Shown: positions 1-36,535 of the stretch, in pieces
How the letters are laid out: each line of letters begins with the position of its first letter
Position numbering within the stretch: position 1 is the stretch's first letter
Assembly: GCF_009909615.1 (NCBI RefSeq)
Contig: NZ_WWNE01000007.1
Span: 337,493 to 374,027 of the forward strand
Reading direction: 5' to 3'
From: Acidiluteibacter ferrifornacis
Lineage (GTDB): Bacteria > Bacteroidota > Bacteroidia > Flavobacteriales_E > Vicingaceae
DNA: 36,535 nucleotides
Made by a program: the position numbers and the translations under genes
The notes under the pieces: generated by a model
Databases searched by the model: none
Seen by the model: the letters and a program-made list of their open reading frames with translations, nothing else
What the model was told of the DNA's origin: nothing

Positions 1-695
1 ATTGTCACATCTAAAAGAAGTGTATCTGTGCCACACAAGGATGTATCATTCCCTAAGTTTACAATTGGCGGATTAAAATAATTCACTGTTAAAGAATCTC
101 TAGTGGTGCAACCATTTACAGTTACATCTACCCAATAAACTCCTGTTTGAGTAACGGTGTATGTATTCGATGTTGAATTGTCCTGCCACAAATAAGCTCC
201 TCCTGCCGTGGTTGCATCGAGAGTTAAAGTCGTATTATCGCAAAAACTAGTGTCGTTTCCTAAATTAACAATGGGTTTAGGGAAAAAATTCACTTCAATA
301 GAGTCTCTAGTAGTGCATCCATTTACAGTTACATCCACCCAATATATTCCGGCTTGTGTGATGGTTTGTGTTGCTAAAGTTGAATTGTTACTCCATAAGT
401 AGCTTCCTGATGGTGTTGTCACATCTAAAAGAAGTGTATCTATGCCACATAAGGATGTATCATTCCCTAAGTTTACAATTGGCGGATTAAAATAATTCAC
501 TGTTATAGAATCTCTAGTGGTGCAACCATTTACAGTTACATCTACCCAATAAACTCCTGTTTGAGTAACGGTGTATGTATTCGATGTTGAATTGTCCTGC
601 CACAAATAAGTTCCTCCTACCGTGGTTGCATCGAGAGTTAAAGTCGTATTATCGCAAAAACTGGTGTCGTTTCCTAAATTAACAATGGGTTTAGG
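1..695 (-). repeat. Tandem 207-bp coding repeats arranged as a 414-bp A-B dimer
   Basis: In gene order the units are A1 (695-489), B1 (488-282), A2 (281-75) and B2 (74-1, cut by the edge). A1 and A2 differ at 4 of 207 bases by eye. B1 and the visible part of B2 differ at 3 of 74. A and B units differ much more from each other, so the 414-bp dimer is what has been duplicated. Each unit encodes one 69-residue Ig-like domain in frame. Confidence 0.9.
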
Positions 696-1772
696 GAAAA
701 AATTCACTTCAATAGTATCAAACTTTGTACAGTTATTGATAGAAACTTCTACTGTATAAACTCCGCTATTTTTAACTTTCAGCCTAGATCCAGTAGAATT
801 ATCTGACCATAAATAAGTTGCTCCATTCGTAAATGCATTTAACTGAATAGAATCTCCTGAACAAATTGATCTATCAGCGCCAAGAAAATCTTTTTCTACA
901 CCAAAATTAAACTCAAATAAAGCATCTACACCCGCTAAAAAGCTAATTGTAGTGTCAAACACTACAGATGTTGTTAAAGTTGATATACTAAGTTTTTTTA
1001 TTTGACTCCCGGTTCCTGAATTATTCAAAATATAATAAATAGCATCATTGCAATAGTTACCGCAAATTGCTCCAATGGTTGCACTATTAGACTCGGTTAC
1101 TAACGTCTGTAGGTTTGATCCGTTTAAGTCAATTCTTTGAATTTTATTTCCTGTTCTATTCGTAAAATATATGGTTGACTCTTTTGGAAACATTTTTATA
1201 TCGAAAAGAGATTCTGAGGTGTTATATATAGTCGTTATATTAGTTCCTAAAGGTAAATCTGCCCTTTCGATACTATTATTATTTGATAACAATTCTGTCC
1301 AGTAAATTTTATTTGAGAACGGGTCTACTTCTAATCCTAATATCGATTTTGCTGTTCCTAAATTAACAACTGACACAACATTATTCCCATTTGTATCACA
1401 ACTAAAAATTTGTGATCCGTTCGCAAGGTGATAATAAACCTTATTGTTGTCTCCATCAACATTTATCGTGGCAACATTGTTCAAGTTAATTTTTACATCT
1501 TGAATATTTGTCCCTGTAAGATTGGCATCCATTTTTTGAATTTTATTTAACCCACCGGCAGACCAGAATAATTGCTTTAGATTCTGGTCTACTCTGAGTC
1601 TTCTTATCAAAACCTGGTTGGAGGCTATTACTCTCGACTGCCCTGTTGTTAAGTTTAGACTATGTAATCGATTATTAATTTGGGTGCCCCAAAATAGGGT
1701 ATCCTGACTAACCCCTTTGAATGAAAAAAGCATCAATACCCAAAGCAGAGTTAATAATTTAAGTCTGTTCAT
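1..1772 (-). CDS. Secreted surface protein with YWTD-like propeller and tandem Ig-like repeats (partial, 3' end outside window)
   Basis: The reading frame opens at ATG 1772-1770 and stays open to the left edge, so the C-terminus is missing. Residues 1-23 form a signal peptide (MNRLKLLTLLWVLMLF then SFKGVSQ). The next 250 or so residues carry repeats of the type KIYWTE, QLFWS and TIYFTNR, each followed by a hydrophilic turn and an I/Q-R-D-L strand, as in LDL-receptor YWTD beta-propellers. From about residue 290 come Ig/SprB-like domains of about 69 residues with LGNDTSxC, YLWxxNST, GxYWVDVTVNGC and TTRDSI motifs, each with two cysteines. The first domain is divergent and the rest are nearly identical. 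Bacteroidota proteins of this build usually end in a gliding/type IX secretion sorting domain; that end is not visible, so export by that route is inferred. It starts 15 bases after the DUF6952 gene on the same strand. Confidence 0.85.
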   Translation of the reverse strand, partial: MNRLKLLTLLWVLMLFSFKGVSQDTLFWGTQINNRLHSLNLTTGQSRVIASNQVLIRRLRVDQNLKQLFWSAGGLNKIQKMDANLTGTNIQDVKINLNNVATINVDGDNNKVYYHLANGSQIFSCDTNGNNVVSVVNLGTAKSILGLEVDPFSNKIYWTELLSNNNSIERADLPLGTNITTIYNTSESLFDIKMFPKESTIYFTNRTGNKIQRIDLNGSNLQTLVTESNSATIGAICGNYCNDAIYYILNNSGTGSQIKKLSISTLTTSVVFDTTISFLAGVDALFEFNFGVEKDFLGADRSICSGDSIQLNAFTNGATYLWSDNSTGSRLKVKNSGVYTVEVSINNCTKFDTIEVNFFPKPIVNLGNDTSFCDNTTLTLDATTVGGTYLWQDNSTSNTYTVTQTGVYWVDVTVNGCTTRDSITVNYFNPPIVNLGNDTSLCGIDTLLLDVTTPSGSYLWSNNSTLATQTITQAGIYWVDVTVNGCTTRDSIEVNFFPKPIVNLGNDTSFCDNTTLTLDATTAGGAYLWQDNSTSNTYTVTQTGVYWVDVTVNGCTTRDSLTVNYFNPPIVNLGNDTSLCGTDTLLLDVT

Positions 1773-1787
1773 TAAAAAATATTTTGG

Positions 1788-2033
1788 CTACCCGCCAATA
1801 GAAACTCTGACTTTCTGAGTATAAGCTCGCAAAGCTTTTGCAAATGGTATACTCTCCTTTTGCATTTCTTTCTGAATCCAAATTGCAGCCATCACATGTG
1901 TCAGTTGTTCTCCTTCATCATCACCTTCTACTTCTATTGCAGGTTTATTCTCCTCTAAAATAGCATTTTCTGCGTTCTCCAACTCACTTAGTGTAAAATT
2001 TTCAACTAACTTTTTAATCACCGGAATCTTCAT
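1788..2033 (-). CDS. DUF6952-family small protein
   Basis: This is an 81-residue soluble protein starting MKIPVIKKLVENF, with no signal peptide or membrane segment. A helical acidic middle (SELENAENAILEEN, then EGDDEGEQ) is followed by HVMAAIWIQKEM. It resembles the small Bacteroidota family I know as DUF6952, which commonly sits directly after a thioredoxin gene, exactly as here with a 2-base spacer. No biochemical function is known to me. The context (mazG, thioredoxin, then this gene) suggests a housekeeping or redox-linked role, but that is inference. The family name is given from memory with moderate confidence. Confidence 0.8.
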   Translation of the reverse strand: MKIPVIKKLVENFTLSELENAENAILEENKPAIEVEGDDEGEQLTHVMAAIWIQKEMQKESIPFAKALRAYTQKVRVSIGG

Positions 2034-2035
2034 AG

Positions 2036-2350
2036 TTATAACTTTTCAATTAATGACACGACTACTTCTTCTTTGCTTGTAGCTGTTCCTTCTACCAATT
2101 TCCCATTTTTAAAGATGGCAAAAAATGGCAAGTTATCTACTCCTGCCGCAGCTCGAGCTACTTCATTCTCTTCAGCATTCACTTCTAAAAATGATACACT
2201 TGCGTACTTTTCATCGTTAGATAGACGCTTAAATTTCGGCGCAAACAATTTGCATGAACCACACCAATCTGCGTAATACTTAACAATTACATTCTCTTTG
2301 TTTGATACATTCTCTTCCCAACTTTGGTCGGTAATTTTTTCTACTGCCAT
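2036..2350 (-). CDS. Thioredoxin-family protein
   Basis: The 104-residue single-domain thioredoxin has active site W29-C30-G31-S32-C33, preceded by KYYAD, and the expected cis-proline at P75 (DNLPFF) followed by the strand IFKNGK. No signal peptide is present, so it should act in the cytoplasm as a dithiol-disulfide oxidoreductase. The dipeptide between the cysteines is GS rather than the GP of classical TrxA, so redox potential and partners may differ. It lies 12 bases after mazG and 2 bases before the DUF6952 gene, probably in one operon read leftward. Confidence 0.9.
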   Translation of the reverse strand: MAVEKITDQSWEENVSNKENVIVKYYADWCGSCKLFAPKFKRLSNDEKYASVSFLEVNAEENEVARAAAGVDNLPFFAIFKNGKLVEGTATSKEEVVVSLIEKL

Positions 2351-2362
2351 AATTTCTAATTT

Positions 2363-3130
2363 TTATATTGTTTTTGCTTTGTTCCAATATTTATCCATCT
2401 CAGCCAATGTCATTTCTCCCATCACTTTTCCATCTTTGGCTGACTCTACTTCTAAATACTGAAACCGTTTTATAAATTTTTTGTTTGTCTTTTCTAACGC
2501 ATCTTCTGGGTTAACGCCTAAAAATCTAGCATAGTTAATAATTGAAAACAATACATCTCCTAACTCTCCCTCAACCTTCTCTTTTGGAGAATTAGCTTCA
2601 ACTTCTGTTTTTAGTTCCGCTAATTCTTCTTCCACTTTCTCATACACCTGCTCCTTCTTCTCCCAATCAAAACCAACTCCACGCGCTTTATCCTGAATTC
2701 GAATCGCTTTTATTAAAGCAGGTAACGATTTAGGAACACCTTCCAAAACAGACTTATTCCCTTCTTTCAGTTTTAGCTTTTCCCAATTATCTAGAACTTC
2801 TCTTTCATCTTTTACTTTTACGTCTCCATAAATGTGCGGGTGCCTGTGAATCAATTTCTCACATATTCCATTCAAAACATCTGAAACATCCCATCCATGG
2901 CTTTCTGATCCAATTTTAGAATAAAAAACCAAGTGTAAAAACAAATCGCCCAGCTCCTTTTTAACTTCCGAATAATCCTCATCGTGAATCGCATCCACTA
3001 ACTCATAGGTCTCTTCTACAGTCAGGTGTCGAAGAGTTTGCATGGTTTGCTTCTTATCCCACGGACACTTTTCTCGTAAGTCATCCATGATATCTAGTAG
3101 TCGCTTAAATGCCTCTAATCGTTTGTCCAT
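2363..3130 (-). CDS. mazG: Nucleoside triphosphate pyrophosphohydrolase MazG
   Basis: The 255-residue two-domain MazG hydrolyses NTPs/dNTPs to NMP and pyrophosphate, a house-cleaning function in the cytoplasm. The N-terminal domain shows CPWDKKQT at residues 22-29, E39-E40-x2-E43 and E59-L-G-D62, the metal-binding EExxE...ExxD signature. The second domain repeats it with EELAE at 168-172 and E189-L-G-D192. Length matches E. coli MazG (263 aa). It heads a mazG-thioredoxin-DUF6952 operon on the minus strand, and a TATTTTTG box lies 15 bases before the ATG. Confidence 0.95.
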   Translation of the reverse strand: MDKRLEAFKRLLDIMDDLREKCPWDKKQTMQTLRHLTVEETYELVDAIHDEDYSEVKKELGDLFLHLVFYSKIGSESHGWDVSDVLNGICEKLIHRHPHIYGDVKVKDEREVLDNWEKLKLKEGNKSVLEGVPKSLPALIKAIRIQDKARGVGFDWEKKEQVYEKVEEELAELKTEVEANSPKEKVEGELGDVLFSIINYARFLGVNPEDALEKTNKKFIKRFQYLEVESAKDGKVMGEMTLAEMDKYWNKAKTI

Positions 3131-3144
3131 AACTCAATTTTGTG

Positions 3145-3152
3145 CAAAAATA
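3145..3152 (-). promoter_or_regulatory. Putative -7 box (TATTTTTG) for mazG operon
   Basis: The minus-strand match to the Bacteroidota TAnnTTTG element ends 15 bases before the mazG ATG. No clear TTG element was found at -33. Confidence 0.4.
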
Positions 3153-3193
3153 CGCACCTCTAATGGGATTAAAAATTTAAGCTTCATTTTTTA

Positions 3194-3201
3194 TACTTTT
3201 G
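3194..3201 (+). promoter_or_regulatory. Putative -7 box (TACTTTTG) for PagL-like gene
   Basis: The match to TAnnTTTG ends 19 bases before ATG 3220. It overlaps the upstream TTG 3199 of the longer open frame, which argues for the ATG start. No convincing -33 element was found. Confidence 0.4.
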
Positions 3202-3219
3202 AGAGACCAACTATTATTG

Positions 3220-4308
3220 ATGAAACAACTTTCACTGCTACTTTTATTTTTTCAATTCGTTCCTCTCGTTGCACAAGAAGAAGTCACCATTCATCCATAC
3301 ACTGTTGGTGTGCGCTCTCAGTATGGTTTTATTTTGAATCATTCTGAAACAATGGAGTTTGTGACGAGACAGCACATCTCTGCATTTGAGGTTTATTGGG
3401 AAAAAAACACGCTAGGTAAAAATAATTGGGAACAAGAATATAATCTTCCCAAATGGGGCATTGCCTTTTATGCGGCTCATTTCAATCAATACATCGGCAA
3501 CGGCTATGGACTGCACCCCTACATCTCTATTCCCATCATTAACAACAGAGTATACCATCTAGATTTTCGGATGGGCGCTGGACTAGGCTACATCTCTAAT
3601 CCATTTGATGGTATCGATAACTTTAAAAATGTGGCCATAGGAACTCCAATAAATGCCTTTCTGACGTTACTCCTTGATTCTTACTTTAAATTGAATGACA
3701 GAACCAACTTACACACCAACATTGCTTTTACCCACTTTAGTAATGCTTCATTTGCAAAGCCCAATTTAGGCATCAATATCCCAACCATAGGGATAGGATT
3801 GGATTATAATTTTGGCGAGAAAGCGGCTCTTGAAGTAAATAGAGAAATCGATTTTATACGAAAAGAGCATCCGATCAAACTAAGCATCCGTTCAGGATTT
3901 GGAATCAGTGAATCTTCTGCTACGATAGATAAAAAGTATATTTCAGGAATTTTTTCTGTTGCAGCAGAAAAACAATTCACTCCAAAAAGCAAGCTAGGAT
4001 TGGAAACCAATGTATTTCAAAGTGGAGCATTGATCGATGAACTAGAAGCTTTGGGAGAAAAAGTAAACAGCGATCTTGAAGCCATGCAGATTGGTATTGG
4101 CGCTTCTCATACATTGACTTTTGATCGTTTAGGATTGTACTTGCAGCTTGGCCTTTATCTGAAATCGAAATACAAAGAAGAAGGCAATTCCTATAGAAGA
4201 CTGGGGCTTATTTACTCCTTCGACAATAAATTAAGTACTCACATCATTCTCAAAACTCATGCTTTTAAAGCTGAATATGTAGAATTTGGAATAGGATATA
4301 CTTTATGA
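3220..4308 (+). CDS. PagL-like lipid A deacylase (acyloxyacyl hydrolase family)
   Basis: I choose ATG 3220 (362 aa) over the TTG at 3199 because it begins a clean signal peptide (MKQLSLLLLFFQFVPLVAQ). The body alternates hydrophobic and polar residues like an outer-membrane beta-barrel. The motif T-H172-F-S174-N175, followed by KPNLGINIPTIGIGLDYNF, matches the His/Ser catalytic region of PagL-type lipid A 3-O-deacylases in Bacteroidota. It probably trims an acyl chain from lipid A in the outer membrane. PagL itself is about 150-190 residues; here an extra C-terminal half of about 150 residues forms further barrel-like strands ending in FGIGYTL. It overlaps the next gene by 4 bases (ATGA), so the two are probably translationally coupled. 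Confidence 0.75.
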   Translation: MKQLSLLLLFFQFVPLVAQEEVTIHPYTVGVRSQYGFILNHSETMEFVTRQHISAFEVYWEKNTLGKNNWEQEYNLPKWGIAFYAAHFNQYIGNGYGLHPYISIPIINNRVYHLDFRMGAGLGYISNPFDGIDNFKNVAIGTPINAFLTLLLDSYFKLNDRTNLHTNIAFTHFSNASFAKPNLGINIPTIGIGLDYNFGEKAALEVNREIDFIRKEHPIKLSIRSGFGISESSATIDKKYISGIFSVAAEKQFTPKSKLGLETNVFQSGALIDELEALGEKVNSDLEAMQIGIGASHTLTFDRLGLYLQLGLYLKSKYKEEGNSYRRLGLIYSFDNKLSTHIILKTHAFKAEYVEFGIGYTL

Positions 4309-5042
4309 AAAAAATAGCACTCTACTTATTCCTTTCTGTCATTCTTCTTTCTTGTGAGAAAGAACACATGGGCGATTGCTTCACTTCTACAGGATCGAAA
4401 ACTTCAGAATATCGACCAAGCGGTGATTTTCAAATTATAGAATTAGACGATAGGATTGACCTGGATATCATTTGGGATTCTATTCCTTCCATAAAAGTAG
4501 AGGCGGGTAGCGGAATAATCGACAATATCATTACCGAAATTAAAGACGGACAGCTCTCCATTAGGAATGAAAACAAATGCAACTTTGTTAGAAGCTATAA
4601 AAAGAGAATGAAGGTAACGGTGACAGGAAATTCCTTCAATGAAATTACTTACAGAGGATCAGGAGAGGTGAATTGCCTGAACACATTGCGACCAGCTACC
4701 CTAAAAGTAGACTGTTGGGAGTCAAGCGGCGACTTGAATTTAGACTTTGAAAGCACCGAGAGTTTTCTGAAAATTCATACTGGCCCAACTGTGATAACTG
4801 CGAAAGGAAAAACAAATAATTCTATTCTTTATATTGGTGGAGCAGGCCAAATTAGGGCGGAGGGTTTGATTGCTCAAAATGGCTATATTGTAAATGCACA
4901 TACTGGAATCATTTATTCCCGAACGATAAACAAATTAGAAGTGCATTTAGAAAGTAACGGAGACGTGTACTCTTATGGTGTTCCGAATGAACTTTCTATT
5001 ACAAAGACAGGGAAGGGGAATTATATACAACTTTATCGGTGA
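4305..5042 (+). CDS. GIN-domain (DUF2807) lipoprotein
   Basis: This 245-residue lipoprotein has signal peptide MKKIALYLFLSVILLSC with the lipobox cysteine at C17. The rest follows the putative auto-transporter adhesin head GIN domain (DUF2807) pattern: short repeating strands such as IDLDIIWDSIPSIKVEAG, ITYRGSGEVNC, ESSGDLNLDF and HLESNGDVYSYG, typical of a right-handed beta-helix. It is probably anchored in the outer membrane or faces the periplasm. The family's biochemical role is unknown. It overlaps the PagL-like gene upstream by 4 bases and its stop abuts the next gene. Confidence 0.8.
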   Translation: MKKIALYLFLSVILLSCEKEHMGDCFTSTGSKTSEYRPSGDFQIIELDDRIDLDIIWDSIPSIKVEAGSGIIDNIITEIKDGQLSIRNENKCNFVRSYKKRMKVTVTGNSFNEITYRGSGEVNCLNTLRPATLKVDCWESSGDLNLDFESTESFLKIHTGPTVITAKGKTNNSILYIGGAGQIRAEGLIAQNGYIVNAHTGIIYSRTINKLEVHLESNGDVYSYGVPNELSITKTGKGNYIQLYR

Positions 5043-5050
5043 TAACACAA

Positions 5051-5620
5051 ATGAGAATACTTGTAATTTTACTTCTTCTATGTAATTTGACTTTTGGTCA
5101 GAAAATATATACTTACACTATAGATTTACCGTATCCGGATCGTGTAGAAAATGATTCAGTCAAAGATTATATATCTAAAGCTGATAGTGTATGGAAAAAA
5201 TATTATAAAGAAGGGTTTAATAGAGTTGATTTGGAATATAATAACAATATATCCCTTCAATTAATCTATGACTCTCTTGGCAATGGAGAAAAATTTATTG
5301 AGTTTTTCTCTGACACAATAGGAGTTGAGTTAAATTACTCTAAGAAATCTAAATCATATCTATTAAAACAGTATGAATGGTATTATGGTTTTAGTTCCCA
5401 CCTTGAATATTGGTATACAAACGAAAACCTGTTTGAGTATTGGAGATATGATGACTCAGAAAATCTTGAGAAGATTATAAGGATTAAAAAAGGTGAAGAC
5501 TTAAAAACAATAGAAATTACGGACATAAAAAACTTTCAAGAATCAACTGTAAAATATACTTATAGAAAAGTTGATAAGAAATGGATTTTAGATGATACAA
5601 AGAAAGTATTCCAAGAATAA
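5051..5620 (+). CDS. Hypothetical secreted protein
   Basis: I do not recognise the family. From ATG 5051 the 189-residue product has a signal peptide (MRILVILLLLCNLTFGQ); an in-frame GTG at 5039 overlaps the preceding stop but adds only MITQ. The mature part is polar and rich in Tyr, Lys and Asp, with sequences such as LEYNNNISLQLIYDSLGNG and EYWRYDDSENLEKIIRIKKG. These suggest repeated beta-hairpins resembling periplasmic MORN-like or toxin_15-like strand repeats, but no repeat is clear enough to name. It follows the GIN-domain lipoprotein closely and is probably co-transcribed. This gene looks more AT-rich than its neighbours. Confidence 0.7.
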   Translation: MRILVILLLLCNLTFGQKIYTYTIDLPYPDRVENDSVKDYISKADSVWKKYYKEGFNRVDLEYNNNISLQLIYDSLGNGEKFIEFFSDTIGVELNYSKKSKSYLLKQYEWYYGFSSHLEYWYTNENLFEYWRYDDSENLEKIIRIKKGEDLKTIEITDIKNFQESTVKYTYRKVDKKWILDDTKKVFQE

Positions 5621-5724
5621 TAGTCAAAGTCACTCCTTTCATAAAATTTATCATTTACCTCGTCCTCCCCTCCCAAATAAGCTTAAAAAACACACATTTT
5701 CCAACCCAAATAAACAGCTTTGTT

Positions 5725-5732
5725 TAAATTTG
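5725..5732 (+). promoter_or_regulatory. Putative -7 box (TAAATTTG) for NqrM-like gene
   Basis: The match to TAnnTTTG ends 19 bases before ATG 5751. It lies in the 130-base spacer, which otherwise shows nothing recognisable. Confidence 0.4.
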
Positions 5733-5750
5733 CAGTCAAAATAAAATGTC

Positions 5751-5945
5751 ATGAAAGTATTTTTGATTTCAGTTGTATTTTTAGCCCTTGGTTTTGCAGG
5801 AATTGCTGTAAAATTGATCTTCAAAAAGAACGGAAAATTTGCAGGAACTTGTGCTAGCAACAATCCAATGTTGCAAGAAGAAGGCGCTTCTTGTGGAGTT
5901 TGTGGTGCTCGCCCTGAAGAGAAATGTAAAGCGTCAGACGATTAA
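5751..5945 (+). CDS. Small membrane-anchored Cys protein, NqrM-like
   Basis: The 64-residue protein has one N-terminal membrane segment (residues 3-23, FLISVVFLALGFAGIAVKLI). A short soluble tail carries four cysteines at C34, C48, C51 and C59 in the layout GTCASNN, GASCGVCG and EEKCK. NqrM (DUF539), the maturation factor that helps insert the Fe centre between NqrD and NqrE of Na+-NQR, has the same size, a single TM and a four-Cys tail. The gene ends 9 bases from apbE, whose product flavinylates NqrB and NqrC, which supports this reading. The Cys spacing is not identical to proteobacterial NqrM, so the assignment is inference; it may be a distinct Bacteroidota family. Confidence 0.75.
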   Translation: MKVFLISVVFLALGFAGIAVKLIFKKNGKFAGTCASNNPMLQEEGASCGVCGARPEEKCKASDD

Positions 5946-5954
5946 TACTGACTC

Positions 5955-6980
5955 TTAATTTTCAATCATCTCTAATTTAGACTCTAAGCCCTTTGTAAGA
6001 AAGGTTTTGAATTTTCCAGTACTGTCGGAATAGATTAAAAAAGCATCCAACGATTTATCGGTTGCTAAGAATTCAATCGACTTTTCTAATCCCATCACCA
6101 TAAAGCAGGTGGCATAAGCATCAGCGGTCATCGCGTCATCGGCCACAACAGACGCACTCAACAAACTGTGACGAACTGGATATCCATTTTCGGGATTAAT
6201 GGTGTGAGAATACTTAATCCCATCTTCCTCATAGAATTTACGATAGTTTCCAGAAGTCGCCAATGCTTTCCCGTCTAACGACAATACTGCACTCAATTCC
6301 CTAGTTTCAGCATTCTCAACTGGCTTGTCAATGCCCAAACGCCAAACCTCATTGTTTTCATTCACGCCTTGAGCCACCACTTCACCACCTAACTCTACCA
6401 TAAAGTTTTCAATGGAATTCGCTTTCAAGAAATTGGCCAACACATCAGCTGAATACCCTTGCGCAATGGCATTAAAATCCAACATAGCTGAGGAATCGTC
6501 TTTTGTCACAGTATTTCCTTGAATGGTAAAATGCGCTCGTCCTACAAATTGCATCAAGCTATCAATTAGCGCTGAATCTATTTTTTCTTTGTTTTTAAAT
6601 CCCCATCCCCAAGCATTAATCACTGGCGCCAACGTAACATCAAAAGCTCCATTAGTCTTCTCTTGTACCTCAAAAGATTTTTGCAAAACCTCTAAAAACA
6701 TTTTATCTACCTCAACGGATAATTTTTGCGAATTCAGCTCACTAATTAATGAAGTCGGTAAATAAGTGCTCATCGATTCGTCTACCCTTTTCAAAATGGA
6801 ATCCATTTGAACTTTAAAATCACGCTTCTGAGCATCCAAATATTTGATGTGGTAGGTCGTTCCTTGCGCTTCCCCTTCTAAATAAACAAGTGAATTATCG
6901 GTTGAGCTTTCTTTTTCTATCGGTTGGTTACATCCAACAATCGTGAGTACCGCAAGAGCTGCAAATAGTATCTTCTTCAT
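5955..6980 (-). CDS. apbE: FAD:protein FMN transferase (ApbE lipoprotein)
   Basis: The 341-residue ApbE covalently attaches FMN from FAD to Thr/Ser of target flavoproteins such as NqrB/NqrC or RnfG in the periplasm. The lipoprotein signal MKKILFAALAVLTIVGC puts the anchor at C17. Family motifs are in order: DVTLAPVINAWGWG (114-127), LDFNAIAQGYSADV (167-180), VELGGEVVAQG (195-205), SGNYRKFYE (243-251), HTINPENGYPV (259-269) and the metal-binding DDAMTADAYAT (281-291). It is last in a yaaA-DUF2452-apbE operon; its start codon abuts the DUF2452 stop (shared base 6980). Confidence 0.93.
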   Translation of the reverse strand: MKKILFAALAVLTIVGCNQPIEKESSTDNSLVYLEGEAQGTTYHIKYLDAQKRDFKVQMDSILKRVDESMSTYLPTSLISELNSQKLSVEVDKMFLEVLQKSFEVQEKTNGAFDVTLAPVINAWGWGFKNKEKIDSALIDSLMQFVGRAHFTIQGNTVTKDDSSAMLDFNAIAQGYSADVLANFLKANSIENFMVELGGEVVAQGVNENNEVWRLGIDKPVENAETRELSAVLSLDGKALATSGNYRKFYEEDGIKYSHTINPENGYPVRHSLLSASVVADDAMTADAYATCFMVMGLEKSIEFLATDKSLDAFLIYSDSTGKFKTFLTKGLESKLEMIEN

Positions 6981-7414
6981 TAATCAAGAATTTCCCAGGT
7001 ATGATCTGCCAACAATTTCGCCTTTGCCACAAATGTCTTATAGCCACCCATTCTTCCCCATTGATCTGGAGCAATCATCGATAATAAGTCTCGACCATTC
7101 TCACGGGTGTAAAAATAATAAGTGTGTCCAACAAGAGGTTTGAATCCCATTTCCGATTTATAGATTTGCTCAGAAATCTCTACTCGACTTTTCAGCTTAT
7201 TGGCCTGTTGTATCAACAATTCCATTTGATCATAAATCTGCTTCATCTGAGAGTTTGTCTGCTCTACCATCGCTGACATCGCCGTCGACTTGATTCGCTC
7301 TTTATCATCCGGAAATATGACCGCCGAACTCACATTGTGCGCATAAGGCAGCGTACTCGGAGTCTCAGTAATTTTATCTTTATCTATCGGATTGTGTGTC
7401 CTTCTTTCGCTCAT
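6980..7414 (-). CDS. DUF2452 domain protein
   Basis: This 144-residue cytoplasmic protein has the family opening RTHNPIDKDKITETPSTLPY, then a helical coiled-coil-like segment (about residues 50-100, MSAMVEQTNSQMKQIYDQME). The conserved C-terminal block runs GHTYYFYTRENGRDLLSMI and then DQWG. The C-terminal block lets DUF2452 be recognised; its function is unknown to me. It starts 2 bases after yaaA ends and its stop touches the apbE start, so the three are probably one transcript. Confidence 0.85.
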   Translation of the reverse strand: MSERRTHNPIDKDKITETPSTLPYAHNVSSAVIFPDDKERIKSTAMSAMVEQTNSQMKQIYDQMELLIQQANKLKSRVEISEQIYKSEMGFKPLVGHTYYFYTRENGRDLLSMIAPDQWGRMGGYKTFVAKAKLLADHTWEILD

Positions 7415-7416
7415 CT

Positions 7417-8199
7417 TTATTTCCAGTTTTCTGCACGAGTAAACACTGGTTTGTTTGGAGTCGACAATTCTTGACTAAACCGATACCCTTCATAATCAAA
7501 ACCTTTCAAATCTTCTACCTGTGCAATTTTATTCTTTATCATGTAGTTGCTCATCATTCCTCTCGCTCTCTTGGCATAAAAAGAAATAATTTTCAACTTT
7601 CCATTTTTCTCATCTTTAAACTCAGGACTCACAATTTCGCCTTCCACTTCTTTCGGCTTTACCGCTTTAAAGTATTCATTGGAAGCCAAGTTCACCAACA
7701 CTTTCTCTTGATGTCCTTTTAGCGATTCATTGATTGCTTTGGTGATTTTATTGCCCCAGAAATCATATAAATTCTTTTTGGTTCCCACTTTCAAATCCGT
7801 TCCCATTTCCAATCGATAAGGAAGAATCAAGTCCATTGGTCGGAGCAATCCATACAACCCTGACAAAATCCGCAAGTGCTCTTGAGCATATTCCAAATCC
7901 GTTTTTGAAAAACTGTTCGCATCCATTCCTAGGTATACATCTCCAGTAAAGGCAAGAACAGCTTGTTTTGCTTGCTCATTCCCTGCTGTCGGAAATTCCC
8001 AAATTTGGTTTCTTTCATAATTCAATTCTGCTAAATTGTCACTAATGCCCATCAAGTCTTTCAACTTCTTTTTTGATTGAGTCCTAAGTTTTTTCATGAT
8101 CTGTTCCGACTCTTTTCGAAAAATACCTTCAGAGAGAATATCAAATTGGGATTTGGTTTCAAAGTCTAACGACTTGGCTGGAGAAATAATGTGAATCAT
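7417..8199 (-). CDS. yaaA: Peroxide stress protein YaaA (DUF328)
   Basis: The 260-residue YaaA opens with the family signature MIHIISPAKSLDFET. It also has AFTGDVYLGMDANSF (about 89-103), the conserved LSGLYGLLRPMDLILPYRLE block and the C-terminal KIISFYAKRARGMM. E. coli YaaA (258 aa) binds DNA and lowers free iron during H2O2 stress. The protein is cytoplasmic. It heads the yaaA-DUF2452-apbE operon. A TAAATTTG box ends 19 bases before the ATG, with a TTTG 22 bases further upstream, the most complete promoter match in the window. Confidence 0.94.
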   Translation of the reverse strand: MIHIISPAKSLDFETKSQFDILSEGIFRKESEQIMKKLRTQSKKKLKDLMGISDNLAELNYERNQIWEFPTAGNEQAKQAVLAFTGDVYLGMDANSFSKTDLEYAQEHLRILSGLYGLLRPMDLILPYRLEMGTDLKVGTKKNLYDFWGNKITKAINESLKGHQEKVLVNLASNEYFKAVKPKEVEGEIVSPEFKDEKNGKLKIISFYAKRARGMMSNYMIKNKIAQVEDLKGFDYEGYRFSQELSTPNKPVFTRAENWK

Positions 8200-8217
8200 A
8201 GAAATTTATATTTACTT

Positions 8218-8225
8218 CAAATTTA
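8218..8225 (-). promoter_or_regulatory. Putative promoter -7 box (TAAATTTG) for yaaA operon
   Basis: The minus-strand match to TAnnTTTG ends 19 bases before the yaaA ATG. A TTTG at 8251-8248 (minus strand) lies 22 bases upstream, slightly wider than the usual -33/-7 spacing of about 19. Confidence 0.45.
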
Positions 8226-8304
8226 ACCAAAGTGATTCTAAATTGTTCAAAGAAACAATGAAAATAGCTTAAGATTTTATCGATAAAAGTGAAGGCGTTT
8301 TGCC

Positions 8305-8312
8305 TACATTTG
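8305..8312 (+). promoter_or_regulatory. Putative -7 box (TACATTTG) for proline dehydrogenase
   Basis: The match to TAnnTTTG ends 20 bases before ATG 8332. No -33 TTG was seen. Confidence 0.4.
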
Positions 8313-8331
8313 TCGCATTATTTTTAACAGA

Positions 8332-9504
8332 ATGGTAACATTTAACAATACAAAAATTGCGTTTGAGAATAAGAACAATACGCAGTTAAGAAAAGCCTAC
8401 TGGCTTTTTAAATTCATGGGAATTAATTGGCTGACAAAGATAGGAGCGGTCCTTTTAAAAATTGCTCTATTTTTGAGGTTGCCTGTTAAAGGCTTGGTAA
8501 AAATTACGGTCTTTGAACACTTTTGTGGAGGAGAAAGTATTGAAGAATGTGAAACTCGGATTCAAGAATTGGCCAACTTCAACGTAAAAACCATATTGGA
8601 TTATTCTGCTGAAGGTAAAGAAACCGACGAAGATTTCGATCTATCGATGGGTAAAGCGGTAGCCTCCATAGAGCGTGCTAAAAAAGATACAAATGTTCCT
8701 TTTTGCGTGTTCAAAGTGACCGCTTTAATGCCTTTTGATGTTTTAAAGAAAGTAAGTGCGAAGGAAGAGCTGTCTGAACAAGAAACCTTAGATTATCAAA
8801 AAGGTAGAAATCGAATTGATATTATTTGTCAGAATGCTGCCAATGCAGGAATTCCTCTGATGATAGATGCAGAAGAAAGTTGGATTCAAGATGCCATTGA
8901 TGAGATTGCCCTTATTATGATGCACCGATACAATAGAGATAGTGCTGTAGTTTACAACACCGCTCAAATGTATCGACACGATCGTTTAGAGTATTTGAAA
9001 GAATTATACAGGCAATCCGTAATCGAAGGGTTTTACATTGGAATGAAAGTAGTGCGTGGCGCTTACATGGAAAAAGAACGTGAACGTGCAGCTAGAAAAG
9101 GTTACCCATCTCCAATACAACCTGATAAAGCGGCAACAGATACAGACTATAATTTAGCCATTACTTTTTGTGTGGAACATTTAGATAAGTTTGCGATCTG
9201 CTGTGGTACTCACAATGAAGCCAGTTCTCAATTATTAACTGAATTAATTGAGGCAAAAGGACTTCATAGAGATGACAAACGATTATTCTTCTCTCAGCTA
9301 TTAGGCATGAGCGATCACATCAGTTTTAACTTATCGAAGAAAGACTACAATGTTTCTAAATATGTACCATACGGTCCTGTCGCAGAAGTGATGCCTTATT
9401 TGATTCGAAGAGCAGATGAAAATACTTCTATAGCAGGGCAAACTGGCAGAGAGTTACGATTAATTCAAGAAGAATTAGACAGAAGAACAAGAGAAGCCAG
9501 CTAA
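8332..9504 (+). CDS. Proline dehydrogenase family protein
   Basis: The 390-residue single-domain FAD enzyme oxidises proline to pyrroline-5-carboxylate and passes electrons to quinone. PRODH barrel motifs are visible: VPFCVFKVTALMPF (122-135), IPLMIDAEESWIQDA (174-188), VYNTAQMYRHDRLEYL (207-222), GMKVVRGAYMEKERERAA (237-254), CGTHNEASS (291-299) and the substrate-binding YLIRRADENTS (356-366), with R359 and R360 at the classic RR position. It is a stand-alone PRODH; no P5C dehydrogenase lies beside it. Length and the N-terminal helical extension match the Bacteroidota form. Confidence 0.93.
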   Translation: MVTFNNTKIAFENKNNTQLRKAYWLFKFMGINWLTKIGAVLLKIALFLRLPVKGLVKITVFEHFCGGESIEECETRIQELANFNVKTILDYSAEGKETDEDFDLSMGKAVASIERAKKDTNVPFCVFKVTALMPFDVLKKVSAKEELSEQETLDYQKGRNRIDIICQNAANAGIPLMIDAEESWIQDAIDEIALIMMHRYNRDSAVVYNTAQMYRHDRLEYLKELYRQSVIEGFYIGMKVVRGAYMEKERERAARKGYPSPIQPDKAATDTDYNLAITFCVEHLDKFAICCGTHNEASSQLLTELIEAKGLHRDDKRLFFSQLLGMSDHISFNLSKKDYNVSKYVPYGPVAEVMPYLIRRADENTSIAGQTGRELRLIQEELDRRTREAS

Positions 9505-9534
9505 CATTTCAACTTATTTCTATTTCCCTTTTGT

Positions 9535-9542
9535 TATCTTCG
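9535..9542 (+). promoter_or_regulatory. Putative -7 box (TATCTTCG) for methylase/nuclease operon
   Basis: This is a one-mismatch match to TAnnTTTG. Its last base is only 6 bases from ATG 9548, so transcription from it would give a nearly leaderless mRNA. Confidence 0.35.
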
Positions 9543-9547
9543 CTTGA

Positions 9548-10894
9548 ATGAAAGATTCGTTAATCGAAAAAATAAAACATGCCGACTCGTTTACTGATGA
9601 CGAGAAAAAAGCTTTAATTCAACGTCTTGAAGTAGCATCCAAAAGCGGACTTATTTATGAGGCGAAAGAAGAAGCCATAGAAAAAAAGTTGGCTTCGAAA
9701 AAACCGGATTTAAAAGAGATTAAAAAGAGAAAAGTAGGTACGACTGGTATTGCTCACCGATTAATTGAGGGCGATAATCTACACGGCTTAACTTGCCTTA
9801 AAAACAAGAACGAATCCTTCGACATCATATACATTGATCCTCCATACAATACGGGAAACAAAGACTTCAAATACAACGACCACTATGTAGATTTAGATGA
9901 TGACTATCGGCATTCCAAATGGATTTCATTCATGGCAAAACGTTTGGAAATTGCTCATCAATTATTGAAAAATGATGGAGCTATTTTTATTTCCATTGAT
10001 GATGCGGAACACGCTCGTTTAAAGTTATTGTGCGATGAAATTTTTGGAAGTCAGAACTTTGTAGCCAATTTGGTGCGAAAAAACAAATCAGGTTCCGGGC
10101 ACGATAGCAAACAAATTGCTGTAGAATATGATTATGTGCTATGCTATGCCAAACAAATTGAAAACCTGACTTTCAGCAAAGAAGATGCAGGTGCTGAAAA
10201 CGATCCAAAATACAAACACAAAGACGAACACATCAAACACCGTGGTAAATTCTACTTGCGAGATTTAGACTATAAAGGAAGTTATAGCCCTAGTTTGGAT
10301 TATGCAATTACTGCTCCTGATGGAACGGAAATGTGGTCGGGAGGCGCATTGGGAAAACCCAACACGTGGCGATGGGGAAAAGAGAAATTCCAATGGGGAA
10401 TTGAAAATGACTACATCGTTTTCAAGAAGCAAAAAGACAAATGGAAAGTTTACATCAAACAATATCAATTCGTCGACAATAAAAACAAAAAGAGACAACG
10501 CTTAATTCCTCATAGAGCACTGATTGAGTTTTCGAACTCAACTGGTAGTTCGGAATTGAAAAACATCTTGAATCAGGACATTTTCTCCTATCCAAAACCA
10601 ACGGCACTAATTGAATTTGTGTTGGATTTATTCGCACATAAAAAATCATTGCACCTTCTTGATTTCTTTGCAGGAAGCGGAACAAGCTTACACGCTACCA
10701 TGCTTAAAAACAAGGCAGATGGAGGTCAGCGCCAATGTACATTGATCACCAACAATGAAAATAAAATTTGCGAGGAAGTGACCTATCAACGGGGTAAGAA
10801 AGTCATTGAGGGATATAAAAATAAGAATGGAAAGTCCATTAAAGGATTAGAAAATAATATCTTGCAGTATTATATAGCGAGTTTTAAAGCATGA
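9548..10894 (+). CDS. Mod-like site-specific adenine DNA methyltransferase
   Basis: The 448-residue beta-class N6-adenine methyltransferase has catalytic motif IV D97-P-P-Y100 in FDIIYIDPPYNTG. The SAM-binding motif I DFFAGSGTS (372-380) lies C-terminal to it, with a target-recognition region of about 250 residues between. IFSYPKP (345-351) is typical of type III Mod proteins, and residues 120-160 (SFMAKRLEIAHQLL, GAIFISIDD) are conserved Mod sequence. A helical N-terminal extension of 60 residues precedes the core. Type III Mod proteins are usually longer (about 550-650 aa) and paired with a large Res helicase-nuclease. Here the partner is a 229-residue nuclease-like protein overlapping by 4 bases (ATGA). 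It probably protects host DNA in a restriction-modification system. Confidence 0.9.
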   Translation: MKDSLIEKIKHADSFTDDEKKALIQRLEVASKSGLIYEAKEEAIEKKLASKKPDLKEIKKRKVGTTGIAHRLIEGDNLHGLTCLKNKNESFDIIYIDPPYNTGNKDFKYNDHYVDLDDDYRHSKWISFMAKRLEIAHQLLKNDGAIFISIDDAEHARLKLLCDEIFGSQNFVANLVRKNKSGSGHDSKQIAVEYDYVLCYAKQIENLTFSKEDAGAENDPKYKHKDEHIKHRGKFYLRDLDYKGSYSPSLDYAITAPDGTEMWSGGALGKPNTWRWGKEKFQWGIENDYIVFKKQKDKWKVYIKQYQFVDNKNKKRQRLIPHRALIEFSNSTGSSELKNILNQDIFSYPKPTALIEFVLDLFAHKKSLHLLDFFAGSGTSLHATMLKNKADGGQRQCTLITNNENKICEEVTYQRGKKVIEGYKNKNGKSIKGLENNILQYYIASFKA

Positions 10895-11580
10895 TTGAAC
10901 CCAATAAAATAGCAGTTGAAGAGCAACAAATCCACGAGGCGATTGCGCAAGCTCAACAACAGCTTTTTATTGATAACCTCAGAAATCGATCATTGAATGT
11001 AGCTTTGGATAGTAAAATTAGAGGTTACATTGGTGAAATAGCTGTTCGAACCTGGTTTGCATCTCACGACATTCAGTTTTCATCCACCAATAAGCTGAAT
11101 CGAAAAAGCAATATGGATGTAGATTTTATCTATCAAGGTAAATCTCAATCTGTAGAAATTGAATTGAAGACTTCTTTAGTTCCCGATCAAGATAGAACCA
11201 TTGAATCTGCTATTTGTCAGCGAGACATCAAACTCATCCGACGAGGAGAAGAATCCATTGAGGATTTGAAAAGTGATGTACACATTCAGTTGTTTTTCAA
11301 TCAGAGAAGAGCGGCAAAAGACTTGTGGTTGCAACAACAACCTTCGATTAAACCCACAGATTCCGTTCGAGAAATCTACGATCGTTTGGCTTGTTTTCGC
11401 TACCTCAATGATACCTTTCTAATTGGCTGGATAGACAAACCAACCTTGATTCAACAGATTAATCAGAAGCCCAACTTTCTAAAAAAATGGAGCTACGGTC
11501 AACGTCAATTTTGGACCTGTAGCTTAGCAAAAGAAGCCAAACCAATAGACGCAATCATTCCCTTTTTGAAGGCGCTTTAA
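10891..11580 (+). CDS. PD-(D/E)XK nuclease-like protein, candidate restriction endonuclease
   Basis: I do not recognise a named family for this 229-residue protein. It shows the order expected of the PD-(D/E)XK fold: a helix with GYIGE49IAVRTWF, a strand with MD76-V-D78-FIYQ, and the catalytic-looking VEIE91-L-K93-TS. A core strand HIQLFF (131-136) follows. A Q-rich helix (about 12-25) precedes the core and a C-terminal half with several Trp residues follows (W146, W180, W200, W208). No helicase or ATPase motif is present. Overlap with the upstream methyltransferase (ATGA) strongly suggests its restriction partner, giving a type II-like system. Function is inferred from fold motifs and context only. 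Confidence 0.72.
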   Translation: MIEPNKIAVEEQQIHEAIAQAQQQLFIDNLRNRSLNVALDSKIRGYIGEIAVRTWFASHDIQFSSTNKLNRKSNMDVDFIYQGKSQSVEIELKTSLVPDQDRTIESAICQRDIKLIRRGEESIEDLKSDVHIQLFFNQRRAAKDLWLQQQPSIKPTDSVREIYDRLACFRYLNDTFLIGWIDKPTLIQQINQKPNFLKKWSYGQRQFWTCSLAKEAKPIDAIIPFLKAL

Positions 11581-11604
11581 TTCGTTTAGATTCTTCCTTT
11601 TCAG

Positions 11605-11612
11605 TATCTTCG
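11605..11612 (+). promoter_or_regulatory. Putative -7 box (TATCTTCG) for the Pif1-like helicase
   Basis: This is a one-mismatch match to TAnnTTTG ending 21 bases before ATG 11633, identical in sequence to the box at 9535-9542. It suggests the helicase has its own promoter. Confidence 0.35.
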
Positions 11613-11632
11613 TCAATCCAAAAAACCTTATT

Positions 11633-13312
11633 ATGCTGCAAGAAAAAGCGCTAGCGCTTCTAAAATCAGGAAAAAATGTATTCTTAACTGGTTCCGCAGG
11701 TACAGGTAAAACGTATATTTTAAATCAATACATCACTTATCTAAAAGAGCGTAAAATTACAGTAGCGACAACTGCATCTACAGGTATTGCAGCCACCCAT
11801 ATGAATGGAATGACCATTCACTCTTGGGCGGGAATTGGTGTAAAAGAGCATCTCACCAATAATCAGTTGGCGAGTATGAAAGACAAAAAGTATTTAAGAG
11901 ATCACCTAGAAAAGACGAATGTGCTGATTATAGATGAAATATCGATGCTGCATAAAACTCAACTGAACCTAGTAAATAGAGTGTTGCAGTATTTTCAAGG
12001 CAACGAAAAACCATTTGGAGGAATTCAAGTGGTGCTTTGTGGTGATTTTTTCCAGCTTCCTCCAATAGGAAACCCTGGTGAACGCAGTAGTGATAAGTTT
12101 GCATTTATGTCTGAAGCATGGGTAGAAGCCAACTTTAACATTGCCTATTTAACAGAGCAATACAGACAGGAAGGTGGAGAATTGAATCAGATTCTGAATG
12201 AAATCAGAGCCTGTCAAATCTCCCAGCAAAGTAAAGCCGCTCTGATGGCAGCTGAGCATACCTCCTTCTCAGAAGACATAGAACCGACCAAGTTATACAC
12301 GCACAATTATGATGTAGACAGTATCAATAAAGCGCATTTAGATAAGTTGAAGAGCAGAAAGAAAACATTTACTGCTGAGACCAAAGGAAATGAGAAACTT
12401 TTAATGACCCTTAAAAACTCCGTTTTAGCGAACGAGGAATTAGAACTAAAGATTGGCGCCAAAGTAATGTTTGTAAAGAACAACAATGAAAAAGGATATG
12501 TCAATGGTTCTATGGGAACAGTAATTGGTTTCAACGAAGAGAATATTCCTTCAGTGAAATTATACGATGGCAGAACAGTTTATGCTCATCAGGAAAGTTG
12601 GGGAGTGCAAGATGAAAAAGGCAAAGTATTGGCTAGTTTCAATCAAATTCCATTGCGATTAGCTTGGGCGATTACGATCCATAAATGTCAAGGAATGACA
12701 TTGGATGCTGCCGAAATCGATTTATCAAAAACATTTGAAAAAGGCCAAGGGTATGTTGGATTGTCTCGATTAAAAAAGCTGGACAATTTAAAATTAGTTG
12801 GTTTCAATGAAATGGCATTGGAAGTAGACAATTTGGCTTTTAAAGCAGATTTACGATTCCAAGAATTATCTGCTCAAGCAGAGCTACAATACACCACTCC
12901 AGAGTTAGAAAAAGAAGCGATTGTCTTTATTAAAAGTTGTGGTGGGTTGACCAACCCTAGTGACATAGACCGTAACAAAAAGAAAATCAAAGAAAAGAAA
13001 AAAGGAAAAAAAGAGTCGACTTATGAGATAACCTTGGAATACATGCGCCAAGCTATGAGCATTAAAGAAATTGCTGAAGAAAGAGGCATGACCACAGGAA
13101 CGATTGCAGGCCATTTGATTCGATTGAAAAAAGAAAACCCAGATTTCAACTTTAGCCAATACAAGCCTAAAAAATCAATCTGCGACAAAGTAGAAATCGC
13201 CTACAAAATGCAACCGAAAGGAGAACCAATCAGCACAAAGAATATTTATGATGCCCTTGAAGGGAAAGTCACTTATGATGACATTAAACTGGCTTTGGCT
13301 TTTGTGGTGTAA
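11633..13312 (+). CDS. Pif1/RecD-like helicase with C-terminal helix-turn-helix
   Basis: The 559-residue superfamily 1 helicase has Walker A GSAGTGKT at residues 20-27 and motif Ia TASTGIAATHMNG. Further motifs are Walker B VLIIDEISML, motif III VVLCGDFFQLPP, YLTEQYRQ, and the C-terminal LAWAITIHKCQGMTLD plus YVGLSRLKKLDNL typical of Pif1/RecD2 5'-3' helicases. After a basic Lys-rich linker (about 445-465), residues 470-515 hold a helix-turn-helix (MSIKEIAEERGMTTGTIAGH), a fusion common in Bacteroidota. The likely role is unwinding of DNA or G-quadruplex/R-loop structures in replication or repair. It starts 52 bases after the nuclease gene; a defence link is possible but not required. Confidence 0.9.
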   Translation: MLQEKALALLKSGKNVFLTGSAGTGKTYILNQYITYLKERKITVATTASTGIAATHMNGMTIHSWAGIGVKEHLTNNQLASMKDKKYLRDHLEKTNVLIIDEISMLHKTQLNLVNRVLQYFQGNEKPFGGIQVVLCGDFFQLPPIGNPGERSSDKFAFMSEAWVEANFNIAYLTEQYRQEGGELNQILNEIRACQISQQSKAALMAAEHTSFSEDIEPTKLYTHNYDVDSINKAHLDKLKSRKKTFTAETKGNEKLLMTLKNSVLANEELELKIGAKVMFVKNNNEKGYVNGSMGTVIGFNEENIPSVKLYDGRTVYAHQESWGVQDEKGKVLASFNQIPLRLAWAITIHKCQGMTLDAAEIDLSKTFEKGQGYVGLSRLKKLDNLKLVGFNEMALEVDNLAFKADLRFQELSAQAELQYTTPELEKEAIVFIKSCGGLTNPSDIDRNKKKIKEKKKGKKESTYEITLEYMRQAMSIKEIAEERGMTTGTIAGHLIRLKKENPDFNFSQYKPKKSICDKVEIAYKMQPKGEPISTKNIYDALEGKVTYDDIKLALAFVV

Positions 13313-13350
13313 TAAAATAGATACTACTAGAATTTCTTTATTTTTAAACT

Positions 13351-14139
13351 ATGCGATTTTTCACAGCGATTAAAACAGCTTTTTCTAGTTATTCAGAAGC
13401 CCTTGCATTCATCAATACTCACAAAATGTATCGTTACTTTTTGTGGCCAATTGTGATGCACATTGTCTTATTTCTCTTGGGGTTTTCAGGAGTTTCGTAT
13501 TTAACAGATACCACTATAGAATTTTTAAAATCTTTCGTTGCTGAGAATCCTGATGCTTGGTACAATTCAGAAATCCTGACTGGTGTATTGGCCGTCACTT
13601 TATGGATTTTCCTTCGAATATTTTTCTTTATTGCTTTTGCCTACGTTGGCGGTTATGTGGTTTTGTTGCTCCTCTCTCCTATCCTCTCGATTGTGGCTGC
13701 AAACACTTCCGAAAATATTACAGGGACTAAAATTCCTTTTCAAATGGGTCAATTCTTAAATGACATATTGCGAGGACTTTCAATGGCCGTTCGAAACTTC
13801 TTGTACCAGCTAGTGATTACATTGGCCTTATTAATTATTGGATTTATTCCTGTACTTGGTTGGTTATCTCCCATTCTCTTATTTGGAGTTTCTAGTTATT
13901 TCTATGGATTTTCTTTTATTGACTACGGGCTTGAAAGTAAACAATTGAATTATGGGCAAAGTGTGCGTTTCGTTCAACAAAACAAAACGTTATCTATTGG
14001 CATCGGCTTGCCATATGTAATTCTCTTGTTGATTCCATTTATTGGGCTTATTCTTGCAGGATTTTTCGCCATTGTTAGTGCGGTAAGTGCTACGATAGCT
14101 ATTCATAAAAAGGAATATATTTCTCAATTGCCACAGTAA
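13351..14139 (+). CDS. EI24 domain (CysZ-like) membrane protein
   Basis: The 262-residue integral membrane protein has about five to six hydrophobic segments. It opens with FTAIKTAFSSYSEALAFI and KMYRYFLWPIVMHIVLFLLGF, the EI24/CysZ pattern, and has the conserved core GFIPVLGWLSPILLFG and SFIDYGLESKQ. CysZ is a sulfate permease in Proteobacteria, but no sulfur genes lie nearby, so the substrate is unknown. It is followed by mqnA after 12 bases and is probably co-transcribed with it. Confidence 0.85.
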   Translation: MRFFTAIKTAFSSYSEALAFINTHKMYRYFLWPIVMHIVLFLLGFSGVSYLTDTTIEFLKSFVAENPDAWYNSEILTGVLAVTLWIFLRIFFFIAFAYVGGYVVLLLLSPILSIVAANTSENITGTKIPFQMGQFLNDILRGLSMAVRNFLYQLVITLALLIIGFIPVLGWLSPILLFGVSSYFYGFSFIDYGLESKQLNYGQSVRFVQQNKTLSIGIGLPYVILLLIPFIGLILAGFFAIVSAVSATIAIHKKEYISQLPQ

Positions 14140-14151
14140 AAGAATTTTTCG

Positions 14152-14898
14152 ATGATTAAAATCTCCGCCGTTTCCTACCTCAACACCCTTCCTTTTGCAT
14201 ACGGAATAGAACAGTCGGAATACATTAAAAACAACAGTGTAATCAGCAGAGATATTCCTTCTGAATGTGCACGAAAGCTTTTGGCTGGAGAGGTAGATTT
14301 AGGATTAGTTCCTGTTGCTATTATCCCGCAGTTAAAGGAAAGTTACATCATTTCAGACTATTGCATTGGAGCAGTAAACAAAGTTCATTCGGTTAATTTA
14401 TACAGCCATTATCCAATTGATGAAGTCACTAAAATCAAGTTAGATTATCAGTCTCGGACATCGGTAAACCTTTGTAAAATATTGTGCAAAAAACATTGGC
14501 ATGTTGCTCCTCGATTTGAGCAAGCCTCTATAGGTTTTGAAAACAACATTGATTCTCAAGAAGCCGCTGTAATCATAGGAGATCGAACTTTTAACTTAGA
14601 GGATTCTTATCCTTATGTATACGATTTATCTGAAGAGTGGTACAAGATGACTGGACTTCCATTTGTATTTGCGGCTTGGGTAGCCAATAAAGAAATCCCT
14701 ACAGATTACATCGCTGAATTTAATGAGGCTTGCGCCAATGGCATCGATCACATTGATGAGGCCATTAAGTTTGGAAACATAGACATCATCAACCAAGAAG
14801 CTCAAAAAAAATACCTTACCGAATCCATCAGTTATTCATTAGATGCTGATAAAAGAAAAGGGTTGAGTTTATTTCTAAAGTTATTAGCTGAGCTATAA
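14152..14898 (+). CDS. mqnA: Chorismate dehydratase MqnA (futalosine menaquinone pathway)
   Basis: This 248-residue MqnA/MqnD-family protein dehydrates chorismate to 3-enolpyruvylbenzoate, the first step of the futalosine route to menaquinone. Motifs include ISAVSYLNTLPFAYG (3-17), the substrate-binding ELLAGEVDLGLVPVA-like stretch (about 44-58), SDYCIGA, and IIGDRTF around residue 145. It has no signal peptide despite the periplasmic-binding-protein fold. It is somewhat shorter than many MqnA proteins (about 270-290). MqnD is a paralogue with similar motifs, but the VNKVHSVNLYS segment favours MqnA. No other mqn genes are in the window. Confidence 0.85.
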   Translation: MIKISAVSYLNTLPFAYGIEQSEYIKNNSVISRDIPSECARKLLAGEVDLGLVPVAIIPQLKESYIISDYCIGAVNKVHSVNLYSHYPIDEVTKIKLDYQSRTSVNLCKILCKKHWHVAPRFEQASIGFENNIDSQEAAVIIGDRTFNLEDSYPYVYDLSEEWYKMTGLPFVFAAWVANKEIPTDYIAEFNEACANGIDHIDEAIKFGNIDIINQEAQKKYLTESISYSLDADKRKGLSLFLKLLAEL

Positions 14899-14911
14899 TT
14901 TGGACATAAAA

Positions 14912-14938
14912 AAAGAGGAATCTTTTGGATTCCTCTTT
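14912..14938. terminator. Bidirectional intrinsic terminator between mqnA and the DUF2911 gene
   Basis: A perfect 11-bp stem AAAGAGGAATC / GATTCCTCTTT has a 5-base loop TTTTG. A run of seven A's (14908-14914) becomes a T-run after the stem for the leftward transcript, so it best terminates the minus-strand DUF2911 gene. It can also serve mqnA. Confidence 0.85.
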
Positions 14939-14958
14939 CAGTAAAGCAGCTTAAATGC

Positions 14959-15807
14959 TTACTTCTTTTTCTTCATCTCTTTCGTCCAATCTGCGATATT
15001 CTTCTCATTCAATTTGATGTAAACACCGTAGCTAGCTTCTTCAGCTAATTTCTTAGAACGCTCAGCAGTTGCGATAGCAGCTTTTAAGTCACCCATTTTG
15101 TGTTGAATCAATGACAATGTGTAAACATTCCAAAATTGAGCTTTAATCTCTACAGACTTTTTTGACCATGCCAAAGCTTGATTTAAGTCTTTGTTATTGT
15201 CTAAGTAATAACGCGCACTTGAGTTGTATAAACCGTAAGCGCCTTCAACTTTAGCAATTTCTGCTTTGATATTTTCTTCAGCCATTTTAGATGGATCTGC
15301 TGCAATATTGAATTTTATTGCAGTAGTCGCCCAATTCAATTGAACTTCTGCCGACTTATCGGTAACATCTCTAAAAGTAAACATCATTCTTTCTGTAGCT
15401 TCGGCAGTCATCGGCTTTACAGAAATTTCCAAAGCATTTTCTTCTGCTTTATATTGACCTGTACTTGCTGTAGAATTCTTGTTGAACATTACTTTCCACG
15501 AATCTTCACCTGGAATGGTAAAAATAGAATATGAACCTGCTTTCAACTCTTTTCCTTCTACCATTACATCTGTAGATACTGTAATTTTTGTCGCGGCATT
15601 TGCTCCAGTTCTCCATAATTCACCGTAGGCTAATAAATCTCCAAAAATCTCACGACCTTTAACTCCAGGTCTTGAATACTCGATGGTTACATCAGTCAAA
15701 CCAACTCGTTGCATCACCATAGCTTTTGGACTTGGTTGTGGTAAATCTTGTGCATAAATAGCCACTGAAATTAATGCAGCAGACAAAAGTGTAAATAACT
15801 TCTTCAT
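14959..15807 (-). CDS. DUF2911 secreted protein with C-terminal TPR-like helices
   Basis: I choose ATG 15807 (282 aa), which starts a clean signal peptide (MKKLFTLLSAALISVAIYAQ); a longer frame to 15849 would cross the putative -7 box. After DLPQPSPKAMVMQRVGLTDV comes the DUF2911 domain with IEYSRPGVKGREIFG, LWRTGANAATKI and GSYSIFTIPG, about residues 22-165. Residues 190-275 look like two TPR-type helical pairs (LNQALAWSKKSVEIKA, MGDLKAAIATAERSKKLA). The product is probably periplasmic or outer-membrane facing; the biochemical role is unknown. A strong terminator follows the stop. Confidence 0.88.
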   Translation of the reverse strand: MKKLFTLLSAALISVAIYAQDLPQPSPKAMVMQRVGLTDVTIEYSRPGVKGREIFGDLLAYGELWRTGANAATKITVSTDVMVEGKELKAGSYSIFTIPGEDSWKVMFNKNSTASTGQYKAEENALEISVKPMTAEATERMMFTFRDVTDKSAEVQLNWATTAIKFNIAADPSKMAEENIKAEIAKVEGAYGLYNSSARYYLDNNKDLNQALAWSKKSVEIKAQFWNVYTLSLIQHKMGDLKAAIATAERSKKLAEEASYGVYIKLNEKNIADWTKEMKKKK

Positions 15808-15836
15808 AGTTTTTAAATATTTTTTGAATATGTTTC

Positions 15837-15844
15837 CAAATGTA
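15837..15844 (-). promoter_or_regulatory. Putative -7 box (TACATTTG) for DUF2911 gene
   Basis: The minus-strand match to TAnnTTTG ends 30 bases before ATG 15807. It lies inside the alternative longer reading frame, supporting the shorter start. Confidence 0.4.
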
Positions 15845-15883
15845 CACAACCAAGAAGGAGTGGTTATGTTCGTTTCACATTTT

Positions 15884-16513
15884 TTAAGAAAGCGTCATAT
15901 GGACGACCTTTTTAGTTTCGAAAAACTCTTCATCAAAGTAATTACTCAGGTCATAAATTTTATACTTTGACTTAACTTCATTTAACTCTTCCTCAAGGTC
16001 TCCCCCTTTTAAAAATAAGAATCCATTATCCAACTCATTGAAGCTCCCTTTCTTGATTTTGTGCTGAACCCATGGAATAAAACCTGCAGTTCTGGTTACT
16101 GCTCGGCTAACAATAAAGTCAAATTTGCCCTCCACCTTTTCAGCTCGTTGATGTGCTGCTGTTAAATTCGTTAGACCAATTCCTTCTGCCACAGCATTTA
16201 CCACTTTTATTTTTTTTCCAATGGCATCAACTAGATGGAAATCACATTCAGGGAACATAATTGCCAACGGAATACCTGGAAACCCTCCACCAGTTCCGAC
16301 ATCTAAAATGGTAGTTTGCGGTTTAAACTGAATCACTTTAGCGATCCCTAAAGCATGAAGAATATGACGTATGTATAATTCATCCATATCTTTCCTTGAA
16401 ATGACATTGATTTGAGCATTCCACTCTTCGTATAAAGCCTGTAAATCTGAAAATTGCTGCTTTTGAACTTCCGATAAATTCGGAAAGTACTTTGTAATGA
16501 TTTCGGTATTCAT
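15884..16513 (-). CDS. rsmG: 16S rRNA (guanine-527 N7) methyltransferase RsmG
   Basis: The 209-residue RsmG/GidB methylates G527 of 16S rRNA. It shows WNAQINVISRKD (31-42), IRHILHALGIAK (48-59), the SAM-binding motif ILDVGTGGGFPGIPLA (69-84) and the acidic LVDAIGKK (94-101). FIVSRAV follows near residue 135. Length fits the family (207-240). It is the last gene of a GT2-sigma-rsmG run; a 22-base spacer separates it from the sigma gene. Confidence 0.95.
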   Translation of the reverse strand: MNTEIITKYFPNLSEVQKQQFSDLQALYEEWNAQINVISRKDMDELYIRHILHALGIAKVIQFKPQTTILDVGTGGGFPGIPLAIMFPECDFHLVDAIGKKIKVVNAVAEGIGLTNLTAAHQRAEKVEGKFDFIVSRAVTRTAGFIPWVQHKIKKGSFNELDNGFLFLKGGDLEEELNEVKSKYKIYDLSNYFDEEFFETKKVVHMTLS

Positions 16514-16535
16514 GAAAATGATGTTGAATTATATT

Positions 16536-17141
16536 TTAAATGGAATGCCTGCTGTTTTCTAACATATCACTTAGCATAGCTCTAGCGCGAAATAATTGTG
16601 CTTTAACTGTTCCTAAAGGCAAAGAAAGCTGATCAGCTATTTCGTCGTAACTCAACTCTTCAAAGTATCTAAGAGTCACGAGCTCTTGATATGGTTCCTT
16701 TAATTTGGTTACTTCTTCTCGCATCAATTTTATTTTCTGTTGATGGATAAAGGCCTCTTCAGGATCCTTATTCTCTGATCGAATATCTAATGACCAAGTA
16801 CCATTCTCTGACTCTTGATCTTGTTGGTCAATGGAAAAAGTTTTCATTCTTTTTTTTCGGATGAAATCAATGCAGTGGTTCGAGGCAATTCTAAACAGCC
16901 AAGTGCTAAATGCAAATTGAGTTGTGTACTGCTCTAGTTTTAAGAAAGCTTTACCAAAAATCTCAATTTTAAGGTCTTCAGCCTCTTCCTTATCTCTCAC
17001 CATTTTGAGGACCAAGAAATAAATTGAATCTTCATAATTGGACATTAACTCTCCATAAGCAGCTTGGGAACCTGCAAGAGCTTGCTCAATTAATCGCTTA
17101 TCTCGTTGACCTTTCTCTGTTAGGTCATTATTTACTTCCAT
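16536..17141 (-). CDS. ECF-type RNA polymerase sigma factor
   Basis: This 201-residue sigma-70 family protein has region 2 around residues 30-95 (ENYEDSIYFLVLKMVRD-like stretch, FSTWLFRIASNHCIDFIRKKR). Region 4 lies at about 145-195 (LVTLRYFEELSYDEIADQLS, then LGTVKAQLFRARAML). There is no region 1 or 3, as expected for ECF factors. Its start lies inside the end of the GT2 gene (10-base overlap), implying translational coupling. No anti-sigma gene is adjacent: the gene after it is rsmG. It may act with a distant anti-sigma or be controlled at transcription. Confidence 0.92.
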   Translation of the reverse strand: MEVNNDLTEKGQRDKRLIEQALAGSQAAYGELMSNYEDSIYFLVLKMVRDKEEAEDLKIEIFGKAFLKLEQYTTQFAFSTWLFRIASNHCIDFIRKKRMKTFSIDQQDQESENGTWSLDIRSENKDPEEAFIHQQKIKLMREEVTKLKEPYQELVTLRYFEELSYDEIADQLSLPLGTVKAQLFRARAMLSDMLENSRHSI

Positions 17142-18253
17142 TTGTTACTTCGGTAAAAAAGTGAAAACACCGACAAAAATAGGGTGTTCAAAAGTAAAAG
17201 TACTTCTAAAAAAGGGTTCCATAAAGACAGGCCTTTTTCATGAATTAAACATAGTGTTTTTCTAAAGATAATAAAATGGAGTAAAAGCACTACACCGAAT
17301 GAAATCAAAACAAAAATATAATTTGAGAAAAGAAAAGATAGAGGCCACAATAAGAATAAGATAAACTTAGAAGCGGTATACAAACCTAATAAAAACTTAA
17401 ATTTGGGTTGATATAACTTGACAGTAGATTGATGTCTTAATTTTTGCTTCCACCAACTAATCACTGTTTTCTTAGGAATTGAAATCGTTTTACTTTCAAG
17501 TTCGGTATTAATAATCACATTACCTTTAGTTGCGTTAGCTTGAACGAACAAATCATCATCCCCTGAAAGTAAATGTAAGTGTTCTGTAAACCCTTTCGAA
17601 TTGATAAACAAAGACTTCCTATAAGACAAATTTCTACCTACCCCCATATAGGCCATACCAGCTTTAGCAAAACCAAAACTCAATGCAGCTATTTGAGCAG
17701 CATCAAATCGTACCAGTGCGTTTAACAGGCCTCCTGTTTTAGCGTATCCTCCATATCCCAAAACAAAATCAATTCTATCTTGATAAAGTCTAGACATACT
17801 TCTTATCCATTGATTAGAAGATGGCTCGCAGTCTGCGTCTGTAAAAAGTAGGATTTCATTTTGAGCATAGAAAACTGCTCGTGTCAAAGCTGCTTTTTTT
17901 CCTTCGCTATGCCAATCTTGAATATCTAATATCCTCAAATTTTTAAACTCCCTTTCAAACTCCCTTAACACTTCCAAGGTGTTGTCATTACTGTGATCAC
18001 TTGCCACTACTACCTCAAAGTTTGGATAATCCTGCTCTAGAACCTTCCTAAGATGTAGCGATAAATTCTTTGCTTCATTTTTTGCAACAACAATAACAGA
18101 CACTCCTTCCTCCACAATATTTACATGTTGAGCAGAATTATTTTTAGTTTTCCTTATCAAGGGAACTATGAAATAAAAAAGGAAGATCAAGTAGACGAAT
18201 GCTACAATGGCATAGATAGAAAAGAAAATTAGGGAAACGTCTAGTGAGTGCAT
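17132..18253 (-). CDS. Membrane-associated family 2 glycosyltransferase
   Basis: I choose ATG 18253 (373 aa) rather than TTG 18277, because the latter overlaps the putative -7 box. An N-terminal TM (SLIFFSIYAIVAFVYLIFLF) is followed by a GT2 domain. It has VSVIVVAKNEAKNLS, the donor-binding VVVASDHSNDNT, the DxD-like LLFTDADCEPS, GDDDLFVQ and ISWWKQKLRHQS, a variant of the QxxRW acceptor motif. Two to three C-terminal TM segments (about 290-365) follow. It probably transfers sugar to a lipid or polysaccharide at the inner membrane. It overlaps the downstream ECF sigma gene by 10 bases and is divergent from tgt. Confidence 0.88.
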   Translation of the reverse strand: MHSLDVSLIFFSIYAIVAFVYLIFLFYFIVPLIRKTKNNSAQHVNIVEEGVSVIVVAKNEAKNLSLHLRKVLEQDYPNFEVVVASDHSNDNTLEVLREFEREFKNLRILDIQDWHSEGKKAALTRAVFYAQNEILLFTDADCEPSSNQWIRSMSRLYQDRIDFVLGYGGYAKTGGLLNALVRFDAAQIAALSFGFAKAGMAYMGVGRNLSYRKSLFINSKGFTEHLHLLSGDDDLFVQANATKGNVIINTELESKTISIPKKTVISWWKQKLRHQSTVKLYQPKFKFLLGLYTASKFILFLLWPLSFLFSNYIFVLISFGVVLLLHFIIFRKTLCLIHEKGLSLWNPFLEVLLLLNTLFLSVFSLFYRSNKWK

Positions 18254-18274
18254 GAGTTCAATTATAACTAGCCA

Positions 18275-18282
18275 CAAATGTA
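18275..18282 (-). promoter_or_regulatory. Putative -7 box (TACATTTG) for GT2-sigma-rsmG operon
   Basis: The minus-strand match to TAnnTTTG ends 22 bases before ATG 18253. It lies 24 bases from the divergent tgt box, so the two promoters share one small region. Confidence 0.4.
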
Positions 18283-18306
18283 AAGTTCTTTTCCTAGGGT
18301 TTTTGG

Positions 18307-18314
18307 TATCTTTG
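18307..18314 (+). promoter_or_regulatory. Putative -7 box (TATCTTTG) for tgt
   Basis: The exact match to TAnnTTTG ends 28 bases before ATG 18342. It lies inside the longer tgt frame that opens at 18252, supporting the shorter start. Confidence 0.45.
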
Positions 18315-18341
18315 GCGAACTTTTTACACCATCATTTCAAC

Positions 18342-19472
18342 ATGAAGTTTACACTAGAAACCACAGATCAAAATAGTAAAGCAAGAGCCGGATTAATTGA
18401 AACTGATCACGGAACGATTGAGACTCCAATATTTATGCCTGTGGGGACGGCAGCATCAGTAAAGGCAGTGCATCAGCATGAGTTGAAAGATGATATCAAA
18501 GCACAAATTATATTAGGTAATACCTATCACTTGTTTTTAAGACCCGGACTAGACATTCTTGAAACAGCAGGAGGTTTGCATAAATTCAATAATTGGAAAG
18601 GGCCAATACTTACCGATAGTGGTGGTTACCAAGTTTATTCCTTGTCTCAGCGCAGAAAGATAAACGAAGAAGGAGTTAAATTTTCGAGCCATATAGATGG
18701 TAGAAAATTATTCTTTACACCTGAAAATGTAATGGATACGCAACGCACAATCGGTGCGGATTTTATTATGGCATTTGACGAGTGTACGCCTTATCCATGT
18801 GATTACAGATATGCAAAAAGATCCATGCACATGACGCACCGATGGTTAAAAAGATGTTGTGATCGCTTCGATTCAACAACACCTAAATATGGTTACGAAC
18901 AAACTTTATTACCTATAGTTCAAGGAAGCACATACAAAGACTTGCGAAAAGAATCAGCAGAAACCATTGCTTCTTTTGAGCGTCCTGCCAATGCCATTGG
19001 TGGACTCTCTGTAGGCGAACCTGCTGAAGAAATGTACGAAATGACGAATATAGTTTGTGAGATTCTTCCGGAAGATAAACCAAGGTATTTAATGGGAGTC
19101 GGAACACCTGCAAATATATTGGAGAATATAGCCTTGGGTATCGATATGTTTGATTGCGTAATGCCTACCAGAAATGCAAGAAATGGAATGCTATTCACCA
19201 AAAATGGAATCATGAATATGCGTAACGAAAAGTGGAAAAATGACCATTCTGCCTTAGATGAATATGGTGACAGTTATGTTGACCATACCTACAGCAAAGC
19301 TTATGTGCGTCACTTAATTACTTCACGTGAAATTTTAGGCTCTCAAATCGCAACCCTTCATAACTTGGCTTTTTATTTATGGTTGGTGAAAGAAGCCAGG
19401 AAACAAATTATTGCAGGTACATTTGCGGACTGGAAAACAGATATGGTAGAACGAGTACAGCGCAGACTATAA
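18342..19472 (+). CDS. tgt: Queuine/preQ1 tRNA-guanine transglycosylase
   Basis: From ATG 18342 the protein is 376 residues, the normal Tgt length; upstream in-frame codons to 18252 give no family sequence. Tgt swaps G34 of GUN-anticodon tRNAs for preQ1. Motifs: IFMPVGTAASV (30-40), ILTDSGGYQVYSL (89-101) with general base D92, FDECTPYPCDY (145-155), IVQGSTY (192-198), GGLSVGEP (220-227) and DMFDCVMPTRNARNG (268-282) with nucleophile D271. The zinc-site cysteines expected as CxCxxC are replaced here by G309-D-S311-Y-V-D314; only the site's histidine (H340, LHNL) remains. It is followed after 1 base by an LptF/LptG-family permease. Confidence 0.95.
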   Translation: MKFTLETTDQNSKARAGLIETDHGTIETPIFMPVGTAASVKAVHQHELKDDIKAQIILGNTYHLFLRPGLDILETAGGLHKFNNWKGPILTDSGGYQVYSLSQRRKINEEGVKFSSHIDGRKLFFTPENVMDTQRTIGADFIMAFDECTPYPCDYRYAKRSMHMTHRWLKRCCDRFDSTTPKYGYEQTLLPIVQGSTYKDLRKESAETIASFERPANAIGGLSVGEPAEEMYEMTNIVCEILPEDKPRYLMGVGTPANILENIALGIDMFDCVMPTRNARNGMLFTKNGIMNMRNEKWKNDHSALDEYGDSYVDHTYSKAYVRHLITSREILGSQIATLHNLAFYLWLVKEARKQIIAGTFADWKTDMVERVQRRL

Positions 19473-19473
19473 G

Positions 19474-20550
19474 ATGGGCATTTTAGATAGATACATTATT
19501 AAGAAGTTTTTAGGAACTTTCTTTTTTTCAATTGCGCTAATTATATCCATCGCTGTTGTGTTCGACATTACAGAAAAGTTAGACGATTTTATTGAAAAAG
19601 AGGCCCCTTTACGTGCCATTATTTTCGATTATTATTTAAACTTCATCCCCTATTTCGCTAATTTATTTAGTTTCTTGTTTGTGTTCATCTCTGTCATTTT
19701 TTTTACATCAAAAATGGCTTCCAACACCGAAATTATTGCGATTCTTTCCAGTGGGGTTAGTTTTAAACGCTTTTTGCTTCCTTATTTTATTTCGGCTACA
19801 GTATTGGCTTCCATGTCCTTCTATTTGAACAATTTTTTGATACCTGACGCTAATAAGGTAAGATTAACCTTCGAGGAGCAATATATTAGAAACCCATTTA
19901 CAAACACTGAACAAAACATACATATCCAGCTTGATGATAGCTCATATGCTTATTTTGAAAGTTATAATTCCTTTTCAGATATTGGTTATAAATTTTCATT
20001 AGAAACCATCAAAAATGGAGAATTGAACTACAAATTGATTTCTGATTTTGCGAGGTGGGACAGTGTAAAAACAGCATGGAGTATTTTTAATTATTATGAG
20101 AGATACATTGATGGAACATCAGAAATAATTAAAGAAGGTCGATCAAAAGATACTACACTTAATATCACTCCAGACGATTTCAACAAACGTTCTAATGCAG
20201 TTGAAATGTTAGATTATTATGAGTTAAATGATGCAATTGCGAAAGAAAAATTCAGAGGTTCTCACAAAGCCGTCTATTATGAATTGGAAAAATACGGACG
20301 AATTGCTTCGCCTTTTGCCACTTTTATTCTTACGCTTATTGGAGTTTCCATTGCAAGCAGAAAAGTAAGAGGTGGAATAGGCGTTCACATAGGTGTGGGT
20401 TTGGCCATTAGCTTCACTTACATTTTATTTATGCAGATTTCTGAAACCTTTGCTACAAATGGAAATTTTAGCCCAATTCTAGCGATTTGGATACCGAATA
20501 TATTATATGGAATACTAGCGGTATATCTTCTATTCAAATCGCCAAAGTAA
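19474..20550 (+). CDS. LptF/LptG-family permease (YjgP/YjgQ)
   Basis: The 358-residue protein has the LptF/G layout. N-terminal MGILDRYIIKKFLGTFFFSI leads into three TM segments to about residue 120. A periplasmic beta-jellyroll-like region spans about 120-260 (NPFTNTEQNIHIQLDD, MLDYYELNDAI). Three C-terminal TM segments follow (SPFATFILTLIGVSIASRKV, then VGLAISFTYILFMQI and LAIWIPNILYGILAVYLL). In the Lpt complex LptF and LptG with the LptB ATPase extract LPS from the inner membrane. Which of the two this is cannot be told from sequence alone; pairing with tgt is common for the Bacteroidota copy. Confidence 0.9.
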   Translation: MGILDRYIIKKFLGTFFFSIALIISIAVVFDITEKLDDFIEKEAPLRAIIFDYYLNFIPYFANLFSFLFVFISVIFFTSKMASNTEIIAILSSGVSFKRFLLPYFISATVLASMSFYLNNFLIPDANKVRLTFEEQYIRNPFTNTEQNIHIQLDDSSYAYFESYNSFSDIGYKFSLETIKNGELNYKLISDFARWDSVKTAWSIFNYYERYIDGTSEIIKEGRSKDTTLNITPDDFNKRSNAVEMLDYYELNDAIAKEKFRGSHKAVYYELEKYGRIASPFATFILTLIGVSIASRKVRGGIGVHIGVGLAISFTYILFMQISETFATNGNFSPILAIWIPNILYGILAVYLLFKSPK

Positions 20551-20555
20551 GTCCT

Positions 20556-21359
20556 TTATAGTTTGCAGATGTGAATTTGTGCGTCTTTCACTTTTATTCT
20601 AGGCGGTATTCCTTCGAAAATTCCAAATATGGTAGAGCCACTACCGCTCATAGATGCATATAACGCTCCTAAAGAATATAGATCTTGTTTTAATCTGTAC
20701 AATTTAGGAAATGCCTTAAAAATAGATTGTTCAAAATCATTTTTCATAAATGACCTCCAATCTTTAATCGGCATATTTATAATGTCCTTTAGCGAATACT
20801 CAGGCTTTTTCGGTTTCACTCCACTATAAGCTTGTGCAGTGCTTACGTGGACATTAGGATAGACTAAAACTAAGTACTTATTAGATAAATCAATATTTAT
20901 TGGCGCAAATTCATCTCCTTTTCCAAACGCAAAAACTGGTTCGTTCTTTATAAAGAAAGCACAATCACTCCCTAGTTTGCGAGCAAAATTTTGCATTTGC
21001 TCAACATTCATGTTCAATTCAAACATTTCATTGATTCCTTTTATAACAAAAGCGGCATCAGAGGACCCTCCTCCCAAACCTGCACCTATTGGAATATTTT
21101 TCTTTAGGTGAATTCTCACTGGAGGCAACTTAAATTCAGACTGAACTAGATAGAATGCCTTTAGGCAAAGGTTTTCGTTGGGCTCTCCAGGAATTTCGAT
21201 TCCTGATGACACAAAGGAGGTTTGGTCTGACTCTATAATTTCCAATTCATCATTCCAGAGTACTGGAACAAAAACGCTTTCAAGGTTGTGGAATCCATCA
21301 GTTCTCTTTTCAGTAATATTTAAACCCAAGTTTATTTTCGCGTTTGGAAAAAAGTTCAT
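20556..21359 (-). CDS. ispE: 4-diphosphocytidyl-2-C-methyl-D-erythritol kinase IspE
   Basis: The 267-residue GHMP kinase phosphorylates CDP-ME in the MEP isoprenoid pathway. It shows the N-terminal PNAKINLGLNITEKRTDGFH (5-24), the ATP-binding glycine loop PIGAGLGGGSSDAAFV (90-105) and the C-terminal SMSGSGSTIFGIF. It is cytoplasmic and of normal length, though slightly short relative to the 283-residue E. coli enzyme. It converges on the LptF/LptG permease with only 5 bases between stops and no visible terminator. Confidence 0.94.
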   Translation of the reverse strand: MNFFPNAKINLGLNITEKRTDGFHNLESVFVPVLWNDELEIIESDQTSFVSSGIEIPGEPNENLCLKAFYLVQSEFKLPPVRIHLKKNIPIGAGLGGGSSDAAFVIKGINEMFELNMNVEQMQNFARKLGSDCAFFIKNEPVFAFGKGDEFAPINIDLSNKYLVLVYPNVHVSTAQAYSGVKPKKPEYSLKDIINMPIKDWRSFMKNDFEQSIFKAFPKLYRLKQDLYSLGALYASMSGSGSTIFGIFEGIPPRIKVKDAQIHICKL

Positions 21360-21375
21360 TGAAATGATTTTTTTG

Positions 21376-21383
21376 CAAATATA
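21376..21383 (-). promoter_or_regulatory. Putative -7 box (TATATTTG) for ispE
   Basis: The minus-strand match to TAnnTTTG ends 17 bases before the ispE ATG. Confidence 0.4.
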
Positions 21384-21464
21384 TTCTATTTACTTTGGCA
21401 GCGCGATTTGATTTCTTCGCACTAAGATTATTTGTAATTTTACAGAAATTTTTAAGCTTTAAGC

Positions 21465-22466
21465 ATGGCAACTTATTTAGATTTTGAAGAACCGATAAAA
21501 GAACTTGTTGAACAAATTGAACAAGCGAAGCAAATAGAGGAAAAAAGTAAAGTTGATGTTTCAAAGACAACAAAAGCGCTGGAGAAAAAACTAAAAGAGG
21601 TACAAACTGAAATTTATAGTAAGTTGACTCCTTGGCAACGTGTTCAAGTTTCTAGACACCCTGAGCGTCCATATACCTTGAGTTATATCAAAGCCATTAC
21701 TAATGGTAATTTTCTTGAACTACATGGGGATAGAACTGTAAAAGATGACAAAGCCATGGTGGGAGGTTTTGGTGAAATCGATGGAAAAACATACATGTTT
21801 ATTGGTCAGCAAAAAGGGATTAATACTAAAATGCGTCAGTATAGAAACTTTGGAATGGCCAACCCTGAAGGATACAGAAAAGCTTTGCGTTTAATGCATC
21901 TAGCTGAAAAATTTGGCAAACCAATCGTTACATTGATTGACACTCCAGGAGCATTTCCTGGATTAGAAGCTGAAGAAAGAGGTCAAGGAGAAGCTATTGC
22001 AAGAAATTTAATCGAAATGATGCAATTAACAGTGCCAGTAATTTGTATCGTAATCGGAGAGGGAGCTTCAGGTGGTGCTTTAGGAATCGGAATCGGTGAT
22101 AAAGTATTAATGCTTGAAAATTCATGGTATTCAGTAATTTCTCCTGAAAACTGCTCTACGATTTTATGGAGAACATGGGATTTTAAAGAAAAAGCAGCAG
22201 AAGCCTTGAAACTAACAGCAGACGACATGCTGAAAAACAAATTAATTGATGGGATTATAAAAGAACCAATTGGAGGTGCTCATGCTAACCCTGAAGAAAT
22301 GTTTCAAACCGTGAGAAAAGAGATTGTAACCCACATAAAGAAACTAGAGGCTGTTGATTCAGAAAAACGAATTGAAGAGCGAATCAATAAATTCTGTGAT
22401 ATGGGGGTTGTGGTGGAGCCAAAAGTAAAAGCTCCAAGAAAATCAGTAGCAGCTAAAGCGAAGTAA
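21465..22466 (+). CDS. accA: Acetyl-CoA carboxylase carboxyltransferase subunit alpha
   Basis: The 333-residue AccA, with AccD, transfers the carboxyl group from biotin to acetyl-CoA to make malonyl-CoA for fatty acid synthesis. An N-terminal coiled helix (about 5-50) precedes [19 protein letters not shown] (50-70) and [20 protein letters not shown]. The crotonase-like core has [35 protein letters not shown] and [14 protein letters not shown], with the oxyanion-hole glycines visible. Length is normal (319 in E. coli), with a short basic, Ala-rich C-terminal tail ([11 protein letters not shown]). It is divergent from ispE. Confidence 0.96.
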
Positions 22467-22486
22467 GTTTTTAAATCACAATATAT

Positions 22487-23824
22487 TTATCTAGAGTACA
22501 GGAATTCTATTCCTAGTACTTTACTAGCGTAATTCCCTTGGTATATCTTTGCGTTGTTTCTAACATCAATTATACCCCAATTCCCCTGACTACTATGGTT
22601 ATAATAGAGTTGTTTCGTTGATTCGTGACATTTCATCAAATCCGAATAAACCCCACTAGCTCTTTGTATTCCATTATTAAAACCAATAGAAAATTCATAG
22701 AAACTCCCTGATATGGAATTAAAATAAAGTTTTCCATCACAATAACATGAACTAGATAATTCATAATTAAAATTTTGTAGTTCATTAAAAGCGGATGCTT
22801 TACTTTTATACTCCATTAATTTCCCAAGATTATTGAAATTTCCTAAGACATAAACATCTCCTGACTTTTGGCCCTCAATTCCGACGGGATAAAAATTTAA
22901 AAATATATGATTTAATAATACACCAATCTCATTATACTCTCCCATATAATATTGGTTAGTCGAGGCTTGTTCAATTGTATAAATCTTATTTGAAGTTTTT
23001 GCCATCTTAATTGGTCGATACCTGGTTGATATCACATTCTGACGTATCCTATCACGATTAAATATTTCAATCTCACTATTATAACTTAATGCATAAATTA
23101 AATTATTAAAAGTATATAAAGACTTATACTGATAGCTGGACGATAGTTTTGTATTTGAGATTGACCAAACTGGATTGTTTACTACTTTTTCCCTTGCTGT
23201 AATGTTTCGCTGATCCTTTTCAGCGAGAATGTATAATTTACGCTTACTATTTACTGCAAGCCCACCGAAGCTTACAGATGCTTGACCATATAAACTATCT
23301 ATGCCATTATCAGGGTTAAACCAATTCACAACTGTTTGATTATTATATTCAATTGCACTCAAGCAACCTAAAAACTTAATCGGCTCATAATTAACATAAA
23401 TACGAACACTTGCAACCCCAATATTAGTTCCATCAAAGGCTGTGACACTCAAATTATAATAACCCGCTATAAAATCTTCATTTTCTATTAGTACCTCCTT
23501 CACAAAATCAATTGCCCCCTTATTAATAGGTATTTCTTTAAAATAGGTGGAATAATTACTCGAAGATACTGACTCTAACTTAATTTGCATATGCTTAATA
23601 TTCTCATTATCTGCAATAGTTCCTTCAACCAGAAAACCAAAATCTCCATCCACAGTGCTACTGGGTTTGGGAGAAGAAATAGTTACAACAGGCGGAAGTT
23701 TATCCTCATCTTTTTTACAGCTAGGCAAAAAAAGAAGGAGAGCAAATAAAAAGAATAAATAGTCATTATGTAATCTTGATAACATGTTCAATACCTGTTT
23801 ATATGTTGTTAACTTATTGTTCAT
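22487..23824 (-). CDS. Hypothetical lipoprotein with Ig-like domain and propeller-like repeats
   Basis: I do not recognise a named family. The frame gives 445 residues, with a lipobox in FFLFALLLFLPSCKKDEDK at C36. A second ATG at 23785 would give a more usual 22-residue signal and 432 residues; either start is possible, and the first has an A-rich upstream stretch typical of Bacteroidota. Residues 43-150 look like an Ig/cadherin-type domain (PPVVTISSPKPSSTV, AGYYNLSVTAFDG). The remainder alternates short strands and loops (LYILAEKD, NKIYTIEQ, GDVYVLGNF, GKLYFNSISG) like a beta-propeller. It converges on accA with 20 bases between stops. Confidence 0.8.
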   Translation of the reverse strand: MNNKLTTYKQVLNMLSRLHNDYLFFLFALLLFLPSCKKDEDKLPPVVTISSPKPSSTVDGDFGFLVEGTIADNENIKHMQIKLESVSSSNYSTYFKEIPINKGAIDFVKEVLIENEDFIAGYYNLSVTAFDGTNIGVASVRIYVNYEPIKFLGCLSAIEYNNQTVVNWFNPDNGIDSLYGQASVSFGGLAVNSKRKLYILAEKDQRNITAREKVVNNPVWSISNTKLSSSYQYKSLYTFNNLIYALSYNSEIEIFNRDRIRQNVISTRYRPIKMAKTSNKIYTIEQASTNQYYMGEYNEIGVLLNHIFLNFYPVGIEGQKSGDVYVLGNFNNLGKLMEYKSKASAFNELQNFNYELSSSCYCDGKLYFNSISGSFYEFSIGFNNGIQRASGVYSDLMKCHESTKQLYYNHSSQGNWGIIDVRNNAKIYQGNYASKVLGIEFLYSR

Positions 23825-23930
23825 ATTTTGTTTACAAATCCTACTCCTCTATAACCTTTAGTGATTGTGTCCCTTTAAAACTAAATTTAAAAATTGAATA
23901 CAATTGTAGAAGGATAGTGGTCTAAATTAC

Positions 23931-23938
23931 TAATTTTG
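23931..23938 (+). promoter_or_regulatory. Putative -7 box (TAATTTTG) for dnaB
   Basis: The exact match to TAnnTTTG ends 6 bases before ATG 23944, the same distance as at 9535-9542, which would give a leaderless message. A TTG at 23904-23906 is 24 bases upstream. Confidence 0.35.
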
Positions 23939-23943
23939 AAACG

Positions 23944-25494
23944 ATGGATACTGGAGACAAATTTAGAGAACAATCGCGTAAAAGAAGCGCAAAAAATACA
24001 ATGCAACTTTCTAACTTAGAGCATGGTAGACTACAACCACAAGCTGTAGATTTAGAAGAGGCAGTTTTAGGAGCAATGATGTTAGAAAAGGATGCGGTAA
24101 ACACTGCAATTGATATCTTACAACCTAAGAGTTTTTATAAAGATAGTCACCAAAAGATCTTCAGTGTTATTCAGCATTTGTTTGAAAAATCGGAGCCAAT
24201 TGACATATTAACAATTACGAACACTTTAAAGCAAAGGGGAGAATTAGAAATTGTCGGTGGACCGTATTATATTTCTCAATTAACCAACAAAGTTGTTTCA
24301 TCTGCTAACATTGAATTTCATGCGCGGATTGTTGCTCAAAAATATATTCAACGTGAGCTGATAAGAATCTCTTCGGAGATTATCTCTGACGCTTACGACG
24401 AAACAACCGATGTATTTAGCCTAATGGACAAAGCTGAAAGTAGCCTCTTTAGCGTTACTGAAGGAAATATTCGGAAGAATTGGGATGATATGTCCACTTT
24501 GGTTCGGCAAGCAATCAAACAAATTGAAACAGCCAAAAATCAAGATGGAAATATAGTAGGAACTCCTTCGGGATTTACTGCATTAGATAAAATGACCTCA
24601 GGTTGGCAACCCTCAGATTTGATAATCTTGGCGGCTCGTCCTGCAATGGGTAAGACCTCATTTGCGCTGTCTTTGTGTAGAAATGCAGCAGTAGATTTTA
24701 ATAAAGCAATTGCCATCTTTTCATTAGAGATGTCCTCCCTTCAGTTAGTAACTCGTTTAATTTCTGCTGAATCAGAACTTTCTTCCGGTAAATTAAGAAA
24801 TGGTAATTTGAGATATGATGAATTAGCACAAATACATACCAAAATAGCGGGATTGACAGAAGCTCCAATTTTTATAGACGATACACCGGCTATTTCTGTT
24901 TTTGAGTTAAGAGCTAAAGCAAGAAGATTAAAAGCACAACATGATATTCAATTACTAGTAGTTGATTACATGCAGTTAATGACTGCTGGTGGCGAAGGAA
25001 AAGGAAATCGTGAACAAGAAATTAGTACAATTTCGAGATCATTAAAGAGTATTGCTAAAGAACTTAATATACCTGTCATTGCTCTTTCTCAGCTAAGTAG
25101 AGCAGTAGAATCTCGAGGAGGAGATAGGCGTCCTCAACTTTCTGACCTGAGAGAATCAGGTTCTATTGAACAAGATGCGGATATGGTTTTGTTCATCAAC
25201 AGACCTGAGTATTATGGCATTACTGAAGATGAAGCTGGTCAATCGACTCTTGGAGTTGCAAACATTATTATTGCCAAACATAGAAATGGTTCTGTTGGTG
25301 ATGTACAATTGAAGTTTACAGCCGAATTGGCTAAGTTTGGTAATTTAGAAAATAACTTTTTTGGTGATGAAGGAGCCTCAGGAGGAAATGCTTTTGGTGA
25401 AATGCCTATTAATGACGAATTTGATACAGCTGCAAATACCATCACCAGGTCTTCGAAAATGGACGATTTCGACGACGATGATGTTCCGTTCTAA
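23944..25494 (+). CDS. dnaB: Replicative DNA helicase DnaB
   Basis: The 516-residue hexameric 5'-3' replicative helicase has the N-terminal domain at about 26-170 (PQAVDLEEAVLGAMM at 32-46). The RecA-like domain has Walker A ARPAMGKT (231-238), FSLEMSS (H1a), LLVVDYMQLM (Walker B), VIALSQLSR, and RPQLSDLRESGSIEQDAD. No intein is present. An unstructured Gly-rich, acidic C-terminus ends in M506-D-D-F-D-D-D-D-V-P-F516, which closely resembles the SSB C-terminal tip (MDFDDDIPF in E. coli). A possible second start is M20 (24001), but the first ATG fits related proteins. It is monocistronic or followed by the secreted protein after 42 bases. Confidence 0.96.
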   Translation: MDTGDKFREQSRKRSAKNTMQLSNLEHGRLQPQAVDLEEAVLGAMMLEKDAVNTAIDILQPKSFYKDSHQKIFSVIQHLFEKSEPIDILTITNTLKQRGELEIVGGPYYISQLTNKVVSSANIEFHARIVAQKYIQRELIRISSEIISDAYDETTDVFSLMDKAESSLFSVTEGNIRKNWDDMSTLVRQAIKQIETAKNQDGNIVGTPSGFTALDKMTSGWQPSDLIILAARPAMGKTSFALSLCRNAAVDFNKAIAIFSLEMSSLQLVTRLISAESELSSGKLRNGNLRYDELAQIHTKIAGLTEAPIFIDDTPAISVFELRAKARRLKAQHDIQLLVVDYMQLMTAGGEGKGNREQEISTISRSLKSIAKELNIPVIALSQLSRAVESRGGDRRPQLSDLRESGSIEQDADMVLFINRPEYYGITEDEAGQSTLGVANIIIAKHRNGSVGDVQLKFTAELAKFGNLENNFFGDEGASGGNAFGEMPINDEFDTAANTITRSSKMDDFDDDDVPF

Positions 25495-25496
25495 AT

Positions 25497-25516
25497 AATC
25501 CTTAATTTTAAGGATT
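25497..25516 (+). other. Short hairpin after dnaB
   Basis: An inverted repeat AATCCTT / AAGGATT has a 6-base AATTTT loop. No T-run follows, so termination is doubtful; it may be a weak terminator or mRNA-stabilising stem. Confidence 0.25.
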
Positions 25517-25536
25517 CTCAATAGCGGCTATCAGTT

Positions 25537-26793
25537 ATGAAATACATTTTTCTTTACCTAATCATATTTTTAAGTCTATCTTCTAAGGCTTCTTATGTTT
25601 TAATCCCAATGGACGAGGCGCAAAGTAATCACCTCAAAGCCTATGGTGTTGCATTTTGGGTTTTAGAAAGAGATGTGGAGGTTCAATGGCTTCTCAATTA
25701 CCGAGGTGGCAGCTTTATGATTAAAGCTGCAAAACCTATTCAAGATGAATGTTTGATTAGAGGTGTTTCTTATGAGTTAATTCCTGATGCTAAAGCAAAT
25801 GGCATTTTGACTGAAATAGCAAATCCAGAGGCTAATATGGATGCTATAAAATTAGAGAAGGCTCCAAAAATGGCCGTTTATTCTCCTAAAAATAAACAGC
25901 CATGGGATGATGCTGTTACGCTAGTGCTTACCTACGCAGAGATCCCTTATGAAGTGGTGTATGATGAAGAAATAATAAACGGAAAACTGCCTTTATACGA
26001 TTGGTTGCACCTACATCATGAAGACTTTACCGGACAATATGGTAGATTTTACGGGAACTATAGAAGTTACCCTTGGTATAAAGAGCAAGTTCGATTCAAT
26101 GAGGAAAATGCAGCTAAACTAGGATTTCGTAAAGTGTCCGAATTGAAATTAGGTGTTGCAAAAAAAATAAGGGAATTTACCGCAGGAGGTGGCTTTTTGT
26201 TTACGATGTGCTCAGGAACGGACTCTTATGACATTGCACTTTCTGCTATGGACATCGACATTTGCGAACCAATGTTTGACGGAGACGGCACCACACCGAA
26301 CTATAATTCTAAACTAAATTTTAAAAATACTTTTGCGTTTAAGGATTTTACATTAATTACAGATCCAATGCAGTATGAATTCTCAAATATTGACGCCACC
26401 CCATCTCACAGCAGGACTCCTGAAAAATTAGATTTCTTTACTTTGTTTGAGTTCTCTGCAAAATGGGATCCAGTGCCTACTATGCTTTGTCAAAACCATA
26501 CCTCAATAGTAAAGGGTTTCATGGGACAAACCACGGCATTTAATAAGCAGTTTATCAAACCAGAAATATTGATTTTAGGTGAAAGTAAAGCCTTAAATAG
26601 TGCGAGATATATACACGGGAATTATGGAAAAGGTACCTGGACTTTTTATGGAGGGCATGACCCTGAAGATTACCAACACTTTGTAGGTGATCCTCCCACT
26701 GATTTGAACTTACATCCCAACAGTCCTGGATATCGCTTAATTTTAAACAATGTACTTTTTCCCGCAGCTAAGAAAAAGAAACAAAAAACATAA
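25537..26793 (+). CDS. Conserved Bacteroidota secreted protein often labelled asparagine synthetase B
   Basis: The 418-residue protein has a signal peptide (MKYIFLYLIIFLSLSSKAS). It belongs to a well-conserved Bacteroidota family with blocks LIPMDEAQSNHLKAYG (22-37), WLLNYRGGSF, SPKNKQPWDDAVTLVLTYAE, YDWLHLHHEDFTGQYG, FTMCSGTDSYDIAL, CEPMFDGDG and a C-terminal YGGHDPEDYQHFVGD followed by NNVLFPAAKKKKQKT. Databases tend to call it asparagine synthetase B, but neither the Ntn glutaminase nor the PP-loop (SGGxDS) synthetase domain is present. The GGG-FTMCSGTDS segment hints at a class I glutamine amidotransferase-like fold. The true role is unknown. Confidence 0.82.
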   Translation: MKYIFLYLIIFLSLSSKASYVLIPMDEAQSNHLKAYGVAFWVLERDVEVQWLLNYRGGSFMIKAAKPIQDECLIRGVSYELIPDAKANGILTEIANPEANMDAIKLEKAPKMAVYSPKNKQPWDDAVTLVLTYAEIPYEVVYDEEIINGKLPLYDWLHLHHEDFTGQYGRFYGNYRSYPWYKEQVRFNEENAAKLGFRKVSELKLGVAKKIREFTAGGGFLFTMCSGTDSYDIALSAMDIDICEPMFDGDGTTPNYNSKLNFKNTFAFKDFTLITDPMQYEFSNIDATPSHSRTPEKLDFFTLFEFSAKWDPVPTMLCQNHTSIVKGFMGQTTAFNKQFIKPEILILGESKALNSARYIHGNYGKGTWTFYGGHDPEDYQHFVGDPPTDLNLHPNSPGYRLILNNVLFPAAKKKKQKT

Positions 26794-26796
26794 TAG

Positions 26797-28152
26797 TTAT
26801 TTATGATCCTTGAAAATTGTCAATGCAGTTTGAATTACAATTTTAACATCTAGGAGTAAAGTCCAATTATTAACATAAAATCTATCTAGTCGAACACGGT
26901 TTTGCAGCAAAGAAATATCGTCGATTTCTCCACGATAACCTTTAATTTGAGCTAAACCTGTAATCCCAGGTTTAATAGCATGCCGATTCATAAAGTTCCC
27001 AATTATTTGACTGTACTCCTCTGTATGTTTTAACATATGTGGTCTGGGTCCTACGATGCTCATTTCCCCCCGAATAACGTTGATGAATTGAGGCAATTCA
27101 TCAAGACTTGTTCTTCTTAAAAAAGCCCCAATCTTTGTAATTCTAGGATCATTGGCAGTTGCCTGAATTCTATCAGCATCCACATTCATTTTCATTGATC
27201 GAAACTTATAACATTTAAACTCCTTATTATCTATTCCTGTTCGCATTTGAGTAAAAAATACCGGTCCTTTAGAACTCAATTTTATCGCAATAGCAATAAT
27301 TGGGAAGAGCCAACTAAATAGAAACAGCATACAGAAGGAAGCAAACAAAAAATCGAAAATTCTTTTTAATAAAATATTGTACCCATCATCTAATGGAGTC
27401 AGGTTAATCCCGAAAACCGTTGTTTGATTATACTTAAAAGCTGTCATTTTACGTGCACTAATTCTTTTAGAATCAAAAATTAATTTCATCCTAATAAAAT
27501 TGTTATCACAATAATTAGACAGTTCTTCTAACTCATCCTCATTATATTTTGACAAAGGAACATACAATTCAGAAATTGGTAAGTTTTGCTTAATAGACTC
27601 AAGTTTCTCAATGATTGAACACTCCCCTTCCAACCTAAATATTTCTTGGAAATCTTCGTTGATATTCTCCATTAAGAAACCTTCTACATCTCCTTGGTAA
27701 ATCTCATCACCAACAATTACAATAGCACTTTTTATTACTTTTCTGTTTAAATACAATCGATAGACCCAATTTGCTAAAAACCGAAACAAAAGCATCAATG
27801 CAATAAAATTGACATAGGTAAAGAAAATAAATAGTCGGGAATAATAAGTCTTAATTAATCCATTAAAAGCAACTATTATCAGTAAATGAAGTAATACTAC
27901 CGCAGCGGTAGTTAAAACGTAACTAAAACGTCCTGAAAAACGCTGAAGCGAATAAATTCGTTGGGAGGAAGAAGAAACTATCCAAACTAAATTTACAAAT
28001 ATTAAAAAGCTAGCATAACCACTTTCTATAAAGGAAAAGGTCGGTTCATTTGAAAATCGAATAAAGACTCCCAATAAAAATGCGAGATTAACACTGAAAA
28101 AGTCAGTTAATCGGTAATAAAGTCCTAAAAAATATGAATGATTATTATTCAT
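26797..28152 (-). CDS. Polyprenyl glycosylphosphotransferase (WcaJ/WbaP-like)
   Basis: The 451-residue membrane enzyme transfers a sugar-1-phosphate from a nucleotide sugar to undecaprenyl phosphate, priming exopolysaccharide repeat synthesis. Four to five N-terminal TM segments (to about residue 135) precede a CoA-binding-like domain (AIVIVGDEIYQGDVEGF). A further TM (FDFLFASFCMLFLFSWLFPI) leads into the bacterial sugar transferase domain. That domain has KGPVFFTQMRTG, CYKFRSMK, GAFLRRTSLDELPQFINV, MSIVGPRPHM and PGITGLAQIKGYRG. It is the last gene of the polysaccharide locus and ends 3 bases from the convergent secreted-protein gene. Confidence 0.93.
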   Translation of the reverse strand: MNNNHSYFLGLYYRLTDFFSVNLAFLLGVFIRFSNEPTFSFIESGYASFLIFVNLVWIVSSSSQRIYSLQRFSGRFSYVLTTAAVVLLHLLIIVAFNGLIKTYYSRLFIFFTYVNFIALMLLFRFLANWVYRLYLNRKVIKSAIVIVGDEIYQGDVEGFLMENINEDFQEIFRLEGECSIIEKLESIKQNLPISELYVPLSKYNEDELEELSNYCDNNFIRMKLIFDSKRISARKMTAFKYNQTTVFGINLTPLDDGYNILLKRIFDFLFASFCMLFLFSWLFPIIAIAIKLSSKGPVFFTQMRTGIDNKEFKCYKFRSMKMNVDADRIQATANDPRITKIGAFLRRTSLDELPQFINVIRGEMSIVGPRPHMLKHTEEYSQIIGNFMNRHAIKPGITGLAQIKGYRGEIDDISLLQNRVRLDRFYVNNWTLLLDVKIVIQTALTIFKDHK

Positions 28153-28161
28153 TAATTCTGC

Positions 28162-29259
28162 CTAATTCTTCTGTTTCAATTTTATAAACAAATCCTCGTA
28201 CGAAGATACTATCTTCTCCCAACTAAATTGATGTTCGATTTTATTCAAATTCTCTGAAATCATATTATTTCGTTGAGCAGGTGACAAATCAGCATTAACA
28301 TACTTCGCGATGTCTTCTTTATTCTCAAAGTAAAAGGACGACTTTTCTAATATAGTTTGATTAAAAATGTTATTATGAGCGACAATCAAGGCAGAAGATG
28401 CCATGGCCTCCAAAAGAGATGGGTTTGTCCCCCCAACTGAATGACCATGAAAATAAAGTCTACAAAAATATCGGAGATTATTTAATTCATTTAAATCATA
28501 TATACCCCCCAAAAATCGAATATTTGAATAACTTTTGTACTTATCGATTAAATATTTTGCAAAAGTATTTTCCGTTTTTCCAACAACTAAGAATACTTCT
28601 TCACTTTGGGAGAGACAATAGCCATCTAAAATTACTTCTATATTATTCTCTGGTTCCATTCGAGCAATCAAAAGATGATAAGAATACTTTGCAATTCCAT
28701 ACTTCTCTATAACATTAACATCAGGAGACTTAAATAAGTCTGCACCATAGGCTATATATTCAGAGGATCTATCGTATTTATTTTGAATATAATTTTGTAT
28801 ACCAATGGAATCTGAAACCAAAAAATCGCTTCTTTTAACCGCCAATGATTCAGCATATCGTAAAAACCGCTGAACATAAGTGTTGAATTTACTTCTTTTC
28901 CATTCAAGACCATCCATATTCGTAACAATAATAGATTGTGATGGAAGCAAACGTCCCCAAATGGAACTGCTAGTATAGCCCAGCTGTAGCAATACATCAA
29001 AACCCCTTTTTCGCGAATCAAGAATACAATTTAAATCATAAACAAACTGCCCTGCAGTTCCAATTTTATCTTCAAGATCATAGCAATGGATAATACTTAC
29101 ACCCTCCCAAGTAGACTCTTGATAGGGGTGAAGATTTGAATTATAAACCCACACTTCATGTCCTTTATTGACCAGATATTTTGAAAGGTAAGCTGCGAAC
29201 TGTTCGAATCCTCCATAAAAATTTGGCACCCCCCTAGTTCCTAATATTCCTATTTTCAT
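28162..29259 (-). CDS. DUF1972 glycosyltransferase
   Basis: The 365-residue cytoplasmic GT-B enzyme opens with the DUF1972 signature MKIGILGTRGVPNFYGGFEQ and continues VWVYNSNLHPYQESTWEGV. It carries the GT4-like C-terminal domain with LLIARMEPENNIE, FLGGIYD and the nucleotide-binding GTNPSLLEAMAS (the EX7E region). Such enzymes add rhamnose or related sugars to exopolysaccharide precursors; the sugar cannot be told here. Its start overlaps the end of the O-antigen ligase-like gene by 26 bases, so translation is probably coupled. Confidence 0.9.
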   Translation of the reverse strand: MKIGILGTRGVPNFYGGFEQFAAYLSKYLVNKGHEVWVYNSNLHPYQESTWEGVSIIHCYDLEDKIGTAGQFVYDLNCILDSRKRGFDVLLQLGYTSSSIWGRLLPSQSIIVTNMDGLEWKRSKFNTYVQRFLRYAESLAVKRSDFLVSDSIGIQNYIQNKYDRSSEYIAYGADLFKSPDVNVIEKYGIAKYSYHLLIARMEPENNIEVILDGYCLSQSEEVFLVVGKTENTFAKYLIDKYKSYSNIRFLGGIYDLNELNNLRYFCRLYFHGHSVGGTNPSLLEAMASSALIVAHNNIFNQTILEKSSFYFENKEDIAKYVNADLSPAQRNNMISENLNKIEHQFSWEKIVSSYEDLFIKLKQKN

Positions 29260-30532
29260 TACAGTGTGGATTCAATTTTAACAATAACATAATTATAAAA
29301 ATGAAAAAAACTATCCCTTTATTTCTTTCTAGCACAGACTCTGTCATCTGAAAAATAACGAACGCTGAAAGAAAAACGGTCAAAAGCCAGTTTCTATCTT
29401 TTATTGCTTTAATAAATAATAATACAATCAGAACCAAATAGATAATTAAGCCTACTAAACCTAATTCAACGAAAGTTTGCACAAATTGATTATGAAGATT
29501 ATAGTCATAATACCACGGATTCAAGCCTGTTTCGAAATATTTCTGATTCATAACATCCTTTCGATCTCCGGCTGATAAGCCTTGAATCAACTTACCTTCT
29601 TCCCTTAAAGTTTTTACTCCTAAATACCACAATGTCAGCCTCAGGGATGTTCCATTAAACTGGTTTATGTCCTCTTCCTCTATAAAAATTCCATCTCTAA
29701 CTTTTTGAAAGCCTTCAAGTCCACGCAATTCTGTAATCTCATTTACGCGATTCTTTATAGTCTTTATTTGTAATAAAACTGCAACTCCTATGAGAATAGT
29801 AAATAATAAAATAAGGATCTCTTTTACCCTTATTCTTCTTTTCTTAATGGATAAAATATAACCTAAAAACAAGCTAACTGTGGTTACTGCTAACACATTT
29901 TTTGAAGCAGAAATCACCAATACGATAAAAGACAACAAAATAGAAGTACTATAAATAACTCGTTCTGACTTTGTGGTGTCCTTTCTAAAGTAAAGGTAAC
30001 TTGTCAAAACAACATTCAAAAAAACATAATAGGAGAAAAATACAGCATGAAGATCAATTGCATTTGTAAAATCATGATATATTAATAGTTTTCCTTCCGA
30101 AAAATATATAAATGCTAAATTGGCCAATAAAAAAACACTGAATGAGCTTATAGAAAATACATAAGCTTTAAATAAGCTCATAATTGACTTTAAAGATAGC
30201 TCTGTAGTGAAAAAAAGGAGTGGAATAAAAACTAAACTGAGTTTACCTTCAACGTTTTTAATCCCCTCTAAAATATTGATATTGTATGTGAGCGATATCG
30301 CTTGCCATAGAAATAAAGATAAAAATAGAACTAATATTGGTCTATTTAAGCCAGTTAATACTGTCCTTTTGTCCTTAGGTGTAATAAAAGTCTTAACTAA
30401 CCATAAAAGCCAAAGTGAATACAGTACTACATTTGAAGCATGGTAAACCAGAGGAAAACTAATCACCACTAAATATAGTGTGAATAGAATCCATTTGTTT
30501 AATGCCTCATTTAACTTTTCCTTAGACTTCAT
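29234..30532 (-). CDS. O-antigen ligase/polymerase family membrane protein (second Wzy/WaaL-like)
   Basis: The 432-residue protein has about 10-12 hydrophobic segments and a large periplasmic loop at about 255-355 (FNGTSLRLTLWYLGVKTLRE, GLSAGDRKD, WYYDYNLHNQFVQTFVELG) matching the Wzy_C/O-antigen ligase pattern, including the conserved HNxxxQxxxExG-type motif. It either polymerises undecaprenyl-linked repeat units or ligates glycan to a carrier. It is downstream of the GT4 with a 137-base spacer and overlaps the DUF1972 gene. Confidence 0.88.
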   Translation of the reverse strand: MKSKEKLNEALNKWILFTLYLVVISFPLVYHASNVVLYSLWLLWLVKTFITPKDKRTVLTGLNRPILVLFLSLFLWQAISLTYNINILEGIKNVEGKLSLVFIPLLFFTTELSLKSIMSLFKAYVFSISSFSVFLLANLAFIYFSEGKLLIYHDFTNAIDLHAVFFSYYVFLNVVLTSYLYFRKDTTKSERVIYSTSILLSFIVLVISASKNVLAVTTVSLFLGYILSIKKRRIRVKEILILLFTILIGVAVLLQIKTIKNRVNEITELRGLEGFQKVRDGIFIEEEDINQFNGTSLRLTLWYLGVKTLREEGKLIQGLSAGDRKDVMNQKYFETGLNPWYYDYNLHNQFVQTFVELGLVGLIIYLVLIVLLFIKAIKDRNWLLTVFLSAFVIFQMTESVLERNKGIVFFIFIIMLLLKLNPHCNENRNIRN

Positions 30533-30545
30533 ATTAATTATTATG

Positions 30546-30553
30546 CAAAGCTA
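30546..30553 (-). promoter_or_regulatory. Putative internal -7 box (TAGCTTTG) in the polysaccharide locus
   Basis: The minus-strand match to TAnnTTTG ends 14 bases before the ATG at 30532. It sits in the widest gap within the locus (30533-30669), so the last three genes may have their own promoter. Confidence 0.4.
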
Positions 30554-30669
30554 CCTCTAATTTTAAACTCTCCATATATGGTGAATAAGTTCATTGTTAG
30601 AATAAATGGCAAACACATACATTAACCTCACTTACAAACTATTAAGTATTTAATGTTCTTGAATTACTC

Positions 30670-31767
30670 TTAGCCGTTTTTATGTAGGTTGTACCCGCTC
30701 TTTTGTTTTAATACATGTTGGTACCCTTCAATAGTCTTCTCAGCTGCTTTACCCCAAGTATAATGCTCTTTAATAAAATCTTTCAACTCCGACTTGTCTT
30801 CGAGAGCTTTTACAAGTGCAGATTTAATAGATTCCGGATCGCCAGGTTCGCAATATCTCGCTTTGTCCCCAAAATACTCTTGAGTATCTCCTTTTCTTGT
30901 AATTACGACATTACAGTTTCTTGCCGCAGCTTCTAATGTACTCAGACCAGTTGTTTCAAACCAACTTGGTAATACATGCACTTTTGCAGCGTCTAATTGA
31001 GCAATGACCTCTCTTCGGTCCAATTGCCCCAAAAATTCTACATTTGAAGGTGCTTGTTCAATACATTTTTGATAGTAATCCATATGATTTGGAGCAGGTT
31101 TCCCGACAATCTTGAGAGTGGTATTTAATCCCTTCATCGCTTCTATTAAATTCAATTGATTCTTAAGTGCCTCAATTCTTGCCACCATTACTATGCCGCT
31201 CTTATTATTGTTGGGATTAGTTTCTAAGAACTCTTCACTGACGGCATTAGGAACTTTTAAATACTCACTTTTAAATCGATATCTTTTCGATAAGCGTTTA
31301 AATTCATTATCTGAATTAGGGAGCAAAAGAGAAGCAGAATTTAATAATTGTTCAACTGATCTCTTATGTCCTCGAAATATATAGGAGTTGTCAATTATTT
31401 TGTCTCCATTGAGGAAACTTCTCCCGATAACTTTTAGATATTCTAACCAATCTGAGCCCAACAACTGAGAAGCGGTGCGTAACATAACACCTCCTAACTT
31501 TCTGTCTATTTCAGTGTAGTCAACAAATATAGTTGAAATCACAAATGGTAATTTAGATTTCTTGACATGTCTAGAAATGCTATTGGGACGAATGATATTA
31601 AAAAAATGAATCAAATCATACCCTTCATAATCAATTTCTTCATTCGCTAATCGAATATCAACATTAATCCCGTGTTTACGAATAGCTTTGGCAGTCTCCA
31701 CCATTTGAACTGTATCTCCACCAGGAACTGTAAATACAGTAGCCCTATTTATCATCAATACTTTCAT
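30670..31767 (-). CDS. Family 4 glycosyltransferase
   Basis: This 365-residue GT-B enzyme has the N-terminal donor-independent domain MKVLMINRATVFTVPGGDTV and the C-terminal GT4 domain with MVARIEALKNQLNLIEAM, NVEFLGQLDRREVIAQL, HVLPSWFETTGLSTLEAA (E-x7-E) and EPGDPESI. No membrane segment is present. It probably adds a sugar to the lipid-linked repeat unit; donor and acceptor cannot be told. Its start overlaps the upstream Wzy-like gene by 4 bases. Confidence 0.9.
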   Translation of the reverse strand: MKVLMINRATVFTVPGGDTVQMVETAKAIRKHGINVDIRLANEEIDYEGYDLIHFFNIIRPNSISRHVKKSKLPFVISTIFVDYTEIDRKLGGVMLRTASQLLGSDWLEYLKVIGRSFLNGDKIIDNSYIFRGHKRSVEQLLNSASLLLPNSDNEFKRLSKRYRFKSEYLKVPNAVSEEFLETNPNNNKSGIVMVARIEALKNQLNLIEAMKGLNTTLKIVGKPAPNHMDYYQKCIEQAPSNVEFLGQLDRREVIAQLDAAKVHVLPSWFETTGLSTLEAAARNCNVVITRKGDTQEYFGDKARYCEPGDPESIKSALVKALEDKSELKDFIKEHYTWGKAAEKTIEGYQHVLKQKSGYNLHKNG

Positions 31768-32996
31768 CTAAAGCTGATTATTTTTTTTTCTTGCTTTAAA
31801 TTAAATTCAGGAAAAATAGGTAAGATGGCAAAAATCCATAAAACATATTCCATAGAAGAAGTTATAAAACCTCCCATTAATTGATAAACAAAAATGAAAA
31901 TAAATAAAATAAGATTAAAATAGTTTCGGTATACTTTAAATTTGAAAAATAAGAACAATTGAAACGTGAACCTTAAAATTAGCCCTAAGACTCCATAGAT
32001 AGCAAGGGTTTCTGCAGATGAGTTGGGTATACTTAAAATAGGCCAGTTTTCTTTACTATAACCTATAGGTGCCCAAGCTGCATAATATGGTCTAATTACC
32101 TCTTCTCCGATTATTTTAATCTGTCCAGGCCCAATCCCCATCAAAACGCTCTTTTGCTCTGCACACTTATAGCCTAGATAAAATGCTTCTACTGTCCTTC
32201 CATTGACAGAAGTATCATTCCCATTTATGATCAATTCAATCCTTTTACTTATAGCATTGTCCGATAAATTTACAGCAACTAAAGAAACAAGAATCATTGC
32301 AATTGGCCAGATCAAAACTCTTTTGAATTCTTTAAACAACAAGTAAATAAGTCCAAAACTTAATACTAGGGCTATGAATGAGGCAATAAAAAATCCAAAT
32401 GATAATGTTGCCAGTATAGGTATACTGACTAAGATGAAAATACCCAGATTCCTAAATGTTACATTAAATAGAAGTTTCAATAGACAAAAAATAAATACTG
32501 GAGTGATTGACAAGGCATAATAAGAAGGCTCATAAGATAGCCCCATGTATCTTGGAATAGATTGACCTTGCGCTTCAAAATTATGTAACTTCCAAAATAG
32601 ATGATCAAAATCAGTAAAATATGCTCCAATTCCAAGCACGAAAATTCCAAAAACAACAAATGGTAAAAACTTAAATAACTTTGCAAGTTCATTTAAATTC
32701 GATTCTAGATAAACATATATAGCTAAAGTGGAAAAGCTAAGAAAACACATAAACAAAGTCGACTTTAGGTAATAGTTTAAATCCACACCATTAATGAAAT
32801 GTATAATTGAATAAAATACAAAAATTGAAGACACTACACCCAAACCGATTAAAACCGATTTTCTTTTGAACATCTTTGGCAATAGCAAAGTTGAAAATAA
32901 ACTAGTGTAGGTTAAAGGCGGAACAATTAATAATACATTTACTGTAAAATGTATATAACCAAAAACTTGAAATAAAAGATTTTTAATCTTACCCAT
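31764..32996 (-). CDS. Wzy-like O-antigen/exopolysaccharide polymerase (putative)
   Basis: The 410-residue protein has about 10-11 TM segments. A periplasmic loop at about 255-330 carries SVNGRTVEAFYLGYKCAEQK, GIGPGQIKI and SIPNSSAETLAIYGVLG, which fits Wzy/O-antigen ligase-type proteins (a G-R, then GxGPG, then N-x3-ET pattern). Sequence conservation in this class is weak, so the call rests on topology, the loop motifs and location between flippase and glycosyltransferases. It overlaps the GT4 gene by 4 bases. Confidence 0.75.
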   Translation of the reverse strand: MGKIKNLLFQVFGYIHFTVNVLLIVPPLTYTSLFSTLLLPKMFKRKSVLIGLGVVSSIFVFYSIIHFINGVDLNYYLKSTLFMCFLSFSTLAIYVYLESNLNELAKLFKFLPFVVFGIFVLGIGAYFTDFDHLFWKLHNFEAQGQSIPRYMGLSYEPSYYALSITPVFIFCLLKLLFNVTFRNLGIFILVSIPILATLSFGFFIASFIALVLSFGLIYLLFKEFKRVLIWPIAMILVSLVAVNLSDNAISKRIELIINGNDTSVNGRTVEAFYLGYKCAEQKSVLMGIGPGQIKIIGEEVIRPYYAAWAPIGYSKENWPILSIPNSSAETLAIYGVLGLILRFTFQLFLFFKFKVYRNYFNLILFIFIFVYQLMGGFITSSMEYVLWIFAILPIFPEFNLKQEKKIISFR

Positions 32997-33032
32997 AGAT
33001 TCTGAGTGGAATGTACTTTACCTTAAAATTAA

Positions 33033-33040
33033 CAAAGATA
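33033..33040 (-). promoter_or_regulatory. Putative -7 box (TATCTTTG) before the Wzy-like gene
   Basis: The minus-strand match to TAnnTTTG ends 37 bases before ATG 32996, in the 105-base gap after the flippase gene. Confidence 0.35.
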
Positions 33041-33101
33041 GAATTCCAAATAACATTGCGTTAACATTGAATGTATATTATTCAACGTTTATGTGTTAAA
33101 A

Positions 33102-34436
33102 CTATTTATTTACTTTTTTTACAATAAATGAAACTATACTTACAACAAATACTGACTTCCATTTCATCATTAGGACTCCTCGAGTTTTTTTAAATAATAG
33201 TTCTAAAAATAAAATGGATACTACTTGAGAAAACATAGTAGTAAATGCTGCTCCTATCACACCATAAGTAGGAATAAATATATAATTGAGAGCTATATTA
33301 ATGCAGGCGCCTAAAATTGAACCCAATAAATATATCTTCTGTAAGTTTTCACTAATTAACCAAGCACTACTCGCCACTCCTAATGCGACAAAAATACCCG
33401 TCCACATCTGAATTATCAAAATAGTAGCTGCCGCTAAAAAGTCTTCTCCGTACAACACTTCAATGAGAAATTGACTTAAAAAAGTAACCGGTATCGCTAT
33501 AGCTAATGAAATAATTACCATAAAATCAAACAACCTTTGAACTCTTAATTGATAACTTCCGTCATTCCTTTTCTTAGCATTAACTATTGCTGGAAATAAA
33601 GAGTTGGTAATGACAATCGGAATAAAGTACCAAGTTTCACTCAACCTTGCAGCTGCTGCATAAATTCCTACGGCATAATCATCTACCATATGTTTTATCA
33701 TTACTTGGTCAATTTTCAGATACATAGAAACCACAACTCCAGATAGGATAAGAGGCCAACTATCCTTCAACAAATACTTAGACACATCCCAACTAAACTT
33801 CCAAGACTTCATTCTATTACCCTGTTTTCTGTAGAAGTAAAATAGAAACAAGGAAAGCGTAATACTTTCAAATATCACAACTATAGCGAAGTAAACTAAA
33901 GAAGCTTCAAAATATATTAAAAAGAGTTTCATTATTGATGAAACAAGCATTGCTGCAATACTGGAAAAAACAATATACTTTGAAAGTACTTTAGATTGAA
34001 AATAAAAGTCTATCGTATTAAAGCAATGAAAAATAGTAGAAGCTCCTATAATCAAAATCAATGTGCTTTCTAACTCGGTATTATCAGTTAGCAAAACGGA
34101 CAAGTACAATAATGTTAAAACTACAAAAGAACCCAAGAAACGCATAACAAAGGCACTACCAAGAATTTCCTCTTTGCGTTTTTCAAGTTTTATTAGTTCT
34201 CTGACAACAATACTGTCTAATCCCAGAGTAGCCAAGGAAATAAAAACTCCTACAAAGCTAATTGCATAGTTGAATAATCCATACTTGGAAGGACCCAAAT
34301 ATCTAGCAACCATAGCGCCAACAACTATTCCAGCAAAAATTCTGAGTATTTTTTCACCTACTAACCATGAAGTATTCCTAAAATATCTTAGAAACCCTTC
34401 TTGTGTGATGGCTGATTTTAATTTAGAAATATCCAT
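33102..34436 (-). CDS. Polysaccharide flippase, Wzx/MATE-like
   Basis: The 444-residue protein has about 12 TM segments. The N-terminal block NTSWLVGEKILRIFAGIVVGAMVARYLGPSKYGLFNYA matches the polysaccharide biosynthesis (Polysacc_synt) family; SWPLILSGVVVSMYLKIDQVMI and YAVGIYAAAARLSETWYFIP are further family blocks. It should flip undecaprenyl-diphosphate-linked repeat units across the inner membrane for Wzy. It follows the porin gene after 18 bases and is probably in the same transcript. Confidence 0.92.
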   Translation of the reverse strand: MDISKLKSAITQEGFLRYFRNTSWLVGEKILRIFAGIVVGAMVARYLGPSKYGLFNYAISFVGVFISLATLGLDSIVVRELIKLEKRKEEILGSAFVMRFLGSFVVLTLLYLSVLLTDNTELESTLILIIGASTIFHCFNTIDFYFQSKVLSKYIVFSSIAAMLVSSIMKLFLIYFEASLVYFAIVVIFESITLSLFLFYFYRKQGNRMKSWKFSWDVSKYLLKDSWPLILSGVVVSMYLKIDQVMIKHMVDDYAVGIYAAAARLSETWYFIPIVITNSLFPAIVNAKKRNDGSYQLRVQRLFDFMVIISLAIAIPVTFLSQFLIEVLYGEDFLAAATILIIQMWTGIFVALGVASSAWLISENLQKIYLLGSILGACINIALNYIFIPTYGVIGAAFTTMFSQVVSILFLELLFKKTRGVLMMKWKSVFVVSIVSFIVKKVNK

Positions 34437-34454
34437 ATTTTACTAAACGAAACT

Positions 34455-36218
34455 TTAATTAAATAAAGCCCAACTTAATCCTATTTTAAAAGCTCTACCA
34501 GGTATCGGATAGTCATTTATCATCATTCCATCAGGTTGGAATTGATCACCTAAAAGATTTTCTAGTTTAGCAAAGACTCTTGCATGCTGTATCCTAAATT
34601 TAAAAAATATATCTAAATACCCGAATCCTCCCAAATTACTATTTTCCTGCAGCACAAAAGCAGCATTCTCTGGAAAGTATCCATACCCTTTATATTTACT
34701 AATATATTTATAGGTTGCTCCCAACTGGATAAGCAAATTACTTTTGAATAATGTATTCTCATAATATAAAGTATGGGAGGACATAAAACTTGGAAGAGGT
34801 AATATCGAATCATTAGAGTTGATTTGATAATTAAAGATATTATTCCAATAAAAATTTCCGAATTTAAAATTCTTATTAAGTGAAAATTGAGTTATAGATA
34901 ATTGATCAATAAGTTGACTAGAGCTTCCTCCTGAATTAAAGTATATTGGATTTTCCCTAATAACATGCTGTATCCCAATCGAGCCTTTATACTTTTTATT
35001 TTGGTAATCAACTCCAAGCCTTGTAAGCTCTTCGTTAATAAATTCATTGCTATAAACAAGATGGTTTCCATTGTAACGATTCTGCCAATAAAAAGGACTT
35101 TGACTTTGGGTACTTGCTAACAATCGGATGGTAGAACTACTGTCTATCCTATACGATAAGCCAACACTACTAGAATAATCGCCTGAATTATACCCTGACA
35201 AACCAATCATTGACATTAAGTCGAAACTAAACCTATTGAAACTATTACGATATTGTAAACTAACGAAATCAGAAGTATATAAGGTATCGTATATACTATC
35301 CTGGGAATATCCATGGTATTGATATTCGTATTTAAGTTTTAATTGATTATCGAATAAACTTAATCCAATTGCATTTCTAAATCGATGAGCATGAATTGAA
35401 TCAAACGTTTTTGTAGAGTCATAAAAAATATTTTGATAAAAATCAGTAACCCCATTATCTTTATACCATTTCCAACTCCAGGCCAATTCAGACTCTTGTA
35501 TTAATCGAATAGCTCCGATAATAGATGAATCCACCATCTTTAAATTTTGATGAACTAAAACAGATTGACTCCTCATCTTTTGACTAGCAGAGGATAATTT
35601 TACATTTAGTAAATCCGAATTGTTTAAATTTTCATCAGAAGAATCTGAAAATTGAATTCCACCATTCTCTTGAACCTTCAAGTTTGAAATTAAATAAAAA
35701 GCCTTTAGTTGATACTTTGAATTACGTGAATTAAAGTTTAGACTTGTATTAAAGTGCGTATTATCTGTTAATTGATTCAAATAAAATCCTTCTGAAATAA
35801 TACGATTATAGTCAAAACTAATGTTTAATCCTTTACCAAATTGATTACTATGCAACACTCTAAAGTATTGTTCAGATTGTGCTCCATTAACATACTGTAA
35901 TAGAGTCAAGTCTTTCTCCTGCGTATAGAACTTCATTTGGTCCTTAGAAAATAGTGAATTCGAATAACCATTGAAAAATCCATTATAATCAACAAGAAAA
36001 AGACTATCCAAATAGTATGTAGGCAATCCTATATTACCAGAAGAAGCATTAAAATCACGATGCTTAAATCGATAGTTTTCAAATTCGTCCAGAATGATAG
36101 GAGAATAAACCAGTGTATCTTCAGAATTTAATAACTCATATCTACTCAAGGTAGAATCCTGACCATGAATAAAGAAAGAATTGAAAATTAATAGAAGAAA
36201 TAAACCTAGTTTTCCCAT
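34455..36218 (-). CDS. Putative porin (Porin_10 family outer-membrane beta-barrel)
   Basis: The 587-residue protein has a signal peptide (MGKLGLFLLLIFNSFFIHGQ). The mature part has the Bacteroidota Porin_10 layout: SSGNIGLPTYYLDSLF (about 59-74), LTLLQYVNGAQSEQYFRVLHS, then many amphipathic strands with aromatic ends, and a C-terminal PIPGRAFKIGLSWALFN ending in a barrel-type strand. There is no plug domain or TonB box, so it is not a TonB-dependent receptor. As first gene of the exopolysaccharide locus it might take part in polymer export, but that is inference; it could be an unrelated porin sharing the promoter. Confidence 0.85.
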   Translation of the reverse strand: MGKLGLFLLLIFNSFFIHGQDSTLSRYELLNSEDTLVYSPIILDEFENYRFKHRDFNASSGNIGLPTYYLDSLFLVDYNGFFNGYSNSLFSKDQMKFYTQEKDLTLLQYVNGAQSEQYFRVLHSNQFGKGLNISFDYNRIISEGFYLNQLTDNTHFNTSLNFNSRNSKYQLKAFYLISNLKVQENGGIQFSDSSDENLNNSDLLNVKLSSASQKMRSQSVLVHQNLKMVDSSIIGAIRLIQESELAWSWKWYKDNGVTDFYQNIFYDSTKTFDSIHAHRFRNAIGLSLFDNQLKLKYEYQYHGYSQDSIYDTLYTSDFVSLQYRNSFNRFSFDLMSMIGLSGYNSGDYSSSVGLSYRIDSSSTIRLLASTQSQSPFYWQNRYNGNHLVYSNEFINEELTRLGVDYQNKKYKGSIGIQHVIRENPIYFNSGGSSSQLIDQLSITQFSLNKNFKFGNFYWNNIFNYQINSNDSILPLPSFMSSHTLYYENTLFKSNLLIQLGATYKYISKYKGYGYFPENAAFVLQENSNLGGFGYLDIFFKFRIQHARVFAKLENLLGDQFQPDGMMINDYPIPGRAFKIGLSWALFN

Positions 36219-36232
36219 GTTTTTAGAAAGGT

Positions 36233-36240
36233 CAAAAGTA
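36233..36240 (-). promoter_or_regulatory. Putative -7 box (TACTTTTG) for the porin/polysaccharide locus
   Basis: The minus-strand match to TAnnTTTG ends 15 bases before ATG 36218. The rest of the 222-base gap up to the 5S gene shows only AT-rich sequence and the rRNA terminator. Confidence 0.4.
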
Positions 36241-36410
36241 TATAAAAAACCCTGAAAACAGTTAATTTCAAAGTTGTTTATAGTATACTAATCATCAAAC
36301 GACATCGAATTTATGAAGTAATAATTAATATCATGTTATTTAAGAAAACGCTGTGCTAAAAACTACCTATAAATACAAAAAATAGGCTTAAAAAGTTTTA
36401 ACAAAAAAAA

Positions 36411-36434
36411 AGCCTCAAGAAAAATCTTGAGGCT
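36411..36434 (-). terminator. Intrinsic terminator of the rRNA operon
   Basis: A perfect 10-bp stem AGCCTCAAGA / TCTTGAGGCT has an AAAA loop. On the minus strand it is followed by nine T's (36410-36402). It starts 7 bases after the 5S gene end. Confidence 0.9.
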
Positions 36435-36440
36435 AAAAAA

Positions 36441-36535
<95 letters not shown>

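Follow-up and report, generated by a model that had tools for sequence, protein, structure and literature searches.

Methylases of type III restriction-modification systems (Mod proteins) pair with a large helicase-nuclease, Res, and cleavage by these systems takes ATP and a pair of asymmetric sites in inverse orientation, while type II systems use compact nucleases. The window, ie the whole stretch of 36,535 nucleotides that was analysed, contains a Mod-type methylase with a small nuclease-like protein as the next gene, and the question is what kind of system these two genes constitute. The first-pass annotation had suggested a type II-like restriction-modification system. The reading which we favour, and think probable though well short of certain, is a two-gene restriction-modification system of orthodox type II layout, composed of a methylase of the type III Mod type and a free-standing PD-(D/E)XK endonuclease from an undescribed family. 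The parts of the locus are as follows.

8332..9504, + strand: putA-like proline dehydrogenase, the constant upstream neighbour, for context only (named by reading of the sequence)
9548..10894, + strand: beta-class N6-adenine DNA methyltransferase of Mod type, 448 aa (Pfam, PADLOC and PDB matches)
10891..10894, + strand: ATGA stop/start overlap of the methylase and nuclease genes, four shared bases
10891..11580, + strand: stand-alone PD-(D/E)XK nuclease of an unnamed family, 229 aa (AlphaFold, VIA-align and 12-row alignment)
11633..13312, + strand: Pif1-like SF1 helicase with a C-terminal HTH_40 domain (Pfam PIF1 1e-43, HTH_40 3e-18)
13351..14898, + strand: EI24-like membrane protein and mqnA-like gene, the usual downstream neighbours, for context (named by reading)

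Apart from tmRNA, the methylase and the Pif1-like gene, the gene names used here at all loci were assigned by reading, without a family search, and are to be taken as presumptive. The host genome (G000) is a draft of 3.5 Mb, and G395 is from the same genus. The overlapping gene pair that had been claimed is present: the open reading frames 9548-10894 and 10891-11580 share the ATGA, which probably couples their translation.

The methylase matches Pfam N6_N4_Mtase (2e-30), and its best PADLOC model is the type III methyltransferase (MTase_III, 295 bits). The DPPY and FAGSG motifs claimed for it lie at residues 97-100 and 374-378, and the motif order is IV (DPPY), target-recognition region, I (FAGSG). 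Its closest PDB sequences are three type III Mod proteins (Mbo45V, 6k0w and EcoP15I), which bears out its description as Mod-derived. PMC4490356 describes EcoP15I Mod as methylating one strand and as made up of an N-terminal domain for dimerisation (14-60), a methyltransferase domain (62-262 and 390-516), a domain for target recognition (263-384) and, at the C-terminus, the domain in contact with Res (539-644). The alignments with the three PDB proteins end at residues 472 of 618, 496 of 567 and 466 (envelope 509) of 644, ie, judged by alignment length, ahead of the Res-contacting domain of EcoP15I. The ends of the nine aligned methylases nearly coincide and all precede that domain, the methylase of G023 ending some 25 residues later than the rest. 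From these alignments the methylase appears to be without the Mod C-terminal domain; the structural model of the methylase (pLDDT 59.5) was too poor to confirm the missing domain by structure.

No Res gene was found beside the methylase here or in the 10 family loci read. Plasmid relatives of the methylase were matched in 783 records; in all seven of the annotated regions examined, out of 20 considered, a DEAD/DEAH helicase gene adjoins the Mod gene, following it. The best-ranked relative in the phage collection, a Mod of 614 aa, runs on for about 155 residues past the match, and behind it lies a helicase-like open reading frame of 788 aa. In the window the small nuclease is the next gene, in place of the helicase. 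One of the helicase-partnered plasmid Mods is only 477 aa, so a short Mod does not by itself exclude Res.

The 229-aa protein gave no significant match in Pfam, PHROG or the PDB sequences. Three weak matches, each seen in only one of the 12 family members, were rejected as its identity: PRK14681 (NCBIfam, E 0.013), PDC-S01 (PADLOC, E 7e-4) and AbiQ (PADLOC, E 4e-4). No described restriction enzyme family thus matches by sequence in these five collections, and the claim that the nuclease could not be placed in a family holds. The AlphaFold model built from the 12 members (pLDDT 90.0, pTM 0.86) has a long helix (35-57), strands at 65-70, 75-82 and 87-97, and later strands at 130-139 and 175-182 with helices between. 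The catalytic residues claimed for the protein, E49, D78 and E91-L92-K93, are at those positions. In the alignment of the 12 members D76, D78, E91 and K93 are invariant and E49 is kept in 11 rows, the exception being a Gly in G423 (L028); a C-terminal W-Y-R-FW block beyond the catalytic core is also conserved.

The VIA-align list is led by PD-(D/E)XK enzymes, with D212 first (Z 8.5 over 139 residues, 3.8 A), followed by DpnI (7.8), I-Ssp6803I (7.6), SPARDA subunits (7.6) and Eco15I/NhoI; MspI (6.6), Hjc (6.5), EcoRV (5.2) and PvuII (5.0), also PD-(D/E)XK enzymes, appear further down. Only one chain reaches Z >=8; lower values can, as the program warns, stem from an arrangement that is simply common, and eIF3d chains, which are unrelated, go as high as 5.2. 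The best 50 rows do not include MutH, although absence from them does not exclude a family. Foldseek against the PDB was weak (best E 0.014, EcoRV), while against BFVD it returned 26 rows at E <=0.001 (best 5e-7), with uncharacterised viral proteins of like fold. Because the structural scores are middling, the assignment rests on these rows and the conserved residues taken together; on that footing the model supports a PD-(D/E)XK arrangement, which is the outcome the first-pass annotation had looked for from structure prediction.

The distribution of the pair was surveyed in the 46 genomes sampled from the order, which all belong to one family, with a cut-off for the nuclease of E <=0.01. Twelve genomes gave matches; the weak ones in G422 and G437 have no methylase nearby and were set aside, which leaves nine undecayed loci and one decayed. 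In all ten the order is putA-methylase-nuclease, with the pair directly behind putA, and in eight it is followed by EI24-mqnA, the Pif1-like gene lying between in the window genus. Of the remaining two, the contig of G407 ends inside EI24, and G397 has other genes and no EI24 in the 6.4 kb downstream. The two genes overlap by 4 or 8 bases in the nine undecayed linked loci, the window included; the G434 methylase contains an assembly gap. In the decayed locus (G425, L003) a stop codon interrupts the reading frame of the methylase, and the nuclease is spread over different frames and contains stops, although an assembly error is possible there; that both genes are broken is what one would expect of two parts of one unit. 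In G430 the start of a methylase lies behind putA at a contig edge. An empty site is found in G433, where fabD-putA-EI24-mqnA is present without the pair. At the other 28 non-carrier loci (L077, L079-L105) either different genes flank putA within 1.5 kb or the sequence of the locus stops short of that distance.

Identities of the methylase and the nuclease co-vary over nine genomes (r 0.85, 36 pairs; r 0.88 over 21 pairs with the window genus left out). In the seven genomes with complete genes (21 pairs), the methylase also follows EI24 (r 0.95) and mqnA (r 0.97), as does the nuclease (r 0.95 and 0.87, respectively), and without the window genus the values for the pair against these two genes are 0.93-0.96 (10 pairs). 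Genome pairs are not independent, so all these r values are descriptive, and several nodes of the gene trees are weak (support 38-62). putA was rejected as a vertical marker, its r being 0.42 with the methylase and 0.23 with the nuclease, and the putA genes of G429 and G423 group apart. Both genes are under purifying selection, with dN/dS of 0.05-0.10 for methylase and nuclease in G023-G977 and G427-G429 (four comparisons, dS 0.10-1.96); between G000 and G395 dS has reached saturation. It appears that the pair has long resided at one chromosomal site, handed down there and diverging with EI24 and mqnA.

Outside the family the nuclease is rare. It was found in 2 of 395 genomes sampled from the phylum (host included), in 7 of 395 from the class (one remote protein and six from within the family) and in 3 of 391 from another class. 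A 221-aa protein in G610 (E 4e-5) is remote and an orphan, and was left out of the nuclease family. In G1043 the distance between the start of the nuclease gene and a contig edge is 413 bases, and a close methylase was not found in this genome (81% complete). Searches of 50,697 phage records and 72,556 plasmid records gave no relative of the nuclease, and viral contigs gave no confirmed one. Unlike the usual selfish restriction cassettes, the pair seems to be immobile.

Two genomes of one distant genus, G023 and G977, keep both genes on different contigs. The methylase there lies in the order cobB/Sir2-methylase-MscS, and the nuclease in the order mutS2-nuclease-tmRNA, directly behind mutS2 (cobB/Sir2, MscS and mutS2 being names given by reading). 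Compared with the window, the G023 methylase is 54% identical and the nuclease of this genus 36%. Between the nuclease contigs of the two genomes, identity is 97-99% across mutS2-nuclease-tmRNA and 75-94% outside it, a pattern which argues against simple misbinning and would be explained if that tract had been exchanged recently. G424 has a relative of the methylase that is solitary. This, together with the unlinked genes of G023 and G977, indicates that methylase and nuclease can be kept apart. The expectation that homologues of the nuclease would be linked to a methylase was thus borne out at the nine undecayed family loci and the decayed one, and failed in G023 and G977.

The fold, the linkage and the failure to match a described family all support a type II-like restriction-modification system, as first proposed, and from them we infer restriction activity. 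The layout is that of type II, with separate methylase and endonuclease genes as a unit and no motor subunit at the locus. The methylase would mark an adenine in the host's copies of a site, and the nuclease would cut copies lacking the mark, without an ATP-driven motor. The two enzymes would then share a recognition site, methylation would block cleavage, and the site would be palindromic or else markable on both strands by a single methylase. Against this system speak the unlinked genes of G023 and G977, the lone methylase relative in G424, the middling structural scores, the Gly at the E49 position in G423, the failure to find an avoided word (see below) and the one-strand methylation by EcoP15I Mod. 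If the site were asymmetric and marked on one strand, as by EcoP15I, each round of replication would leave one of the two daughter duplexes without a mark. Since one-strand marking would endanger replicated DNA in this way, a palindromic site, a nuclease requiring two sites, or guidance by the methylase is to be expected. According to PMC4081073, one methylase or two, each modifying a single strand, are present in many type II systems with asymmetric sites.

Guidance by the methylase leads to a different reading of the pair, in which recognition of the site falls to the dimeric methylase, with the nuclease docked on that protein; the enzyme would then be a type III one with its motor and Res nuclease replaced by a single PD-(D/E)XK subunit. 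An identifiable target-recognition region is present in the methylase only, the identities of the two proteins co-vary, and the W-Y-R-FW block of the nuclease could be a docking surface, all of which would suit such an enzyme. We nevertheless consider it unlikely, as the domain with which EcoP15I Mod contacts Res appears to be missing, the genes are unlinked in G023 and G977, and 229 aa is big enough for the nuclease to read its own site, as EcoRV-sized nucleases do. The Pif1-like helicase might alternatively supply a motor and make the system one of three parts, adjacent in the window genus and acting in trans elsewhere. Its gene adjoins the pair in both window-genus genomes that have the locus, and an orthologue was found in nine of the ten carriers, counting decayed G425, compared with 1 of 7 non-carriers (Fisher p 0.004; 18 of the 46 family genomes, E <=1e-80, with G396, 69% complete and giving no match, dropped), but kinship does not enter into that test, and the association may reflect no more than a clade common to Pif1 and the pair. 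At the other eight carrier loci the gene is not at the locus; in seven of these carriers it is on other contigs and in the eighth, G428, it was not found, while non-carrier G436 has it. The helicase beside the pair is therefore regarded as a curiosity and not as proof of a third part, and the three-part system is the least probable of the explanations weighed here. Scarcely more probable is that the nuclease is not the antagonist of the methylase at all: the methylase would be an epigenetic enzyme acting alone, and the nuclease a passenger, either unrelated to it or methylation-dependent (type IV-like). The solitary relative in G424, the unlinked genes in G023 and G977 and the place of DpnI among the better structural matches could be read in this way; yet the overlapping pair is kept in all nine undecayed linked family loci, the two genes decayed in parallel in L003 and diverged together elsewhere, and a nuclease cutting at its partner's mark would be lethal.

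A domesticated maintenance function resembling that of Dam and MutH, in which the old strand would bear the mark of the methylase and the nuclease would nick DNA lacking it, in repair or in the control of recombination, would account for vertical inheritance at one site, which is not the habit of selfish restriction systems, for the want of any phage, plasmid or confirmed viral-contig relative of the nuclease, and for the unlinked genes of G023 and G977 with the nuclease abutting mutS2. Against it, presence is patchy (the nuclease is in 10 of 46 family genomes, one of them decayed), one relative (G433) has an empty site, and MutH is absent from the best 50 VIA-align rows, which is a weak test; no MutL was seen in the partial genome stretches read. 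We rate this function as improbable. A broader version, still unlikely, is that the pair has settled in the core chromosome, where a Mod-type methylase that shed its Res-docking domain would steer or oppose the nuclease in some standing role, either methyl-directed maintenance or lineage isolation. Such a role is suggested by the fixed site, the co-divergence with housekeeping neighbours, and the genes which are split but retained, with the nuclease beside mutS2.

In genomes that have long housed an orthodox type II system the recognition site is usually avoided, whether palindromic or not, and type III systems mostly leave no such trace (PMC4687349). In about 2.4 Mb of stretches from nine genomes (six carriers and three non-carriers), no word was depleted in all the carriers yet spared in the non-carriers. 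CCAG/CTGG is the most depleted tetramer in five of the six carriers (G000, G395, G023, G434 and G427; order-2 Markov z) and lowest or second lowest in the same five under a codon-shuffle null. As the site of the pair it was rejected: carrier G397 stands at 0.82 of expected, and non-carrier G402 at 0.57 (rank 1, and second lowest under the codon null), while non-carriers G400 (0.49), G435 (0.59), G433 (0.65) and G168 (0.55) are as low as carriers in genome-wide counts of CCAGWWWW against its reverse. For CCAGWWWW, carriers and non-carriers of the family differ with p 0.004 (10 against 22 genomes, with G430 taken as a carrier, G396, G424, G425 and G426 dropped and 10 of the 46 not included), a value which ignores kinship. 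As a lead, CCAG meets with exceptions among carriers and non-carriers alike, and it is not tied to the pair; looking for CCAG sites in pairs added nothing. GTMKAC, nearly absent in G023 (4 against 331 expected) and G397 (0 against 131), was likewise rejected, being near normal in carriers G000, G395, G434 and G427.

In open papers, judged by their titles and the starts of their abstracts, a search for a Mod methylase paired with a small nuclease, or for restriction genes that are unlinked or vertically inherited, gave no description of the present system. The locus looks like an unusually old, immobile restriction system, and it suggests a route from a type III to a motor-less system, in which a Mod without its Res-contacting domain was given a small nuclease. 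It also raises the question of how an enzyme of Mod type, which in EcoP15I marks one strand, protects replicated DNA from a nuclease needing no second site. With it one can test whether such old systems serve defence, lineage isolation or DNA maintenance, and the nuclease family is a candidate for new reagents.

Among known systems, Dam and MutH are likewise an adenine methylase and a PD-(D/E)XK nuclease which are kept in the chromosome and can be unlinked; they differ from the present pair in that the latter is patchily distributed and is adjacent to mutS2 in one genus only, and in that MutH is absent from the best 50 rows. The viral (mostly phage) proteins of BFVD have a like predicted fold, and many are of about 160-200 aa, with query TM-scores of 0.37-0.57 in the best 20 rows, but in those rows they share only 9-16% sequence identity with the nuclease; two are named restriction endonuclease. 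With type III systems (EcoP15I, Mbo45V) the pair has in common a Mod-family methylase, the same motif order and a central target-recognition region, whereas it is without an adjacent Res, its methylase ends before the Res-contacting domain, and a small motor-less nuclease is present instead. Its two adjacent genes, its compact PD-(D/E)XK-like nuclease and a layout that requires no ATPase are those of an orthodox type II system, from which it is set apart by the Mod type of the methylase, by a nuclease matching no described family by sequence, and by being fixed in the chromosome over much of a bacterial family.

The nuclease of the pair also occurs apart from its methylase, behind mutS2, in G023 and G977, two species of one distant genus. 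Comparison of the two loci (L005 and L068, respectively) showed the mutS2-nuclease tract to be 97-99% identical and the flanking DNA only 75-94%, and recent exchange of the mutS2-nuclease-tmRNA stretch between the two species is therefore likely. A tmRNA gene sits behind the mutS2-nuclease unit. Past it, G023 carries what by reading looks like a DpnII-type cluster: its first methylase is a D12-class adenine enzyme, and a 259-aa protein and another methylase come after it. Different genes occupy this position in G977, which suggests integration at the tmRNA end. The features discussed here are as follows.

Features of the fetched loci (L) and of the window
L005:11196-16489 (G023), tmRNA end of the mutS2-nuclease unit and the genes beyond
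L028:6159-6854, nuclease of the carrier G423, with Gly at the otherwise conserved E49
L072:5608-8820 (G424), relative of the pair's methylase, 57% identical, and its neighbour
L070:5563-6228, orphan PD-(D/E)XK-like protein of G610, 221 aa
Window 11633-13312, Pif1-like helicase with HTH_40
L074:4797-10128 (host genome G000, contig C20), ordinary-looking type III locus, Mod of 621 aa and helicase-like gene of 870 aa

The E49-substituted nuclease adjoins a methylase that looks intact. The G424 methylase relative is solitary, no nuclease partner being seen at L072, and its neighbour reads as a site-specific recombinase; it is perhaps a mobile, solitary version. The G610 orphan matches the nuclease family remotely (E 4e-5) and is flanked, by reading, by purD-like and pyridoxal-enzyme-like genes. 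In the carrier G397 (L029) the downstream flank is unlike that of other carriers: because relatives of the genes at window 2363-5042, found within 6.4 kb downstream of the pair, stand in place of EI24-mqnA, this copy borders a rearrangement. Orthologues of the Pif1-like helicase were found in nine of ten carriers versus one of seven non-carriers (18 of the 46 family genomes were given to the search, one incomplete genome being dropped), and the gene adjoins the pair in the window genus only.

The most depleted tetramer in stretches of G000, G395, G434, G427 and G023 was the asymmetric CCAG/CTGG, at 0.35-0.58 of expected, a depletion also shown by the non-carrier G402 (0.57). GTMKAC, an AccI-type site, is almost missing (4 versus 331 expected in the G023 stretches, 0 versus 131 in G397), and the G023 stretches are also depleted in GGCC (60 versus 1100) and ATCGAT (6 versus 207). 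The scarcity of these three words is a strong trace of other restriction systems.

At the second locus in the host, L074, an apparently ordinary type III Mod is accompanied by a helicase-like gene, with a 285-aa gene separating the two. G000 has this locus as well as the pair, and therefore both layouts coexist in one genome.
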